Below are positions 1 to 64,000 of a stretch of 64,000 nucleotides of DNA, piece after piece. The notes beneath the pieces are model-generated. The model was not told where the DNA came from, searched no databases, and was given only the letters and a program-made list of their open reading frames with translations. Origin of the DNA: Mucilaginibacter pedocola (GTDB lineage: Bacteria; Bacteroidota; Bacteroidia; Sphingobacteriales; Sphingobacteriaceae); the NCBI RefSeq assembly GCF_002013915.1, contig NZ_MBTF01000039.1:248001-312000 (forward strand), given 5' to 3'. The position numbers and the translations under genes are program-made. The first letter of the stretch is position 1. Each line of letters begins with the position of its first letter.

Positions 1-1
1 C

Positions 2-214
2 TTTAAGAATATCAGCGATCAAATGACGAAATTGCTGTGCACCGTTGTGCCGGCTGGCCTGGAAGAATTTTTTGAAGAAATTGGCGAGCCTGTTGCGGCA
101 GGCCAGTTTTTGCCCCCGCCGAGCATGAATACTGCATCGCTCAAGCGGATCCAGGACATCGCCAAATCGCACGGGCAGTTATTGTATCCGCCGGATTTCC
201 TGGATAAGCGGTAG
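2..214 (+). CDS. Cupin-domain protein, C-terminal end (partial)
   Basis: The reading frame is open from the left window edge and ends with TAG at 212-214, so only about 70 C-terminal residues are visible. The stretch PAGLEEFFEEIGEPV followed by a Pro-rich turn and a helix ending in LLYPPDFL resembles the C-terminal tail of small Bacteroidetes cupins of the quercetin-dioxygenase-like type. No metal-binding His cluster is inside the window, so activity cannot be judged. The gene converges with the Crp-type regulator; the two stop codons abut without a gap. The first internal ATG (23) is probably not the start because the frame continues upstream. Confidence 0.55.
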   Translation, partial: FKNISDQMTKLLCTVVPAGLEEFFEEIGEPVAAGQFLPPPSMNTASLKRIQDIAKSHGQLLYPPDFLDKR

Positions 215-793
215 TTAGCCTTTAATGGCATGCTTCCGGACCCGGCTCAGGGTTTCGCGGGTCAGGCCCAGGAAAGAGGCGATCATGTACAAGGGGATGC
301 GGTTGTAAAGCGTTGGGTACTGCTGCACGAACTTTTCATAACGCAACTCAGCCGGATCGCTGATGTTGCTGAAGATCCTGTTCTGATGGGCCTCGAAATT
401 TCGGGTGGTCAGTACATCGATGATCCGCCTGAAGTTCGGCGAAGCGGCAAGCAACCCCTCCCAATTCTCCTTGGAAAAGCGGATCAGCTCACTGTCCTCC
501 AGCGCTTCGATATAACACTGGGAGGGCTTATCGGACATGAAGCTGGTAAAATCTGATATCCACCAGTTCTCTATGGCGAACCGCATGATGTGTTCTTGCC
601 GGTCATCCCCGATACGGAATAAGCGGAAACTGCCTTTGACGACGAACCCGACAAAATCCCTGATCTCGCCTTCTTCCAGCAGGTATTGACCCTTCCGTGC
701 CCTTTTTAGCAACGAAGCATTGGCGATCAGTTCCAGATCATCCGGGGCCAGCTGTCCGCTTTGCTGAAGATAGGTTATAAAAATTGGCGACAT
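215..793 (-). CDS. Crp/Fnr-family transcriptional regulator
   Basis: 192 residues. An N-terminal cyclic-nucleotide-binding-like beta roll (about residues 15-120, with LLEEGEIRDFVGFVVKGSFR) precedes a short C-terminal helix-turn-helix whose recognition part reads MIASFLGLTRETLSRVRK. This is the architecture of small Bacteroidetes Crp-like regulators. I see no obvious cAMP phosphate-binding RSA signature and no Fnr cysteine cluster, so the ligand is unknown. It lies 90 nt downstream of the MFS exporter on the same strand and may regulate or be cotranscribed with it. The family call is solid; the target is inference. Confidence 0.85.
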   Translation of the reverse strand: MSPIFITYLQQSGQLAPDDLELIANASLLKRARKGQYLLEEGEIRDFVGFVVKGSFRLFRIGDDRQEHIMRFAIENWWISDFTSFMSDKPSQCYIEALEDSELIRFSKENWEGLLAASPNFRRIIDVLTTRNFEAHQNRIFSNISDPAELRYEKFVQQYPTLYNRIPLYMIASFLGLTRETLSRVRKHAIKG

Positions 794-882
794 TCGAACG
801 GCTTTTTAACAAAGCTATTCAAATGCAGCTATATATTTCAAGTGTAACGCTGATATGTCGTTCAAATGACCTTGCTGCAGGC

Positions 883-2079
883 TTATTTTTTAGCATCAGC
901 CCGGCCCTTTTGCTTTTGAAAGGCGATCATGCCGGTCAGGGCTGCAGCGACCGCGACCACGCTTCCTGTGATATAGTTCACCTTCCCGCCAAAGTGGTCA
1001 TAGAAAAAGCCGCCGGCAGCAGCCCCGATCATGATCCCCAACTGGATGGTGGCTACCAATGCGCCGCCGCCGCTCTCGGCCTCATCCGGCACGGTCCGGG
1101 TGATCCACATATTCCAGCCGATCTGCGCAATGCCGAAGAGCAGTCCCCATAATGCCGTCAGGCAGGAAACAGCAATCACCTGGTACGCAAAAACTACCGT
1201 CAGTCCGACCATTGCCCCCATCATTAAGGAGCAACAGGTCAGTGTTTTATAAATATCCTTTTCAAGCGGGAAGCGGCCCAAAGTGGTTCCTGCGAGATTG
1301 GCCAGGCTGAAACACAGCAGCACCGTTGCTATATGCGGCCCGCTTACACCGGTCAATGTTTCCAGGAAAGGACGCAGATAGGTGAAAAAGATGCCGTAGC
1401 CGGCGAATACTAATGCAACCGCCATCATGCCCGCCAGCATTCCGGGACGTTTAAACAGCAACACGATGGTGCGCAGGGCCGGAGGTTTGGAACCGCTGAT
1501 GGAAGGCAATGCAAGTGCCTGCCATAGCAGGGCGATCATTCCTAAACCTGAAGTGGCGAAGAACACGCTCCGCCAGCCGATGATGATGCCGAGGAAACTG
1601 CTGAGCGGTGCGGCGATCACCGTAGCAGCGGAAACCGCTCCGAAAACGACGGACAAGGCCGTTGGCAATGAATGGGACGGTACCAGGCGCATCACGGTCG
1701 CTACGCATAAACTCCAGAATCCACCCAAACCGATGCCAAGAATGATCCTGCCGGTCAACAACAGCACATAGCTATTCGCGAAACCAACCAAGAAGTTGGC
1801 GATCACCTGCAACAAACCAAGCAGTAGCAATACGTTCCGCCGGTCATACCCGCCTGTGTCGGCCGGTGTTATCAGACTGGATATCATAGCCACCAAAGCG
1901 GTGATCGATATGGCTTGTCCGGCCTGCCCTTCGGCGATAAGCAGGTCCTTTGCAATAGGTGTCAACAGGCTTACCGGCAAGAACTCGGATATGATCAGGC
2001 CGGACACGGCAAGAGACAATGCATACACCGCGTTCCACGAAGTCGCGGACGCGGTGTTCAGCGTTCTATTATCGTTCAT
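883..2079 (-). CDS. MFS efflux transporter (DHA1/NepI-like)
   Basis: 398 residues from the ATG at 2079; the frame is open further upstream to 2277 but that extension is polar, lacks family character and would run into the SDR gene, so the internal start beginning MNDNRTLNT is preferred. About twelve hydrophobic segments are visible. Membrane segment 2 is followed by the MFS loop PADTGGYDRRNVLLL and a segment GRIILGIGLGGFWSL, as in drug and nucleoside exporters of the AraJ/NepI branch. It would export a small organic compound across the inner membrane by proton antiport. The SDR gene lies 47 nt upstream, so the two may be one transcript. Confidence 0.82.
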   Translation of the reverse strand: MNDNRTLNTASATSWNAVYALSLAVSGLIISEFLPVSLLTPIAKDLLIAEGQAGQAISITALVAMISSLITPADTGGYDRRNVLLLLGLLQVIANFLVGFANSYVLLLTGRIILGIGLGGFWSLCVATVMRLVPSHSLPTALSVVFGAVSAATVIAAPLSSFLGIIIGWRSVFFATSGLGMIALLWQALALPSISGSKPPALRTIVLLFKRPGMLAGMMAVALVFAGYGIFFTYLRPFLETLTGVSGPHIATVLLCFSLANLAGTTLGRFPLEKDIYKTLTCCSLMMGAMVGLTVVFAYQVIAVSCLTALWGLLFGIAQIGWNMWITRTVPDEAESGGGALVATIQLGIMIGAAAGGFFYDHFGGKVNYITGSVVAVAAALTGMIAFQKQKGRADAKK

Positions 2080-2126
2080 AATAATTGAATAAGAGCGGGC
2101 GGTAACAAATACCGCCCGTAAAAAGA

Positions 2127-2894
2127 TCATTTCATCAGGCTGATATTGGTCATACCACCGTCGGAGATCAACTCCGTGCCGACGATAAATGCAGAATCGT
2201 CCGAGGCCAGGAAAGCGGCTGCTTTGCCCATATCTACAGGAGAGCCCATTCTGCCTATAGGTATCTGGTTTACCCAAAGCTGTTTGACACTCGCCAACTG
2301 TTCTTCCGGAACGATCTTGCCGAACACGGGGGTATCGATCGAACCCGGTGACAGCGTATTTACCCTTATCCTCCTGGACAGAAGGTCCAATGACAAGCCC
2401 TTGGCCAGCGAGACAACCGCCGCTTTGGCCGCAGCGTAGATGGTCATGCCCGGGGCAGCACGGTGCGCGGCGGTCGAGCCGATAAGGATGATGGATGCGC
2501 CGTCATTCAGGAAGGGCAATGCTTTTTTTACGGAAAAGTAAGTGCTTTTCAGATTGAGGTCCATATACAGGTCGTAATTATCCTCGGTCACCTCGTTGAT
2601 GCCTGCCATCGGCTGGCCGTCGACAATGCCGCCGGCATTGACCACCAGCGTATCGATCTTGCCGAACCGTTCGTCAGTTGTTTTAAACATATTTTCAAGG
2701 TCGTCGAGATTGGTCACGTCGCCTTTGATACCGATAAAACCGTCGCCTAATTCTTTTAAGGCGCTGTCCAGCGTCGCCTGGTTCCTGCCGGTGATCGCGC
2801 CTTTGGCGCCTTCGTTTTTGAGTGCTTCGGCTATGCCGAAACCTATTCCGCTGTTACCACCGGTAACAACGGCCACTTTGTTGGTTAACTTCAT
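2127..2894 (-). CDS. Short-chain dehydrogenase/reductase
   Basis: 255 residues, normal length for a classical SDR. The Rossmann cofactor motif TGGNSGIG is at about residues 11-18, NAGG at about 86-89, the catalytic Ser in ILIGSTAAH and the Tyr-Lys pair in YAAAKAAV; all active-site residues are present. The C-terminal part ends with SDGGMTNISLMK, a typical SDR dimer tail. It should be an NAD(P)-dependent alcohol dehydrogenase or ketoreductase in the cytoplasm; substrate unknown. It probably heads a transcript with the MFS exporter. Confidence 0.85.
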   Translation of the reverse strand: MKLTNKVAVVTGGNSGIGFGIAEALKNEGAKGAITGRNQATLDSALKELGDGFIGIKGDVTNLDDLENMFKTTDERFGKIDTLVVNAGGIVDGQPMAGINEVTEDNYDLYMDLNLKSTYFSVKKALPFLNDGASIILIGSTAAHRAAPGMTIYAAAKAAVVSLAKGLSLDLLSRRIRVNTLSPGSIDTPVFGKIVPEEQLASVKQLWVNQIPIGRMGSPVDMGKAAAFLASDDSAFIVGTELISDGGMTNISLMK

Positions 2895-3025
2895 TTTGTA
2901 TTTTCTATTTTAGCACAAAATTGGCACATTCGAGATTGGGCAAAGAGGACATTTATCTATAAATCGCTGTGATAAATGTCAATAAATACAGTTCGGGCTG
3001 ATGTGTGCTAACGAAGTTTACACGA

Positions 3026-3373
3026 TCACTCGGCCGAAAATATTTTAGGTTTGCCCCTTATGTCTGGCAATATCCGCGAAAAATGGCTCACGTTGGAAAA
3101 GCCGACCGTGAACGCAGCCGCAGTCACGAAGTAATGTCGATACCTGATCAATTCTGCCGCTCGGTAGATCCGTGATTTTTGGTGATAACTGCCCAATGAG
3201 TGACCAAAGACCTGTTTGAATGACCTATTGAGTTTGCTTTCGCTCATGTGGGTAGATGCAGCTAACTTTTTAAGGCTCGCCGGTGCTGCGAAATTTTGGA
3301 TCAGCTGATTCCTGATCGCGCAAATGGCTTTCGGACCTTTCCCGCGCGGCTTTGATCGCCGGCTTAGGGGCAT
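3026..3373 (-). pseudogene. AraC-family regulator, C-terminal DNA-binding remnant
   Basis: 115 residues that match only the C-terminal AraC double helix-turn-helix: LKKLAASTHMSESKLNRSF, then KQVFGHSLGSYHQKSR and a degraded second helix-turn-helix AAFTVGFSNVSHFSRI. The N-terminal sensing domain is missing; the first 15 codons overlap the HxlR gene in another frame. I read this as a 5'-truncated gene brought against the HxlR gene by a deletion. The tail KPKIFSAE also departs from the normal end. A related short copy sits at 33688-33738. Confidence 0.6.
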
Positions 3374-3674
3374 TATCCCAATTATATAAGGTCATGAGCG
3401 GCGGGACCAGGCTTTCGCTGAGCGCGGTCAGGGTATAATATTCCATTTTAGGCGGGATCTGCGGATCCATTTTACGTTCCAGTAAGGCATCCGCTTCCAG
3501 CATTTTAAGGGTTTCCGTTAGCAGTATTGGGGAAATGGCATCGATCAGTTGGGACAATTCTTTGAAGGGAATTGTGCCATGATCGGAGCGCATAACGACC
3601 CTTAACATGGGCCATTTGTCGCCTACGCGGCTCAAAAATTTTTTACCGGGCAGTTGTCGCGGTCGTTTTTGCAC
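3270..3674 (-). CDS. HxlR-family winged-helix regulator with aberrant tail
   Basis: 134 residues. The HxlR core spans about residues 10-100: VGDKWPMLRVVMRSDHGTI, a helix FKELSQLIDAISPILLTETLKMLE and the wing PQIPPKMEYYTLTALSESL, followed by the usual closing helix LVPPLMTLYNWD. Beyond that, about 30 residues read through the AraC remnant in the wrong frame and resemble nothing in the family, so the natural C-terminus was probably lost. The DNA-binding core looks intact and may still function. A conserved Cys near the N-terminus used by HxlR redox sensors is not visible. Confidence 0.7.
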   Translation of the reverse strand: MQKRPRQLPGKKFLSRVGDKWPMLRVVMRSDHGTIPFKELSQLIDAISPILLTETLKMLEADALLERKMDPQIPPKMEYYTLTALSESLVPPLMTLYNWDNAPKPAIKAARERSESHLRDQESADPKFRSTGEP

Positions 3675-4049
3675 TTTAATAAAATTGCCTTTTTTATAAG
3701 TTTTTGATATTCAGCAACGGTTAATTCGCTGTAAGTGAACTGCAAGCAGGTAACTTCTTGTCTCATTAGCAAAAAGTGGGCATTGGCGTATCCAAGACCG
3801 AGTAGCGGCTGAGAGCGTTGAGGTGATCGTGCATGGCCGTATGGGAAAATAGTCTACCAGATATTCAGTTTTAAAGGAAAGGTCTTACTGTTAAGATTTA
3901 GGACAAATAGTATTTATTTGTCGACATTCGTCGACTACACCATCACATCATAACTGTTCGTTTTTCCCCACGTTATAATGAGGCAAAGAATGTAAGATCT
4001 AAAAGGATGATCTTTATTTATCAGGTACGGATCTTGCTCAGCCGCTTGT
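3675..4049. other. Intergenic stretch without a gene
   Basis: About 375 bases between the divergent HxlR and response-regulator genes. No ORF with family character was found. It holds two GTCGAC hexamers (listed separately) and must contain both promoters, though no clear -7 element of the TAnnTTTG kind could be assigned. Confidence 0.5.
3920..3935. promoter_or_regulatory. Paired GTCGAC palindromes, possible operator
   Basis: Two perfect GTCGAC hexamers start exactly 10 bp apart (3920 and 3930), one helical turn, separated by ATTC. They lie about 115 bp upstream of the response-regulator start. Same-face spacing suits a dimeric regulator, but hexamers are short and chance is possible. Confidence 0.2.
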
Positions 4050-4409
4050 ATGAGCAAGCGAATATTGATCATAGATGATGATGAAAACATCCTGGATATT
4101 CTGCATATCATATTCCGGGAGGAAGGCTATAATGTGATCGTGTCAACGAGTGGTGACGCCAGTGAGCATATCCATATGCTCAATCCGGATCTGATCTTAC
4201 TTGACGTTCGTATTGATGGTTACCCTAAACGTGGAGACGAAATATGTGCCGAGATCAAAGCCACGTATTCGAAAAAAATGCCTATTATCCTGGTTTCCGC
4301 TGAAACTGACCTCGATATGTTAGCAAATGAATGCGGTGCTGACCTGTATTTTCAAAAGCCTTTTGATATTTATGACTTGCTGTTCAGGGTCAAAGCCTAT
4401 CTGGTGTAA
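4050..4409 (+). CDS. Stand-alone response-regulator receiver domain
   Basis: 119 residues forming a single CheY-like receiver with no output domain. The acidic pocket IIDDDENI is at the N-terminus, the phospho-acceptor Asp lies in LILLDVRIDG, a Ser in LVSAETD takes the switch Ser/Thr place, and the conserved Lys is in FQKPFDIYDL. It is followed 54 nt later by a DUF892 ferritin-like gene. The same receiver-DUF892 pairing recurs at 9464-10368, so the two probably act together. The cognate kinase is not adjacent. Confidence 0.9.
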   Translation: MSKRILIIDDDENILDILHIIFREEGYNVIVSTSGDASEHIHMLNPDLILLDVRIDGYPKRGDEICAEIKATYSKKMPIILVSAETDLDMLANECGADLYFQKPFDIYDLLFRVKAYLV

Positions 4410-4463
4410 ACAGCGGCAGCTTAATGATGTCTAATTATTATATTTGGTTTTTTGTTCAACCTC

Positions 4464-4991
4464 ATGGAAGAAAGACCAGAACACACTAACTCCGGAAAGA
4501 TCACCGTCGGGCCTGAAAAACTAAGGGCCTATTTTATTAATAATCTTGATAAGATCTACACTGCAAAAAATCATCTGGTCAAACATCTGCCGGAGATCGC
4601 TGATGAGGCTCATTTTTCTGACCTGCGTTTGGCTATAATGGAAACACTGGAAGATGTGGAAAAACAGATCACCCGAATGGAGATCATCTATTCATTACTT
4701 GACGCAGAGCGATCAAGGGGAACTTTTAGCGGTTTGGCAGGCATGATCGATGATGCTTTTGAAGACATCAGGTTACATGGAACCGATCCTGAATTACGAG
4801 ACCTGTCTATTGCTTTTTATCTTCAAAATATTGAAAGTGTGGAGATGGCTTCCTTCCAGGTGCTGGAGATGGCGGCTGTTAAGTTCAATAATAAACAGGT
4901 CCAGCAATTGATCAAAGAGAATTATGATGAAGCAAAAGCAAATAGAACACTTTTATTGCTAATAACGGCGAAGTACATTACCGCGAAGTAA
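4464..4991 (+). CDS. Ferritin-like DUF892 (YciE/YciF type) protein
   Basis: About 175 residues from ATG 4464; a TTG at 4452 in the same frame is a less likely start. Four helices of a ferritin-like bundle are visible: KLRAYFINNLDKIYTAKNHL, the Glu-rich ITRMEIIYSLLD, ELRDLSIAFYLQNIESVEMA and a C-terminal LIKENYDEAKANRTLLLLI. This matches the YciE/YciF family, dimeric metal-binding proteins linked to stress responses. The paralogue at 9464-9997 follows the same plan. Molecular role unknown; linkage to a receiver suggests stress-signal dependence. Confidence 0.8.
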   Translation: MEERPEHTNSGKITVGPEKLRAYFINNLDKIYTAKNHLVKHLPEIADEAHFSDLRLAIMETLEDVEKQITRMEIIYSLLDAERSRGTFSGLAGMIDDAFEDIRLHGTDPELRDLSIAFYLQNIESVEMASFQVLEMAAVKFNNKQVQQLIKENYDEAKANRTLLLLITAKYITAK

Positions 4992-5490
4992 TTTGTTGCA
5001 TCGATGACACCAATAAGTGGCGAATAATAGAGACCAACACGCCATCTTCTTTGCTTACATAAGCATCAGCACCCATTGGGCGGATACGAGTTGAAAAAAG
5101 ATCTTGAGGTTGCACACAACGTAAAAATAAACAGGATATTTTTTCTTTGAAGCGACGATCAGTTCAAGCCAGTTGATCACCGGCGTATTTATATCATATC
5201 GTCGATAACTAATACATTCACCATACATCTTCCGACTTTTCGTTTCGTAGATGGTTAAGTTCATGATCACTTTTTGCAGATCATTCAGCGATCAATCGCA
5301 TCGATACGGCACCGTTGATCTGTTGTGCAATGGTAGAAGAAAATTATAATTGACAATGTAAAATGAAATGCGCTTCACGGCCTACCTGCTGAAAAGTTCA
5401 TTTACGAATGTTAGGTGATATTGAGAAACATTAAAATGAAGAAGGCCTGGAAAAATGGTAGGGCATTTTAAATAAACGTCAGATCAATTC
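4992..5490. other. Intergenic stretch without a convincing gene
   Basis: About 500 bases. A 71-codon reverse frame (5055-5270) has no family character and no initiation context that stands out, so it was not called. The right end runs into the terminator of the cold-shock gene. Confidence 0.45.
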
Positions 5491-5521
5491 AAAAAAAAAC
5501 ACCTGCCGCTGGGCAGGTGTT
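5491..5521 (-). terminator. Intrinsic terminator of the cold-shock gene
   Basis: A perfect 10-bp stem AACACCTGCC / GGCAGGTGTT with loop GCTG (5498-5521), followed on the reverse strand by a run of nine T (plus-strand A run 5491-5499). It begins 21 nt after the cold-shock stop codon, as expected for rho-independent termination. Confidence 0.9.
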
Positions 5522-5542
5522 ACGAGTAAGATATAGTGATAA

Positions 5543-5737
5543 TTAAATAACTTTTACGTTTACTGCGTTCAGGCCTTTCTTACCGTTCTCTACGTCATAG
5601 CTAACTTGATCGTTTTCGCGGATCTGATCGATCAGACCTGTTGAGTGTACAAAAACATCAGTTCTTGTATCACTTTGTGAAATAAATCCGAAACCTTTTG
5701 AATCGTTGAAAAATTTCACTGTTCCTTCTTTTTGCAT
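5543..5737 (-). CDS. Cold-shock domain protein (CspA family)
   Basis: 64 residues, full length for a single cold-shock domain. RNP1 reads KGFGFIS and RNP2 reads DVFVHST; the start GTVKFFNDSKGFGFI is canonical. Such proteins bind single-stranded RNA and DNA and melt secondary structure at low temperature or in stationary phase. It has its own terminator and a long AT-rich leader of more than 90 nt toward the sigma-factor gene, consistent with 5'-UTR-based cold control, though no specific element could be assigned. Confidence 0.93.
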   Translation of the reverse strand: MQKEGTVKFFNDSKGFGFISQSDTRTDVFVHSTGLIDQIRENDQVSYDVENGKKGLNAVNVKVI

Positions 5738-5907
5738 TTAATTGTTTTTATGTAAGTCGGCAAGGTAGCCTTATTAATCGGCATAATTTAACTTTTGGTA
5801 AAATAATTGAAAATAAATTTAAATTCTCTGTTTTTTAGGTTAATCGACAAACTAAACGTATATTACAATCTTTCCACCATTTGTATCTTAGGCTTTAGCC
5901 GTAACCG

Positions 5908-6765
5908 ATGAGGCAACTGAAGATCACGCCCTCGATCACCAACCGGGACAGCCGGGCACTGGACCAATATCTGAACGATATCAGTAGGATAGGCATGGTT
6001 ACAGCTGATGAGGAAGTTGCGCTCACCAGACTGATCCGGAACGGCGACCAGGCGGCACTGCACAAATTAACCTCTGCTAACCTGCGCTTTGTCGTGTCTG
6101 TCTCTAAAAAATTCAAAGATCAGGGCCTTTCCCTCAACGATCTGATCAATGAAGGAAACCTCGGGTTGATCAAGGCGGCGCGGAGGTTTGATGAAACCAA
6201 AGGTTTTAAATTTATTTCCTATGCGGTCTGGTGGATACGCCAGGGCATTATGCAGGCCATTGCTGAGCAATCACGGGTAGTGCGTTTGCCCGCCAACCAG
6301 ATCGGCGCTTTAAGCCGGCTATATCGCAAGGCCTCGCAACTGGAGCAGCAATATGAGCGGGAACCGTCCATCGAAGAGATAGCGGCAGCCATGGAGCTAT
6401 CGACAGAAAGCATTGCTGACCTGATGAGTAAATCCCGCCGTTCCTTATCATTGGACGCCAATATTAACGATGAAAGTGAAAGTTCTCTGATGGACCTGCT
6501 GGCCGCAGAAGGCGGAGCGGCCGATGAGTTGCTCATGCAGGAGTCCCTGTCTGTAGCCCTAAAAGACGCTTTAAAGCACCTGACGGAAAAAGAACGGAGC
6601 ATACTTATCCTTTTTTTCGGAATTGGCCAGGAACAGCCTTATACCCTGGAAGAAATTGCAAACCGGTATCACCTCACCCGTGAGCGGGTCAGGCAGGTAA
6701 AAGATAAGGCACTCCATCAGTTGCGGCACTCAGCCAGGAAACTTGATCTATTGAAATATCTATAA
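5908..6765 (+). CDS. RpoD/SigA-type sigma factor paralogue
   Basis: 285 residues, starting MRQLKITPSITNRDSRALDQ, the Bacteroidetes primary-sigma signature. Region 1.2/2 has ANLRFVVSVSKKFKDQGL, LINEGNLGLIKAARRFDETK and YAVWWIRQGI for -10 recognition and melting; region 3 follows; region 4 ends TRERVRQVKDKALHQLR with the helix-turn-helix for -35 recognition. Divergences from the housekeeping protein expected elsewhere in the genome (for example GMVTADEEVALTRLI and the short tail LDLLKYL) point to an accessory paralogue. It is divergent from the cold-shock gene, suggesting a stress role. Targets are inference. Confidence 0.88.
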   Translation: MRQLKITPSITNRDSRALDQYLNDISRIGMVTADEEVALTRLIRNGDQAALHKLTSANLRFVVSVSKKFKDQGLSLNDLINEGNLGLIKAARRFDETKGFKFISYAVWWIRQGIMQAIAEQSRVVRLPANQIGALSRLYRKASQLEQQYEREPSIEEIAAAMELSTESIADLMSKSRRSLSLDANINDESESSLMDLLAAEGGAADELLMQESLSVALKDALKHLTEKERSILILFFGIGQEQPYTLEEIANRYHLTRERVRQVKDKALHQLRHSARKLDLLKYL

Positions 6766-6888
6766 ATCTATCTTAACGAAGTGCGGGGCCGGTCAAGCTG
6801 TATTTAATATCCATGCAGCTATGATAAGCAGACGCGATCGAAGATCAGGTTGGCACTATATGTTCTGCTAACTATTAAATGATCAGCT

Positions 6889-7374
6889 ATGATATACCGG
6901 ACAGGATTTGCACTGAACGACAACGGCCTTGAACGTTACATCCAGGTGGAAACGATACTTGCTTTTTACGAGCAGCAGTTCATCAGTACAGGCAAGCATC
7001 TCTTATTTGAAGACGAGATGTTCATAGGGAACGCCACCCTGGATAATGATAATTATACGCTTCGCGGTTTCGAAAATTTCGATGATGCAGCGAAGGCCGG
7101 GATCGAGCTCTTTTTAAGAGAACTGACCGTTCCGCATCAGCAGGAATTGATGTCGGCCTTTGGTTTCGGCATACAGTCGGCTGACGAATTGATCTTTTGT
7201 GAGGTTATACTGAAAGACAAAAGCACTTATACCGTCTGGATGAATGGCTCACAGGTCGCTGAATTAACGCAGGACAGCAAATGCAAATGGCATCAGCTTA
7301 CAGGTGAGAAATTACGGCCATCTGTGTTCAGAGAGATCACAGAGCGGGTGGAGGGGTATTATGACCAGTTGTAA
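6889..7374 (+). CDS. Hypothetical protein
   Basis: 161 residues, no recognised domain. Polar and acidic, with no signal peptide or membrane segment; N-terminal MIYRTGFALNDNGLERYIQ and a centre rich in aromatic and acidic residues. Codon usage resembles neighbours, and the ATG follows a 120-nt gap after the sigma gene, so it is probably real and separately transcribed. I cannot name a function. Confidence 0.6.
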   Translation: MIYRTGFALNDNGLERYIQVETILAFYEQQFISTGKHLLFEDEMFIGNATLDNDNYTLRGFENFDDAAKAGIELFLRELTVPHQQELMSAFGFGIQSADELIFCEVILKDKSTYTVWMNGSQVAELTQDSKCKWHQLTGEKLRPSVFREITERVEGYYDQL

Positions 7375-7679
7375 CCTGCCAGATGCAAAGGTCGTTTCGT
7401 TGGTATGCCTGCCCCAGATACATTCACTTTCCCGTGGCAGGGTGATATACATTTGCTTTATATAAAATACCTAAGGTAATTAAGAACGGCACAGCAGTGG
7501 CGGAACTTATACTAACGATCATGATCGGCTTGGTTTAATCGGAAGTTTCAATTTATGTTGGATCAGATGACCCTAAAAATAATCACCTTAACCGCTCACG
7601 GGTAAGGCGGCTAGAGATAAAGCACCCGATTACTTAAAGGATTACGCCAGGAAGCGTAATATGTGAGGTATCTAAGGAC
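7375..7679. other. Intergenic stretch with a small hairpin
   Basis: About 300 bases between convergent genes. At 7641-7660 lies ATTACGC-CAGGAA-GCGTAAT, a 7-bp stem that could weakly terminate the reverse-strand DUF3606 transcript, though the T run behind it is poor. Nothing else stands out. Confidence 0.35.
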
Positions 7680-7871
7680 TTATTTTGACCAAGTGCGTTG
7701 GTGTTTAAGCTGTTTTCTAACATCAGCTACCGCGGTTCCCGCCACCTCGATCGCGGCTTTAAGCCTAGCTGTCGTGACATTTAATTCCCGGCTCCACATT
7801 TCCAACGCATATTCGTCTTCGATGTCGATCGAGCGCTCATCAGTTGTACTTATTCTAAATCTTCTATTCAT
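7680..7871 (-). CDS. DUF3606-type small protein
   Basis: 63 residues. The pattern IDIEDEYALEMWSRELNV, then RLKAAIEVAGTAVADVRKQL, fits the DUF3606 family (about 60 residues: Asp-rich start, WS/T..(F/L)(N/G)V, then a helix with VG..V..V...L). These small basic-acidic proteins are frequent in soil bacteria and of unknown role. It lies 14 nt after the hypothetical gene upstream on the same strand, so they are probably cotranscribed. Confidence 0.7.
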   Translation of the reverse strand: MNRRFRISTTDERSIDIEDEYALEMWSRELNVTTARLKAAIEVAGTAVADVRKQLKHQRTWSK

Positions 7872-7885
7872 CTACTATTGGCCTT

Positions 7886-8275
7886 TTATTTCATGTTCAT
7901 GCTATTCCGGAATTTTCGGATCTGCGCATCAAGCAGATCGATATTCAGGCCTTCGTAATGATCTTGCCGGTATTGAGTTAATTTTTTGATGCCTTGCTCC
8001 ACATCACTGATCATTTGGCCGATATAGGCCAGCGCGCCGGCTTTGGCTTTTTCCATGGCCAGCGCTTTATCAAGATAGCCGTAGAACATCAGCTCGTCGG
8101 GTGGCAGCTCATAATAACATTGAGGAGAACCGTTCATTTCTTCAGGGTGCGCTACAGGCAAGCCGCGATCGAACTTAGCACTGGTACGTGGCTTGAAATC
8201 ATTCGACCTTACTTCGGTTACTACAGTGTCATGCTTGTAAACACGGTAAAAGCATATATAGGAGCGGTTTTTCAT
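7886..8275 (-). CDS. Hypothetical protein
   Basis: 129 residues, no recognised family. N-terminal part has a YICFYRVYKHDTVVTEVRS strand pattern; the C-terminal half is helical, with AYIGQMISDVEQGIKKLTQY and a closing basic helix. Cytoplasmic by composition. Upstream partner of the DUF3606 gene (14-nt gap). Function unknown. Confidence 0.6.
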   Translation of the reverse strand: MKNRSYICFYRVYKHDTVVTEVRSNDFKPRTSAKFDRGLPVAHPEEMNGSPQCYYELPPDELMFYGYLDKALAMEKAKAGALAYIGQMISDVEQGIKKLTQYRQDHYEGLNIDLLDAQIRKFRNSMNMK

Positions 8276-8545
8276 GATAGATCTTCTTTTGACTGTAAAT
8301 TTGTGTAAGATAACCTATTAAAGTGACATTTAACTTTTATTTTACTTATTTAACTATGGTTAAATGAATGCCACGGATAAATAATGGGTCCACCGTTCAT
8401 CTTTGGTCGTAACAAAAAACGATGGATAATAAAAACAGTTGTCCCCGACGTTAAATCACTTATTTAAGACCCCGACAGCCGACCGATCTTGAAAGCGTAA
8501 AGTCTAAAAGAAGGATCTGAAGCATCAAAAAAAAGATGAGTAGTT

Positions 8546-8983
8546 ATGAAAGAAAACCAATATCCAAAACCTGCCTTGTCTCTCCTGATGTCTTTTTTAT
8601 CATTTATGGCGTCATGTTCCTGAACGTCGATGACACCAGTCATATCTACTTGAGCCTGAACAGGCTTTATATGAGTTTGTTAATGGTTGCCCCGATGGCC
8701 TTGATCATGTTACTGGTTATGCGCAGCATGTATCCAAATAAAGGGCAAAATGGCGGTATAGTGGCCTCCAGCCTGATCGTTCTTATTATGCCTTGGTAAG
8801 CAAGCAGTTACTAGCGAGAGGCAATACATGAAAGGAAAGATCCCGCATCACTCTTCAGCGATAATGGCCATTAAGAACGCTTCCAAATATCGGGAAGTCC
8901 GGCAGTTAGCTGATAGTATCATTCGTTGGCAAGAATGGGAGGCCCAACCAATGAAGCAAATGTTAAATAGTGCCAGAAAGTAG
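8546..8983 (+). pseudogene. DUF305 membrane protein, frameshifted
   Basis: Pieces of one protein can be read in three frames. Starting at ATG 8546 the frame gives MKENQYPKPALSLLMSF; at the T run near 8592 it jumps to IIYGVMFLNVDDTSHIYLSL and LLMVAPMALIMLLVMRSMY, two membrane helices typical of Bacteroidetes DUF305 proteins. After another shift near 8800-8830 the frame ending at TAG 8981 gives QYMKGKIPHHSSAIMAI and RQLADSIIRWQEWEAQ, the metal-binding HH..AI.M core of DUF305. At least two shifts are needed, so the gene is broken, or the sequence has several errors. It overlaps the antisense tail of the VOC gene. Confidence 0.75.
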
Positions 8984-9438
8984 TCTTTCACTACAGTGGC
9001 TGTGCTAAGGCCGACCAAAAGGCCTTCCGCGCCACGGACGTTGCAAAGTCGGTAAGCGTTCTCATATTGGACGATCTCACCTACCAGATCTGCCCCCTGC
9101 GCCAACGGGCGTTCGACCAGTTCGTCCATATCAGTTACCGTGAACATTGCCCGGAGATAACCCAGCGCATTTACCGGCGCAGTACGATGGCCTTCTATTG
9201 CTTTCGGCTCAAGGAAGCTCGACAATTCCGAACGACCGTTCCCGCCCGGTGTGACCATCATGGCGATCTCCACACGCTGGCCACTTAAGCCCGTGATACG
9301 GCCAGCCCATTCACCTTCGGCCATGCCCCGGCCTTCCAGTTTCAGGCCGATCTCCTCAAAAAAAGTAATGGCGTTGTCCAGGGATCCCACCACGATCCCG
9401 ATATTGTCCATCCTTATCAGTCCACTTTTTTCAGCCAT
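8848..9438 (-). CDS. VOC/glyoxalase-fold protein with foreign tail
   Basis: 196 residues. Residues 1 to about 148 are a VOC (glyoxalase/bleomycin-resistance/dioxygenase) domain: RMDNIGIVVGSLDNAITFFE, then VEIAMMVTPGG and the second half RLCNVRGAEGLLVGLS. Family members normally end within a few residues of the last motif. The next 45 or so residues read antisense through the DUF305 remnant and are unlike the family, implying the true end was lost at about 8985-9000. Metal ligands are not all evident. Substrate unknown. Confidence 0.75.
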   Translation of the reverse strand: MAEKSGLIRMDNIGIVVGSLDNAITFFEEIGLKLEGRGMAEGEWAGRITGLSGQRVEIAMMVTPGGNGRSELSSFLEPKAIEGHRTAPVNALGYLRAMFTVTDMDELVERPLAQGADLVGEIVQYENAYRLCNVRGAEGLLVGLSTATVVKDYFLALFNICFIGWASHSCQRMILSANCRTSRYLEAFLMAIIAEE

Positions 9439-9463
9439 GTTACAAAGTAACTAGCGGCCAAAT

Positions 9464-9997
9464 TTAACTGATAATATATTTAGAAGAGATAAGTAAAAAC
9501 AATGTCCTGCCGGCCTTGGCATCATCGTAATTTTCCTTCAACAACTGCCCGATCTGCTTATTTTCCAATTTCACGGCCGCCATCTGCAGTATTTGAAATG
9601 ATGCCATCTCGACGCTTTCTATATTCTGCAAATAATAGATAATGGAAAGATCGCGTAATTCAGGCTCCCGGGCCTGTTCACGGATCGCTTCAAAGGCATC
9701 ATCGATCAAGCCCGTCAAGCCATTCATGTTCCTATCCGTGACCGATTCATCCATCAGGGTGTAGATCAATTCGATCCGGGCCAATTGCTTATCTACTAAG
9801 GATGTCGTTTCCGTCATGGCATTTTTCAGGTCGGAAAACTGCACGTTATCCATTAATGCCGGTAGCTTGGATACGAGGTGTTGCTTGGCGAGGTAAATGT
9901 GGTCAAGGTGTTTTATAAAGAACTTCCTGAGCTTTTCCGAGCCCAGATTGATCTTCTTCCAGGAACCCGGGGACTGCGGCTGTATATTCATCATCAT
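9464..9997 (-). CDS. Ferritin-like DUF892 (YciE/YciF type) protein, second copy
   Basis: 177 residues, paralogous along its whole length to the product of 4464-4991: KLRKFFIKHLDHIYLAKQHL, ELRDLSIIYYLQNIESVEMA and LLKENYDDAKAGRTLFLLI are near matches. Last gene of a three-gene operon PAS-AraC, receiver, DUF892 with gaps of 12 and 8 nt. Role in stress is inferred from the YciE/F family; the residues of a di-metal site cannot be assigned with certainty. Confidence 0.82.
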   Translation of the reverse strand: MMMNIQPQSPGSWKKINLGSEKLRKFFIKHLDHIYLAKQHLVSKLPALMDNVQFSDLKNAMTETTSLVDKQLARIELIYTLMDESVTDRNMNGLTGLIDDAFEAIREQAREPELRDLSIIYYLQNIESVEMASFQILQMAAVKLENKQIGQLLKENYDDAKAGRTLFLLISSKYIIS

Positions 9998-10005
9998 ACT
10001 GCTAT

Positions 10006-10368
10006 TTAGGTCACAAATTCTCTTACTTTAGAAACTAAGCTATCGATGTCAAAAGGTTTACTGACATAACCATCAGCGCCACATTTTTCCGCAAGTTGCC
10101 CGAGGCGATCTTCAGCAGAAAGCAGCAGGACCGGTATTTCTGCGATAGCCAACTCTGCCTTGATTGCTGCACAGATCTCCGCACCTGTTCTATCGAACCC
10201 TTCTATGCGGACGTCCATCAGAATAATGTCGGGATGAAGTACAGCTATCTGCTCTGTTGTAGCGCCAGTATTCATCAACACCAGGTCATATCCCTCTTCA
10301 TTGAATATAATATCCAGAATAGTTAGAATATCCTTGTCGTCGTCAATTGCCAATATCTTTTTCGCCAT
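10006..10368 (-). CDS. Stand-alone response-regulator receiver domain, second copy
   Basis: 120 residues, CheY-like only. Acidic pocket LAIDDDKDIL, phospho-acceptor Asp in IILMDVRIEG, switch Ser in LLLSAEDRL and Lys in YVSKPFDID. Close paralogue of 4050-4409. It sits between the PAS-AraC gene (12 nt upstream) and the DUF892 gene (8 nt downstream), which makes co-expression near certain. No kinase is in this operon, so phosphorylation must come from elsewhere (the PAS kinase at 15168-16247 is one candidate). Confidence 0.9.
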   Translation of the reverse strand: MAKKILAIDDDKDILTILDIIFNEEGYDLVLMNTGATTEQIAVLHPDIILMDVRIEGFDRTGAEICAAIKAELAIAEIPVLLLSAEDRLGQLAEKCGADGYVSKPFDIDSLVSKVREFVT

Positions 10369-10380
10369 CAGTTGTAGAAG

Positions 10381-11214
10381 TTAAAGTAGCTCAGCTACAT
10401 TAATGCCATAAATATCTTTAAATAATTTACTGAAATGCCCTCTCGAGCTATATCCCGCCAAGTTCGATATTTCAGTGATCGTGCGGTATTTACCTGTTGC
10501 GATGGCCTCCCAGGCCAGTTGCAACCGGATCACCCGCACCAGTTTATTGGGTGTGATCCCCAAAATGCGTTGTACATGGCGGTGAAGGTGCCTTTCGCTC
10601 ATCGCCATTTCGTCAGCGATAATTTCCAGGTTCAAATGTAATTTACCTGTGTGCTTACGTACGATCGCTTCAAATTTATTTAACCACAATTGATCAGCGT
10701 GGGAAGGTTCTTCAGCTTTTGGAATAGTATCATTAGGTGCCGCGCTTGACTGCTTTTTGGGACTGACCGGCAACTGTTTTTTAAATCGTTTGCTATGATC
10801 GTCGTGGATCATTTCAAGGATGTCCGAAATGCGCTCATACTCTTCCAGTTGCTTTCTGTAAGTGATGTTTTTGGCTATCGCAAAAATTACCTGATCCCGC
10901 TTGATAGGTACCGAGGTCCAGGTCAGCCAGACGACCGAACCTGATCTACTCAGGTAGCGGTTCTCAAAATTTAGTAAAGGTTCATCATTGATCAGCTTTC
11001 TTCGTTTATCAGCCGTGATCTCGCGGTCTTCAGGGTAAACAAAGGTATCCACCGGTGATGCCAGCAATTCCTCTTCTGAATAGCCAAGAGTTTTTGATAC
11101 AGCAGGATTGATCTTTTTAAAAAAACCGTCGTAACCGGTGATACAAATCAGGTCAGGCGACATTTCAAAAAAGTACTCAAGATCAAAAACAGCCCCGGGC
11201 TTTGTTCTATTCAT
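10381..11214 (-). CDS. PAS-domain AraC-family transcriptional regulator
   Basis: 277 residues. PAS domain at about 10-120 (SPDLICITGYDGFFKKINPA, NFENRYLSRSGSVVWLTW, IFAIAKNITYRK), a charged linker, and a C-terminal AraC double helix-turn-helix (about 180-277: LNLEIIADEMAMSERHLHRH, then ITEISNLAGYSSRGHFSKLF). It should sense a ligand or redox state through PAS and activate its own operon. Its PAS is strikingly like that of the kinase at 15168-16247. The pairing of PAS with AraC is uncommon but intact here. Confidence 0.88.
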   Translation of the reverse strand: MNRTKPGAVFDLEYFFEMSPDLICITGYDGFFKKINPAVSKTLGYSEEELLASPVDTFVYPEDREITADKRRKLINDEPLLNFENRYLSRSGSVVWLTWTSVPIKRDQVIFAIAKNITYRKQLEEYERISDILEMIHDDHSKRFKKQLPVSPKKQSSAAPNDTIPKAEEPSHADQLWLNKFEAIVRKHTGKLHLNLEIIADEMAMSERHLHRHVQRILGITPNKLVRVIRLQLAWEAIATGKYRTITEISNLAGYSSRGHFSKLFKDIYGINVAELL

Positions 11215-11437
11215 ATGGCATCGGCAAAATAAAGTGTGTCATAAATGTATAGGTTTCAATAGCTTTTCGAAGTATAATGTTTCACTGTGATCTTACCAAT
11301 AGTCAAACTGGTCAGTTCAGCGGCTACATTGGTCACTTTTGTGAATGCGTTAAGCAGGATATTTAAAAATCATTAGCCGGTCCTGATTATATCAAGCTCA
11401 AACGATCATCACTGCTAAATACAGTGATGATCATACT

Positions 11438-11719
11438 TTGATGATGGCCGAAAACAACATTTATTCGCTGGCTTATACAAGCCCTGCGACGGACCTTTTA
11501 GAGGCCAGTGACCTATTGCATCTGATGGAAGGGTCCGCCAGAAATGATCAGCAATACAAGATCACAGGTGTGCTTGTTCGTATGGGGTCCAGATCTATGG
11601 TAAAACTTCAAGGCCGCTTTTTGCAGATACCGGAGGGAACAGAACAGGATGTCGAGTTGACGCACTCCTGCATCCAAACTGCTTTCCTGATCACTCTCTT
11701 TTCCGTTGGTGACTCCTGA
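11438..11719 (+). pseudogene. Truncated BLUF blue-light sensor domain
   Basis: 93 residues. The first 67 or so follow the BLUF fold: IYSLAYTSPATDLLEASDLL, ARNDQQYKITGVLV and GRFLQIPEGTEQDVE. Residues that bind flavin in BLUF proteins can be placed: Tyr in AYTS, Asn in ARND, Gln in GRFLQ. After EQDVE the family expects another helix, strand and helix, but here the frame turns to LTHSCIQTAFLITL and stops. The flavin-side Trp/Met strand is missing, so photoactivity is doubtful. No continuing frame was found downstream. Confidence 0.65.
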
Positions 11720-11896
11720 TAGACTTTTGGATCGCCCCTTTTTAATGTAAAATACAGCGCCAATGATCGGAAAAATTTGGTTATTTTCTTGACATGTATA
11801 TGTAAATTATTTTGAGGAGTACGGTCTGATCGAAGAATTTCAGGGCCTTGCCCAAAATGCGGAGCGCCTTCCGCTCCGTCCTGTTCGCTAATATGC

Positions 11897-12154
11897 TCAT
11901 GGCTTAATTTTTAAATGGTTAAAACCTGCGGCAGCCAATAATACCAACCCTGCCAGTCCGCAGAGTTTGGCGGCTATCATTACGATACTTTCAAGGGTCG
12001 CCACCACCACGAAATGGCGGTAACTGCGGAATTGCTGTAATCCTGCGATACCCCTGCGCCCGAACCTGCGCCTGTTCACCCGATAGCGGATGAACAGGTA
12101 AAGCAGGATCAGACATGTGCCGCATATAGCGGTGGTCATGTTCCCTGTCCTCAT
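11897..12154 (-). CDS. Small two-helix membrane protein of conjugative elements
   Basis: 85 residues with two hydrophobic segments (about 8-24, TAICGTCLILLYLFIRY, and about 58-77, AKLCGLAGLVLLAAAG) around a basic stretch RYRVNRRRFGRRG. Small proteins like this occur beside the DUF932 and SSB genes of Bacteroidetes integrative elements; the name sometimes given to them (molybdenum permease) has no support here. It lies 3 nt after the 124-residue gene, so they form one transcript. Confidence 0.6.
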   Translation of the reverse strand: MRTGNMTTAICGTCLILLYLFIRYRVNRRRFGRRGIAGLQQFRSYRHFVVVATLESIVMIAAKLCGLAGLVLLAAAGFNHLKIKP

Positions 12155-12157
12155 GGC

Positions 12158-12532
12158 TTACGTAAATAAAAGTTCAACTGCGGGTTTGAATTTCGGGTCG
12201 GCGTGCCTGTCGTTGGCGACATAGTTGTTCAGCGCATAGCGGGTGAAAATGGCTAAAAAGCCATCGAACAACTGGTCGGCACAAACATTGGGCGAGCGGT
12301 ACAGGCCTTTAGGGTATTTGGCCATGATGGCCTGTACCTGTTCAGCAAGCCCGAACCACATTTCAGGGCTTAACATACCGTTGTCCCATTCTTGGCGGAT
12401 CCGTTCCTGTTCATTCAGTACCGTTTCTGTCAGCTCGTTCAGGTAAGCCAAAAAGGCGGGTATCTCTTCTCTCAGCAAGCTGTGCAAAAGCCTCGCTTTC
12501 GCTACGTTGTCCATTAAATTCAATGGTTGCAT
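12158..12532 (-). CDS. Conserved mobile-element protein, unknown function
   Basis: 124 residues, helical, no signal peptide. Features: SLLREEIPAFLAYLNELTET near the N-terminus and LFDGFLAIFTRYALNNYVAND toward the end. Position between DUF932 and the small membrane protein on the same strand is the arrangement of Bacteroidetes element accessory genes. No function is known to me. Confidence 0.6.
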   Translation of the reverse strand: MQPLNLMDNVAKARLLHSLLREEIPAFLAYLNELTETVLNEQERIRQEWDNGMLSPEMWFGLAEQVQAIMAKYPKGLYRSPNVCADQLFDGFLAIFTRYALNNYVANDRHADPKFKPAVELLFT

Positions 12533-12587
12533 CTGTAATAATTTATGCGTGGGTAAAAAGCAGGGGATCGCTCCCCTGCATATTCCG

Positions 12588-13652
12588 TTAATTCAGGTTC
12601 AGGATACCATCGCCATTTTGGGCAAAGCCGAGGCAGAGGTCGAATGCGACCTGCGCCCGTTGTTTGGCCGTGCCATCCATGACCGACCTGAATTTGGCTT
12701 CACCGTCCTTGAAATTGCGTACGTTCTGATAATACCCTGTTACCGCATTGTATGCGCCGAACAAAGTGCCCGCTGTCGTTTCCATCGTTTGGGTAGGGTC
12801 ACCCATCGCATAGGCAAAGGCATTATCCACGATATTGGTGTATGTGGTAGACAAATTATCCATTAGCCCCAATTCAATGTTCTTTACGACCTCTTTATTG
12901 GGTGCCATCGCCAACTGTATCAATTTTTTCACCTGCTTATCGGTGATCCGGACTTTCGTCCAGTGATCGAACAGTTCCTCCAGTCCCTGCGCCGTTTCGC
13001 TGGAGATCCCCATTAAGGTATGCGCCTGTTTCAAGCGGTCACCTGCCGAAGCGGTGTGCCTGATCTTGATCGCATTACTGTGGTTGCGCATGGCGGCATT
13101 CAAGGTATTGTTACACACGATACGGATCGGTGTAAACGCGGCGGTGATACTGCCAAAACCATCGTGGGAGGTGGTCAGGAACAGGTACTGTTCGATCAGG
13201 TCGGCTTTGCCCACCTTGATATGCCCCGGTAATTTGGCGGTGATAAAAATGCGCTCACCTTTACCCAAAGCCCCTGCGGTCTCGTATTTGATCCCATCAC
13301 CACCGACGATAGCATCGAAGAACTGGAACGCATCCACGTTCTGCACCACTTCGTAATCTTTGCCCACCACACCTAAAACGGTGTCGTTATCATTCCGAAC
13401 GGTCGCAAAGAAATTCGGTACGCCGATCTTTGAGGTGGCCAGTTCAGGGTCAAGATCCGTGATCTCGTTATTCAGGGCATTGGAGAACAAGGGGCGTTTT
13501 TCAACGGTGTAATCCAAACCTGCGAAGCGTATCGCTTCCGCACTTGTCGGGTAATCTTCTACGATCTGCCCCAAGCCATGCCATGCTTTTTCCTTAACAC
13601 TAAAAAAACTATGTTTTCCTGTTTGCTCGTTATAAAAAAGGTTATGTGCCAT
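12588..13652 (-). CDS. DUF932-domain protein (phage/plasmid-like, TIGR03299 type)
   Basis: 354 residues. N-terminal MAHNLFYNEQTGKHSFFSVK and KAWHGLGQIVEDYPTSAEAI are hallmarks of the DUF932/TIGR03299 family; further matches are FATVRNDNDTVLGVVGKDYE, FLTTSHDGFGSITAAFTPIR and IVCNNTLNAAMRNHSNAIKI. The family is widespread on plasmids, phages and integrative elements; its biochemical role is unresolved, and a part in element DNA metabolism is suggested by its constant companionship with ssb, seen here 39 nt upstream. Confidence 0.9.
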   Translation of the reverse strand: MAHNLFYNEQTGKHSFFSVKEKAWHGLGQIVEDYPTSAEAIRFAGLDYTVEKRPLFSNALNNEITDLDPELATSKIGVPNFFATVRNDNDTVLGVVGKDYEVVQNVDAFQFFDAIVGGDGIKYETAGALGKGERIFITAKLPGHIKVGKADLIEQYLFLTTSHDGFGSITAAFTPIRIVCNNTLNAAMRNHSNAIKIRHTASAGDRLKQAHTLMGISSETAQGLEELFDHWTKVRITDKQVKKLIQLAMAPNKEVVKNIELGLMDNLSTTYTNIVDNAFAYAMGDPTQTMETTAGTLFGAYNAVTGYYQNVRNFKDGEAKFRSVMDGTAKQRAQVAFDLCLGFAQNGDGILNLN

Positions 13653-13691
13653 TTTCGTAAATTTTAAGGGTTAAAAACTAATGGTGTCCGC

Positions 13692-14072
13692 TTAGTTGAA
13701 TTGTTCACTTGGTTTTAGCACGCCTTTTTTATCGCCTGCCTGTGCTGCTTTCTTATCCGCTTTTTTAGCCGATGGGGTCAGCATGTTGATCTCATCGGTG
13801 CGAAAACGGAGGCTTGCCATCGGTTCACCGTCACGGTTCACCCACGGTTCGGCTGTCATAAAGCCCGACAGCTGCACCAACATGCCTTTGGTCAGGAACG
13901 GGGCTATCTTATCCCCACGCCAGTAGGTACAATCGATGTAGGCGGTCTCCTCTTTTTGCTCACCTTGTGACCTGTAACGGCGGTTGACCGCCACCCTGAA
14001 ACCTGTTACATTTTTCTCTGCGTTCACCGCTCTTACGGTAGCATCCGCTACCAATCTTCCTGTGATCTCCAT
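13692..14072 (-). CDS. ssb: Single-stranded DNA-binding protein
   Basis: 126 residues, one OB fold: EITGRLVADATVR, FRVAVNRRYRS, TAYIDCTYWRGDKIAPFLTK and a strand GMLVQLSGFMTAEPW. The tail is lysine-rich and ends PSEQFN rather than the acidic DDDIPF tip of housekeeping SSB, which is typical of element-borne copies that do not recruit the host replisome in the usual way. First gene of the ssb-DUF932-unknown-membrane protein set. It would protect single strands during transfer or replication of the element. Confidence 0.92.
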   Translation of the reverse strand: MEITGRLVADATVRAVNAEKNVTGFRVAVNRRYRSQGEQKEETAYIDCTYWRGDKIAPFLTKGMLVQLSGFMTAEPWVNRDGEPMASLRFRTDEINMLTPSAKKADKKAAQAGDKKGVLKPSEQFN

Positions 14073-14175
14073 GATCTTTACATTTTTAATGGTTAAAAAA
14101 TCTGTTATCCAATGACCATTTCGGCAGAACCCTCATTTGGCCTTTGATAGAGGCAGAATACTTGCGCGGGGGGCG

Positions 14176-14265
14176 AGCGGACAAGGCTGACGCAAAAAAT
14201 ACGACCCGGAGCATAGCGGAGGTGTGGAGATTTTTTAAGCGGCACTTGCCTTGGCCTTGTCCGCT
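14176..14265. repeat. 12-bp perfect inverted repeat
   Basis: AGCGGACAAGGC at 14176-14187 is the exact reverse complement of GCCTTGTCCGCT at 14254-14265, with a 66-base spacer. Perfect arms of this length are not expected by chance in so short a stretch. Confidence 0.8.
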
Positions 14266-14381
14266 GAAGAGGGGTAAATTCGCCTCAAGCAAAGGCTAAA
14301 TGAAGCTCATCTAAAAACTTAAGAGCGGTCCGGGAAGGGCTATGGACGAACTTCAGGTTTCCGCTTGAGAGGGCCTGGTCA

Positions 14382-14457
14382 GGAAGAAAGGACAGCTGCC
14401 CTTCCGGCTACCATTGCCGGACGAGGCACCCGGAGGGCCCGGCTGTGCCTTTCTTCC
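14382..14457. repeat. Long imperfect inverted repeat
   Basis: GGAAGAAAGG at 14382-14391 pairs perfectly with CCTTTCTTCC at 14448-14457; extending inward, ACAG pairs with CTGT after a single bulged base. The enclosed segment contains its own CCGGC/GCCGG hairpin, so a branched fold is possible. Confidence 0.65.
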
Positions 14458-14856
14458 GGTTCTTTCGGAAGCGCGCTGGGCAAGGGCCTTGAATTTCCAA
14501 GAGGGCCGCTTGAGCCGCGAAACGCGCTTTACCCGGCGGAATGCACATGGAGGGTGGTGAACAAGTGAGCGTTGAAGAGGCGCTCGGCACCTCAACGGGC
14601 GGCTTTAGCAGCGCAGCGAAAATGCCGACCTAAGTTTTCGCAGGGCACCTTGAAGAACCAGGTCAGCGATCGCAGCGGCATCCTTTCGAAGAAAGATATA
14701 GCGGAGAGCTCGGCCCGGAGGGGTCCGCCTAAGCGAGACAGGAACTTTAATTCTGAGAGGTCGGCGTGGAAATTTAAAAAAAGCGCTGGGAAATATTGTT
14801 CCTTATACAAGCCTAGCGGCAAAGCAGATCATGCCCGCCCCCTTATTGATGTAAAA

Positions 14857-14991
14857 ATGAATAAAGAAGATATTAAGAACCGCGAAAACTATATTAGTTA
14901 TATCCTGCTTCAGCTTTACCGGAAACCGCATCCTGTTAAACACGGGAAATTTCTTTTAGAATTTATGTTGTTACTTAATAAAAGCCATTGA
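14857..14991 (+). CDS. Possible small ORF, 44 residues
   Basis: ATG at 14857 opens 44 codons rich in Lys, Asn, Leu and Tyr, with a helix-like YISYILLQLYRKP. AT-rich, unlike the GC-rich DNA just before it. The frame is open far upstream but that part has the odd composition of the hairpin stretch, so the internal ATG is preferred. No family recognised; may be non-coding. Confidence 0.25.
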   Translation: MNKEDIKNRENYISYILLQLYRKPHPVKHGKFLLEFMLLLNKSH

Positions 14992-15167
14992 AGGTTTGCA
15001 GTAAAAAGTATTGATATCTAAAGGGACATCACTATTGTGCAACTGGGGTAAGATCATTATAAATGCAGTAAGATATAAATAAAAGGAACCAATTTGTAGT
15101 AAGTCATAAGGCCTAATTACATCAACCGATCGGCCTGGCAGCCGATTTACGTCCAGGAAGATCATAG

Positions 15168-16247
15168 CTATTTCCTGAAGAGCATACGGAAGGTAGTTCC
15201 TTTCCCAGGCCGGCTACTGACAGAGATCTTACCGCCATAATTATCAAGGTGTTTCTTGACCAGCCACAGGCCGATACCTTTTCCTTCCTGATGGTCATGA
15301 AATCTTTGATGAAGGCGAAACAAACGACTTTCGATAACGGATCGCTCCATCCCTAAGCCATTGTCAGTAATTGTAAGTTCAATGTATTGATCCAACTTGC
15401 GGCTTGTTAAATAGATAACTGGCGGCACCCCTGGCCTGGAATATTTAAGGCTGTTCGAAAGCAGGTTAAGGATAATGCTGTCCAGATAGGTTTGGTCAAA
15501 ACTTACAGCTACCGCATCTGTAAAGTCCGAAATGACCTCCGCCTTGCTTTCATTTATCCGGGCATAAAGCGTTTGCTTCACCCGGTCCAGCGCAGCGGAA
15601 AAAAGGACCTCCGTCCTGTTGCAATTCTTCAGTTCGTGGCCGGCTAAGCGGTCCAAAAATTTGTCTATTTGGTGCCTGAGGTCATCGATGCTGCTTTTTA
15701 ATAGCTTCAGGGGTTCCCGGTAAGCCGTAGAAGGCTCTTTCAACTGGCCGTACAAATTAAAAATGGACGCCATGTTACCGATCGGCGACCGGAGGTCGTG
15801 CAAGGCAGTATAGACCAATTCTTTTAAGGCCTGTTGCTCCGCGCTCAGCTCATTGAGAACGGCTTCGCGTTCAATATCCTTGATCTTCCTCGCGGTAATA
15901 TTCTTAGCAACAGCGAAAACGCTTTCCTGTGCCGGGTTCGCCACAGAGGTCCAGCTGAGCCAGACGGCCTCCCCGCTTTTGGTGATATACCGATTCTCAA
16001 AATTGGACAGTGGTTTACCCTCGCTGAGTGCTTTACGCTTTTGCCTGGTCGCCGAGCGGTCCTCAGGATGAATAAAAGTATCGATCGGCCGTGAAAATAA
16101 TTCTTCGGCGGTATAACCGAGTGTGAAACATACAGCAGGATTCACCTGCTTGAAACAGCCGTCAAAGCCGGCGATACAGAAAAGATCCTGTGCCGAATTA
16201 AAAAAAAGTTCTGGATCAACACTTGGGTCAAAAGATAGCAAGTTCAT
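15168..16247 (-). CDS. PAS-domain sensor histidine kinase
   Basis: 359 residues, cytoplasmic. PAS at about 12-120 (AQDLFCIAGFDGCFKQVNPA, NFENRYITKSGEAVWLSW, VFAVAKNITARK), a HisKA-like dimerisation helix with LVYTALHDLRSPIGNMASIF, where the His in LHDLRSP is the phospho-acceptor, and a HATPase domain with N box ILNLLSNSLKYS, G1 ITDNGLGM and G2 GKGIGLWLVKKHL. All catalytic boxes are present. No response regulator is adjacent; its PAS resembles that of the AraC regulator at 10381-11214, so both may read the same signal. Confidence 0.9.
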   Translation of the reverse strand: MNLLSFDPSVDPELFFNSAQDLFCIAGFDGCFKQVNPAVCFTLGYTAEELFSRPIDTFIHPEDRSATRQKRKALSEGKPLSNFENRYITKSGEAVWLSWTSVANPAQESVFAVAKNITARKIKDIEREAVLNELSAEQQALKELVYTALHDLRSPIGNMASIFNLYGQLKEPSTAYREPLKLLKSSIDDLRHQIDKFLDRLAGHELKNCNRTEVLFSAALDRVKQTLYARINESKAEVISDFTDAVAVSFDQTYLDSIILNLLSNSLKYSRPGVPPVIYLTSRKLDQYIELTITDNGLGMERSVIESRLFRLHQRFHDHQEGKGIGLWLVKKHLDNYGGKISVSSRPGKGTTFRMLFRK

Positions 16248-16564
16248 TTGTTAGCAATAAGGAGAAAATAGAAAGTTAGCCCTATATACAATAAAACTTA
16301 ATTTTAGTTTCAAATAGCCTTGAATTTTGATCATAATGCCGAAGGTTGCAGTAGCCTTGTAAACCTTTAGTGAATTTTATCTCCATGTGGCCGACCTTTG
16401 GACCAGAGGCGTACGATCTCGATCACATCCAAAGGTTAGGCCGCCTTCGACAATTTAAAAGGCAATACCAACTTTCATGCTCAAGGCTGGCTGCACGACC
16501 GTATCATTCCGAACATATTGAACGAAGAGCCTGTAGAAAACAGCTGCTGCAGGAGCAGCAATGA
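16248..16564. other. Intergenic stretch, possible gene debris
   Basis: About 315 bases. One forward frame can be read as FDNLKGNTNFHAQGWLHDR around 16450-16510, which looks like protein sequence but which I cannot place in a family; it lacks a start and is soon interrupted. No hairpin terminator was found. Confidence 0.25.
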
Positions 16565-17131
16565 TCAGGAAGCGAGCAGCATGGATGGTTGATAATATTC
16601 TCGAAGGCGGCGAATGGCACGGCTGAGCACGGTCTTCACGGATCCTAAAGGCATTTGAAGTGCTGCTGCAGCCTCCTGGTGCGTATACCCTTTAAAGTAG
16701 ATAAGTTCCACCACCGAGAACTCTTTGCCGGGTAACCGGCCAGCGGCTGATTTGACCGAACGGGAATCAAGCCGCTCGTAGAGGTCGAAACGATCGGGGA
16801 ATTCGTCACAGCCTTCCAGGCCGGTCGTCCTGGCATCTTTCCGGTAGGTTTTTGAACGCAGGCGGTCGATGGCCATATTGCGGGCGATATTGACCATCCA
16901 GGTAAAAAGACTGCCTTTTTGAGCGTCATATTGCTCGATCGCCTGCCATATCCTGATGAACGTTTCCTGCAGGACATCTTCGCTTAACTGGGTGTCATCG
17001 ATGATGCGGGAAATGACGCCAAATAAGGAAGCGCTATACATATGATATAGCGCATTGATCCCGATCGGATCCTTTTCTTTTAAGGCCCTGACCAGGATAG
17101 GCTCCGGCAGCTTGATCTTTTTGGTTCTCAT
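16565..17131 (-). CDS. ECF-type RNA polymerase sigma factor
   Basis: 188 residues. Region 2: SEDVLQETFIRIWQAIEQYD and FTWMVNIARNMAIDRLRSK; region 4: FSVVELIYFKGYTHQEAAAA followed by GSVKTVLSRAIRRLREYY. This is the SigK-like group common in Bacteroidota, usually followed by a membrane anti-sigma factor. None is present downstream here, so the gene is an orphan. The usual TLP/LP(A/E) run before region 4 is replaced by GRLPGKEFSVVE, a slight oddity. Regulon unknown. Confidence 0.9.
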   Translation of the reverse strand: MRTKKIKLPEPILVRALKEKDPIGINALYHMYSASLFGVISRIIDDTQLSEDVLQETFIRIWQAIEQYDAQKGSLFTWMVNIARNMAIDRLRSKTYRKDARTTGLEGCDEFPDRFDLYERLDSRSVKSAAGRLPGKEFSVVELIYFKGYTHQEAAAALQMPLGSVKTVLSRAIRRLREYYQPSMLLAS

Positions 17132-17162
17132 CAGGTCGATTTTCCACTAAATACGAAAAGGA

Positions 17163-17395
17163 TCAGCCCGCGGATTCGGGTGGATCATCAGGAAGTATTG
17201 TATGGGAAGTAACCCGGTCAACGTTATAATAGTGATCAAGGCTTTTTAACAGCCTCATGGCGGGGGGTAATTGGCACGAAAATGCTGATCCTTTACCCTG
17301 AACACTTTTTAAAGTGACCGAGCCACCTTTCTGTTCGGTCATTTGCTTCAAGTCTTTAAAAGCGCGATAACAGCAGATGATCGAATTACCCGCTG
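17163..17395 (-). pseudogene. Histidine-kinase ATPase tail remnant
   Basis: Only the end of a HATPase domain is legible: MTEQKGGSVTLKSVQGKGSA followed by FSCQLP, the classical last strands. Upstream the frame gives CYRAFKDLKQ in place of the G2 box, and the N, G1 and kinase domains are absent. The C-terminal extension RLLKSLDHYYNVDRV is not typical. Remnant lying upstream of the ECF gene on the same strand. Confidence 0.5.
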
Positions 17396-17613
17396 CAGAC
17401 CGTCAGTAACCACCATGCCACTACCGGAGCCTTTACATGCCTAAAAAAAGTGTAAGGGTCGCAGGTAAGAAGGCCGTTAAGAAAGGGCCATAATTTGCAT
17501 AATGACGAAGATGCTAACGAACTCTACCATCATGTCAACTAAGCCTGATGATCAAACTGATCGACATACTGATAACTTGCCAACCACCTGCTCAAAGGTT
17601 CTGGCCTAAGAAG
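17396..17613. other. Intergenic, nothing recognised
   Basis: Short reading frames only; the right end leads into the terminator of the outer-membrane genes. Confidence 0.4.
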
Positions 17614-17644
17614 AAAGCGGGCACGTGGTGAGCGAGCCCGCTTT
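17614..17644 (-). terminator. Intrinsic terminator after outer-membrane genes
   Basis: Stem AAAGCGGGC / GCCCGCTTT (17614-17622 and 17636-17644), 13-base loop, followed on the reverse strand by a T/C-rich run. It starts 4 nt after the stop codon of the 193-residue gene. Confidence 0.8.
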
Positions 17645-17647
17645 TCT

Positions 17648-18229
17648 TTACTTGATATCGCGTTTTACTTTGTCCAGCGTTCGCTTTCCGGGCAAGTAGA
17701 TCTGGAAGCCGAAGGAAAGTCCCAGGCTGCTTTGGTAACCGGCATTGCCGAACCCGCCGACACCATTATATTTCAGCATCGTTTCCAGGCCAACATTTGG
17801 GGTTACGAAATAGGCGAAACCCGGTCCGAAACTAAAGTCAAGGCCGTTGGTATGGCCGCCGCCGTTGCTGACATTGATACCACCCAGACCCAAGGTACCC
17901 TCACCAAAGAAGCGGCCATGTTTGACCACTTCCATTTCTGCACCGGTGTAATAACGGCCTAATCCGCCGATACCATATTTTACCGTGGTGGCTGATGCTT
18001 TTGCTGTCTGGATACCCAGGTCCGCATAACCGCCCAGCGCGACATTGTCCTTGATGAACCAGGCGGCCTTAGGGGTCAGATCGAAACTGAAAACTTTGGA
18101 ATCATCCAGCCCCAGGCTAAGATTAGATAAACTTCCGCCGACCATAACGTTGCCTTGCTGGATCTGTGCTTTTACCAGTGCTGTCTGCATTACCAATGCC
18201 AGTGCAGCTAATATGCTTAATCTTTTCAT
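17648..18229 (-). CDS. Outer-membrane beta-barrel protein
   Basis: 193 residues. Signal peptide MKRLSILAALALVMQTALVKA with AQIQQ after cleavage. The rest alternates hydrophobic and polar residues in strands such as NVMVGGSLSNLSLGL, FSFDLTPKAAWFI and LDFSFGPGFAYFV, with a late strand SLGLSFGFQIYL, giving a small eight-strand type barrel as in the OmpW/PF13505-like group. Follows the OmpA-like gene by 17 nt, so the two are one operon. The tail KRTLDKVKRDIK is basic and periplasmic. Confidence 0.8.
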   Translation of the reverse strand: MKRLSILAALALVMQTALVKAQIQQGNVMVGGSLSNLSLGLDDSKVFSFDLTPKAAWFIKDNVALGGYADLGIQTAKASATTVKYGIGGLGRYYTGAEMEVVKHGRFFGEGTLGLGGINVSNGGGHTNGLDFSFGPGFAYFVTPNVGLETMLKYNGVGGFGNAGYQSSLGLSFGFQIYLPGKRTLDKVKRDIK

Positions 18230-18246
18230 GTCGTTTTTGCTTTAAA

Positions 18247-19584
18247 TTAGTACAAAGTGAATTCTACCCTTCTGTTCTGCTGGCGGCCGGCTGCCGTTTT
18301 ATTGGAAGCAATGGGCTGGGCCTGGCCATAGCCGGTAGCTTCGATCCTTGATGCGTTGGCACCCTGGCCCACCAGGTAAGCTTTCACCGCTTCTGCACGG
18401 TCTTTGGACAAACGCATATTGAGTTCAGCCGAACCGGTATTATCCGTATGGCCGGCCAGTTTCAAACTGAAGTTTTTCTGTACCAGCAAGGCCGCTACTT
18501 TATTTAAAGTGGCAAAAGAACGCCCACGGATCGTTGCTTTGCCCAGGTCAAATTCCAGGTTATGAATGGCTTCATCCACCACTTTTCGGTCTTCATCGGT
18601 CACGATCACTTTTACCTTTTCGGTCACTACCGGGGCGATGCGTTTGATCACGCAGCCGGAACCATCGGCCTGCGTGCTGTCATTCAGTACCGTGCCGGGA
18701 CATTTGTCAAACTTATTGGCTACGCCATCGTTATCTTCATCGGCCATATCCCTCGCGTATTGCTGCTGGTCGGCCAGGCGTTGTTGTTCCGCGGCGGCCA
18801 AACGGCTGCGCAGCGCGGCGCTTTCGGCCGCATTCGCTTCGCGCAAGGCAGCGATCGGGCTGAAGTTCTGCAGTTGGGAAGCTTTCCTTTTACCAAAGGC
18901 GATCTCAATACCGGCATGCGCGTACGAGAACCGGTCGTTCATTGCGCTGGCCACACCGTTAAAATTGCCGGTCTTCATAAAGCCCACAGTATAGCCCAGG
19001 TCGATGTTGACCGCTCGCGAAACGCCCAGCTTGAAACCGGCGCCTACCGGGATGAACCAGTTCCGCTGGTAACCTGTGTTTTGTCCAGACGGCGTATTAT
19101 AGGTTTGGGCATTATAGGACATATAGCCCGCACCCGCGGTCAGGTAAGGTGACAGCAAAGAGCGCTTGTGGTTCAGGCTCATGTTGGCGATGGTGAAGTT
19201 GGCACTCAGGTCACCCGACCATTCGATACGGGTATTAAAATCGCTGGCGTCCTGGGCCGCTGAGGGCGATGCCAAGATATTTGCTTTTTCGCCTTTTACA
19301 TGCCCCATCAGGAAGTTTGCCTGCAGGCCAAAGCCGGGGAGGATCTGTTTTTTGATATAAGCGCCATAGCCCCAATCCAACTGCGTTTTTTTGAAATCGC
19401 CGTTCGTACTGCTGTTAAACGGCGTATAATGGCTTAAGGCACCGGCGTTAAGTCCTAGCGACCAGGTGCGGAAATCTTTTTTTTCGAACAGTGCCGTATC
19501 TGATGCCGTAGTTTGCGCATAGGCGCCTGCCGAGCAGCCCAGCAGGGAACCGGCGATAATGAATTGTTTAAATGTTTTTTTCAT
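18247..19584 (-). CDS. OmpA-family outer-membrane protein
   Basis: 445 residues from ATG 19584; an in-frame start 33 nt upstream would spoil the signal peptide MKKTFKQFIIAGSLLGCSAG. An N-terminal beta barrel (about 30-235) is followed by a coiled segment rich in Ala, Glu and Gln (ESAALRSRLAAAEQQRLADQ), a thrombospondin-3-type calcium motif DEDNDGVANKFDKCPGT, and a C-terminal OmpA peptidoglycan-binding domain with LAGHTDNTGSAELNMRLSKD and GYGQAQPIASNKTAAGRQQN. It anchors the outer membrane to the cell wall. Divergent from the LytTR gene at 19742. Confidence 0.92.
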   Translation of the reverse strand: MKKTFKQFIIAGSLLGCSAGAYAQTTASDTALFEKKDFRTWSLGLNAGALSHYTPFNSSTNGDFKKTQLDWGYGAYIKKQILPGFGLQANFLMGHVKGEKANILASPSAAQDASDFNTRIEWSGDLSANFTIANMSLNHKRSLLSPYLTAGAGYMSYNAQTYNTPSGQNTGYQRNWFIPVGAGFKLGVSRAVNIDLGYTVGFMKTGNFNGVASAMNDRFSYAHAGIEIAFGKRKASQLQNFSPIAALREANAAESAALRSRLAAAEQQRLADQQQYARDMADEDNDGVANKFDKCPGTVLNDSTQADGSGCVIKRIAPVVTEKVKVIVTDEDRKVVDEAIHNLEFDLGKATIRGRSFATLNKVAALLVQKNFSLKLAGHTDNTGSAELNMRLSKDRAEAVKAYLVGQGANASRIEATGYGQAQPIASNKTAAGRQQNRRVEFTLY

Positions 19585-19741
19585 AGTGGTAAAATTTTGT
19601 CGGGGCAAATCAAGCATGATCTGTCATTGCGGCCAAGCGCGTCCGACCAAAACCGCCCGCCATCCGACCAGAACGCCCTTCCATTCGCCCGGGGCCTGCC
19701 AAGAATTTGCGGTTACCGCACGGCTATCGTATTTTAGGGGC

Positions 19742-20458
19742 ATGGAGCGCATTTTAAATTGTCTGGTGATAGATGACGACCGGGAGGTCAATGCCCTGGT
19801 CTGCGAAATGGTCGAGCAGACGGAGTTCCTCAAACTTGCCGGAAATTTCTTTAGTGCAGGCGCGGCAATTCCTACTTTACAGCAAGAAAAGGTTGATCTG
19901 CTGATCCTGGATATCAATTTACCGGGCATCGATGGTGTTACCTTTGCGGGTACGCTGAAACTTAACGGTTCGGGCAATTCGCCGAAAGTCGTCTTGATCA
20001 GCGGCTCGCGTGAATATGCTTTGGATGGTTACAAGGTCGATGCCCTGGATTACCTGGTCAAGCCGTTCGCCTACGAAGATTTCTATCGGGCTGCCTGCAA
20101 AGCGCTCACAATATCAACTGCTAAAGCAGAAACTACGCCGAAAACGGATCATCTATTTCTTAAAGTGGAACATGAACTGATCCGCGTAAATATTCCGGAT
20201 ATCTGTTATGTGGAGAGCGCCAAAGATTACGTGCGCGTAGTCACGGGCGAAAAAGTGACCACCGCTTTATCTACTTTAAAGGCAATGGAAGAGCAACTCG
20301 CCGGCCATGGTTTCCTAAAGGTTCATCGTTCCTTTATCATCAATCCCGACAAGGTCGAATCTATCCAGCACCTCACTGTGAAATTCGGCAAAACGATCAT
20401 CCCGGTCACCGAGCAATACCGGGAGGCGTTCCGCGCCCGATTCGCCGCCTGGCTGTGA
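19742..20458 (+). CDS. LytTR-family response regulator
   Basis: 238 residues from ATG 19742; the frame is open to 19559 but that stretch reads antisense to the OmpA leader. Receiver: CLVIDDDREV, phospho-acceptor Asp in LLILDINLPGIDG, Lys in YLVKPFAYEDF. LytTR domain: LFLKVEHELIRVNIPDICYV, ESAKDYVRV and FLKVHRSFIINPDKVESI. It would bind direct repeats upstream of its targets. Upstream of the coiled-coil protein and a histidine kinase, which may be its partner although that kinase is of the HisKA and not the LytS type. Confidence 0.9.
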   Translation: MERILNCLVIDDDREVNALVCEMVEQTEFLKLAGNFFSAGAAIPTLQQEKVDLLILDINLPGIDGVTFAGTLKLNGSGNSPKVVLISGSREYALDGYKVDALDYLVKPFAYEDFYRAACKALTISTAKAETTPKTDHLFLKVEHELIRVNIPDICYVESAKDYVRVVTGEKVTTALSTLKAMEEQLAGHGFLKVHRSFIINPDKVESIQHLTVKFGKTIIPVTEQYREAFRARFAAWL

Positions 20459-20563
20459 CGGCTGACACCAGCCTTTCGTCGTTCGGATGACCGTTTCCGT
20501 CGAAGCGACTTTATCAATTTTCATTGTGTTCGTTCATTTGGGCAACATTTTAAATGAACAACA

Positions 20564-21004
20564 ATGAAAAAACTTTTGATCATGGTTTTGGCTATCGGAT
20601 TAGCCACCGCCGCTAAAGCTAATACAACCCAGGATTCCAGCAAACGTGATACCGCTAAGATCAACGCGGAGGTGAGAAAACTGAACAAAAAACTTAGCGA
20701 CCTGCAGGAAGAACTCAGCAAGGTGCAGCAGCGTTTGCCCGACGAACAGTCAGCCGCCGAAGATGCCGCCAGTGAGTCGAACAAGGCCCAGGAAAAAAGC
20801 CGTAAAGCAGCCGCATCAGCCGTAGGCGGTGATACCGGTGACACTAAAAAAGCTGCTAAGGCAGCCCGTAAAGCAGCTAACGAAACAGACGACGCGGAAG
20901 ATGCCGCTGAAAAAGTCGAGAAAGATCAAAAGAAGATCAAGGAACTGAACAAGGAGATCGAAAAAACGAAAGAAAAGATCCAAAAGCTGCAGCTGAGCAG
21001 CTAA
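20564..21004 (+). CDS. Periplasmic coiled-coil protein
   Basis: 146 residues. Signal peptide MKKLLIMVLAIGLATAAKAN, then a highly charged Ala/Lys/Glu/Asp sequence with heptad-like repeats: VRKLNKKLSDLQEELSKVQQ and a closing coil KIKELNKEIEKTKEKIQKL, with an Ala-rich middle (AAKAARKAANETDDAEDAAE). Resembles Lpp-like or YtfJ-independent periplasmic coils, not a known family. 23 nt upstream of the kinase gene, so they are probably cotranscribed. Confidence 0.7.
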   Translation: MKKLLIMVLAIGLATAAKANTTQDSSKRDTAKINAEVRKLNKKLSDLQEELSKVQQRLPDEQSAAEDAASESNKAQEKSRKAAASAVGGDTGDTKKAAKAARKAANETDDAEDAAEKVEKDQKKIKELNKEIEKTKEKIQKLQLSS

Positions 21005-21032
21005 CCAAACATTTAGGCCCTTCAGGTTGTTA

Positions 21033-22709
21033 ATGTCGCATCGATTTATGACCACACAAAGCAACCTCACCGGGATCATTAACCGCCTGGTCATTATATT
21101 CCTTTTATTCAGCCTCATCGTGACCGCAGGATCTTTTATTTTAAGGCACGCGATCACGGTCAAGCTGGATAAAATGGGCCGACAATTGCAGCAACCTTCC
21201 GCGCAGGCACAGATCAGCGCACTGCTGCTCGACCTGGACATGGCCGAAAACAGTTTCCAAAAAGCCAGCGGTAACGGAAATTCTACAGACCTGACCGATT
21301 ACCGTAAAAAAACGGATGCTATATTTAAACAGATAACGGCCATCATTGATCATTACCGGATCAGCGCGGATACAAGCCTGCCGGAAAGCCGCACACAGCT
21401 GTCAAAAGTATTACAGCAAAAACTCGATATCTCCAAAAGCTTGTTTAACCTGCGCAAAAGCTTCGACTCGCTGGTGCGCGTCACCACCATGGAGCGCCTG
21501 CGCAATAAGCCGCTGGCTTCAAACATAACGCCTAAAGAACAACTAAAGGTCGATTCGGTGGTCTCCACTCGTAAAGAGATCAGTAAAAGCAGCCTGATCA
21601 GCCGCTTAAAAGAAGCCTTCCATGCCACTCGATCCGTCAAAGTCATCACATTGCGCCAGCAAAACAAGGTTGTAAAAAATTTGTCTGACCGCGATGCCAG
21701 ATCCCTGTTAGCAGAACTCGGCTCCCAGTACGGCAGGCTGGCGCAGTCAGGGCAGGCCTTGGTATCAGCGAATTTGAACCTGCTGACCGGCCTCCGGCAG
21801 TTGATCGGGCAACTGCAGGATATCGACCGGATCGCTTACGAACGCAGCCGGGAGGCAACACTCAAAAGTTACGCTTCCACTACCCGCGATCTGAACACCT
21901 TTACCGGCGTGGCCCTGATCTCCATGCTGGTATTTATTGTCTTATTGTTGATCTATGTGCGCCGCGTCGGCTGGGCGGAACGACGGCTGCGCGTAGAAAG
22001 CAAAAGGGCCATCAAACTGGCCGGTCAAAAATCGGAGATCCTGGCCATTATGAGCCACGAGATCCGCAACAAGCTAATGGCGATCGACGGCGCAGTGTTT
22101 ACCCTTAAACGCACTCCGATCACTGCGCCGCAGGAACAAAAGCTGAACACCATAGATCTGGCATCAGGACTTATCCTGGAAACGGTCAACAATATCCTGG
22201 ACGTCAGTAAACTGGAACAAGGCTATGCCGAAAGCCGCCAGAGCGGTCCGTTCGTTCCGGCTGAAGCGATCGCCGATGCGGTGGAGGCCATGCGTTTTAT
22301 GGCTGAAAATAAAGGGTTGACACTGACGCTTGATCAACCGGACGAATTGAACGTTACGGTTACCGGGGACAGTTTTCGCTTAAAACAGGTGATGCTTAAC
22401 CTGCTGAGTAACGCGATCAAATATACCGAAGCGGGAGGTATAAAAGTAAGTAGCCGCTTAACGAATGGCCTGCGGTTGAGTGTCAGCGTGAACGATACCG
22501 GCGCCGGTATACCCAAGAACCAGCAGGCGAAACTTTTTACGCCGTATTATCAGGCTGAAGGCCACAAACCCGGCACCGGCCTCGGATTATACCTTTGCCG
22601 CGAGATCATTCGTAAACAAGGCGGGGACATCGTGCTGGAAAGTACACTTGGTAAAGGAACTACGATATCGTTTAATGTTGACTACGGGCCGTCATATCCC
22701 AGAACATGA
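21033..22709 (+). CDS. Membrane sensor histidine kinase
   Basis: About 558 residues from ATG 21033 (a TTG at 21027 and ATG 21048 are alternatives). Two membrane helices, about 20-38 and 292-310, enclose a helical periplasmic sensor of roughly 250 residues without known fold. HisKA: ILAIMSHEIRNKLMAIDGAV with His in SHEIRNK; HATPase: N box MLNLLSNAIKYTEAGG, G1 VNDTGAGIP, G2 GTGLGLYLCREII. No receiver or HPt follows, so it is a simple kinase. Likely partner: the LytTR regulator or one of the orphan receivers. Confidence 0.88.
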   Translation: MSHRFMTTQSNLTGIINRLVIIFLLFSLIVTAGSFILRHAITVKLDKMGRQLQQPSAQAQISALLLDLDMAENSFQKASGNGNSTDLTDYRKKTDAIFKQITAIIDHYRISADTSLPESRTQLSKVLQQKLDISKSLFNLRKSFDSLVRVTTMERLRNKPLASNITPKEQLKVDSVVSTRKEISKSSLISRLKEAFHATRSVKVITLRQQNKVVKNLSDRDARSLLAELGSQYGRLAQSGQALVSANLNLLTGLRQLIGQLQDIDRIAYERSREATLKSYASTTRDLNTFTGVALISMLVFIVLLLIYVRRVGWAERRLRVESKRAIKLAGQKSEILAIMSHEIRNKLMAIDGAVFTLKRTPITAPQEQKLNTIDLASGLILETVNNILDVSKLEQGYAESRQSGPFVPAEAIADAVEAMRFMAENKGLTLTLDQPDELNVTVTGDSFRLKQVMLNLLSNAIKYTEAGGIKVSSRLTNGLRLSVSVNDTGAGIPKNQQAKLFTPYYQAEGHKPGTGLGLYLCREIIRKQGGDIVLESTLGKGTTISFNVDYGPSYPRT

Positions 22710-22867
22710 TCGCCCGTAAGGCCGGGCCGGACAGCTGCCGGCAAAGTACTGTTTTGGGCAAAGGGCCGTTCTTTCCAACATACATTGATTTTCTATGGTC
22801 AGCAGGGCGAACATCCGCAGCAGATGGCGCAGCTTTTGTTATCACTTTTAAATATATTTGCTGACAT

Positions 22868-23437
22868 ATGTTCACTGGTGATACAGAACTTGCTTTACTG
22901 GCCGGCGCTGTTGCGGCGACGAATACCAGTTTTATCATTACTGACCACACGGTCGCGGATGATCCTATTATTTTTTGCAACGCGGCTTTCGAGCGTCTGA
23001 CAGGTTATGGCCGGGAAGAGATACTGGGCCGTAACTGCCGTTTCCTGCAACGTCATGATCAGGAGCAGCCGGAACTGGAAGCCTTACGACAGGCACTTCG
23101 GGAGAAACGCGAGGTAACAGTGATATTGCGCAATTACCGCAAGGATGGCACGCCATTCCGCAACGAATTGAGCATTTCCCCGGTCAGGCTACAAGAAGAC
23201 GAAAAAGTGACCCATATGATCGGCATCCAGCGGGCGGCAGCGCCAAGTCCCGTTAAGGCACCGGAAGAGTTTCATCATGAATGGCGGACACCGCTCACCG
23301 TTATTAAAGGCACACTCCAATTACTTCAGCAAAAAGGCATGGCCGTCGATCCCGTTTTTTTTGAAAAAAGCCTGTTGGCTGCGGTGCGGGCGATCGAAAA
23401 GCTGGAATCCCTGGGCCGTGGCATCACGGGTGCTTGA
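22868..23437 (+). CDS. LOV-domain protein with HisKA but no ATPase domain
   Basis: 189 residues. LOV core at about 10-120: the photoactive-Cys motif GRNCRFLQ, then RNYRKDGTPFRNELSISPV and the strand ending MIGIQ with the flavin-side Gln. These are the residues that bind FMN and form the light-driven cysteinyl adduct. Residues about 135-185 are a HisKA helix, EFHHEWRTPLTVIKGTLQLL, with the phospho-acceptor His in HEWRTPL. The gene ends at 23437 just where a HATPase domain should begin, and none follows. It may need a kinase in trans, or be a decayed kinase. Confidence 0.82.
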   Translation: MFTGDTELALLAGAVAATNTSFIITDHTVADDPIIFCNAAFERLTGYGREEILGRNCRFLQRHDQEQPELEALRQALREKREVTVILRNYRKDGTPFRNELSISPVRLQEDEKVTHMIGIQRAAAPSPVKAPEEFHHEWRTPLTVIKGTLQLLQQKGMAVDPVFFEKSLLAAVRAIEKLESLGRGITGA

Positions 23438-23522
23438 CCGGGGGACTTTGCTGGTCGGTTTCACGCGAGTATTGCCAGGCACAGCTTGATGGCCGACCGT
23501 ACTGGAGACTAGAACATTCGTC

Positions 23523-23767
23523 ACTTCAGTGTTCATTAACATGCTTGCCGGCCCACTGGATATGAACAATGGCCTTGCCGGCCGAAAACAAAAAATACGT
23601 ATCTATGCCTCTCCTATGCAACCAACACCACGTTGGTAGCCGAGGCGGCCCGTACCCTCATTACCTTCTCCGGCGTGATGGTCATTCCTGTCATACCGGA
23701 AAATCATCAAAAGCACCCGAGGATCCTTCAATTTATCGCCGCTTATAAGTTTTACCGTACCATATAA
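23523..23767 (+). pseudogene. GH97-like glycosidase debris
   Basis: Two pieces in different frames. The first (from 23523) reads SVFINMLAGPLDMNNGLAG; the second (23615-23767) reads LVAEAARTLITFSGVMVIP and LQFIAA. Together they resemble the C-terminal half of glycoside hydrolase family 97 (conserved MLAGPLDMN and AARTLITFSG...V.P motifs). No start, catalytic or N-terminal domain remains. This is a decayed relic of a susB-like gene. Confidence 0.5.
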
Positions 23768-23770
23768 ACA

Positions 23771-24022
23771 TTGCACCCTAGCGTTTCCAGCATAACATCG
23801 CTGCAAGCCCTAAAGAGATCCTGCGCGCAGTTACGCGAACTGGAGCATGATGGTATCATTGCCAGGGTCATCTATCCGGAAGTGCCTCCAAAGGTGAAGT
23901 ACTTTACTACTGAATTAGGGAAAACGATGCATAACGTGATCAATGCCATGGGGGAATGGGGGAACATGTACCGGACGGTAGCTGAACAAAAAGCTTTTGT
24001 TCAGCTACCCGTGGACCATTAG
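23771..24022 (+). pseudogene. HxlR-family regulator, 5'-truncated
   Basis: 83 codons, of which about the last 60 match HxlR: LRELEHDGIIARVIYPEVPP followed by KVKYFTTELGKTMHNVINAM and GEWG. The N-terminal helices before the recognition helix are missing or replaced by ITSLQALKRSCAQ. It lies right after GH97 debris, so the region appears to be a scrap yard. Not likely functional as a DNA-binding protein. Confidence 0.6.
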
Positions 24023-24284
24023 GTTGTAATGATATCACATATTACCGAACTTAAGGCGCGAATGAAGCCTGGTTGACGGAAAGTTTTCAATTTCCGGCCT
24101 TCTCAGCGTGTGCCGTTCCCTTAGGTCCGTATTTTCGCACCGCCTACAAACTTGACACCTGCTATATTAGCGATACAAGACCGGGCTTATTGAACTAAAG
24201 ACGATCATCGCATCGCCAACTTTTATCAAGCCGTGAAGTTTAAAAGGCGGCAAGTTCCATCATAATATAAACTATATTTACGGC

Positions 24285-25409
24285 ATGATCCCAGACCGCA
24301 AGGACGATGCTAACATGGACAAGGTAATGCCCCGGTTGCAAGCCGGTTTGGCGGGGTTGGAGATCATGGCCGAAGGTGTAGGGATCATCGACACCGCAGG
24401 ACAATTGCTGTACGCTAACCCGATGGCGCAAAAGATATTAGGCTTAAAGGAAGACGAGATCAAAAAGCGGACCTACCATGACGCCAAATGGACCAATCTT
24501 AGGCTCGACGGCTCGCTCCTACCGGCAGAGGAACACCCCATGTATATCACGTTGACCACCGGCGAAAATGTGTACGATCATGAGGTCGGCGTCCGTCCTC
24601 CGGGAGGCGAAGTATTTTACTTATCGATAAACGCGGCCCCTATCCGGGATGACGAAGGGGAGATCATTGGCGGGATCGGTACGTTCATGGATGTGACCCA
24701 GCGCCGCCAGGCCATTCACCAGAAAGAAGAGTTCTTCGGTATCGCCAGCCACGAACTCCGCACACCGATCACCACGCTAAAGGCGACACTACAGTTATTG
24801 GACAGGCTTAAAGATAACCCCGGGCCGATGCTGCCTAAACTGGTGGACCAGGCCAATACAAGTTTAAGTAAACTCAGTGTGCTGGTAGAAGACCTCCTGA
24901 ACGCTTCGCGGCTGACCGAAGGACAAGCCGCCTTGAACACGGCCGTCTTCCTTTTAGCACCGCTGGTCGAAGAATGTGCTGATCACATCAATTTAGAAGG
25001 TATCTACCAGATCACTTGCCAGGGCGACCCATATTTACAGGTTTTGGCCGATGCGCATAAGATCGAGCAGGTCATCGTTAATCTGCTAAATAATGCGATC
25101 AAATATGCACCCGGCTCAAAAAAGATCGCTATCAACTGGGAACAGCAGGATGATCGTATTCGCGTGTCTGTTACTGACGAGGGGCAGGGCATCGCCGCAG
25201 AGAAGTTACCGCACCTTTTCGACCGGTATTACCGGGCTGCTGACAGCAGAGGCCCTTCGGGCCTGGGACTGGGATTGTATATCTGTTCAGAGATCATTAA
25301 ACAACATGGCGGAAAGATCGGCGTCGATAGTACAGTAGGCAGCGGCAGTACGTTCTGGTTCACCTTAAAAAATGTCGATACCGGAAGCAACCGGTCATTG
25401 GCCACTTAA
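24285..25409 (+). CDS. PAS-domain sensor histidine kinase
   Basis: 374 residues, no membrane helix. PAS at about 25-145 with MAEGVGIIDTAGQLLYANPM, then GGIGTFMDVTQRRQAIHQKE as the PAC exit. HisKA: FFGIASHELRTPITTLKATL, phospho-acceptor His in SHELRTP. HATPase: IVNLLNNAIKYAPGS, VTDEGQGIAAEKL, GLGLGLYICSEII. All catalytic boxes intact. ATG 24285 follows a 260-base gap; an in-frame ATG at 24315 is another possible start. Orphan kinase; partner not evident. Confidence 0.9.
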   Translation: MIPDRKDDANMDKVMPRLQAGLAGLEIMAEGVGIIDTAGQLLYANPMAQKILGLKEDEIKKRTYHDAKWTNLRLDGSLLPAEEHPMYITLTTGENVYDHEVGVRPPGGEVFYLSINAAPIRDDEGEIIGGIGTFMDVTQRRQAIHQKEEFFGIASHELRTPITTLKATLQLLDRLKDNPGPMLPKLVDQANTSLSKLSVLVEDLLNASRLTEGQAALNTAVFLLAPLVEECADHINLEGIYQITCQGDPYLQVLADAHKIEQVIVNLLNNAIKYAPGSKKIAINWEQQDDRIRVSVTDEGQGIAAEKLPHLFDRYYRAADSRGPSGLGLGLYICSEIIKQHGGKIGVDSTVGSGSTFWFTLKNVDTGSNRSLAT

Positions 25410-25454
25410 GGATAGCTGATCCGCTGACCTTTTCCAAAAGGATCGTTAGAACGG

Positions 25455-25667
25455 TTATGCTGGATCTGCGGCGCATCTTTTACGAAAATACCGCTTTGTT
25501 TTTTGGCTGTTAGCGCAAGAGGCCATTGAACACCATTTTTTGCGTCCGGACCTGCTGCCGTCGTAAAACAGCCGTGCGCAGCCACGGCATCGCCTGATCG
25601 CACTTAATTCCCCTGTGGCATCCAGGCGGCGCCGGAACTGGTCATGGGGCCACGGCCTAACAAACAT
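25455..25667 (-). pseudogene. CGNR zinc-finger protein remnant
   Basis: 70 codons on the reverse strand. The segment RRCRGCARLFYDGSRSGRKK then WCSMASCANSQKTKRYFR is a CGNR zinc finger: four Cys placed as C..C, C....C, with the family tag CGNR changed to CANS. CGNR proteins are putative stress-type DNA-binding regulators of about 190 residues; the N-terminal domain is missing because the frame begins at the lanB upstream region. A truncated gene. Confidence 0.6.
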
Positions 25668-25730
25668 TGGGGTATCGTGAACTGGCCATCCTCTCTTTCA
25701 TCGAGACCCTACATTTACTATAACGACATC

Positions 25731-28724
25731 ATGAAGTATTCTTTTTTCAATAAGATGCTGTTACGCAGGCCTGTCCAAAGCCCCGCTGCCTATGGCAAGG
25801 GCCTTGCTTTCTTTTTAGAAGACCCGCTGTTTATGGCAGCGGTGCGGCTTGCCACACCGGTCTTTTACGTTAAGCTGGAAAAGCACTTAAGCGAAGGGTC
25901 GGAACTGTCATCCAAAGAAGCCCTGACGTTGCAGAAATATATTAACCGGTATTGCTACCGCCCGACCCCTTTCGGGCTTTTCTCTGCTGTGCAGCTGATC
26001 GAATGGAGGGGTACTTGTTCCGAGAACAAAGATCGTTCCGCACTTATGGCCAATGTCCATACCGCTATGCCGCTCCTTGTCCAACTGGAGGAGCAGCTAA
26101 CCGGGAGCGCGAAGGCAAAATATGAGTGCAACCCCACGCTCTACCGGGTGATGAATGAGTACCGTTTTGTGCGGACCGGGCTGAACGAGGCCGGACAACA
26201 ACGGGAATACCAGCTCCAATCCATCGCATTTACCAGGATCTTAGGGGGCCTGAGCAATTATTGCAGAACACCCCGGCAAAGAACTGACATTACAGCCCAT
26301 ATCGCAGCAGCGGCAGCATGCGAATTATCCGAGGCAGCTGACTATACCGCTTTCCTGATAGACGCTCGATTTTTGGTGGATCACGGGCGGCTCAACATTA
26401 CCGGGAAGGGGCAATCAGCGACGATACTAAGCCTGCCGGAAGGGGGGAGAAACATGGAACAGCTTCAGTCGCTGAGCAAAGGACTGAACATATCTTCAAC
26501 GACCATCGGCCCGGCGGCCATCGATCGCCTCGAGGGCCTGCTTAGCGGCCTTTTGCCCGCTCTGTCCGATACCACGGAGAAATTAAGCATCATCATGAAA
26601 GAAGACAACCGCGGCGATGCGGTCGGGGCATCGGTCCGGAAAAAACTACGTGAGGGCCTGCATGCCCTTAGTTCATTAACGCAAGACCACCGTCCTGTTG
26701 AGTTAAAGCGATTCGTATCTGCCTTCAACAAGCATTTCGAGGGGCAAACATTGCCTTTGCTCCTGGCACTTGACCCGGAGGCCGGCATCGGCTATCAGCT
26801 TCCGGAAATAGAAAGAAACAATCCGCTGCTGGAGACTTTGAACATTCCTTACCTATCTTCCCCGGGCACCAACCAAAACTGGTCGACGACTCATAGCCTG
26901 ATCATGGAGGCCTGGCTTCGGATGGACCCGGGGCAGAACGTTGTACGCATCAATGATGAGCTGCTTGAACGTGCGGGGAAAAACGCCCCTGACAACCCGA
27001 TATTGGGCATGTCGGTCCTCTTCCGCCTCACCGAGGACCAGGTATTGATCGAGAATGCCGGGGGTATCAACGCGCCGGCCCTCATGGGCAGGTTCACGCT
27101 CGCCGATGAAGCGATCGCGGCCGCAGCTCAAGAAATGGCCCGGCAATTAGAAGAGCAGAACCCGGAGGTGATCTTTGCGGAGTTACTCCATTTGGCAGAT
27201 CCGCATACCGATAATATCAACCGTCGGGACCATATTTACAAGTATGAATTACCGATCACCGCCGCTTCCCGTCTTCCCCGTGAACAACAACTCCAACTTT
27301 CTGATCTTTATTTGTCGATCGTGGGGTCACAGATAATTCTCTTTTCGGAAAGGCATCAAAAGGCCGTTATCCCGCGGCTGACCTCTGCCTATAATCACAG
27401 CCTTAACCGCTTACCTTTATTCCGGTTCCTGGCGGACCTTTCCTACCAGTACGCTCGTTCAAGCCTGGCCCTGGATCTTCGGCAGCTCTTTCCGGGGCTC
27501 AGTTCATACCCAAGGGTCGAGTACAAAAATACCATACTCAGTTTGGCCATTTGGGTATTGAACAGCGAACAGATCGACGGTTTGTCCTCGGGGGCTGAGC
27601 GTGGCATAGCAGCCTTCCGGGAATGGAGGGACAGGATAGGGCTTTGCCGTTATTATTCACTTGCAGATGGCGATCAGGAATTAGTGTTCGATGGCGAAAG
27701 TGAAAAGGACGTCCTATTCTTTCAAAGTTGCATCCGCAACCGGAAGGAGGCTATCCTTAAAGAGTTCCCGGAACAGGACGTTGTAAAGCAGTATAATGCT
27801 TACCTCTTGCCGGAAGAGGCATTGGAATTGCCTAAGACCGGCCTGTTCTCGAATGACAAGGGCAAAGAGCGCCGGAAGTTCTTGCCCGGTTCATCCTGGC
27901 TTTATCTAAAAATATATGCCCCAAGGACCGGAGTGAACCGTCTACTGTTACGACTGCGTCCCCTGCTTTATAAAGCCTACGGCGGCCATAAGGTCCGCAA
28001 ATGGTTCTTTATACGTTATGAGGACCATGCACCACATATCCGGCTTCGCTTGCAGGTCGAACCTGATGCGATCAATGATATTTTGCTGGCCTTCAAAAAT
28101 AAACTGGAAAACGGTATCCGGCAACATGTGATCAGGGAATTCCAGATCGATGTGTATAGCCGGGAATTAGAACGCTACAGGGCCGGCGGCATCGAAAATA
28201 CCGAGGCGTTCTTTTTTGCCAGCAGCGAACTGACCTTGAATTACCTCCGGCATTCCAAAAAGGTAGGATCACCGGCCTTACACACTTATGCGCTCTATTC
28301 TACCTATATATTGGTGAGCCACTTCCTCACCGGACAGGATGACCAGATCAGGTTCACGCAGTTGGGTTTCCAACGCTTTCTCCCCGAGTTCGCGAATGTC
28401 CCGATCAAGGTCGGCCTGGACAAAAAATACCGGGAATTAGCGCCGGGCATACTTATGGCTTTTCGAAAAGAAGACCCCGGCTTGTTATGCGGTTCCGCAA
28501 AGTCCGGCCGGTCGTTCGCCTCCAGCCTCCAAACGATACGTGCTTACATGGGACCAAGGCCGGATGAAGAATACCTGTACAGTATCGTCCATATGCACCT
28601 GAACCGGATATTTACCGACGAATCCCGCAAACAGGAAATGATCTGTTACTACTTTATCCATAAATACTTATTGTCGGTCAAAGGCCGGAGCCTGTCGGAC
28701 GCAAAGCAGAACGCTCCGTCCTGA
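25731..28724 (+). CDS. Lantibiotic dehydratase (LanB, full length)
   Basis: 997 residues from ATG 25731 (an in-frame ATG 87 nt upstream overlaps the CGNR remnant and lacks family character). N-terminal glutamylation part (about 1-680): Arg-rich motif YRPTPFGLFSAVQLIE near residue 80 as in NisB. C-terminal elimination part (about 725-990, SpaB_C/thiopeptide type): WLYLKIYAP, KWFFIRYEDHAPHIRLRL, DVYSRELERYRAGG and VHMHLNRIF supply the Arg, Glu and His positions expected for glutamate elimination. It should dehydrate Ser/Thr of a precursor peptide using glutamyl-tRNA. No lanC, lanT or protease is nearby. Its last 47 nt overlap the convergent LytTR gene. Confidence 0.9.
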   Translation: MKYSFFNKMLLRRPVQSPAAYGKGLAFFLEDPLFMAAVRLATPVFYVKLEKHLSEGSELSSKEALTLQKYINRYCYRPTPFGLFSAVQLIEWRGTCSENKDRSALMANVHTAMPLLVQLEEQLTGSAKAKYECNPTLYRVMNEYRFVRTGLNEAGQQREYQLQSIAFTRILGGLSNYCRTPRQRTDITAHIAAAAACELSEAADYTAFLIDARFLVDHGRLNITGKGQSATILSLPEGGRNMEQLQSLSKGLNISSTTIGPAAIDRLEGLLSGLLPALSDTTEKLSIIMKEDNRGDAVGASVRKKLREGLHALSSLTQDHRPVELKRFVSAFNKHFEGQTLPLLLALDPEAGIGYQLPEIERNNPLLETLNIPYLSSPGTNQNWSTTHSLIMEAWLRMDPGQNVVRINDELLERAGKNAPDNPILGMSVLFRLTEDQVLIENAGGINAPALMGRFTLADEAIAAAAQEMARQLEEQNPEVIFAELLHLADPHTDNINRRDHIYKYELPITAASRLPREQQLQLSDLYLSIVGSQIILFSERHQKAVIPRLTSAYNHSLNRLPLFRFLADLSYQYARSSLALDLRQLFPGLSSYPRVEYKNTILSLAIWVLNSEQIDGLSSGAERGIAAFREWRDRIGLCRYYSLADGDQELVFDGESEKDVLFFQSCIRNRKEAILKEFPEQDVVKQYNAYLLPEEALELPKTGLFSNDKGKERRKFLPGSSWLYLKIYAPRTGVNRLLLRLRPLLYKAYGGHKVRKWFFIRYEDHAPHIRLRLQVEPDAINDILLAFKNKLENGIRQHVIREFQIDVYSRELERYRAGGIENTEAFFFASSELTLNYLRHSKKVGSPALHTYALYSTYILVSHFLTGQDDQIRFTQLGFQRFLPEFANVPIKVGLDKKYRELAPGILMAFRKEDPGLLCGSAKSGRSFASSLQTIRAYMGPRPDEEYLYSIVHMHLNRIFTDESRKQEMICYYFIHKYLLSVKGRSLSDAKQNAPS

Positions 28725-29436
28725 CCAGGTGTTCATCCATCATATCCAGAAAACGTTGTTTATAATGGCCGCCCAAAGCCAGCGTATCGCCGTTCTCCAT
28801 CCTGACCTGCCCGCGTTCGATCACTTTTACAAAATTAACGTTGATCAGGAAGGACCGGTGGGTACGGGCGAATAGCGGCTTTGGCAGGTGCTGCTCGATC
28901 TCTTTCATGGTCAGGTAGGTCATATGTTTAGCCTCGGCCGTATGGACCATGATGTAATTGACCGCACCTTCGATGTAGATCACCTCATCGAATTTGACCT
29001 TGACCACCCGCCCTTTGATCTCGCTTTTGATGGTGAAAAAGTCCTTATATATCGGGTAATTGTTCTTGACCGACAGCTTTTTCTTACGTTTGGCATGCTG
29101 GATGCATTTGGCGAAGCGTTCATAAGTGATCGGCTTCAGGAGGTAATCGAACGCTTCTTTTTCATAGGCCTGCAAGGCGTACTCCTGGAATGCGGTCGTA
29201 AAGACCACCGTAGTGTAGAGGTTAACCATTCCGGCAAGCTCCAGCCCGGATAGCAGCCGCATATCCACATCCACAAAAGTGATGTCCGGAGCGTTTGCGC
29301 CGGTCAGCCGGTCCAATGCCACCAAGGGGTCCAGAGCGGTGCCGACCAATTCCAGTCCGGGTGTGCGTTCGATATATTCGGAGAGCAAGGTAATGGCCCC
29401 CGGTTCGTCATCGACGATATAACAAGTGATATTCAT
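28678..29436 (-). CDS. LytTR-family response regulator
   Basis: 252 residues. Receiver: CYIVDDEPGAI, phospho-acceptor Asp in ITFVDVDMRLLSG, Lys in YLLKPITYERF. LytTR domain (about 140-240): FFTIKSEIKGRVVKVKFDEV, YIEGAVNYIMV and ARTHRSFLINVNFVKVIERG. The coding sequence overlaps its kinase by 4 nt (ATGA) and overlaps the lanB 3' end by 47 nt in convergent orientation. Together with the kinase it forms a complete two-component system lying between lanB and the peptide gene, as expected for a RiPP regulator. Confidence 0.92.
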   Translation of the reverse strand: MNITCYIVDDEPGAITLLSEYIERTPGLELVGTALDPLVALDRLTGANAPDITFVDVDMRLLSGLELAGMVNLYTTVVFTTAFQEYALQAYEKEAFDYLLKPITYERFAKCIQHAKRKKKLSVKNNYPIYKDFFTIKSEIKGRVVKVKFDEVIYIEGAVNYIMVHTAEAKHMTYLTMKEIEQHLPKPLFARTHRSFLINVNFVKVIERGQVRMENGDTLALGGHYKQRFLDMMDEHLVRTERSALRPTGSGL

Positions 29437-30515
29437 AGTTCGATAATTAGATGTGTCGTAAATATCTCTTCGTCTTCATTTACTGCCAGGCGGTAACGCC
29501 CCTGGTAAAAATTAGCGAGCCGTTTCCTGATATTGTTCAGGCCGAGGCCGCTCGCCGGATATAGTTTCGTCAACTTCTTCTTATTTCTGGTCTCAAATTC
29601 AATATGCCCGTCCTGAACTTCTATACGTACCAATGCCGGGCTACGGGCATCCCCCAGGTCACCGTGCTTCATCATGTTCTCGACCAGGGTGATCAGGACC
29701 AGTGGGATGATCTGTAGCTGCGCCATTTTTCCCCGTTTCCTGAATTTCAGATGAAAATGATCGGGGAAACGCATCCTGCAAAGTTCGATCAGGTTCTGCA
29801 CTTGCTCGAGTTCGCGCCTAAGGGTTACGGTCCGAGTATCGTCGGTACTTGTCAAAGAATAACGCATCAGGTCCGACAACAAAGAAACGCTTTTACCTGC
29901 CTCTTCCGAACCTTTATATACTTTGGTATAGATAAAGTTCAGCGAATTGAACAGCAGGTGGGGGCTGATCTGGTTCTGCAAATAGGCGTTCTCCACCGAA
30001 ATATACTTATTTTCCAGTTCCAGTTTACTTGCTTCCGTCTTTAATTGTTCGGTCTCAATGCGGTGGTTTCGTTCTTTATACCTAAGCATATATCGCATAG
30101 ACCAGTAAGCGATACTGAACCCGATAAAGTAAATTCCACGCCAAAGATTCGCCAAAAGGAACTGGCGGTTTTGGATGAGCACACCGGATATAGAGGCATT
30201 TGGCCTCATACTCAGATAATCCAATAAAAGTTTCAGGAAGAAATAGGCCACAAGTTCTACAAAGGTCAGTCCTAAGGCGAAAATATATGGCCTGTTCGTC
30301 CTAAAAAATGCAAAGTCCAATACCAGGTGCGCTTGAGCATAGAATAGCGCAATATTCAACGCATAATAAACGGCAAAGTGGCCTACACTTGCATTCACAC
30401 CGACAGTGAAGTAAATATAGGCGACCTCGTATCCAATGAAGATCAGCCAAAGGGAAACATGAAGAAGAACCCTAGCTTTCGTAGTCATCCGATTTTCACT
30501 TTTTGCTTTCTGCAT
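29433..30515 (-). CDS. LytS/YehU-type sensor histidine kinase
   Basis: 360 residues with about four hydrophobic membrane helices in the first 140 residues. The His_kinase box reads LQNQISPHLLFNSLNFIYTK; the family normally has NPHFLFN, so SPHLLFN is a mild variant with the acceptor His kept. The HATPase is short: LVENMMKHG for the N box and GLGLNNIRKRL for the G box; a canonical G1 DNG was not clear in FETRNKKKLTKLYPASG, which replaces it. Promoter region faces the peptide gene 75 nt away. Confidence 0.88.
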   Translation of the reverse strand: MQKAKSENRMTTKARVLLHVSLWLIFIGYEVAYIYFTVGVNASVGHFAVYYALNIALFYAQAHLVLDFAFFRTNRPYIFALGLTFVELVAYFFLKLLLDYLSMRPNASISGVLIQNRQFLLANLWRGIYFIGFSIAYWSMRYMLRYKERNHRIETEQLKTEASKLELENKYISVENAYLQNQISPHLLFNSLNFIYTKVYKGSEEAGKSVSLLSDLMRYSLTSTDDTRTVTLRRELEQVQNLIELCRMRFPDHFHLKFRKRGKMAQLQIIPLVLITLVENMMKHGDLGDARSPALVRIEVQDGHIEFETRNKKKLTKLYPASGLGLNNIRKRLANFYQGRYRLAVNEDEEIFTTHLIIEL

Positions 30516-30561
30516 AGACCAAAGGCCACTTCGTGTAATAAAGTTCAGGTGGCTTTTAAGC

Positions 30562-30577
30562 CCAAATAGTTTTGGGT
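30562..30577 (+). promoter_or_regulatory. Bacteroidetes -7 element within an inverted repeat
   Basis: TAGTTTTG at 30568-30575 fits the TAnnTTTG -7 consensus of Bacteroidota. It is embedded in the perfect inverted repeat CCCAAA-TAGT-TTTGGG (30562-30577), so a bound dimer would cover the promoter. The peptide start is 15 nt downstream. No good -33 TTG is visible at the usual distance, which suggests activator dependence. Confidence 0.45.
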
Positions 30578-30590
30578 AAACACTAAAGCC

Positions 30591-30773
30591 ATGAAAAGTA
30601 CAAAACCAAAAAAACTAAACAGAACGGTCAATACCATATGTGACTTCAAAGGACACACGGTGTCGGTTAACCCGACCGCCGATACGAGCCTGGGTACTGA
30701 CCCAACCAATACCACGATGACCATTATTACAACAGTTAATACGCACCTCGACCATAAAAGGTTGGTCATTTAG
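30591..30773 (+). CDS. Putative RiPP precursor peptide, Thr-rich
   Basis: 60 residues. A Lys-rich start MKSTKPKKLNRTVNTICDF is followed by a part from about residue 23 with 11 Thr and 2 Ser in 29 residues (DTSLGTDPTNTTMTIITTVN), ending in HLDHKRLVI. The KKLN...V.TI pattern recalls Bacteroidetes class I lanthipeptide leaders; there is only one Cys (residue 17). Its place next to a LanB gene, a LytTR pair and its own -7 element supports a precursor role. No double-Gly or other clear cleavage site. It may be a substrate giving several dehydrobutyrines. Not confirmed. Confidence 0.55.
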   Translation: MKSTKPKKLNRTVNTICDFKGHTVSVNPTADTSLGTDPTNTTMTIITTVNTHLDHKRLVI

Positions 30774-30777
30774 TATG

Positions 30778-30811
30778 AACAGGCCAAAAAGGATAGATAT
30801 CCGAGCCTGTT
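30778..30811 (+). repeat. Nested hairpin after the peptide gene
   Basis: AACAGGC (30778-30784) pairs with GCCTGTT (30805-30811), and inside GGATA-GA-TATCC forms a second stem. No T run follows, so it is not a normal terminator; it could stabilise the peptide mRNA or attenuate readthrough into the next gene. Confidence 0.5.
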
Positions 30812-30856
30812 ATCACCTGATCGTATTAACTACACGGAAACCAAGTTGTTTTTATT

Positions 30857-31996
30857 TTGCTTAGAACGGAGATCAATGCACTGGAAGAACATATCGATGC
30901 TATTCTGAATTCGGACAGGATAGACGATGCCTTGGCCTACCCGGAACTTTTGGCCGGCGTAAAGGCGATGTGTTCCTCCCTGAAAGCGCTTTGGATACGT
31001 GAATTATTAAGTAATTTACGTGAACTGGTGCTGAAACGATACGTTCAATATCATCAGGCAGTTATCATCCGGCTTTCCGATAAGGCCGGCCTGGCACTGA
31101 CCAGATCGGCCGCCTCAGATCTGGACGGGCATGCTTATCAAAACCTGTATACGGGGATCGCAGCTGAACTGGAGGATATCATTACTTTTCTCCGATATCG
31201 TGCCTACCTGTACTTTGATATCGACCATCCTGCTACAAGCTATTATATCGGCTTGGTTCGAAAGAGAGTGAACGAGATCGCCCAGGATATCAGGAACTGC
31301 GCTGATACGCCGATCGACCAAATGCTAATCGGCAGCGCAGTGTTATCGGTGGACGAGCTGCTCTCCAAGCCATCATCCGGTACGCTTTCCTATCGCAGGG
31401 CAGATCAATGCCAAAGGGTCATCGAAATGACCTCCCAACTCGTAATGCCGGAACTGGGAACAGATACGAACGCACTTTTCCGTGCCTTGTTCCGGCAGAA
31501 CCTTAACTCTCTGCATTTTTACAACTGGTACCGCACGTCGATACTCAGTTCGCTTGCGGCCGCAGGTGGCCAGAAAGAGAAGGGCTCCATACTCCGGCAG
31601 CAGATCGATATGCTTTCAGCTGTGTATGTTGATCCCGACAAAGCCCTGTATCCTGAATTGGCCCCGATCGATAAGATGGCCCTTAGCTGGCTTAGTGAAC
31701 AAGCCAACGCGCCTGCTCAACCCGCGCCAACGGCCTGGCAATTACCGCTGAATTTATCGGTACCACAATTCGCTATGTTCATCCGGATCTTCTATAAGGC
31801 CGGCTGTTTCCCGATCGAGAATGTAGCGATGATCACCTGTTTCTTTACGGCGCACTTCAGGACCAAAAAACGATCCCATATCTCTCAAAAAAGCTTTAAC
31901 CATGCTTTCTACGACAACGACCAGTCGGCCGCAGCGATCGTTCGTGACCTGTTACAAAAAATGCTTAATTACCTCAATAAAACCTATTTCCCATGA
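30857..31996 (+). CDS. Conjugative-element protein of unknown function
   Basis: 379 residues if TTG 30857 is the start; no in-frame ATG occurs before about codon 38. Mostly helical. The C-terminal 90 residues (LSVPQFAMFIRIFYKAGCFP, then TKKRSHISQKSFNHAFYDND and a helix to NKTYF) follow a pattern I associate with proteins next to rteC in Bacteroidetes elements, which seem to be DNA-binding or regulatory. It precedes the RteC gene by 96 nt on the same strand. Function unknown. Confidence 0.6.
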   Translation: MLRTEINALEEHIDAILNSDRIDDALAYPELLAGVKAMCSSLKALWIRELLSNLRELVLKRYVQYHQAVIIRLSDKAGLALTRSAASDLDGHAYQNLYTGIAAELEDIITFLRYRAYLYFDIDHPATSYYIGLVRKRVNEIAQDIRNCADTPIDQMLIGSAVLSVDELLSKPSSGTLSYRRADQCQRVIEMTSQLVMPELGTDTNALFRALFRQNLNSLHFYNWYRTSILSSLAAAGGQKEKGSILRQQIDMLSAVYVDPDKALYPELAPIDKMALSWLSEQANAPAQPAPTAWQLPLNLSVPQFAMFIRIFYKAGCFPIENVAMITCFFTAHFRTKKRSHISQKSFNHAFYDNDQSAAAIVRDLLQKMLNYLNKTYFP

Positions 31997-32092
31997 TGAT
32001 GATGCCTATGGAAAATTGATACGCAATAGCTTTGTTCGAAACACCCGTTTCTGTTAGCGGGTGGCAAAGCTTCTTCACTAATCGCTATTCCG

Positions 32093-32926
32093 ATGATAAC
32101 CAAAATTAGTGATCGCCTTTACGCGGACCTTACCAGGGACCTGAATGCGCTGGTGCTCGAAGAAGAGCAAGCGATCAAAAGAATGGAACGCTCCATCCAT
32201 GTATGCCTAAAATATCTACGAAAACTAAAAGAGCATTGTAAGCTGAACGGCCCCGGCACACCGCAGGAAGAGATCGTCTTCTTCAAACAGATAAAGCCCA
32301 AGTTCAAGGCCCAGCTGATCTTTCACCAATCCCTCCTGAACCTGGAGATCCGCAAACCGGTAGGCGAAGGCCAGCTGGTGTGTGATTACCTCCATAACGA
32401 GATCAGGATCATCCAGCATTTCTTCGAAAGCAACCTGTCTTTTTATCAATATGTCCGGACAGAGGCGACCTACCTGGACGAGCAGTATTTTGTCCGCGGC
32501 ACCTACGATGTCCATCTCGACCCCGACCAGTGCATGATCGATTTCGACCCGGCCTTCAGTACGACCCATGACCATAAGCTTGCCCAGGTCTTGGCCAATG
32601 AGCTGTTGCAGGAGCACCTGGAGCAGTCCATCCAAAGGATCAATCAAAGGGAAACGATCACCCAACTGGACGCGGAATTCTACGATTTCGACTGGAAGCA
32701 GACCAAATGTGCGCTGATCGAGCTGATCTACAGCTGGCATGCTACCGAAGCGTTCGGCAAGAAGAACCTAAAAAGCATCGCCAAGTTCATTGAACGCTCA
32801 TTCAACGTATCATTGGGTAATTTCTACGACACCTATGAGTGGCTCTGCGGCAGGTCAAGCCCCACGGTCTACATTGATGAGATGAAAGAGGCATTCTTGC
32901 TCCGGATGCAAAAGAAACTCAAATAG
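32093..32926 (+). CDS. rteC: RteC-domain protein
   Basis: 277 residues. Whole-length match to RteC: N-terminal helices, FFKQIKPKFKAQLIFHQSLL, YLHNEIRIIQHFFESNLSFY, YLDEQYFVRG, and the C-terminal ALIELIYSWHATEAF with SFNVSLGNFYDTYEWL. In Bacteroides CTnDOT, RteC stimulates excision of the element after tetracycline sensing by RteA/RteB. Here neither RteA/B nor a tet gene is adjacent, so the trigger is unknown. Its presence supports an integrative element around this part of the window. Confidence 0.88.
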   Translation: MITKISDRLYADLTRDLNALVLEEEQAIKRMERSIHVCLKYLRKLKEHCKLNGPGTPQEEIVFFKQIKPKFKAQLIFHQSLLNLEIRKPVGEGQLVCDYLHNEIRIIQHFFESNLSFYQYVRTEATYLDEQYFVRGTYDVHLDPDQCMIDFDPAFSTTHDHKLAQVLANELLQEHLEQSIQRINQRETITQLDAEFYDFDWKQTKCALIELIYSWHATEAFGKKNLKSIAKFIERSFNVSLGNFYDTYEWLCGRSSPTVYIDEMKEAFLLRMQKKLK

Positions 32927-33837
32927 TGCTTAATATGACGATACTAAGTGGATATCCGCATTTCTACTTCTGTTCTCGAGACCTCATACATCAACGGACC
33001 CAGTTTCCATACGACCTATTAAATAATGTGAATATAGGTATGTTAACGAGAACTCCAGGGCGGCGGCGACAGTGCCACCCTGGTTCGGGTAGCGCCTCAT
33101 ACAATGATCAGCGAATTCTCCAAGCAAGGTGACGTTCGTACCGCTGCACCGTATAGGGCCGAAGCTGCACCAGGTAGAAGTTCCGCACTTTGTACGTCCA
33201 GATCTGACAAACAGGCGATGTTCCGACAGGAAAATTCAGGCCGGGAGCAGTGTTATCCATCCCATCCACGAATTGATCGACGCGGTGGTTGGCATCAGTG
33301 GTAAATCAACTTTGATCTTAATTATCCCGTCAGGACCAATGTATGGAGGAATATGCTGAATAAGCTCAGTGCTGGAAACGACCGTTTTAAATATTGCGGC
33401 CTGTCTGGATCACCTTAATAGCTATCATCGATGTTATTTGCCGCTTCTTCGGAAAGTGACTGCGATCAATCCAGGAAAAGAAATGTCGCTGATAAAACCA
33501 AGGATGGCTGGGCGAGCTGTCCATCAAGATGATGGATATTGACCTTAAAGCTACCAAATATATGGCAATGAAACATTGGCCGGGGACCCAGTTGGACGGA
33601 AAACGGTGGTGGCTGAATTTACAGACCATCAGAAAGAACTGATCGATCTATTGACCGCTGCGGGACGACAAAATGCTGCTAAAACAGGTTGGGAAAGCCG
33701 ACCGCGAACGCCTCCGCGGTCACGGAGTAATGTTGATACCTGAACATGAATCACGAACTTGCATAAAAAAATGAACAGATAATTAAATTAGCTTGATATT
33801 TATTCAGATGTTCACTAAATTTGACTGTTTATGATTC
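32927..33837. other. Gene-poor stretch with regulator and DinB-like debris
   Basis: About 900 bases with no intact gene. Forward fragments such as INPGKEMSLIKPRMAGRA (about 33455-33510) and FTDHQKELIDLLTAAG (about 33615-33665) recall DinB-type damage-inducible proteins but lie in broken frames. A short reverse-strand AraC-like scrap is at 33688-33738. The middle (33000-33360) holds open frames with no family character. Confidence 0.35.
33688..33738 (-). pseudogene. AraC-like scrap related to 3026-3373
   Basis: Reverse strand reads YQHYSVTAEAFAVGFPN, matching YRHYFVTAAAFTVGFSN of the AraC remnant at 3026-3373. At DNA level about 56 bases align with some seven mismatches by eye. This is the helix-turn-helix part of AraC proteins of the type ..VT..AF.VGFS....F. 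Confidence 0.45.
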
Positions 33838-34854
33838 ATGAACACTTTTACATTAATGAACAAAAAGGGACATCATATCTTATATCATGCAACCGAAAAG
33901 CTGAGGCTTTTAACGGGCCTTGATATCAATATTCTACCCACTCAAGTTAACGGATATGATAATAGAGCAGATGCCGAAATAGAGATACAAAGCGGCGATG
34001 CGCGGGTACACTTTATTACAAATATCAAGAATGAAGTGCGGAACTTTCTACCACAAAAATACCTGGCAGGAACTGAGCATTTGTTGGTCGCGCAGTACAT
34101 CCCAAAGCCACTCAAACAAGAATTAAAGAACCTCCAATATAATTATTTGGATGCCGCTGGCAATTGTTTTATTCGTGCCGGCGGGCTATTTATCTACATC
34201 AACGATCAACCGGTAACGGAGATACGGCTTCCGGCAGAAGGAAAACTCTGGAAGGCCGCCGGGTTAAAATTCATATTTGCGATACTTTTAAAACAGGAGT
34301 TGTTGAATTTGCCTTATCGGAAAATAGCAGAAGATGCAGGCATCGCGTTGGGAAATGTCGGCGCCCTATTGGAGGAATTAAAAAAAGAGGGGTATTTATT
34401 GGGTGGCCACAATGGGCAATTCCTCGCTTATAAGGAGAAACTGATCGACCGGTGGGCCGAAGCATTCAAGAATACCCTACGCCCCAAATTAATGCTGGGC
34501 ACTTTCAGATATATCAAAAAAGATCTGAACTACAATTGGGAAGAACACGATGCAGCAGGGATCAAATGGGGCGGTGAGAACGCGGGGGCCATATTGACGA
34601 ATTATTTGCGGCCTGAAAAATTCACGATATATACCCTGGCACCCAAAGCCGCACTGATGAAAAAAATGCAACTTGTACCCGATCCCAATGGAAATGTGGA
34701 GTTACTGGAACAATTCTGGAAAGATGATGAAGCTATGAACATGGAGCATAGGAACACCGTACCGCCTATTTTGGCCTATGCTGACCTCATCACAAACTTC
34801 GACAGCCGCAACCGGGAGACCGCAGAACGCATAAAACAAAAATATATTGACTGA
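33838..34854 (+). CDS. AbiEi-like antitoxin of a type IV toxin-antitoxin pair
   Basis: 338 residues. The middle has a winged-helix segment, LLNLPYRKIAEDAGIALGNV and GALLEELKKEGYLLG, preceded by LKFIFAILLKQE, as in AbiEi-type transcriptional antitoxins; the N-terminal part resembles a restriction-endonuclease-like fold but without clear catalytic residues. Its stop overlaps the start of the nucleotidyltransferase gene. AbiE-type antitoxins repress the operon and counteract the toxin in trans. Family call rests on architecture and partner. Confidence 0.75.
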   Translation: MNTFTLMNKKGHHILYHATEKLRLLTGLDINILPTQVNGYDNRADAEIEIQSGDARVHFITNIKNEVRNFLPQKYLAGTEHLLVAQYIPKPLKQELKNLQYNYLDAAGNCFIRAGGLFIYINDQPVTEIRLPAEGKLWKAAGLKFIFAILLKQELLNLPYRKIAEDAGIALGNVGALLEELKKEGYLLGGHNGQFLAYKEKLIDRWAEAFKNTLRPKLMLGTFRYIKKDLNYNWEEHDAAGIKWGGENAGAILTNYLRPEKFTIYTLAPKAALMKKMQLVPDPNGNVELLEQFWKDDEAMNMEHRNTVPPILAYADLITNFDSRNRETAERIKQKYID

Positions 34855-35644
34855 GCCCATCTTACACCCGAGTATCGCTAAGATGCTAAAAGCTATGGAA
34901 GCCGTTTTTACGGACTTTGGAATAGATTATTATGTGGTCGGGGCAGTTGCCCGCGATATCCATTTATCAGCCGAGGCGGACGCAATAGCGCTACGCAAAA
35001 CAAATGACGTAGACCTCGCCATCCTGATCAGTGATGAGGGGCAATTTAACAAATTAAAAGCCGGTCTGGTCGCTACCGGGCAGTTCACCGCGCATGAGAC
35101 CGAAGCGGTGAAGTTGTATTATCACGAAGCGATAGAGGTCGATCTGTTACCATTTGGAGCGATCGAAGGACCAGATAGGAATGTCAAACTCACTGACCCT
35201 GCCTTCGTCCTGAACATGCCAGGTCTTTTAGAGATCTATCCCTTCGCTAGTGCTATCCAGATAAATGAGGATATGGCCATTAAGGTCTGTACAATGGAAG
35301 GGATCATCCTGCTAAAATTGATATCCAACAATGACAGGCCGGAAAGAACAAAAGACATCAGCGACATCGAGCATATCATCAGAGTCTATTTCGACCTCTA
35401 TTCCGGCGACATCTATGAGGAACATTTTGACACAATGGAAATGTACGCGACCGATCAGCATGATTATCTTCAACTCGTATGTGCCAGGGTCATCGGAAGA
35501 AAAATAGCAGCGTTATTATTGTATTCCGAAACCTTACGCGAGAGGATAAACACGATCCTGGCCGAAAGGAAGACCACCTGGTGGCAAGCCATGCTTGATG
35601 GGTTAAATGATAAAACTTCTGTGGATCAGGAACACAAAGCATAG
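34847..35644 (+). CDS. AbiEii-like nucleotidyltransferase toxin
   Basis: 265 residues from TTG 34847, which overlaps the antitoxin stop by 8 nt. The nucleotidyltransferase core reads YYVVGAVARDIHL in place of the usual GSxxR segment, and TNDVDLAILI holds two Asp of the catalytic triad; the third may lie in AIEVDLLPFGAIEG. A C-terminal helical part follows. AbiEii toxins use nucleotidyl transfer to RNA (tRNA in some members) and cause growth arrest, protecting against phage. It may stabilise the element here. Confidence 0.78.
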   Translation: MTEPILHPSIAKMLKAMEAVFTDFGIDYYVVGAVARDIHLSAEADAIALRKTNDVDLAILISDEGQFNKLKAGLVATGQFTAHETEAVKLYYHEAIEVDLLPFGAIEGPDRNVKLTDPAFVLNMPGLLEIYPFASAIQINEDMAIKVCTMEGIILLKLISNNDRPERTKDISDIEHIIRVYFDLYSGDIYEEHFDTMEMYATDQHDYLQLVCARVIGRKIAALLLYSETLRERINTILAERKTTWWQAMLDGLNDKTSVDQEHKA

Positions 35645-35804
35645 GAATGGGGCGGGAGTAATATACATTTGAGAGGGCACTTGAACTGGCGTGGTATAAA
35701 TTATTGATAATAAAAAATATAGAGCTGTAATTTGCATATTTGCTATAGCAGATAACAGCGAAATTCTACGCCTTAGCAACTATTTTAAAGACAACCCTAA
35801 AAAT

Positions 35805-36787
35805 ATGATCTCAAAAAAAATATTTTTATTTTTTCTTTGTTTTGGACTATCAACAAACGGCTATTCGCAGAAAAAATTCAAAACATTTTTTGTAAAAGGT
35901 TTTAGCGATAATAGTTTAGAAGTACTTGACTGGGGTGGAAAAGGAAAATCAATTTTCTTTTTAGCTGGACTTGGAAACACAGCACATATATTTGAACAAT
36001 TTGCACCAAAATTCACCAACAACTTTCACGTTTATGGTTTAACAAGACGTGGTTTTGGAAACTCGGAAAGAATAAAAACTGGCTTTAACACTGACACTTT
36101 ATTGCTGGACATCTTGAAAGTGATGGACAGTTTGCGGTTGAAAAAAGTAATTCTTATTGGTCACTCAATTGCTGGGGACGAATTATCAACTTTTGCCAGA
36201 CAATATCCAAACAAAGTTTCTGCAATTATATTCTTGACGCTGCCTTGAACCACGCTGGCAATTTTGATGCTCTTTTAGCCCCCTATCCTAAACAACCACA
36301 GCCTGATAGTGGTTTTGTGCCAACAATAAAAAACATAAAAGAGTTCGATCTCAAAACGCATCGCTTTGACTTTCCAGATGGCGAACTTAATGCGCAGGGT
36401 AAATTTGATAAAAATGGTCTTTTTGTACAAGACACCACATCAGATATTGCTTTTGACAAAGTATTAAGATCTGTAAAAACTATTACTTACAAAGGAATAA
36501 AATGTCCATCGTTGGCTATCTATAACAATGCGCCAACAGCCCCCGAGCGTTTTAGAACTTATTCTCTGCTTGACAATGCCAATAAAAAGATCGCAGAAGA
36601 ATGCACAAAGCGTTGGTACAAATATTACAGAGTAGAATTGCAGCGTTACAAAAAAGAATGTACGGGCTGTTTGGTAAAAGAGATACGACATTCCCATCAC
36701 CAAATTTTTCTGTGTAATCCAAAAGAAACAGAACTTGCTATCAGAACGTTTTTAAAACGATCTGATAGGAAAATAAACTATGGCTGA
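35805..36787 (+). pseudogene. Alpha/beta hydrolase split by a frameshift
   Basis: Frame 1 (35805-36248) has a signal peptide, MISKKIFLFFLCFGLSTNGY then S-Q, and the nucleophile elbow GHSIAGDE. It ends at ...IIFLTLP; a single missing base near 36235 would let it run on as FLDAALNHAGN into frame 2 (36245-36787), which carries the catalytic-His region EIRHSHHQIFL. Whole gene would be about 327 residues. AT-rich, with A/T-ending codons quite unlike neighbours: a likely recent import. The shift could also be a sequencing error. Confidence 0.72.
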
Positions 36788-36954
36788 GATTGGCTTTGTT
36801 AAAGTGTGGCTGGACGTCGTTAGCATCAGCGGCCATTCACTATTCACCTTCAGTCCGGGGTTGGTGATGGCGTTCTTTAACGAAAACGAAACGTAATTAA
36901 TTACTTCGTTGTAAATCATTAATTTTAGCTTTTGATAAAACCAACGGATGCCGT
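36788..36954. other. Intergenic, nothing recognised
   Basis: No gene or repeat was seen between the hydrolase pseudogene and acyltransferase debris. Confidence 0.35.
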
Positions 36955-37253
36955 CAAGTCAAATAACCACATTACCCAATATTGGATGGCCTGCGCGGCG
37001 TTGCTGCTATAATCGTTGTCGCTTTTCATATTTTTGAAGCCCATTAGGCAAGCCATATGGAGCAGATCATCGATCATAGCTACCTAGCTGTCGATCTCTT
37101 TTTCCTGCTTTCGGGTGTTTTGATCGGCTATTCGCATGGTGATCGTTGGGGAAAGGCCAACTTTAAAAACGCGTTCTTATCGCAGTAGCCTATGCCTGTT
37201 TCAAATGGTACGATGAACCTTTACGTGCTTTGCTTCAAAAAAAGTTCAGCTGA
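36955..37253 (+). pseudogene. Acyltransferase-3 family debris
   Basis: Reading from about 36970: HYPILDGLRGVAAIIVVAFH, an in-frame stop, then IIDHSYLAVDLFFLLSGVLI and GYSHGDRWGK. This is the start of an OafA/NodX-type acyltransferase (first two membrane helices, catalytic His in VVAFH). Just after, in another frame, YACFKWYDEPLRALLQKKF to TGA at 37251 resembles the C-terminal end of the same family. Most of the gene between is deleted, leaving start and end joined. Confidence 0.65.
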
Positions 37254-38138
37254 TGGTCTTATACGGAAGGGGAACAGATCACATGTTGAACATCTTTGAT
37301 GATTTTGAAAATATCGAAGGATTTATATGCCGATGGTGTTAAATTACCAAAGTACATCAGATCTGTGCTCGTGTACGACAAGTGCTTAATTGGGGGATCT
37401 GCGTTTCCAATGCAACCTTAACACCTAAGAATGTAGCTTAAGGCTAAGCCCTCAACCCATCACAGTTTTTTAAATACATTTTTTAACCAGCATATTCAAT
37501 ATCCCGTAACCGGAGTTTTTTAATTCAGATCACTAAGGTCGCCAACTCCAGTAAACAAGAAAGCCGTTTACTTTCTTATTGCGGTTTCTTAGCCCAAAAA
37601 GTAACCGAACCTCTTTAAGCAACTTTTAATTCACCTAAAAGCTTAAGCTGTTCCACCAAATGGTTCGAATTTCGTCCATTTTGGGGACCACGATCGATCT
37701 TTCTTCCTTTGTCTGTATTTGCTTTCCAGATCACTGCCTATGCTATTAAAAAAAGGTGCGACCGGATCTTCCGAATAGGTCTTGACCAGGTCACTGGCCA
37801 TACGGAGATCATACTTAAAATAAAAAGCATAATGGCGATAACCTTTTCCAGCAAAAAAAATAATTGACGGTAATAAGTTCAGATGAATTGCACTAAGCCG
37901 CGAAACGCACGAATAAGAAGCTGCCCGTAAAGAAGTTACATGGTACATATCCCATAAATGTCCATAAGGATATCGGGTGTCTTTACCCATTTATCTCCCG
38001 TAAAATAACGGTGTTGTGCATCCCGGAACAAAAGATCGGCACTCCGAGTCGGATGAACTCGGAGCTTTCCAAGGGATGTGTTACGGACCTTTGTCTTGTC
38101 GCCGGCAGCAATGGGGCTGCCGGCCAAAAGCAAAGCGC
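37254..38138. other. Gene-poor stretch before the tra operon
   Basis: About 885 bases. A reverse frame (37643-37990, 115 codons, with DLVKTYSEDPVAPFFNSIGS and a basic C-terminus) looks mildly protein-like but matches nothing I know and has a doubtful start; a second reverse frame 37936-38133 overlaps it. No hairpin terminator or promoter of note. The tra promoter must be here or within the first gene. Confidence 0.3.
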
Positions 38139-38681
38139 ATGTTACAACAGATCACCTGGACCGCTTATGCGGCCACCGTCATTATTTTGACCATCATTTA
38201 TTACCTGTGCATTTTGCCTGCTTTTTACCGGGAGGACATCAAACGCGCCGTCCATAAGTTCACAGGCAGAAAGCAAGCGTTAGCCGTTGCCGGCGATACG
38301 GATCTCCTGCTTCCGGAAGGAGAGATCATGGGCCGGGCTTTACCGGAGGCGGCCGCCATCGTTGCTCCTGAAGAACTCTCCTTCGCTCCGCCCGATGAGG
38401 CCGAGGCGATACGGGACCCTGCATCTATCGTTCTGGAGAGTGACCATGCCGAAATGGCCTTCGAGGTCGAAACACTCATCAAGGTGATCAGGGGTTCGGA
38501 TGAGAGTAAAGAGGATTTCGGGATGCTCTTCCGGCTGATCATTCAGAAATACCCTTCGGTCGCCGGAACCGCCTATCAGCAGGTCATAGACCAGCTCCTG
38601 CTCAATGAAAGCGCGTCCGGGTTCCCCTTCGAATTAAATGAACAGGAAATAAAAAACTATTGGCAAGAAGAAGTTCAATAA
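38139..38681 (+). CDS. Membrane protein heading the tra operon
   Basis: 180 residues from ATG 38139 (the frame is open to 38016, but the extra part has no family character). One membrane helix near the N-terminus (WTAYAATVIILTIIYYLCIL), then a cytoplasmic Glu/Ala-rich region and a helical end with YQQVIDQLLLNESAS and INEQEIKNYW-like residues. Such single-helix proteins stand before traE in many Sphingobacteriaceae elements. Role unknown; 5 nt upstream of traE. Confidence 0.6.
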   Translation: MLQQITWTAYAATVIILTIIYYLCILPAFYREDIKRAVHKFTGRKQALAVAGDTDLLLPEGEIMGRALPEAAAIVAPEELSFAPPDEAEAIRDPASIVLESDHAEMAFEVETLIKVIRGSDESKEDFGMLFRLIIQKYPSVAGTAYQQVIDQLLLNESASGFPFELNEQEIKNYWQEEVQ

Positions 38682-38686
38682 AGATC

Positions 38687-39031
38687 ATGAAAACAACGAA
38701 CATGAAGACCTTTAAAGCAAAGGCCGCGGCGATCGCCAGGCGTATCACCGCTCTCTTTCCCCTAATGCTATTGAGCATCCAGCACAGCATGGCCCAGGAC
38801 GGCAATGCCGGTATCAACGAGGCTACCACCCAGGTAAAAAGCTATTTCGCGACGGGTACGAACCTGATGTACGCCATCGGGGCCGTGGTCGGACTGGTCG
38901 GGGCGATCAAAGTGTACAAAAAATGGAACGACGGCGAACATGACACCGGTAAGGTAGCCTCCAGTTGGTTCGGTTCCTGCATCTTCCTGGTGGTCGTCGC
39001 AACGGTCTTAAAATCCTTCTTTGGCGTATGA
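38687..39031 (+). CDS. traE: Conjugative transposon protein TraE (DUF4134)
   Basis: 114 residues from ATG 38687. Signal-like segment, then GINEATTQVKSYFATGTNLM, YAIGAVVGLVGAIKVYKKW and SWFGSCIFLVVVATVLKSFF: the DUF4134 pattern with two membrane helices. VirB2-like (pilin) position in the Bacteroidetes T4SS. The stop overlaps traF start by 4 nt. Confidence 0.88.
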   Translation: MKTTNMKTFKAKAAAIARRITALFPLMLLSIQHSMAQDGNAGINEATTQVKSYFATGTNLMYAIGAVVGLVGAIKVYKKWNDGEHDTGKVASSWFGSCIFLVVVATVLKSFFGV

Positions 39032-39363
39032 GCTACCAGATCAATAAAGGCATCAACCGCCCCATCGAATTCAAAGGGCTCAAAGCGCAGTATATCGGCT
39101 ATTTGGGTGGCGGCCTGGTCGTATTACTGGTCTTGTTCGCTATCCTGTACCTCGTTGGCTTTGCGGTCTACCTGTGCGTTCCGATCGTAGGCGGGCTAGG
39201 CGGACTGCTATTCTACAAGGTGTTCGCATTGAGCCATAAGTATGGTGAACATGGCCTGATGAAAAGGAATGCCCGGAGGTATCTGCCGGATCATTTGAAA
39301 TTCAACTCAAGGAAATTATTCTATGAAAAACGCAGCACAAATATTCCCGATATACAAAGTTGA
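39028..39363 (+). CDS. traF: Conjugative transposon protein TraF (DUF4133)
   Basis: 111 residues from ATG 39028. Starts MSYQINKGINRPIEFKGLKA, the DUF4133 signature, with helices YLGGGLVVLLVLFAILYLVG and LCVPIVGGLGGLLFYKVFAL. VirB3-like place in the secretion channel. Overlaps traE by 4 nt and traG by 41 nt. Confidence 0.88.
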   Translation: MSYQINKGINRPIEFKGLKAQYIGYLGGGLVVLLVLFAILYLVGFAVYLCVPIVGGLGGLLFYKVFALSHKYGEHGLMKRNARRYLPDHLKFNSRKLFYEKRSTNIPDIQS

Positions 39364-41782
39364 GCATGACGCGCTGCTATCCACGCAGGGTGAACTCAGC
39401 ATCGTTTTCGAGGCCAGGCTTCCGGAATTATTCACACTTTCCAATGAGGAATACATGGCTTTCCACCAGACCTGGGTAAAAGCGATCAAACTCCTGCCGA
39501 AGCACAGTATCCTCCATAAACAGGACCGCTTTGTGGAGGATAAATATACTGCGGAGTTCGCGCAAAGGAGCTTCCTGAGCCATGCCAGTGAACGTTTCTT
39601 CAACGAGCGGCCATACCTGGCGCACCAGTGTTACATCATCCTGACCAAACGCCCAAGCCATCACCGGGCGGTCGATACCGCGGCGAGCAGTTTGCTGCGC
39701 AAGCGCCTGACACCGCCACAGGCTACCGAAAGCGGCCCTTTCAATGAGCTGCTCGATAGCGCGGGGCAATTCAAAAAGGTCCTGGAGGATAGCGGGCTGG
39801 TAACGCTCCGCAGGCTGGCTGACGACGAACTCGCCGGTACGGCGAGCACCCCGGGTATTTTGGAGCGGTATTGTTTCCTGTTGAACGAGGGCGATACCCC
39901 GGTACTGAAAGACATCCACCTGCGGGATGAATTGCGGATCGGCAATGACAGGTGCCAGCTATTTACGCTGGCCGATGCAGAACACTTACCGGCGCTTTGC
40001 GGCCCGCGGATCACTTATGACCAGTACAGCACCGACCGGACCAAATTCAGTACGGGTTTCACCAGCCCGGTCGGCGCGCTGCTGAACTGTAACCACATTT
40101 ATAACCAGTACATCTTTATCGAAGACAGCGCCGAAACCATCAAAAAACTGGAAGCCAAAAAGCTGCGCCTGCAATCGCTTTCGGCCTACTCCCGCGAAAA
40201 TGCGATCGGCCGTGATGCCACCCAGGAGTTCCTGAACGAAGCGATCGGCCAGCAAAGGCTTCCGGTGAAGGCGCATTTCAACATCCTGGCCTGGACGGAT
40301 GACCCGTCAAGGGCCAAAGAGGTCAGGAACAAAGTAAGCTCGGCACTGGCCCAACTCGACGCGCAGCCCAAACAGGAAACGGATGGCGCCCCGCAGATCT
40401 GGTGGGCCGGCCTGCCCGGCAACAGCGGGAACTTCCCGATGAACGACACCTTCGATACCTTCGCGGAACAAGCCGCCTGCTTTTTCAACCTGGAAACGAA
40501 CTACCGCAGCAGCCTTTCGCCCTGCGGGATCCGGCTGGGCGATCGGCTGAGCGGCAAGCCCCTTCATGTGGACCTGAGTGATGAACCGATGAAGAAAGGT
40601 ATCACGACGAACCGGAATAAGTTCATCCTTGGCCCGTCGGGTAGTGGTAAAAGTTTCTTCACGAACCATTTATTGCGCAGCTATTATGAGCAGGACGCGC
40701 ATATCGTCCTGGTGGATGTGGGGCATAGCTATGAAGGGCTTTGCGAATTCGTCGATGGTTATTACTTTACCTACTCGGAGGACCAACCGATCAGTTTCAA
40801 TCCGTTCTACGTAAGCGATGGGGATAGCCTAGACACCGAAAAGCGGGAAAGCATCAAGGCCATGATCCTGGCGCTTTGGAAAAAAGAGGACGAAGGGGTA
40901 CTGCGCTCGGAGTACATCGCGATCTCGGACGCTTTGTTCCAGTACTATGAAAGCGCACCTGAGTTCGCCTGCTTCGATTCCTTCTATGAGTTCCTGCAAG
41001 GCCCCTTTTATGAGAACATGAAACAAAGCCAGGTCAAGGACAAGCACTTCGATATCGATAACCTGCTGTTCGTACTGAGGCCATATTACAAGGGCGGGGA
41101 ATATGACCACTTGCTGAACGCTACGGAGAACCTCGACCTGCTGAACCGCCGGTTCATCGTCTTCGAACTGGACAATATCAAGGACCACCCGATCCTGTTC
41201 CCGGTCGTTACCCTGATCATCATGGAAACGTTCGTGTCAAAAATGCGCAAGCTGCCGAAAGCGACCCGCAAAATGATCCTGATCGAAGAGGCTTGGAAAG
41301 CGATCGCCCGGGAAGGCATGGCCGAATATATCAAATACCTTTTTAAGACCGTGCGTAAATTCTATGGAGAGGCCCTGGTGGTGACACAGGACATCGAGGA
41401 TATCATTAGTTCGCCGGTGGTTAAGCAGGCAATCATCAATAACAGCGATTGCAAGATCCTGCTGGACCAGCGCAAGTACCAGAACGATTTTCCGAAGATA
41501 CAAGCGCTGCTGGGCATCACGGACAAAGAGACCGCCATGATCATGAGCATGAACCGCGCGAATGACGAGCGCTACCATTATAAAGAGGTCTTCATCAGCC
41601 TGAACGGCCAGTTATCGCGTGTGTACCGCACGGAAGTGAGCCCGGAAGAATACTGGACCTATACGACCGAATCGGCAGAGAAAGCCAAGGTCAAAGCCTA
41701 TCAACAAAAATACGGCGATATCCGCAAAGCGATCGCGGTCATCGTCCAGGAAGAACTTACGACGAAAAACAACAAGCTATGA
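39323..41782 (+). CDS. traG: TraG, VirB4-like conjugation ATPase
   Basis: 819 residues. Walker A GPSGSGKSFF at about residue 438, Walker B MILIEEAW about residue 650, and the ATPase end QDIEDIISSPVVKQAIINNS. The first third (KVEHDALLSTQGELSIVFEA) is the family-specific N-terminal domain. It energises assembly of the conjugation machine at the inner membrane. The start overlaps traF by 41 nt; the first Met is kept because it opens the usual short lead. Longest gene of the operon. Confidence 0.92.
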   Translation: MKNAAQIFPIYKVEHDALLSTQGELSIVFEARLPELFTLSNEEYMAFHQTWVKAIKLLPKHSILHKQDRFVEDKYTAEFAQRSFLSHASERFFNERPYLAHQCYIILTKRPSHHRAVDTAASSLLRKRLTPPQATESGPFNELLDSAGQFKKVLEDSGLVTLRRLADDELAGTASTPGILERYCFLLNEGDTPVLKDIHLRDELRIGNDRCQLFTLADAEHLPALCGPRITYDQYSTDRTKFSTGFTSPVGALLNCNHIYNQYIFIEDSAETIKKLEAKKLRLQSLSAYSRENAIGRDATQEFLNEAIGQQRLPVKAHFNILAWTDDPSRAKEVRNKVSSALAQLDAQPKQETDGAPQIWWAGLPGNSGNFPMNDTFDTFAEQAACFFNLETNYRSSLSPCGIRLGDRLSGKPLHVDLSDEPMKKGITTNRNKFILGPSGSGKSFFTNHLLRSYYEQDAHIVLVDVGHSYEGLCEFVDGYYFTYSEDQPISFNPFYVSDGDSLDTEKRESIKAMILALWKKEDEGVLRSEYIAISDALFQYYESAPEFACFDSFYEFLQGPFYENMKQSQVKDKHFDIDNLLFVLRPYYKGGEYDHLLNATENLDLLNRRFIVFELDNIKDHPILFPVVTLIIMETFVSKMRKLPKATRKMILIEEAWKAIAREGMAEYIKYLFKTVRKFYGEALVVTQDIEDIISSPVVKQAIINNSDCKILLDQRKYQNDFPKIQALLGITDKETAMIMSMNRANDERYHYKEVFISLNGQLSRVYRTEVSPEEYWTYTTESAEKAKVKAYQQKYGDIRKAIAVIVQEELTTKNNKL

Positions 41783-42075
41783 AAAAGATGATCGGTATCG
41801 TGCTGCTGTTCGCGGCCTGCGGGAAACCCAGCCATGACGGGCTGTACGTCCTGCATTACCAGAACGAATATTTCAGGACCGACGACACCCTGGAGATCAG
41901 GGATGGGGTGGTCGGCCGAAGCCTTGGTTTCAATCCGATCCGTAATGGGGAGTTAAAGGCTCGGAAGCATGAAAGCCGGCGCTGGCGCCTGGACGAGCCC
42001 GGTTCGCCGGTGATCACCTTCCATGGCGACAGTTTACGACTGGGCGACCGCTACTTCAAAAAAATAGCGCCATGA
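41779..42075 (+). CDS. Small lipoprotein in tra operon
   Basis: 98 residues. Signal sequence MKKMIGIVLLFAACG with lipobox LLFAAC, so Cys14 should be lipidated. The rest is beta-rich and charged (YQNEYFRTDDTLEIRDG). ATG overlaps the traG stop, and the end overlaps the next gene start, so it is translationally coupled. Might be a small outer-membrane or exclusion lipoprotein; no family recognised. Confidence 0.65.
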   Translation: MKKMIGIVLLFAACGKPSHDGLYVLHYQNEYFRTDDTLEIRDGVVGRSLGFNPIRNGELKARKHESRRWRLDEPGSPVITFHGDSLRLGDRYFKKIAP

Positions 42076-42734
42076 ACAAAGTATTAAAAATAGGCATCAT
42101 GGGGCTGCTTTTGCTACCCGTTCAACGAAGCCAGGCGCAATACCAGGTGGTCACGACGGTCATCAAAAAGGTGATCAAAGCGATAGACCTCCAAGTTCAA
42201 CGCCTGCAGAACAAGACCATCTGGCTTCAGAACGCGCAAAAAACACTGGAGAACGAATTAGCGAAATTCCGTTTGGACGAGATATCCAACTGGACGGAAA
42301 AGCAGAAAAAACAATACGAGGAGTATTACCAGGAACTGCGAAAGGTACGGTCGGTGATCGCTTATTACCAGCGGATACGCGACCTCGGCCAGACCCAGGC
42401 CGCCCTGATCGGCGAGTACCGCCGGGCCTGGCAATTGTTCCGAACGGACAAGCATTTCCGGCCCGAAGAGCTGGCGGAGATGGAACGCATTTACCTCGGC
42501 ATCCTGAACGCAAGTGCCAGGAACCTCGAGCAGATCCTGCTGGTCATCAACCCGGGGAGGACCCAAATGACGGACCAGCAAAGGCTGGAAATGATAAACG
42601 ACGCGGGCGACCGGCTTGAGGAGAACTTTGCTGACCTGAAACAGTACAATAACCAGAATATGGCCTTCAGCCTGCAACGCAGCAAAGGGCTGGATGAATT
42701 ACGGACCTTAAAAAAATATTATGGCCTCCATTGA
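42072..42734 (+). CDS. Periplasmic conjugation protein, TraI-like position (paralogue 1)
   Basis: 220 residues with signal peptide MNKVLKIGIMGLLLLPVQRS-QAQ. Helical: VIKKVIKAIDLQVQRLQNKT, WTEKQKKQYEEYYQELRKV, a middle MERIYLGILNASARNLEQIL and the end RSKGLDELRTLKKYYGL. Bacteroidetes annotation often calls such genes TraI. Follows the lipoprotein with a 4-nt overlap. First of three consecutive genes with similar ends; VirB5-like role is possible. Confidence 0.65.
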   Translation: MNKVLKIGIMGLLLLPVQRSQAQYQVVTTVIKKVIKAIDLQVQRLQNKTIWLQNAQKTLENELAKFRLDEISNWTEKQKKQYEEYYQELRKVRSVIAYYQRIRDLGQTQAALIGEYRRAWQLFRTDKHFRPEELAEMERIYLGILNASARNLEQILLVINPGRTQMTDQQRLEMINDAGDRLEENFADLKQYNNQNMAFSLQRSKGLDELRTLKKYYGLH

Positions 42735-43407
42735 ACAAGCCTTTGCTTGCGCCGCTACTTTGCGGCAGCGCAGCAAAAAACTACTGGCTTTCACCCTGTT
42801 GACCGTAGCATTTAGTTACGAGCAGGCCTGCTGCCAGACCTTTTCGGAATGGTTCCGTCAAAAAAGCACGCAGCGCAAGTACCTGCTACAGCAGATCAGT
42901 GCTTTGATGGCTTACCAACAATACGCGGCAAAGGGCTACGCGATCGCCAAAGGCGGTCTCGGTTCTATCGGCGACTACGCCGGGCGGGAGTTCCAACTGC
43001 ACCGGAACTACTATAATAGCTTGCGCACCGTAAGCGCACCGGTAAAGGACGAACCCCGGGTCAAGGCGATCATCCGCCGGCAACAGGACATCCTGAACAA
43101 AACAAGCGGGATAAAAAAACAGCCCGGCCTGAGTATGGAGGAGCACGCTTACCTCGACCGGGTCTGCGCTGCCCTGCTCAGGGATTGTGATGGCCAGCTT
43201 CATGACCTGGAGGTGCTTTTGAAGGACAATGATGCCGAAATGAGCGACGAGGAAAGGCTGCGGCAGATCACCCGCATACACCAGGCCATGCAGGAGAATT
43301 ATCGTTTCGCCGCCAGCTTTAGTGCTGAGGTCAAACTTTTCGCCACCGGCCGCAGGCAGCAACTACAGGATATACAATTAACAAAAAGATTCTATGGGAA
43401 CCTTTAG
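42721..43407 (+). CDS. Periplasmic conjugation protein (paralogue 2)
   Basis: 228 residues. N-terminal LLAFTLLTVAFSYEQACCQ gives a signal segment. Then YLLQQISALMAYQQYAAKGY, AIAKGGLGSIGDYAGREF, a helix with MEEHAYLDRVCAALLRDCDG and the end RRQQLQDIQLTKRFYGNL. Overlaps both neighbours by 14 nt. The region near MSDEERLRQITRIHQAM also occurs in paralogue 3 (MSDDDRLTAIERIYSQS). Often annotated TerB-like, for which I see no basis beyond helical content. Confidence 0.65.
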   Translation: MASIEQAFACAATLRQRSKKLLAFTLLTVAFSYEQACCQTFSEWFRQKSTQRKYLLQQISALMAYQQYAAKGYAIAKGGLGSIGDYAGREFQLHRNYYNSLRTVSAPVKDEPRVKAIIRRQQDILNKTSGIKKQPGLSMEEHAYLDRVCAALLRDCDGQLHDLEVLLKDNDAEMSDEERLRQITRIHQAMQENYRFAASFSAEVKLFATGRRQQLQDIQLTKRFYGNL

Positions 43408-44035
43408 CAGAACCTGGCGGGCCATGGTGATGGCCATCATGTCCGCTTACACGACCCGCTCGATGGCACAGGCTGATGAATTACAACAGCTGGCACTCAA
43501 TATCGAAAAACTGACACAGTTCAAGGCGATCCTATCCGATATGAAGAAAGGCTATGCCATCTATCAGCAGGGCTATGGCTTGGTCAGCAATATCTCCAAA
43601 GGGAATTTCGACCTGCATCATGTTTACCTCACCGGCCTGATGGCAGTGAGCCCGGCCGTACGAAATAACCCCCGGGTCGCCCAGATCATCGAACAGCAGA
43701 GTGGCCTGATGAATGAGTATAAACGCTATGCTATGTGTTTCCGGCAAAGCGGCAGTTTCGCTGCCGGGGAACTGGCTTATTTTGAGCGGGTCTATGGCCA
43801 GCTTATCCATCAAAGCAATATCAATGCGGACCAGTTGGCCGATGTGGCAACAGCGGGTAAGCTCCGGATGTCCGATGACGACAGGCTAACGGCGATCGAA
43901 CGTATCTACAGCCAAAGCAGCGACCAGTTGCAATTCCTCCGATGGTTCAACCGCAAAGCTATTTTGCTTAGCCTTGGACGGAGCAAGGACCTTCAAGATA
44001 CACGGATGCTTAAAAGCCTATACGGCCTGAAATAA
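43394..44035 (+). CDS. Periplasmic conjugation protein (paralogue 3)
   Basis: 213 residues; signal segment to SMAQADELQQ. Shares with paralogue 2: KGYAIYQQGYGLVSNISKGN, FDLHHVYLTGLMAVSPAVRN, AYFERVYGQLIHQS, MSDDDRLTAIERIYSQS, and the end RSKDLQDTRMLKSLYGLK. Overlaps paralogue 2 by 14 nt and is followed 12 nt later by traJ. Confidence 0.65.
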   Translation: MGTFSRTWRAMVMAIMSAYTTRSMAQADELQQLALNIEKLTQFKAILSDMKKGYAIYQQGYGLVSNISKGNFDLHHVYLTGLMAVSPAVRNNPRVAQIIEQQSGLMNEYKRYAMCFRQSGSFAAGELAYFERVYGQLIHQSNINADQLADVATAGKLRMSDDDRLTAIERIYSQSSDQLQFLRWFNRKAILLSLGRSKDLQDTRMLKSLYGLK

Positions 44036-44047
44036 AAAACGATCATC

Positions 44048-45253
44048 ATGAAAAAGATAACGATCATGAGCACCCTGATGGCGCTCACAGGGACCTTATT
44101 CCCTTTTTTTTCCTATGCCCAGAACCTGTCCGGTGACATCCACGGGCTGCAGGGCGTACTGGATAATATCTACAACGAGATGCTGCCGATGTGCAGCCAG
44201 TTGATCGGCGTGGCGAGGGGTATCGCCGGCTTCGGCGCCTTATGGTATATCGCTGCGCGCGTCTGGCGGCACCTCGCCAACGCGGAACCGGTGGACCTTT
44301 ACCCGCTGTTAAGGCCATTTGCCCTCGGCATGGCGGTGCTCCTGTTCCCAACGGTCATCGCGCTGATCAATGGTATCATGAACCCAACCGTGGCCGCGAC
44401 CGGTGGTATGGTCCAACGTTCGGAAGCGGCCATCGAACGACTGTTGAAACAGAAACAGGCCGCCATCGAAAAGACAGGCACCTGGCAAATGTATGTCGGC
44501 GAGAATGGCGGCGGAGACCGCGATAAATGGTATAAATATACCCATCCGAAGGGCGAGAATGAAGGCTTCATCGATGGTATCGGCAATGACGTGAAATTCG
44601 CAATGGACAAGGCCGCTTATAACTTCCGCAACAGTGTCAAGCAATGGCTGAGCGAGGTCCTTCAGGTCATCTATGAAGCGGCCGCCCTTTGTATCAATAC
44701 CATCCGTACCTTCTACCTTATCGTGCTGGCGATCCTCGGACCGCTGGTGATCGGGCTGTCGGTTTACGATGGCTTCCAGCATGTCCTGACCAGTTGGCTG
44801 GCCAAATACCTGAATGTTTTCCTGTGGCTCCCGGTCGCCAATATTTTCGGGAGCATCATCGGCAAGGTCCAGGAGAATATGATCCGGCTGGACATCAGCC
44901 AGGTACAAAGTGCAGGCGACACATTCTTCAGCTCCACGGACACCGCCTACCTGATCTTCCTGCTCATCGGCATCGTCGGTTACTTCACAGTTCCCGCTGT
45001 GGCAGGCTACATCATCAACCCGGGCGGGAACAATGGCTTGCTGAACAAGATCACCAGCCTGGCATCGGTCAGCCTGGGCAATATTAGTTCAACTTCACAG
45101 GCCGCCGGTGCTTCGGCAGGCGGACGTATGGCCAACGGGCTGAAGAATATCGCCAATGCGCCGGGGGACTTTCTCGAAGGTTACCGGTCAGCAGGCGGCG
45201 ACGTGAACGCCCAACAGGCAGAGAAACTCAATGGCAACCCTAAAAAACAATAA
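44048..45253 (+). CDS. traJ: Conjugative transposon protein TraJ (VirB6-like)
   Basis: 401 residues. Signal peptide ending SYAQ, several membrane helices (SQLIGVARGIAGFGALWYIA, RPFALGMAVLLFPTVIALI, TFYLIVLAILGPLVIGLSVY, YLIFLLIGIVGYFTVPAVAG) and a C-terminal cytoplasmic or periplasmic Gly/Ala/Asn tail. VDLYPLLRPFALGM and LSVYDGFQHVLTSWLAKYLN are TraJ family features. Polytopic inner-membrane channel component of the T4SS. traK begins 2 nt after its stop. Confidence 0.9.
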   Translation: MKKITIMSTLMALTGTLFPFFSYAQNLSGDIHGLQGVLDNIYNEMLPMCSQLIGVARGIAGFGALWYIAARVWRHLANAEPVDLYPLLRPFALGMAVLLFPTVIALINGIMNPTVAATGGMVQRSEAAIERLLKQKQAAIEKTGTWQMYVGENGGGDRDKWYKYTHPKGENEGFIDGIGNDVKFAMDKAAYNFRNSVKQWLSEVLQVIYEAAALCINTIRTFYLIVLAILGPLVIGLSVYDGFQHVLTSWLAKYLNVFLWLPVANIFGSIIGKVQENMIRLDISQVQSAGDTFFSSTDTAYLIFLLIGIVGYFTVPAVAGYIINPGGNNGLLNKITSLASVSLGNISSTSQAAGASAGGRMANGLKNIANAPGDFLEGYRSAGGDVNAQQAEKLNGNPKKQ

Positions 45254-45254
45254 C

Positions 45255-45872
45255 ATGTTCACACATTTGAAAAACATCGAAACGGCCTTCCAGCAGAACA
45301 AGAAGATCGTCGCATTGGTCATCCTGAGCAGTGCCGCGGTGATGATCGCCGCGATCTGGTTCGCTTATCATGCCTACCAGCAAGCGAACGCCCGCGTTTA
45401 TGTAATGGCCAACGGAAAAGTGATCGAAGCGTTAGCGGCCGACCGCCGGGAGAACATCCCCGTCGAGGCCCGTGACCACATCCGGATGTTCCACCAATAT
45501 TTCTTTACGCTGGACCCGGATGAAAAAGTGATCGATGAGCACATCGGCAAAGCACTTTACTTAGCTGATGAAAGCGCGCGAAATCAATACAACGGCCTCA
45601 AAGAAAAGAACTTTTACAATAATGTGATCTCGGGCAATATCAGCCAGCAGATACAGGTCGACAGCATCCGGCTGGACATGGACCAGTATCCCTATCATTT
45701 CACCTGTTACGTGCTGGAAAAACTGATCCGTTCGACATCGACCATTCATAAGGTGCTGGTCACAGAAGGCTACCTGCGCAATGTCGGACGGTCGGACAAT
45801 AATCCGCACGGTTTCCTGATCGAGAAGTGGGAGACCGTTGCGAACCGGGATACCAACATCAACCAGCCATGA
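45255..45872 (+). CDS. traK: Conjugative transposon protein TraK (VirB8-like)
   Basis: 205 residues from ATG 45255. N-terminal cytoplasmic part, one membrane helix IVALVILSSAAVMIAAIWFA, and a periplasmic domain with DHIRMFHQYFFTLDPDEKVI, RNQYNGLKEKNFYNNVI and FLIEKWETV. TraK family of Bacteroidetes elements, thought to be a VirB8-type assembly factor. Overlaps the next gene by 4 nt. Confidence 0.9.
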   Translation: MFTHLKNIETAFQQNKKIVALVILSSAAVMIAAIWFAYHAYQQANARVYVMANGKVIEALAADRRENIPVEARDHIRMFHQYFFTLDPDEKVIDEHIGKALYLADESARNQYNGLKEKNFYNNVISGNISQQIQVDSIRLDMDQYPYHFTCYVLEKLIRSTSTIHKVLVTEGYLRNVGRSDNNPHGFLIEKWETVANRDTNINQP

Positions 45873-46090
45873 TGAGGAAGACCATGAACGGATTGAGCCG
45901 CAAGTATAACGCCTGCGCACCAAGTGTGCGTGCCGGGTACCTGTTCGCGTTCTGCGCGGTCTTTCTTGCCCTGCTGTGGCTCGGCATCCGACTGATCCGG
46001 TTCGACCAGTTCAGCAAAGCAAAAATACCGGCCTACATCGGCCGCCCTTCGGGGCCAATGCTCCCCGATACGACCAAACATCAAAAATAA
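45869..46090 (+). CDS. Small membrane protein, TraL position
   Basis: 73 residues from ATG 45869, overlapping traK by 4 nt. One helix AGYLFAFCAVFLALLWLGI follows a basic start MMRKTMNGLSRKYNACAPS. Size and position between traK and traM are those of TraL in CTnDOT-type elements. Sequence similarity is not asserted. Confidence 0.6.
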   Translation: MMRKTMNGLSRKYNACAPSVRAGYLFAFCAVFLALLWLGIRLIRFDQFSKAKIPAYIGRPSGPMLPDTTKHQK

Positions 46091-47100
46091 TGACCATGGA
46101 AAAGCAACGAAAATTCTACCTGGTATTACCATTACTCGTGATACCTTTTCTGACAATGGCCTTCTGGGCCCTCGGCGGTGGCCGGGGCACCGGGCCGGCC
46201 GCAATGGCCAAGGGACTCGATACCGACCTGCCTGAAGCGCAATTCCGGGAAAAAGAAGGCGGTAAGCTGGCCGTCTACCAAGCCGCCCAGCGTGATTCCA
46301 GCGGGGACGGCGTCAGTCCCGACTTTCTCCGGTCTTTGGGCATGAAGAAAGACACCACGGCCGGCTTGGCCGCGAACCCCGGCGCGGATGAACAAGCGCT
46401 CCTGATACAGCAGAAACTGGCCGCATTGCAGCGACAGCTCGGTAACCCCGTACCGGAGGCCGAACGGCCCTATTATTCGGAGCCCGCACCCAACAGGCGT
46501 ACGGAAAGAACATCACCGCCTAATGTCCAGGCCGAAGACCCTGAACTCCGCCAACTGGACAAGATGCTGGACAAGATCCAGGCCATCCAGAACCCGGCGG
46601 CGGCCGTCCCTCAGGAGAAACCCAAAAGTGAACCTGCAAACCCGTTCCGCGCGATACGCGCAGCCATCGACGGCAAGCAAAAGGTGGCGGACGGCGCCGC
46701 AGTGAAATTGAAACTGACCGACACGGCGACCATCAAAGGGCAGCTTTTCGGTGCGGGGCAGGCGCTCTACGGGGTCGGACAGGTCGCGAACCAACGCTTA
46801 CTCATTACGGTCAGGAATATCCGGGTCGGGGACAACATCATCCCGGTCGACCTGACCGTCTTCGGCACCGATGGCATGCCCGGCATCCCGGCACCCGAAG
46901 CCGAACTGGGGGGCGCGGTAAGCAACGGGGCCGACAATGCGATCCAAAGCATGCAGGTCATGACCATGGACCAAAGCCTCGGGGCACAGGCAGCGGCAGG
47001 AGGGATCAATGCCGCCAAAGGCCTGTTCAGTAAAAAAATAAAGAAGATCAGGGTGAAGCTTTCCGATGACCAGGCCGTCCTGCTTAAACTTAATAACTGA
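46090..47100 (+). CDS. traM: Conjugative transposon protein TraM (VirB10-like)
   Basis: 336 residues from ATG 46090 (ATG 46096 also possible); overlaps the previous stop by 1 nt. N-terminal helix FYLVLPLLVIPFLTMAFWAL, a long Pro/Glu-rich periplasmic linker, and a C-terminal beta domain with GQLFGAGQALYGVGQVANQR, LLITVRNIRVGDNIIPVDLT and VFGTDGMPGIP, then RVKLSDDQAVLLK. This matches TraM of Bacteroidetes elements. TraN, its usual neighbour, does not follow. Confidence 0.9.
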   Translation: MTMEKQRKFYLVLPLLVIPFLTMAFWALGGGRGTGPAAMAKGLDTDLPEAQFREKEGGKLAVYQAAQRDSSGDGVSPDFLRSLGMKKDTTAGLAANPGADEQALLIQQKLAALQRQLGNPVPEAERPYYSEPAPNRRTERTSPPNVQAEDPELRQLDKMLDKIQAIQNPAAAVPQEKPKSEPANPFRAIRAAIDGKQKVADGAAVKLKLTDTATIKGQLFGAGQALYGVGQVANQRLLITVRNIRVGDNIIPVDLTVFGTDGMPGIPAPEAELGGAVSNGADNAIQSMQVMTMDQSLGAQAAAGGINAAKGLFSKKIKKIRVKLSDDQAVLLKLNN

Positions 47101-47102
47101 TC

Positions 47103-48137
47103 ATGAAACAATTGCCGAACAGGGTCCTCCTGGCGATCAGGGCCTGGGATGACCGCAGAAAAGAACTGGAGCCCTTGCTAAAGGCGGGCCACACCGATGA
47201 ACCGACGGTGCGGGTGCTCCAACTGGAACATATGCGGAAAGCCCGGCACCGGCTTAATGAATACGCGCGGCCCGATGAGCGCCCTTTCCTCCTGCTGCTG
47301 AATAACCAGGTCAGGAAATTAGAGCGGCAACTGCGGCCCAACCTGTTCCTGCGACTCTTGTCCCGGTTAAAGGACCGGCTTATCGATGGCCCGTTGTACC
47401 TCTCCCGACGGGCGAAACAAAGGGAACTCAACATGAGCGGCCTTAAGACCAGGTTAAGGGATTCCGGTTTCGGCCACCTTGCCGGTAAACTCGAGCGGCA
47501 CCTCGACCCGGAAATGAACGCGGTGACGATACCCATGGATTTTAGGCTGAATGAAGAAAAAGGCCTGAAATATGACCTGTCATTCGAAAAGGACATGAAC
47601 GGCGACTATCAGTTCAACCGGGTAGCGGGCAGTTTGCTGGAAAAAGGAGAAACGGTCCGTTCACAAGTGTTCGATCTTTCCGAATGGCCGGACCTGTCTT
47701 CCAACCAGATCTGGAACCTGTTGGAAGGCCGGGCGCTGAAACAGCATTACACCGATATATCAGGGCACCGGAACAGTTGCTGGTTGCAGGTGGGCAAGAA
47801 CGGGCTCGAACGTTCGGCCCCGGAGAACGGTTTCGATCTCCGGGCCGCTTTGGCGGACTTGCCCGCGATCACACGCAACAAGGACGAACTCATCCGTTAC
47901 CTGGAGAACGGGCAAATGGTGCCGGCGCTTTGGAAACAAGGCCGGAATTACCTCCGCATCCAGGTGCAGGCCGACCCGAACAGCAAGTCAGTAAAGCTCT
48001 TTGACGAACAGGCGCAACAGACCACCGCGGAGAAACTGGACCAGAAAATAGCCAAACTTGGCCCGCGTGTCAGAACGCTGGGACAAGGCACCACCAAGAA
48101 CAAACGTGCACAACGCCGTAAACAACAACTATCATAA
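47103..48137 (+). CDS. Element protein with DUF3945-like module
   Basis: 344 residues. The N-terminal 110 are helical and basic. From about residue 108 (MSGLKTRLRDSGFGHLAGKL) it carries a module shared with the C-terminal part of 48945-51023: LKYDLSFEKDMNGDYQFNRV, NQIWNLLEGRALKQHY, ENGFDLRAALADL and an NYLRIQVQADPNSKSVKLFD strand. This recalls DUF3945-type modules of Bacteroidetes mobile elements, from memory. Immediately follows traM (2-nt gap). C-terminus is Lys/Arg-rich, suggesting nucleic-acid contact. Confidence 0.65.
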   Translation: MKQLPNRVLLAIRAWDDRRKELEPLLKAGHTDEPTVRVLQLEHMRKARHRLNEYARPDERPFLLLLNNQVRKLERQLRPNLFLRLLSRLKDRLIDGPLYLSRRAKQRELNMSGLKTRLRDSGFGHLAGKLERHLDPEMNAVTIPMDFRLNEEKGLKYDLSFEKDMNGDYQFNRVAGSLLEKGETVRSQVFDLSEWPDLSSNQIWNLLEGRALKQHYTDISGHRNSCWLQVGKNGLERSAPENGFDLRAALADLPAITRNKDELIRYLENGQMVPALWKQGRNYLRIQVQADPNSKSVKLFDEQAQQTTAEKLDQKIAKLGPRVRTLGQGTTKNKRAQRRKQQLS

Positions 48138-48143
48138 CCACAA

Positions 48144-48941
48144 ATGAACGAACTCAATGAGTACTTAGACCAGGTCATCCAAGGTGATTGCCTGGATATC
48201 ATGCCACAGTTACCTGCACAAAGTATCGACCTGATCCTCTGCGACCTGCCTTACGGTACCACACAGAACCCCTGGGACGAGGTCATCGACCTCGGCGAAC
48301 TATGGAAGAATTACCAGCGGCTGATCAAGCCGAACGGCGTCATCGCCCTGACCGGGCACGGGCTGTTCACCGGCAAACTGATGATGAGCCAGCCTGATAT
48401 GTTCCGGTATAAATTCGTTTGGATCAAGTCCAAGGCGCCGAATTTCCTCCAGGCCAAACAACAGCCGCTGAAAAAGCACGAGGATGTCTGCATATTCTAT
48501 CGCAAGCGGCCGACCTATAACCCGCAGATGACCATGGGGAAGCCCTATGATACAGGTTGGCGTAAGCCGGGTCAAACAGGCAGCTACGGTAATTACAAAC
48601 CGGTCTACCGGTCCAGTACCGGTCAGCGGTACCCGCTCGACCTCATCTTTATGGAAGACCCCCATCCTGACTGGGTCTACTGTAATACGGCCGAACTGGA
48701 AGGCAAGACCCATCATCCCAATCAAAAACCGGTCGCGCTGGGGCAATACCTTGTGCGCACTTATACAGAACCCGGCCAGGTCGTGCTTGATAATGCCTGC
48801 GGCAGCGGCTCGTTCCTTGTAGCGGCCGCCAAAGAGGGCCGGCATTTCATCGGGATCGAAAAGAACCAACACAGCCGAAGATTAAAGACCGAGGCCATCG
48901 ACTTTATCGAGGTCTGCCGGGAACGTTTAAAGACCGCATAG
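48144..48941 (+). CDS. Site-specific DNA methyltransferase (beta class)
   Basis: 265 residues. Catalytic motif IV DLPYGTTQNPWD near residue 34 comes before the SAM-binding motif I NACGSGSFLVAA near residue 218, the order of beta-class amino methyltransferases. Target-recognition part lies between (FRYKFVWIKSKAPNFLQAKQ, HPDWVYCNTAELEG). HPNQKPV is the conserved post-TRD motif. No restriction enzyme is beside it, so it is an orphan, perhaps protecting the element from host restriction during transfer. Gap of 6 nt after the previous gene and 3 nt before the next. Confidence 0.9.
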   Translation: MNELNEYLDQVIQGDCLDIMPQLPAQSIDLILCDLPYGTTQNPWDEVIDLGELWKNYQRLIKPNGVIALTGHGLFTGKLMMSQPDMFRYKFVWIKSKAPNFLQAKQQPLKKHEDVCIFYRKRPTYNPQMTMGKPYDTGWRKPGQTGSYGNYKPVYRSSTGQRYPLDLIFMEDPHPDWVYCNTAELEGKTHHPNQKPVALGQYLVRTYTEPGQVVLDNACGSGSFLVAAAKEGRHFIGIEKNQHSRRLKTEAIDFIEVCRERLKTA

Positions 48942-48944
48942 CTT

Positions 48945-51023
48945 ATGGACAAGGCGCGTAATTTTTCAGAGTTAAAACAGGAACTGGAGGAACTTGGGTT
49001 CCCCTTACCGAGGATCATCGATCCCATCCGGCAGGCCATAAATGAAGGGCAGTTGTCCAGGATGGTCACCTATACGGAAGGCCCTTACCAGGCGACGCTT
49101 GACCTCGGGCAGGATGACCTCGGGCGGTTCCAGCTCTTCAGCTACACCCTTCAGCACCAGCAGGGGAAGCGGGCGGCCACTACCCTGGCCTTTGAAAGCG
49201 ACGTACCACTGGGCGACGCCGAGCGGCTGATCACATCCCGCATCGCCAATGGCCGGCGCAAGGTGCCCGATAGCCATATCCCGCTCTTTTTGACAGACGT
49301 CGAACGGGAACAAGTCCGCTTGGACCAGGCGACCGGGAAGATACAAAATGCAGGATCGGCCCAGGGAACCGGCGAACAAAAGATCGGAACAGCAAAGGAG
49401 GCCAAAATGGATACCAGTATCAATTTTTATGAATTGAAGGAAGAATTAGCCGCATTAGGGTTCAACCAGCCGGAGGTCATAGATACCCTACGCGAGATAT
49501 TTTCGGGCCAGCCATGGATCGATCACACGATACAGGTCGATGGCCGGGAGGCCGGGGAATGGATGGCCAGTTACGATATTATATTGGACCAGTCGAAGAA
49601 CGGGCGGCTGAACCATTACTGCTATACTGCCTACTTGGCCCATCAGGACGACCAGGACCTCCTGCGTTCCCAAACATTCGCCCCGGATGTCCCGGCAGCG
49701 ATGGCCATCGACCTCTTAAAGGAAAGGACGAAATTCCCGGAAGTACATGGCTTCGACCAGGCCATGCCGCTTTCGCTCGATAGAACGAAAGAATGGATCG
49801 CGTCCTATTTGGCACCTGATGACATCGAATCGAAATTAAAAGCCTTGCAGGAGCGATTGGCGGTAACTGGGTTCGACGGGCTTGATGTGCTGGCACAATT
49901 GCGGGAGCCGCTCGAAAAGAAAATGAGCAGGTTCTTTGTGAAAACATCGGATGAGACCAAAGACGCTGAGTTCTTCTTCACGCTGAGGTTCCGCCCCTCG
50001 GGCATAGGCCAGGTCGTACCTTGTTATTACTCGGCCTTCGTCCTCCCGCACGATATTGAATTAAGGCAGCGGATCGCCGCAGAACCGCAAAGATACCCGC
50101 TGGGCCAAAACTTCCAGCCGGAAGTGCATTGCGCAGATGCCATTGCATTCCTCCGCACCTGGTTACCCATACAACCCGATCATAAACATGTACAATCCAC
50201 GACCATGACGCCGGAAGACGTCAGGACCATTTTAAATCAAAATCAAAAGATCATGAACACGGAAAATCTAAAATTCTTGCAAAAAACACTGCTGAACCTG
50301 GGGTTCGGCGAGCAAGTGAACAAGCAACTGGAAAAGAACATGGAAAACAAAGTTCCCGAGTTCGCCCTCAGCGCCAAGCATGAGTTCAACCAGCAGAAGG
50401 TCGATTATAACTTACATTTCAAAGCCGGTGAGAACCAGGAAATGTATTTCTTCAACAAGTTCGACGCCAGCCTTGGCAAAGGGACCGACAAGCAACAGGA
50501 CCAGACCTTTTACATCAATAAAGGAAATGGCGTGACCGCCAAAGAGGCCTTCAACCTGATGGAAGGCCGGGCGGTCTACAAACAACTTTATAACCGCGAA
50601 GGCGAAGGTTACCACGCCTGGCTGCAGTTGGATGACAAGAACCTGACCCCGGGTGGCAACAAAGAGATCAGGCGCTTCAACGAGAACTACGGCTTCGACC
50701 TGGACGCCGTACTCAAAGGCAAAGGCATCAAAGAACTCAATACGCCGGAAGGCACCGATAACCTCTACCGTTCGCTCAAAAAAGGCAACGTCCAGCAGAT
50801 CACCGTCGACCGTAACGGTACAGACCAGAAATACTATATCTCTGCCAGCCCGCAGTTCAAGACCGTCGACTTGTACGACCACCAACAGAAACGCATCAAA
50901 CGCGAAGAACTGCTCAAACCGGAACAAATACAGAAAACCGGCAAAACGCAAAAAAAGAACGAGGAGCAAAAGGAGGGGCTGCCCGAAAAAAAGCCGCGCA
51001 GGCAAAATAAGATGAGCGCCTAA
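48945..51023 (+). CDS. Multi-repeat element protein with DUF3945-like C-terminus
   Basis: 692 residues in four related units: FSELKQELEELGFPLPRIID (about 4), FYELKEELAALGFNQPEVID (about 160), LKALQERLAVTGFDGLDVLA (about 293) and LKFLQKTLLNLGFGEQVNKQ (about 440). Each goes on into a beta-rich part ending in a helix like AERLI, AIDLL, AIAFL or AFNLMEGRAVYKQL. The last unit resembles the module in 47103-48137. The tail is extremely basic (KPRRQNKMSA). It closes the operon and is followed by a terminator at 51117. Role unknown; substrate handling in transfer is a guess. Confidence 0.7.
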   Translation: MDKARNFSELKQELEELGFPLPRIIDPIRQAINEGQLSRMVTYTEGPYQATLDLGQDDLGRFQLFSYTLQHQQGKRAATTLAFESDVPLGDAERLITSRIANGRRKVPDSHIPLFLTDVEREQVRLDQATGKIQNAGSAQGTGEQKIGTAKEAKMDTSINFYELKEELAALGFNQPEVIDTLREIFSGQPWIDHTIQVDGREAGEWMASYDIILDQSKNGRLNHYCYTAYLAHQDDQDLLRSQTFAPDVPAAMAIDLLKERTKFPEVHGFDQAMPLSLDRTKEWIASYLAPDDIESKLKALQERLAVTGFDGLDVLAQLREPLEKKMSRFFVKTSDETKDAEFFFTLRFRPSGIGQVVPCYYSAFVLPHDIELRQRIAAEPQRYPLGQNFQPEVHCADAIAFLRTWLPIQPDHKHVQSTTMTPEDVRTILNQNQKIMNTENLKFLQKTLLNLGFGEQVNKQLEKNMENKVPEFALSAKHEFNQQKVDYNLHFKAGENQEMYFFNKFDASLGKGTDKQQDQTFYINKGNGVTAKEAFNLMEGRAVYKQLYNREGEGYHAWLQLDDKNLTPGGNKEIRRFNENYGFDLDAVLKGKGIKELNTPEGTDNLYRSLKKGNVQQITVDRNGTDQKYYISASPQFKTVDLYDHQQKRIKREELLKPEQIQKTGKTQKKNEEQKEGLPEKKPRRQNKMSA

Positions 51024-51116
51024 AATAACCCGTGTATCCTATCACATTTTTCCAAAAAACATTACCTTGCCCCAATAGCCGGCGACCTGCCGGTCAATTG
51101 TGATAAGGTTTAGGTT

Positions 51117-51156
51117 AACGCCCCCTTGCAGCGAGTGCAGCGGGGCGTTGTTTTTA
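51117..51156 (+). terminator. Intrinsic terminator of the tra operon
   Basis: AACGCCCC (51117-51124) pairs exactly with GGGGCGTT (51142-51149) around a 17-base loop, followed by G and a run of five T. About 94 bases after the last stop codon. Confidence 0.85.
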
Positions 51157-51809
51157 AACTTGCCTTTCTATTCGTTCCCTATTTCACGCTACTTGAAAAG
51201 TAAAACAATTTTATTTTTTTGTGCTTAATGTCATTGCGTTTCAACCGCCTTGCAATTTATCTTTGCCGTCTATGCTAAAGCCAATAAAGATCGAGAACGA
51301 CAACCTGCTGATACATTCTTTCGATGCTACCGACCTTCAAAAATAGCCGGCAATGGTCAAAGGTATTTTCGCTTTGTTCTCGGATCCCAAAAAAGGTATC
51401 GCGTTTAACCGTTGCAGAAAATTACCTGAAAGAGCTTTAGAGATCTATTGGCTTTCCCCGACGATATAAAAGATCCTGGCTGATAGATATCAAATACCGG
51501 GATGTCTCTATTATCTGAAATTTCAGCGTAGTAGTATCGAAATAGCCACTGATTCATCTAAACCAGCGGCTTCCTAAATCCAGCTGGTCATGTTGGCCCG
51601 CATCACGTGCTGTTGATGTATCATTAGCGTGCGTAAGGTTGTATCAGAAGCGAACATAGGAACTGCCGCCTAATTGCAAGTACTTAATAATCAACTTATT
51701 GACTTTTTGGCACAAAGATAGAGACATGAAGTAAGTTGCTAAGGAACAGGTATTTATGGACCGAATCCTAAAACGGATAGTATCCGCCTAACATTAACCA
51801 ATACTTATT
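51157..51809. other. Intergenic stretch, minor debris
   Basis: About 650 bases. A forward frame near 51270-51345 reads KIENDNLLIHSFDATDLQ and then stops; it looks like the beginning of a gene but has no continuation. No promoter element of the expected type was clear upstream of 51810. Confidence 0.3.
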
Positions 51810-54200
51810 ATGGTCAGATATCAACTAAAATTTGCTTTCAGGCATTTGATGCGTTCGAAGACTTTTACTGCGATAAACATAAGCGGCCTGTTCGTTAGTT
51901 TGACCGCTGTAATTTTGATGTCGCTCTATATTGAAAATGAGATGAGCTACGACAGATTCAACAAAAATGCAAAGGATATATACCGAGTTGTTGATGATAA
52001 ACGAACGAACGCCTTAATGCAGCACGGAGCAGGTTCACCAGGCCCACTCGCACCTTTATTGAAAAATGATTTTCCGCAGGTCAGGCATGCTGTTCGTTTC
52101 ATTGACGGCGAGGCTTTGGTAAAGTACCAGGATAAGGTATTTGAAGAAAGGCATCTTTACTTTGCGGATCCCGAGGTGTTTCAGGTATTTGACCTACCAA
52201 TGCTCAACGGTACCGCAAACCATGCGCTGACCGAACCTATGAGTGTTGTCTTAACTGGATCTACGGCAAGAAAATATTTTGGCGGGTCTGACCCAATAGG
52301 CAAAAGTATAATCATGAATAATGAGAGCCTGAAGGTGACAGGTGTCATCAAAGATATCCCTTCGAACTCACATCTCTCTTTCGATATACTGATATCGATG
52401 TCCACCGCGCAGAAAAAAGATTCAGGTTATGACTGGCTGTTCACCAACTGGTACTCTAACAATTTCTACACCTATGTTTTGCTTAACAATACAGAAAGCG
52501 CCACGGAATTGAACGCACAATTCGACAACTTTGCTGAACGCCATAACGCTAACACGTCAAATACAAAGCACCATTACAGCCTGGAGAAATTAACAGACAT
52601 ATATTTGCATAGTGACCGGGAGAATCAAGCGGGTAAGACCGGTAACATCACCAGCCTGTACGTGTTTGCAGCTATCACGCTATTTGTCTTGCTTATAGCC
52701 TGCGTAAATTTTATTAATTTGTCTACGGCCCGTGCTGTCGAACGCTCGAAAGAGGTCGGTGTAAAAAAAGTGAATGGTGTCAGCCGCTCGTCGCTGATAA
52801 TTCAGTTTTTTACCGAATCGTTTTTAATGGTAGGCCTCGCTCTGCTATTAGCGGTCGCAGCTTCAGCAATGCTAATGCCTGCATTCGATCAGTTCGCCGG
52901 TAAAAATATCCGGTTCGACCTGATGACACCGTTACATCTAAGCGCGCTAGCGTTAGTTCTGTGTACGGTCGCCATACTCTCGGGTGTCTACCCGGCATTA
53001 ATCCTGTCAAGATTCGATCCAATAGCCGCATTGAAAGGCACCGTGAGGTCCTCGGCACGGAGGACTTTGATCAGGAAAGGCCTTGTCGTATTTCAATTTT
53101 CCATATCCATTGTTTTGATCATTAGCACTATCGTAGTCTACTCCCAACTGCAGTTCATGCAGCGGCATGACCTTGGCTTTAAACCATCTCAGACGCTTGT
53201 GATCAATTTTGAAGGCGACGGTACCGTGCAAAAGCAAAATAACTTTATCGTGAATGAACTATCGCGTGTGAAAGGCGTCAGATCGGTGTCCGCATCATCA
53301 GAAGTTCCCGGTTCATCGTTCTCTGGTGGTTGGTCGATGGAATTCGCGAAAAAAGGTGGAGATACCATTCATGCGGAATTACCGATATACCTGACCGATT
53401 TTAATTTCATGAAGCAGTACAATATTCCGATGGTCGCTGGTCGCGGCTTTTCTTCGGCATTTGCAGCTGACAGCGCTACGTCTATGATCATTAATGAATC
53501 TGCCATGCGTAAACTCGGGTTCAAAAACGCAGATGAAGCCATTGGTGTGAATGTTCAAATGTATCCGAACGATGCCAAAATAATAGGAATATATCGTGAC
53601 TTTCATTTTCAGTCACTACAAAAACCGATAGAACCTTTAGCGATGAGGATTATGCCGGCCAAATTCAGGGTGTTTTCTGTTGAAATGGAAACCTCCGACG
53701 TGAAAAGGACCGTCAGCGATATCGAAAAACTATGGAAATCGATCGCGCCGCAACGACCTCTGGAATACAGCTTTTTAAATGAAAAGTTCGATCAACAATA
53801 TGAAGCTGAGATCAAATTCGGCCAAATGTTCGGGCTGTTCACCACGCTTGCGATCAGCATCGCCTGTTTCGGGCTTTTCGGATTAGCATTATTCAGCGTT
53901 AAACAGCGGCGCAAAGAGATCGGCATAAGGAAGGTCATCGGAGCGTCCGTGTTCAGGATAACCGCACTGATCACCAAAGATTTTATATCACTTGTATTTA
54001 TCGCACTGGTCATAGCCTGTCCTGTCGCGTTGTTCGCGATGAATTACTGGATCAGGACATTTGCTTATCGAATAACATTAGGCTGGTGGATATTTGCAGG
54101 TAGCGGCTTGATCGCCATATTTATCGCTTTATGCACGATCAGTTATCAAGCGCTAAAAGCAGCTTTAGCAAATCCGGTGAATAGCTTAAGAAATGATTGA
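51810..54200 (+). CDS. MacB/FtsX-type ABC transporter permease
   Basis: 796 residues, eight to ten membrane helices. Organised as two halves, each a MacB-like periplasmic domain and an FtsX domain: N-terminal helix TAINISGLFVSLTAVILMSL, core LYVFAAITLFVLLIACVNFI with NLSTARAVERSKEVGVKKV, and again LFGLALFSVKQRRKEIGIRK with VIGASVFRITALI. Typical Bacteroidetes stand-alone permeases of the antimicrobial-peptide or lipoprotein transporter class; the ATPase is encoded elsewhere. Not near enough to lanB (23 kb) to be taken as immunity. Confidence 0.9.
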   Translation: MVRYQLKFAFRHLMRSKTFTAINISGLFVSLTAVILMSLYIENEMSYDRFNKNAKDIYRVVDDKRTNALMQHGAGSPGPLAPLLKNDFPQVRHAVRFIDGEALVKYQDKVFEERHLYFADPEVFQVFDLPMLNGTANHALTEPMSVVLTGSTARKYFGGSDPIGKSIIMNNESLKVTGVIKDIPSNSHLSFDILISMSTAQKKDSGYDWLFTNWYSNNFYTYVLLNNTESATELNAQFDNFAERHNANTSNTKHHYSLEKLTDIYLHSDRENQAGKTGNITSLYVFAAITLFVLLIACVNFINLSTARAVERSKEVGVKKVNGVSRSSLIIQFFTESFLMVGLALLLAVAASAMLMPAFDQFAGKNIRFDLMTPLHLSALALVLCTVAILSGVYPALILSRFDPIAALKGTVRSSARRTLIRKGLVVFQFSISIVLIISTIVVYSQLQFMQRHDLGFKPSQTLVINFEGDGTVQKQNNFIVNELSRVKGVRSVSASSEVPGSSFSGGWSMEFAKKGGDTIHAELPIYLTDFNFMKQYNIPMVAGRGFSSAFAADSATSMIINESAMRKLGFKNADEAIGVNVQMYPNDAKIIGIYRDFHFQSLQKPIEPLAMRIMPAKFRVFSVEMETSDVKRTVSDIEKLWKSIAPQRPLEYSFLNEKFDQQYEAEIKFGQMFGLFTTLAISIACFGLFGLALFSVKQRRKEIGIRKVIGASVFRITALITKDFISLVFIALVIACPVALFAMNYWIRTFAYRITLGWWIFAGSGLIAIFIALCTISYQALKAALANPVNSLRND

Positions 54201-54425
54201 TCTGGAACGCAAAAGCTCATAGACTTGGCCGTACTGATGATTCATCATCTTTAAATCACAAAGCCGATAATTTAGCTCTTCATTTCTGATCCATCTGAAC
54301 CGGTGGAAAGTCACATAAGGATCTTTGACCGGTCGTAGGATCTATATACAGGAAGACGATCTTTATCTTAAATCTGACGGCAACCATCCTTTAGAGATAG
54401 GATATTTGAGTAAAATATCCCCATT
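54201..54425. other. Intergenic, nothing recognised
   Basis: Convergent gap between the permease and decayed receiver; no clear hairpin terminator. Confidence 0.35.
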
Positions 54426-54820
54426 TCAGAGGAGAAACTGGGGTAAATTGAAAGCCGCATCAAGTCCGCTAGCTTTGTCAAAATAACCTTTAACGAAAGG
54501 ATAGATACGGGTCAGAGATCTGTCGTTTGGATCTGTACTAGAAGATATTATGAAAATATCGATCCTTTTTATAAATGATGAATGTAAGAATTCAAAAAAT
54601 TGCAGAAACGTTCTTCCGCACAAGCCTGCCATTTCCATTTCTAAAAATATAATATCCGGTAAAAGAGCCGCGTTCTGACGCTATTCGATGAGCATTGCCA
54701 AGACCTGCTCAGCGGAAAGGCTGTAACTTACGCCCTTATAGGTGTTGTTATAAAAAAGTTTTTTTTGGAAAACGCGATGATAAATAGGGTCATCGTCGAT
54801 CACCAGCAAAGTTGGTTAGC
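54426..54820 (-). pseudogene. Decayed response-regulator receiver
   Basis: Reverse-strand frame from about 54820: TLLVIDDDPIYHRVFQKKLF, then an in-frame TAG (complement at 54681-54683), then LLPDIIFLEMEMAGLCGRTF and IDIFIISSSTDPNDRSL with FDKASG. This is a single-domain receiver of the DDDP...IIFLDxNMP type. The phospho-acceptor Asp has become Glu (FLEMEM) and the conserved Lys-Pro is altered to Lys-Ala. With the stop codon and lost start context, it is non-functional. Confidence 0.7.
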
Positions 54821-55865
54821 GGACATCAACATTTATTTATATCAGCAATTTTTGAACCACTGATATTCGACATATCATCTACACCCGGCGACCGCGCTGA
54901 TCACGTCCGCCATGGCCGCGTAAGTACCGTTACTCAGCAGTGTCAACGCTGCCACTGATGAACTGCGGCGCTGGCCGAGCTGATCAGTAAAGCTGTAAAT
55001 ATAAGACGGTAAATTCTGCAGAGCGGCCGCGGGTCTTTTGAACGGACAAAAGTCATTCAGGGACGGGTTACCAGAGATATAGGCGACTGGAATAAGCGTG
55101 AGATTGTGCGTCCGGTATATCCACTGGTTAGACTGAAAATTAATATTTCCCGCGTTCCAATCATACTTGTCGAACATGGGCTCTTATCTATCGTTCCGCT
55201 CCGATCAAGCCTAATATCCATAATACGGCCAATTGCCAATAACTTTCCTCTAGTCGACTATTAGCTCAAGTTATCGGAATGTGCATGCAGAACAAAATAT
55301 TACTGTTTGATAAACCTTGCGAGCTGTCGTTAAGGAACGGAAAATAGACCAAGCTCTAAAATGGCCATACATGGATCTTGTACTAGATAAATATATCGCC
55401 TGATCGATATTGAATAAATTTATGATAGTTTTTGATTCGATTTACTATTATTGGGTACCCAATAATAACCTTATAATGAGGAGTATTAATCATGATATTG
55501 ATGCAAAAAGCTCCCCCTTTTAAAGTCGTCGACCAGTCAGCGGACGCAGTCGCGTTTTGTTCCTGCGGTGCAAAGCGAATGGACATGCAACGTATCCGGC
55601 GCAGTTACCTGTAGCGGACATTATTGTTCTTGCTGCCGCTAAGGCGTTACCAATGTTTGCGACGCGAACGTAAAAGATCGGTATTAGTTTAAAAGCTTAT
55701 CCACACAAGCCCATTATTCACAAAAACACCATCTGTAAAGTGGTTCCATCAGCCTTCATCTAAATAGCGGAGATGACGAAGCGTTTTCGGGAAGATATAT
55801 GGAAAAATGAGTTTCAATCTAAGTGAGATGCGAGCGTATAAAATGAAATCCTTGATCTATTACGC
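54821..55865. other. Gene-poor stretch
   Basis: About 1 kb. A reverse frame 54875-55177 (100 codons; QNLPSYIYSFTDQLGQRRSS, then a hydrophobic end DVISAVAGC) is protein-like in part but I cannot place it. A forward segment around 55497-55612 contains VVDQSADAVAFCSCGAK, faintly CDGSH-like, without the rest of that motif. AT-rich rest shows nothing. Confidence 0.3.
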
Positions 55866-56540
55866 TTATTTTTTTTCAAATGATGCCAGGTCCGCTTTAG
55901 TGGTGATCGTTCTCTTTTGATGGTGCTCAAAATGGAAATTCTCCAACCGTTGCAAAAGGTAAAGCAAATTAAGTTTTTCGGACTCGCTCAGGTCACCTGA
56001 GATCATTTTTCCAACATGCCCCATCTCGACGAAAACACGGTATAATACCTTACGGCCGGCATCTGTTATCGCGATATGTTTTCCACGCTTATCTTCAGCA
56101 TTGTCCCATTGTTTGATCAGGCCCGCAGCAATAAGCCTGCGTATCACCTCCATGCCTGAAGTTTTTTCCTGGAGATTATAACTGATCAATTCTGTTTTGG
56201 ACAGGTGTTCATGTGTGAGGAGGATGGCCATAGCAGTAAAATCCTCACCTGTTTGTAAAGGAGTACCGTCGAGTGTTTTTTTGATATATGATTTAGCGTA
56301 GCGGCTCATATATACGAAAAGCCTTCCGATAGCATTATCAAGTTGGAAGGCCATGGCCTGAGCGTATTGTTCCTCTTTCCCGAACCGTGGATCTGTCCTT
56401 GATAATTCGCCTAAAGGGCCACTGACCCTGCTTACAAGTAAACTTGTGAAATCTTGCAAGGATACTTCGCGCCCGTCGTTTTCCTCCTCCAGTGTTTCCA
56501 CTAAGTTGAGCAGTTCGTGAATAAGCGCAAATGATCTCAT
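55866..56540 (-). CDS. MarR-family regulator at the end of the carotenoid operon
   Basis: 224 residues, somewhat longer than the typical 150. Helix-turn-helix and wing: EHLSKTELISYNLQEKTSGM, then EVIRRLIAAGLIKQWDNAED and KRGKHIAITDAGRKVLYRV, preceded by a helical dimerisation part and an extra N-terminal helix region. Ligand unknown. Last gene of the reverse-strand operon (18 nt after the oxygenase), so it may provide feedback control of pigment genes. Confidence 0.85.
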   Translation of the reverse strand: MRSFALIHELLNLVETLEEENDGREVSLQDFTSLLVSRVSGPLGELSRTDPRFGKEEQYAQAMAFQLDNAIGRLFVYMSRYAKSYIKKTLDGTPLQTGEDFTAMAILLTHEHLSKTELISYNLQEKTSGMEVIRRLIAAGLIKQWDNAEDKRGKHIAITDAGRKVLYRVFVEMGHVGKMISGDLSESEKLNLLYLLQRLENFHFEHHQKRTITTKADLASFEKK

Positions 56541-56558
56541 CTTATATCAAATACAAAT

Positions 56559-57629
56559 TTACAGCTTTTGTTTAACAACGACCGTTCCCTGGGCAAGAAA
56601 TGACCGGTACGCCATCCGGTAGTTCGCAACCGGGTCACCTGCCGGTACTAGGCTTTTGAAGAAGTTAACAGTCCGTATCAGGCTGATCTTATATGCAGGC
56701 AGGTCAGGCGCCGTTATTCCTAATTGATCTGAAATTTCTTTTCCCAGCAGGTAGCGCATAAGTCCAAGAATATCATTTTCCGTTGCTTTGGTCTTATTGA
56801 CGGATAAAATGTGCCTGGTCAATGACCTTGTAAGTTCGACACCATGATCTGATGCAGTAAATTGCCTTGCGGAAATAAGCCTATCCATTTTTTGCGCTTC
56901 CTTGGGGTTTTCGGATATCAGCTCATCCCGTAAACCAGTGAGTGAACCGATGACATTCCAAAGATGAATGAAAGCTTCCGATTCTTCCTGGCTGACCGTA
57001 AAACCCAATAAACGAAGGCCGCGAATAACGATCAGGGAAAATGATAAGTTGGTCCCCGCAATATCTTCCTGGTTGATCGGCACCCCCCATTTCGGATCCC
57101 ACTTTCCGTTACTTAAGACATGATGTCTTATCGCGGCATGCATGATCCTTACTTTTAATATCTCTGAAAATCCTTTACCGCTCTCTGAAAAAGCATCGGG
57201 CGCCATGACATCCCAAACGAACAGCGCTGTTTCGAACAAGCGTTTAGTGGTATCGTTCCTGATCTTTTCTGAGAGATAAAGGACCATCGCACCATTTGCT
57301 GCGTTGTAACAGTATGGAAGCGACAACAGTCCTAACAGGCTCATGATCATTTCAGCATGGTTGCTGAAAAACACCGCTCCTTGTTTCATCTTGCGCGGCT
57401 CGGCCCAAACTGGTAATTTTTTGGCATTGGCTATAAATCCATAGCCCTGATATGAATTTTGAAACGTGATGAGGGAGTTATTGTCCGTCATATTGCTAAG
57501 CGCAGCCTGCAAACCCTGTTTATTCGCCCTATTTAATAGAACTTCGTCGACGAATCGATCCGCTTCGGCATCGCCTAACAACCGTTGGCTATCCATAAAT
57601 GAGTTATCCAGCGGTTTTTGTCTCATCAT
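56559..57629 (-). CDS. MpaB-type oxygenase (DUF2236)
   Basis: About 356 residues from the ATG at 57629 (57626 also possible), overlapping the upstream gene by 26 nt. Family features: [58 protein letters not shown] and [23 protein letters not shown]2236 proteins such as latex-clearing protein and MpaB bind heme b and cleave or oxidise hydrocarbon chains. In a carotenoid operon it could cleave or modify the polyene, an inference worth testing. Candidate heme His not assigned. Confidence 0.8.
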
Positions 57630-58881
57630 TAATTGGTTTTGTTTTAAGGATCTCCTCTGCCGCGAGGCGGCCACTTTTCATCGCAGCATTGATGGAACCG
57701 TTAGACAAGTGGTCACCACAGATAAAGCAGTAGTCATTTAACTTGATGGTATAAGGTTCATTACTTACATGCTGATCTTGCGGCAAAGCATAATTGATAC
57801 GATATGTTCTCAGGTGTTGCCAGTTGAACGCATCCGGGTACCAAACCGCCATTTCGCGGATCACCTCTGCTTGCAGTCGTTCGTTACTGAAATGAGTAAT
57901 ATCTGCGACTATAGAAACAGATATCAGCGCACCACCAACGGTACTATAAGCTTTCGAGATCTCGCTCATGACCGCAACATTGTTTACCAAACGATGCTCC
58001 ATCGTATTCAGCGCGATGACAGGTTTGTTGAATGGCGGTTTTGGGGCCGCGAAATATAAATTCGTTACCTGATGCCATTTTTTTACCGGCCTCTGAAATG
58101 GCAGCGGCAGATCCAGTTCGTTCGTGGCGATCAGAACTGACGATGAACGGTAGGTATTGCCCGTCATAGTTGTTACGCAGTCTCTTTCTATCGAGCGGAC
58201 CTTTTCGTTCAATATCAATTCTTCGGCAGTGAGGCCATCTGCCAATTGCTTCGGTATCATACCTATTCCCTGAGCAGGGATGGCGGCATCACCTTCGCTG
58301 AACATTTTGAAGACGAACTCGAACATCCGGCTCGAAGTGGCCAATTCCGTTTCCAGGAAAATGCCCGTCATAAAAGGCTTAAAGAACCTGTCGATCATTT
58401 GTTCGCTAAAGCCTTCTTGTCTCAGATAGGCTAAAGTCGGTATTTCAGGAACTGAAAAGATCTCATCTACGGAGGTTCCGCTAAGTTTCAACTTCAACCG
58501 TAACATTTTTAATTTGTCTGCAAGTGTTCCTGCCGAAGATGCTAATGTCTGAAATAAAGATAGCGGTCTCCGCAACGGATCGCCGATCTCGGAAACATCT
58601 TTGGCACCAAGGATCAGCGCCCCGGGATCGAAAGCCTTCAGATCCAGCCGATCATAGTCTAAAAATCGTTTGGCTTCAGGATAGGCGGTCAGCAAGACCT
58701 GGAAACCGCGGTCCAGCAAAAAACCATCTGCCTGATCGGTCCTCACCCTGCCGCCGATACCGTCAGAAGCTTCCAGTATTTTAATACGAACACCTGCAGC
58801 CTTAAGCACTTTAGCCGCGGTCAGGCCAGCCAGCCCGGCTCCGATGATCAGTACATCCGTTCCTTTTTCCATGGGTGCCAT
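57604..58881 (-). CDS. FAD-dependent amine oxidase/phytoene-desaturase-like oxidoreductase
   Basis: 425 residues. FAD-binding [20 protein letters not shown] and [20 protein letters not shown] at the N-terminus, a substrate domain in the middle, and the second dinucleotide motif [20 protein letters not shown] toward the end. Close in plan to the amine-oxidase/CrtI superfamily. Its ATG overlaps the flavin reductase stop (TAATG). In this operon it may desaturate, isomerise or oxidise a carotenoid; the true crtI lies at the window end. Confidence 0.85.
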
Positions 58882-59519
58882 TATTGATCGAACTTCGTTG
58901 GCTGCACGCCGGGTTTAGCATAAGTTAACCGCCCGACAAATTCCGCTGAAAAATAACTATCCAAACCTGCTACCGTCATTGTGCCTGCCTCCATATGGTC
59001 AATAGTGCCGTCGCCGGTGATCACCTGTTCGTCAAGCAGGATATGTGCCACTTCACCGATCAGGATCGTGGTTGCATTCAGCTCCATATCGATCACTTCA
59101 CGAAGTTCGAGGCCGATGCGCACTGTCGACTGCTGTACGAAAGGGGCTTTAAACCCCGGGGAATATAGTTTTTTAAAACCGCATGCATCAAATTCTGAAA
59201 CGCCGGAGGGATAGCTGGCACTGGTCTGATGCGCTAGTTCATACCAGTCCGGCAAGACGTTGTTCAAGGTGTATTGGCCCGTTGCGCGGATATTGCGCAA
59301 GGTATCATTGTGTTCCCGCTGTGGCCGCATGACCAACCCGATGAGTGGAGGATCTGCACCGAGGTGGAAGACGGAACTGACCAGGCAAAGGTTAGTGACC
59401 CCATCTTCTCCGGCAGTGCCCAGCAAATGAAGCGATTTGTAACCACCCAGGCTATTGACCAAATTGATGCGGTAGAATTTCTCCATCGCCAGGATCTCGC
59501 TGTTATTGATATGCTTCAT
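58881..59519 (-). CDS. Flavin reductase family protein
   Basis: 212 residues. Flavin-binding split-barrel: [40 protein letters not shown] and [20 protein letters not shown]. Such proteins reduce FMN with NAD(P)H, or bind FMN, and serve oxygenases. One base after the SDR stop on the reverse strand, and overlapping the FAD oxidoreductase start, so these three are cotranslated. Probably delivers reduced flavin for an operon partner. Confidence 0.82.
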
Positions 59520-59520
59520 A

Positions 59521-60234
59521 TTAAGTTTTTAATTTGCCTAAACCACCGTCGATGCCGATCACTTGCCCGGTCATCCAACCGCTCTCTTCCGCCAGTAAAA
59601 ATGCGATCGCCTGGCTAATATCAGCAGGTTCACCATACTTGCCGAGCGGGTGCCTTTTAGCAGAGGCTTCTTTTTTTTCAGGTGTGCTTAATAATTGTTT
59701 TGCCATTGGCGTATCTGTTAAGGATGGCGCTACCACATTGACGCGGATGCGCTGGGCAGCGAGCTCCGCCGCCAGCGATAAGGCCAGTCCTTCTACCGCT
59801 CCCTTGGCAGCTGATATACTGGCGTGGTACGGCATACCGGTACGGGCAGCTACGGAACTGATCAATACGATAGATGCAGTGCCTGCCGCTTTAAGCATTT
59901 TGAGTGAATGCTGGATCAGCCGGGCCGCACCAAGAACATTCAGCCGGTAATCCGTTAAAAAATCGTCTTCCGACAGCCGGTTGAACGGTTTCAGGTTGAT
60001 ACTGCCGACCGCATATACCAAACCGTCCAATGTTTCCGGTAGAAAACCAGGTATTGCATCAAGATCGCCGGTAATATCTAAAGGCAGGTGGTGCATACCT
60101 TCCCGCCAATCCGGCGATACCGTCCTGGATACGACATAAACCCGGGCACCCAGCTCGCTCAGCAGGTTGGCGAGTGACAGGCCGATACCGGAACTCCCAC
60201 CGGCGATCAGAATATTTTTTCCTTCAAAGTTCAT
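59521..60234 (-). CDS. SDR-family protein with altered active site
   Basis: 237 residues. Cofactor motif AGGSSGIG is present and VYAVGSINL replaces NAG. The catalytic Ser lies in IVLISSVAAR. At the Tyr-x-x-x-Lys site the sequence is HASISAAKGAVEG: Lys kept, Tyr replaced by Ile. Ends GVIGIDGGLGKLK. Overlaps folE by 4 nt (ATGA). Dehydrogenase chemistry may be lost or use another base; a binding or pterin-related role is possible given folE as neighbour. Confidence 0.8.
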   Translation of the reverse strand: MNFEGKNILIAGGSSGIGLSLANLLSELGARVYVVSRTVSPDWREGMHHLPLDITGDLDAIPGFLPETLDGLVYAVGSINLKPFNRLSEDDFLTDYRLNVLGAARLIQHSLKMLKAAGTASIVLISSVAARTGMPYHASISAAKGAVEGLALSLAAELAAQRIRVNVVAPSLTDTPMAKQLLSTPEKKEASAKRHPLGKYGEPADISQAIAFLLAEESGWMTGQVIGIDGGLGKLKT

Positions 60235-60878
60235 AAGTTGATATAACTCAAAAATTCTTTCTTCGTCTCCGGTTCTAAAAACTTTCCGCTGTACTCCGCG
60301 GTGAGCGTCATGCTGTCGGTATCCTTAACGCCACGGCTGGAGACACAATGATGGTGGGCGTCAATAATGACAGCCACATCATCCGTTTCCAGTGCTTCCT
60401 TGAGCATCATGGCGATCTGGATGGTCAACCTTTCCTGCAATTGCGGACTCTGGGAGCAATACTGCACGATGCGGTTCAATTTGGACAGGCCGATCACCTG
60501 CCCGTTACTGATGTAAGCGACATGGGCTTTACCGGTAATAGGGACAAAATGATGTTCACAGTTGCTAAACACGGCGATGTTCCGCTCCACCAGCATCTGC
60601 CCGTATTGAAAAGGGTTCTTGAACAAGGCCGGCACCGGTTTATTGGCCGGGTCAAGCCCGCTAAAAATTTCCTTCACATACATTTTGGCCACGCGTCTGG
60701 GCGTATCGCGTAAGCTGTCATCTGCCAAGTCCAGCCCGAGGGCCTGCATGATCCCGGCGAAGTGATGTTCGATCAACTTCATTTTAGCATCATCATCGAG
60801 TTCAAAGGCATCGGTCCTTAGCGGCGTATCGAATGCGATAGATCGTTCATTTTCTGTAATCGTATCTTCTGTTAACAT
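60231..60878 (-). CDS. folE: GTP cyclohydrolase I
   Basis: 215 residues. Zinc and active-site motifs FSNCEHHFVPITGKAHVAYI, GLSKLNRIVQYCSQSPQLQE, and VIIDAHHHCVSSRGVKDTDS are all present, with Cys and His ligands. It converts GTP to dihydroneopterin triphosphate. In a pigment operon it is more likely for tetrahydropterin-type cofactors or photoprotection than for housekeeping folate. It begins 10 nt after the lycopene cyclase stop. Confidence 0.93.
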   Translation of the reverse strand: MLTEDTITENERSIAFDTPLRTDAFELDDDAKMKLIEHHFAGIMQALGLDLADDSLRDTPRRVAKMYVKEIFSGLDPANKPVPALFKNPFQYGQMLVERNIAVFSNCEHHFVPITGKAHVAYISNGQVIGLSKLNRIVQYCSQSPQLQERLTIQIAMMLKEALETDDVAVIIDAHHHCVSSRGVKDTDSMTLTAEYSGKFLEPETKKEFLSYINL

Positions 60879-60888
60879 GTATTTTTAA

Positions 60889-61608
60889 TTAGGCCATTAT
60901 TAATAATGCTTTCCTGTCTTTCTTAGCCTGACGGTATTGCGTTTGAAGTATCTGGTTATAAATCATCAAATTGAGCAGCACCAGGGACATGCCATAGAAT
61001 ACATCCTCAACAGGGATAGTAAGGACGCGCAGGCCGAATATCTGTTTGGTGTCATACCAAACAACGGGGGCGGCAAGCCCCGTACCGGTCAGCAAACCAT
61101 TGACCAGCAGGAAAGGAAGTAAGAGCAGCAGATAGGTTTGGTAAAAGCGGGATAACCAGGAAACATGCAGCACAAAGCGCGCTGCAAATATCAGTATCCC
61201 CAATGCCGCAAAAGTTGAGGCGGTGTACAGTTGCTTATAATGGAAGGCGGACAACAATATGGAGCTTACAACGAGCAGTATACTGAGCAGCAGTTCGGCT
61301 GTTTTACCGAACCCTTTTTGAGGTAAGCTGGCATAGGTAAATACGCAGGCATAAGGAATACACCAAAAGAACAATACTTCTTCTAATGGTAAATTGAAAA
61401 CGAAAAGCCCGGTCAGGTAATCGGGGTTGAAACCCCAAACCTTCAGGTGCGTAAAATAAATGTCCCAGCAGATAAAAAGCGCCCCGGTGATGATCATAGC
61501 CGGGAATAGTGCGTGCCATTTTTTGTAAAACTTCAGCCGGGGGTGAAAAGAGAACAAAAACGGAAAGAGGAATGAAAAAAAATCGATCAGCAAATAAGTG
61601 AATCTCAT
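60889..61608 (-). CDS. Lycopene cyclase, CrtYcd type
   Basis: 239 residues, six or seven membrane helices. Two homologous halves fused: FNPDYLTGLFVFNLPLEEVL with FFWCIPYACVFTY, and later FGLRVLTIPVEDVFYGMSLV. The PLEE and PVED motifs are the acidic catalytic sites of the heterodimer-type (CrtYc-CrtYd) beta-cyclase. Should turn lycopene into beta-carotene at the inner membrane. Its start overlaps the crtZ stop by 4 nt. Confidence 0.88.
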   Translation of the reverse strand: MRFTYLLIDFFSFLFPFLFSFHPRLKFYKKWHALFPAMIITGALFICWDIYFTHLKVWGFNPDYLTGLFVFNLPLEEVLFFWCIPYACVFTYASLPQKGFGKTAELLLSILLVVSSILLSAFHYKQLYTASTFAALGILIFAARFVLHVSWLSRFYQTYLLLLLPFLLVNGLLTGTGLAAPVVWYDTKQIFGLRVLTIPVEDVFYGMSLVLLNLMIYNQILQTQYRQAKKDRKALLIMA

Positions 61609-62075
61609 ATGGCTTTCTCCTTTTTGACCTCCTTAAAATATTTCAGCGGCACCCATAACATTCCGAAACATTCCCCATCTTCTTTCCCCAAGTGCTTATG
61701 GTGCATTTTATGCGCCCGCCTGATCGCTTTCAGATAAGGGTTATTAGAATTCCGTAATACCCTCAAACGCTGATGGATGAACAGGTCATGAATGAAAAAG
61801 TAACATGCGCCGTAAAGCGTGATCCCTGAACCGATACAGGTCCAAAGCGGCAAATGGGATAGGGTTCCAACTGCCAGCGCAGCGATACCCGGGATCGCGA
61901 AGACCAGGAAGAACAGGTCGTTCCGCTCCAGGAAATCAAAATGCTCTTTGTGATGGTGATCGCGATGCAATGTCCAGAAAAGCCCATGCATAATATATTT
62001 ATGGGTTACCCAGGCCACACCTTCCATTCCGAGGAAGGCCGCCAAAACGGTCAAAGTATAGATCAGCCAGTTCAT
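61605..62075 (-). CDS. crtZ: Beta-carotene hydroxylase (CrtZ type)
   Basis: 156 residues, four membrane helices. His clusters THKYIMH, HRDHHHKEH, HDLFIHQR and RAHKMHHKH are those of the di-iron fatty-acid-hydroxylase superfamily in the carotene-hydroxylase arrangement. Converts beta-carotene to zeaxanthin. Overlaps idi by 4 nt. Confidence 0.9.
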   Translation of the reverse strand: MNWLIYTLTVLAAFLGMEGVAWVTHKYIMHGLFWTLHRDHHHKEHFDFLERNDLFFLVFAIPGIAALAVGTLSHLPLWTCIGSGITLYGACYFFIHDLFIHQRLRVLRNSNNPYLKAIRRAHKMHHKHLGKEDGECFGMLWVPLKYFKEVKKEKAI

Positions 62076-62599
62076 GCGCCTTGTTTTTGTTTAAATGTTT
62101 CCAGTACCCGGTCGTAACATATTTGCAGCCAGGCGGTGTAAAGTTCCGGCTGTTCTTTTAAAGCTACCGACAGTTTTTCCGGGTCTTGATAGCAGTGATC
62201 TGCGATCTCTGCGGGATCAGGCCGGGGGGCTTCGTCACTAAAACCGATCAGCACATGGTCATATTCGTATTCGGTCAGCCCATTAGGGAATTCATGGCGG
62301 TAAACGAAAGTGAATAATTCTTCCAATTCACAAGTTAGCCCTGTTTCTTCCATCAATCGCCGTTTACCGGCATCCAGAACATCTTCTCCCGGCCGCGGGT
62401 GGCCGCAGCAGGAATTGGTCCAAAGGCCGCCGGAATGGTATTTTTCCAATGCTCTTTGCTGTAACAGCAACTTCCCGGAACTGTTGAACACGAAGATGGA
62501 AAAAGCACGGTGTAACGCTCCCTTAAGATGGGCTTCCATCTTTTCCATTACTCCGATTCGTTGATCATCATGATCCACCAGCATCACTTCTTCTATCAA
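62072..62599 (-). CDS. idi: Isopentenyl-diphosphate delta-isomerase, type I
   Basis: 175 residues, Nudix fold. Active-site Cys in TNSCCGHPRPGE, Nudix helix KRRLMEETGLTCEL, active-site Glu in LTEYEYDHVLIG. Interconverts IPP and DMAPP, feeding the carotenoid route. Overlaps the preceding gene by 4 nt. Confidence 0.93.
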   Translation of the reverse strand: MIEEVMLVDHDDQRIGVMEKMEAHLKGALHRAFSIFVFNSSGKLLLQQRALEKYHSGGLWTNSCCGHPRPGEDVLDAGKRRLMEETGLTCELEELFTFVYRHEFPNGLTEYEYDHVLIGFSDEAPRPDPAEIADHCYQDPEKLSVALKEQPELYTAWLQICYDRVLETFKQKQGA

Positions 62600-63096
62600 T
62601 TGCTTAGCCCTTTCAATTCCGCAGCTGTAAGATTTGCAGAGGTCTTTAAATAGTTAACGATCATGGTTTTCAATTCGGTATCAGGGGTTACCTGAAGGTG
62701 TTCTAATAAGAACCTCCGGTCCATACCAGTGGCTGCCCGATAATTTAAGAAAGCCGGTAGGTTGCTTTGGATAGAGAACCGGATGAACCGCATTTCTAAG
62801 TTAGCCGTATCCTTGCTGATCGCGTGTTCGATCCAGGCTTTTCCACGGCTGAAGCTTTCCAGTTTAACCATGGGATTTATACTATATTTAGCCTGCACCA
62901 TTTCAACTGCGCCTTTATAACAATACAAGGAAGGCGTGGAATTGCTGTCGACATCTACTAATAAATTTTTAAGGATGCGTGCGTCGGTTGCCGAAATAGC
63001 CGCACGTTGGTATAGCTGGCGGACCTTTGAAATATCAGCCGGCTGGGACCACATCAACCCACTTAACAGGAAAACTGAAAATAAGATCAATTTCAT
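62596..63096 (-). CDS. Hypothetical exported protein in carotenoid operon
   Basis: 166 residues from ATG 63096, which overlaps the crtB stop (ATGA); a longer frame reaching 63141 would intrude into crtB. Signal peptide MKLILFSVFLLSGLMWSQ. The remainder is helical with no domain known to me: SKVRQLYQRAAISATDARIL, LEMRFIRFSIQSNLPAFLNY. Similar small genes stand between crtB and idi in other Sphingobacteriaceae. Role unknown. Confidence 0.7.
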   Translation of the reverse strand: MKLILFSVFLLSGLMWSQPADISKVRQLYQRAAISATDARILKNLLVDVDSNSTPSLYCYKGAVEMVQAKYSINPMVKLESFSRGKAWIEHAISKDTANLEMRFIRFSIQSNLPAFLNYRAATGMDRRFLLEHLQVTPDTELKTMIVNYLKTSANLTAAELKGLSN

Positions 63097-63929
63097 AACA
63101 CATTCAAATTTATCCTCACCAGCGAATCTGCCATTAACCAAAGCTTGCGGCTGTTCGAAACACGTATCCTTGTGCTCATCAATTGGTCAGGCGGAAGGCA
63201 GGTGATCTTTTTAAAAAGTTTAAGATAATAAACATAGGCCAGGTACACGCCTTTGCGGCAGGAACGAGGCAATAGCTTTATCCCGCGTAAAGCATCCCTA
63301 AATTCGCCTTCAATATCTCTCTCGATCGCTTTTTTATCTAAGTCAGAGAACGAGGACATATTTACTCCGGGGAAATAGGTACGTCCCAGGCTGATATGGT
63401 CCGCCTTTAAGTCCCGCAGGAAATTAACTTTCTGGAAGGCAGAGCCCAGTTTCATTGCCGCTTCCCTTAACCGCCCGTAATCTTCAGGGTCACCGTTCGT
63501 GAAGACCTGAAGGCACATCAGCCCGACCACCTGCGCGGAGCCTAAAATGTATTCTTCGTATTTGTCCGGCGTATATACCTGTTCATCCAGGTCCATTTCC
63601 ATGCTTTTTAAGAACTGATCGATCAGTTCGTGAGGTATGCGGTACTGATTAACGACCATCTGAAAGGAATTCAATACTGGGTTGACGCTGATCCCGCGTT
63701 CGATCGCCAGAAAGCAATCCGCGCGCAGTTCCGACAATAACGTCTTTTTATCATAGTCGTGAAAACTATCGACGATCTCGTCAGCAAGCCGGACAAATCC
63801 ATATATCGCGTAGACAGGCTCGCGGATATCCTGACCCAGGAAATAGATCCCAAGTGAGAAGCTCGTGCTGTAGAGCCGGGTTGTTGCACGGCTGCAATGC
63901 GCTGATAATTTATCGAACCGTTCTTTCAT
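63093..63929 (-). CDS. crtB: Phytoene synthase
   Basis: 278 residues. Asp-rich motifs RLADEIVDSFHDYD and NFLRDLKADHISLGRTYFP bind the Mg-diphosphate; SFSLGIYFLG near the N-terminus matches squalene/phytoene synthases. The second motif is usually DxxxD (here DLKAD). Condenses two geranylgeranyl diphosphates to phytoene. The start overlaps the crtI stop by 4 nt. Confidence 0.92.
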   Translation of the reverse strand: MKERFDKLSAHCSRATTRLYSTSFSLGIYFLGQDIREPVYAIYGFVRLADEIVDSFHDYDKKTLLSELRADCFLAIERGISVNPVLNSFQMVVNQYRIPHELIDQFLKSMEMDLDEQVYTPDKYEEYILGSAQVVGLMCLQVFTNGDPEDYGRLREAAMKLGSAFQKVNFLRDLKADHISLGRTYFPGVNMSSFSDLDKKAIERDIEGEFRDALRGIKLLPRSCRKGVYLAYVYYLKLFKKITCLPPDQLMSTRIRVSNSRKLWLMADSLVRINLNVL

Positions 63930-64000
63930 TTCTTTTGCTTGAGGTATTTGATCAGTTGCCCGGCAGCGACTTTTCCAGAGATGATCGATGGCGGCACGCC
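63926..64000 (-). CDS. crtI: Phytoene desaturase, C-terminal end (partial)
   Basis: Only the last 24 codons are inside the window, ending ...GVPPSIISGKVAAGQLIKYL and KQKK. The GVPPSIISGK tail is that of CrtI-type desaturases (FAD-binding C-terminus), and the order crtI-crtB with ATGA overlap fits. The gene continues beyond 64000. Confidence 0.75.
   Translation of the reverse strand, partial: GVPPSIISGKVAAGQLIKYLKQKK

Follow-up and report, generated by a model that had tools for sequence, protein, structure and literature searches.

What does a full-length LanB dehydratase do when it is encoded beside a LytTR regulator, a sensor kinase and a Thr-rich peptide, with no cyclase at the locus? The earlier note, made from the sequence alone, had raised this question for a 64-kb stretch of the Mucilaginibacter pedocola genome (hereafter the window), and domain searches and open reading frames place the LanB, the LytTR/kinase pair and the 60-codon Thr-rich peptide gene as it had claimed. 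Its description of the locus as minimal proved too narrow, because it also includes c3, RteC and an upstream element of its own, and the whole sits in a conjugative element. We favor a reading, to which we give a probability of about 0.45, in which LanB makes a dehydrobutyrine (Dhb)-rich, non-lanthionine peptide that would act as a signal via the LytTR system to peptide-c3-rteC and transfer. The features concerned are as follows.

25731..28724, plus strand: LanB, full-length Glu-tRNA-dependent Ser/Thr dehydratase with glutamylation and elimination domains (PF04738 and PF14028)
28678..29436, minus strand: LytTR response regulator, RR (Response_reg and LytTR domains)
29433..30515, minus strand: LytS-type sensor kinase, HK (His_kinase, PF06580; sequence boxes), with a membrane-spanning N-terminus predicted from sequence
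30509..30548, plus strand: 40-bp upstream element, putative RR operator, TCTGCATAGACCAAAGGCCACTTCGTGTAATAAAGTTCAG (cross-locus conservation, 18 loci)
30567..30574, plus strand: TAGTTTTG, resembling the Bacteroidota -7 box (sequence match)
30591..30773, plus strand: precursor-like peptide, Lys-rich leader with KKLNRTVNTICDF and Thr-rich core with DPTNTTMTIITT (alignment, dN/dS, profile)
30857..31996, plus strand: c3, predicted all-helical protein of unknown family, TTG start (alignment, predicted structure)
32093..32926, plus strand: RteC homologue (PF09357, 1.6e-62)

The peptide gene is thus divergent from the kinase gene, and RR and HK lie on the minus strand after LanB. The true start of the kinase is probably Met11, at about 30485.

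A complete dehydratase and a Thr-rich peptide without a cyclase

The window LanB has 997 residues and, as in class I lanthipeptide clusters, is full length: PF04738 (Lant_dehydr_N) covers residues 30-659 (1.4e-78) and PF14028 (Lant_dehydr_C) residues 723-980 (2.1e-52), both completely. Alignment to NisB indicated that the equivalents of the glutamylation-site residues R83, R87 and R464 are conserved, while the elimination-site residues R784, R786, R826 and H961 (NisB numbering) are present in 24/24 aligned LanBs. The position of NisB D121 is occupied by Ala, and the alignment gave no reliable counterpart for D299. The D121 replacement would suit an enzyme that is not a dehydratase and only glutamylates its substrate or adds another amino acid in the manner of a PEARL, and LanC-less relatives with Cys-free precursors did turn out to be PEARLs (PMC11002830). 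However, PEARLs lack the elimination domain that is complete here with its catalytic residues, and we consider this alternative quite improbable. The window LanB would instead dehydrate the 60-aa peptide, as its domains and active-site residues suggest.

The peptide contains 14 Thr, 3 Ser and a single Cys, at position 17, and a recount of residues 23-51 gave exactly the 11 Thr and 2 Ser that had been reported for this 29-residue stretch. It belongs to no database family. Across the collected loci, the gap between kinase and c3 held a peptide of 46-63 aa in 18/18 cases, whose N-terminus is rich in Lys and whose Thr-rich half carries D(P/T)T, and the core motif of the family is DPTNTTxTxxTT. The two closest pairs had dN/dS values of 0.08/0.77 and 0.11/0.63 (ratios 0.10-0.17), indicative of purifying selection, and substitutions between close pairs concentrate at third codon positions. 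Frame conservation and dN/dS therefore rule out a chance open reading frame. The smallness of the frame and its lack of a database family would also fit a set of coincidental neighbors in which the peptide is not a gene, but this reading is almost certainly wrong, since frame conservation, dN/dS, synteny and the unique upstream element all contradict it. We also rejected an antisense frame at 30545-30769 as a gene because the conserved signal sits in the plus-strand frame. A profile of the peptide family matched 68/300 genomes of the order, other genera included, with the weaker matches unproven. The leader showed weak profile similarity to LanA leaders of LanC-linked Bacteroidota loci (hhalign E 0.067).

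The absence of a cyclase, claimed from the sequence for the locus, extends to the entire window, and no free LanC was found near LanB in the loci compared. Cys is missing after residue 20 in 17/18 peptides, and the remaining peptide ends in Cys. Since there is neither LanC nor core Cys, no lanthionines are expected in the product, and the locus departs on both counts from class I lanthipeptides. An ordinary class I lanthipeptide cyclized by a LanC in trans could draw on the one terminal Cys and on the only LANC_like matches over the Pfam cut-off in the window genome, namely a class III LanKC-like (kinase-fused) protein encoded on a different contig and a partial match that is weak and confined to the N-terminus. 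Against this reading, which we regard as very improbable, stand the 17 peptides without core Cys and several module-bearing genomes, a complete single-contig genome among them, that have no LANC_like match at E <= 1e-5.

A wider LanB search separated two kinds of loci. LanC-linked LanBs were accompanied by Cys-rich precursors with LNKETIAxL leaders. LanC-less LanBs with LytTR/HK genes were also found in Dyadobacter, Chryseobacterium and Geothrix; the Chryseobacterium and Dyadobacter/Cytophagaceae loci encode conserved Ser/Thr peptides with 0 or 1 Cys, and no peptide was recognized at the Geothrix loci. In the LanB tree, the set with peptide and c3 forms one 33-row group without LanC, with a support of 92 (below the 95 mark), and LanC and LytTR linkage switch several times outside this group.

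A conserved unit on conjugative elements

We compared the 20-kb neighborhoods of LanB homologues from further genomes of the genus. The gene order LanB > RR/HK < peptide > c3 > RteC > tra is found at about 20 Mucilaginibacter loci, most of them on conjugative elements, and the order LanB-RR-HK-peptide-c3(-RteC-tra) is kept in diverged loci whose LanBs are 30-56% identical. Among 100 genomes, each of the 25 strong c3 matches (E < 1e-65) has a LanB no more than about 6 kb away, and the RteC homologues with at least 70% identity are downstream of c3 and LanB in 12/12 cases. RteC homologues at 25-48% identity are mostly unlinked to the module, which is thus dispensable for RteC elements in general.

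The earlier note had staked its proposal of joint action on three points: lanB/LytTR/peptide synteny in relatives, conservation of the peptide frame, and the lack of a distant lanC/lanA set that pairs with this LanB. The synteny turned out to be strongly conserved, the frame is kept under purifying selection in the 18 loci, and no rival set was found, as the peptide profile detects one family member beside each of the three LanBs in the window genome. Taken together, joint action of these genes is well supported.

Pairwise LanB distances correlate with those of RR, HK, peptide, c3 and RteC (r 0.77-0.87; 0/2000 permutations as high) but do not track those of TraG (r 0.17, n=7) or DUF4133 (r 0.23, n=10), with n small for both. 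These patterns indicate that the cassette moves as a unit that includes RteC and recombines against the transfer genes. Some module copies lack RteC and tra genes and often adjoin SusC-type genes; the core is therefore LanB-RR-HK-peptide-c3, and transfer control cannot be the module's sole role. No conserved exporter or leader protease was found within the unit.

The c3 protein had no sequence match in Pfam, NCBIfam or PDB. Its AF2 model is all-helical (pLDDT 87), and fold searches with it gave no confident match (best Foldseek hit at E 0.85; VIA-align Z reaching 10 against helical bundles). The C-terminus of c3 is weakly RteC-like, and c3 was rejected as an RteC paralogue, the hhalign probability of 24% over 37 C-terminal columns being only a hint.

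By its gene content, the element in the window is of the CTnDOT type: it carries homologues of TraG, TraJ, TraM and DUF4133 together with RteC, and the LanB-to-RteC unit lies on it. CTnDOT itself relies on the two-component pair RteA/RteB to activate rteC, whose product governs excision and transfer (PMC1976400). The adjacent pair in the window is a PF06580 kinase with a LytTR regulator and so is not of the RteA/RteB type.

LanB enzymes usually make bacteriocins, and the regulators of lanthipeptide clusters commonly sense the product. The main rival to our reading, which we judge unlikely, accordingly makes the peptide an antimicrobial cargo that inhibits neighbors in competition, with NisRK-like regulation through LytTR, c3 as possible immunity protein and a tie to RteC that is positional only. 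The module copies without RteC fit this rival as well. Nevertheless, neither a conserved ABC exporter nor an immunity gene was recognized in the unit, each of the 12 close RteC homologues is linked to the module and inherited together with it, and the core motif is very uniform for an arms-race peptide.

The regulator pair, the upstream element and the proposed circuit

The H, N and G boxes of the kinase are intact (ISPHLLFN, LVENMMKH and GLGLNN), and its N-terminus has hydrophobic segments predicted to be embedded in the membrane. RR carries the phospho-acceptor motif FVDVDM and YLLKP.

Within the 40-bp element, a GTAAYAAA core lies 57-59 bp upstream of the peptide ATG in 16/18 loci and 68 bp from an assumed longer peptide start in the other two. 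Leave-one-out scoring of the 12 loci with the full 40-bp element found a single strong match in each locus, in every case located upstream of the peptide (27-51 versus <=5.8 elsewhere), and no copy was found before lanB or the tra genes of these loci. A TAnnTTTG-like box follows the element in most aligned upstream regions; in the window it reads TAGTTTTG, which we take to be a Bacteroidota -7 promoter box of consensus TAnnTTTG. The element also contains AAAGTTCAG, which resembles a LytTR half-site, and no clear second half-site in the form of a ~21-bp direct repeat was seen beside it upstream of the peptide. We regard the element as a putative operator of RR. Since the peptide gene, c3 and rteC run in the same direction with little space between them, they likely form one operon, which would be under this element. 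Intrinsic terminators were no more frequent than in shuffled sequences.

These features suggest the following circuit. LanB would bind the Lys-rich leader of the peptide and, using Glu-tRNA, dehydrate several Thr in its C-terminal half to Dhb. The membrane kinase would sense this modified peptide or a fragment that host functions release and export, and the phosphorylated LytTR regulator would act at the 40-bp element upstream of peptide-c3-rteC. Peptide output would then rise by positive feedback along with RteC, which, by analogy with CTnDOT, may drive excision and transfer. By the same analogy, the LytTR/LytS-type pair and the LanB-peptide pair would take the position of RteA/RteB, with the dehydrated peptide as cue or co-regulator. 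The element would in this way sense its own product, perhaps as a measure of carrier density, before transfer.

Alternatively, the dehydrated peptide could stay inside the cell as a regulator, for example by binding c3 or the kinase, where its Dhb residues may react with a His, Lys or Cys of the partner. The lack of a dedicated exporter or protease would be explained, peptide and c3 adjoin and are co-inherited, and the Thr/Ser-His pair found in 14/18 peptides is reminiscent of the His-Dhb cross-link in noursin (PMC11002830). We nonetheless think an intracellular role improbable, even more so than that of an antimicrobial cargo, because the membrane-embedded N-terminus of the kinase suits a cue from outside or from the membrane and c3 has no recognized binding fold.

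The signaling circuit can be generalized in tentative terms. A Dhb-rich, lanthionine-free pheromone of Bacteroidota conjugative elements might control transfer through LytTR and RteC, and the LanC-less LanB units with LytTR/HK elsewhere in Bacteroidota and Acidobacteriota might represent a wider family of signals; we lean against rather than toward so broad a statement. If true, LanB alone would define a ring-free kind of RiPP, and Gram-negative bacteria would use a dehydrated peptide as a signal for the timing of horizontal gene transfer. The idea lends itself to direct testing in laboratory strains, since its parts, from peptide and enzyme to sensor and upstream element, are small and well defined.

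Comparison with known systems

We found no literature linking LanB to LytTR or RteC in Bacteroidota; subscription papers lay outside the search, and priority is not certain. Lanthipeptide mining in PMC7268733 was LanC-anchored, and loci of the present type are invisible to such mining because they lack LanC. The LanC-less, Cys-free loci described in PMC11002830 use short or truncated LanBs.

Class I lanthipeptide systems, such as nisin (NisABC) and the pinensins of Bacteroidota, resemble the locus in their full-length, two-domain LanB, short leader-core peptide and NisRK-like two-component regulation. The locus differs from them in having no LanC, core Cys, LanT or LanP, in the LytTR/PF06580 type of its regulators and in carrying c3 and RteC as well. 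The LanB superfamily, the lack of a cyclase and a Cys-free peptide are features that the locus shares with PEARL/pearlin and pyritide loci, whose LanBs are short or split, whereas the LanB here is a full-length enzyme in which the elimination site is conserved. Like the linear, Dhb-rich product predicted here, linaridins and goadsporin-type peptides are linear and contain dehydroamino acids, but linaridins are made by different dehydratases, and goadsporin has azoles and a split LanB.

On the regulatory side, the closest likeness is to RteA-RteB-RteC of CTnDOT, which likewise has a two-component system next to rteC, on a conjugative element of Bacteroidota that encodes TraG/J/M homologues. In the window, a LytTR/LytS-type pair replaces RteA/RteB, peptide, LanB and c3 are added, and no tetracycline gene was seen adjoining. 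Agr quorum sensing is alike in placing a modified peptide (here a predicted one) beside a membrane kinase and a LytTR regulator, whereas the present system has LanB instead of AgrB and a PF06580-type kinase and belongs to Gram-negative bacteria.

Additional units in the same genome and neighbouring genes

Two additional copies of the unit comprising the LanB dehydratase, LytTR response regulator, PF06580 kinase, peptide and helical protein c3 are present in the window's genome (G000):

L055, G000:C1:571431-578533, LanB-regulator-kinase-peptide-c3 unit
L056, G000:C10:4348-10376, LanB-regulator-kinase-peptide-c3 unit

Each of these two units encodes a different peptide, and one unit is accompanied by RteC and tra genes, the other not. 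SusC/SusD pairs, which consist of a TonB-dependent receptor and a lipoprotein, are found a short way from LanB in several loci (L052, L053, L055, L056, L061 and L062). SusC/SusD also adjoin the gene for a class III lanthipeptide synthetase-like protein with RamC_N, Pkinase and LANC_like domains in the same genome (L057:7648-10266), and MauE-like genes are present in both this locus and L055.

Other genes in the window

An AbiEi_2-type regulator and an AbiEii-like nucleotidyltransferase (33838-35644), flanked by RteC and the tra genes, form a type IV toxin-antitoxin-like pair. A second LytTR response regulator is encoded at 19559-20458, with several PAS/histidine kinase genes downstream.

LanB loci in other genera

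In Geothrix (Acidobacteriota), LytTR/kinase genes adjoin LanB without LanC in L153, L162, L166, L168, L178 and L181, and no precursor peptide was recognised in these six loci. In the Chryseobacterium loci L133, L135, L137-L139, L141, L143-L145, L148, L154, L158 and L163, LanB is divided into neighbouring glutamylation and elimination ORFs, near which no LanC was detected. Loci of the Dyadobacter type and of Chryseobacterium encode conserved proteins of ~120 aa in the vicinity of either LanB or the Ser/Thr peptide:

L161:8579-8941, conserved ~120-aa protein
L171:8548-8913, conserved ~120-aa protein
L172:8388-8753, conserved ~120-aa protein
L164:8927-9295, conserved ~120-aa protein

Judged by eye, those of the Dyadobacter-type loci look like degenerate receiver domains.
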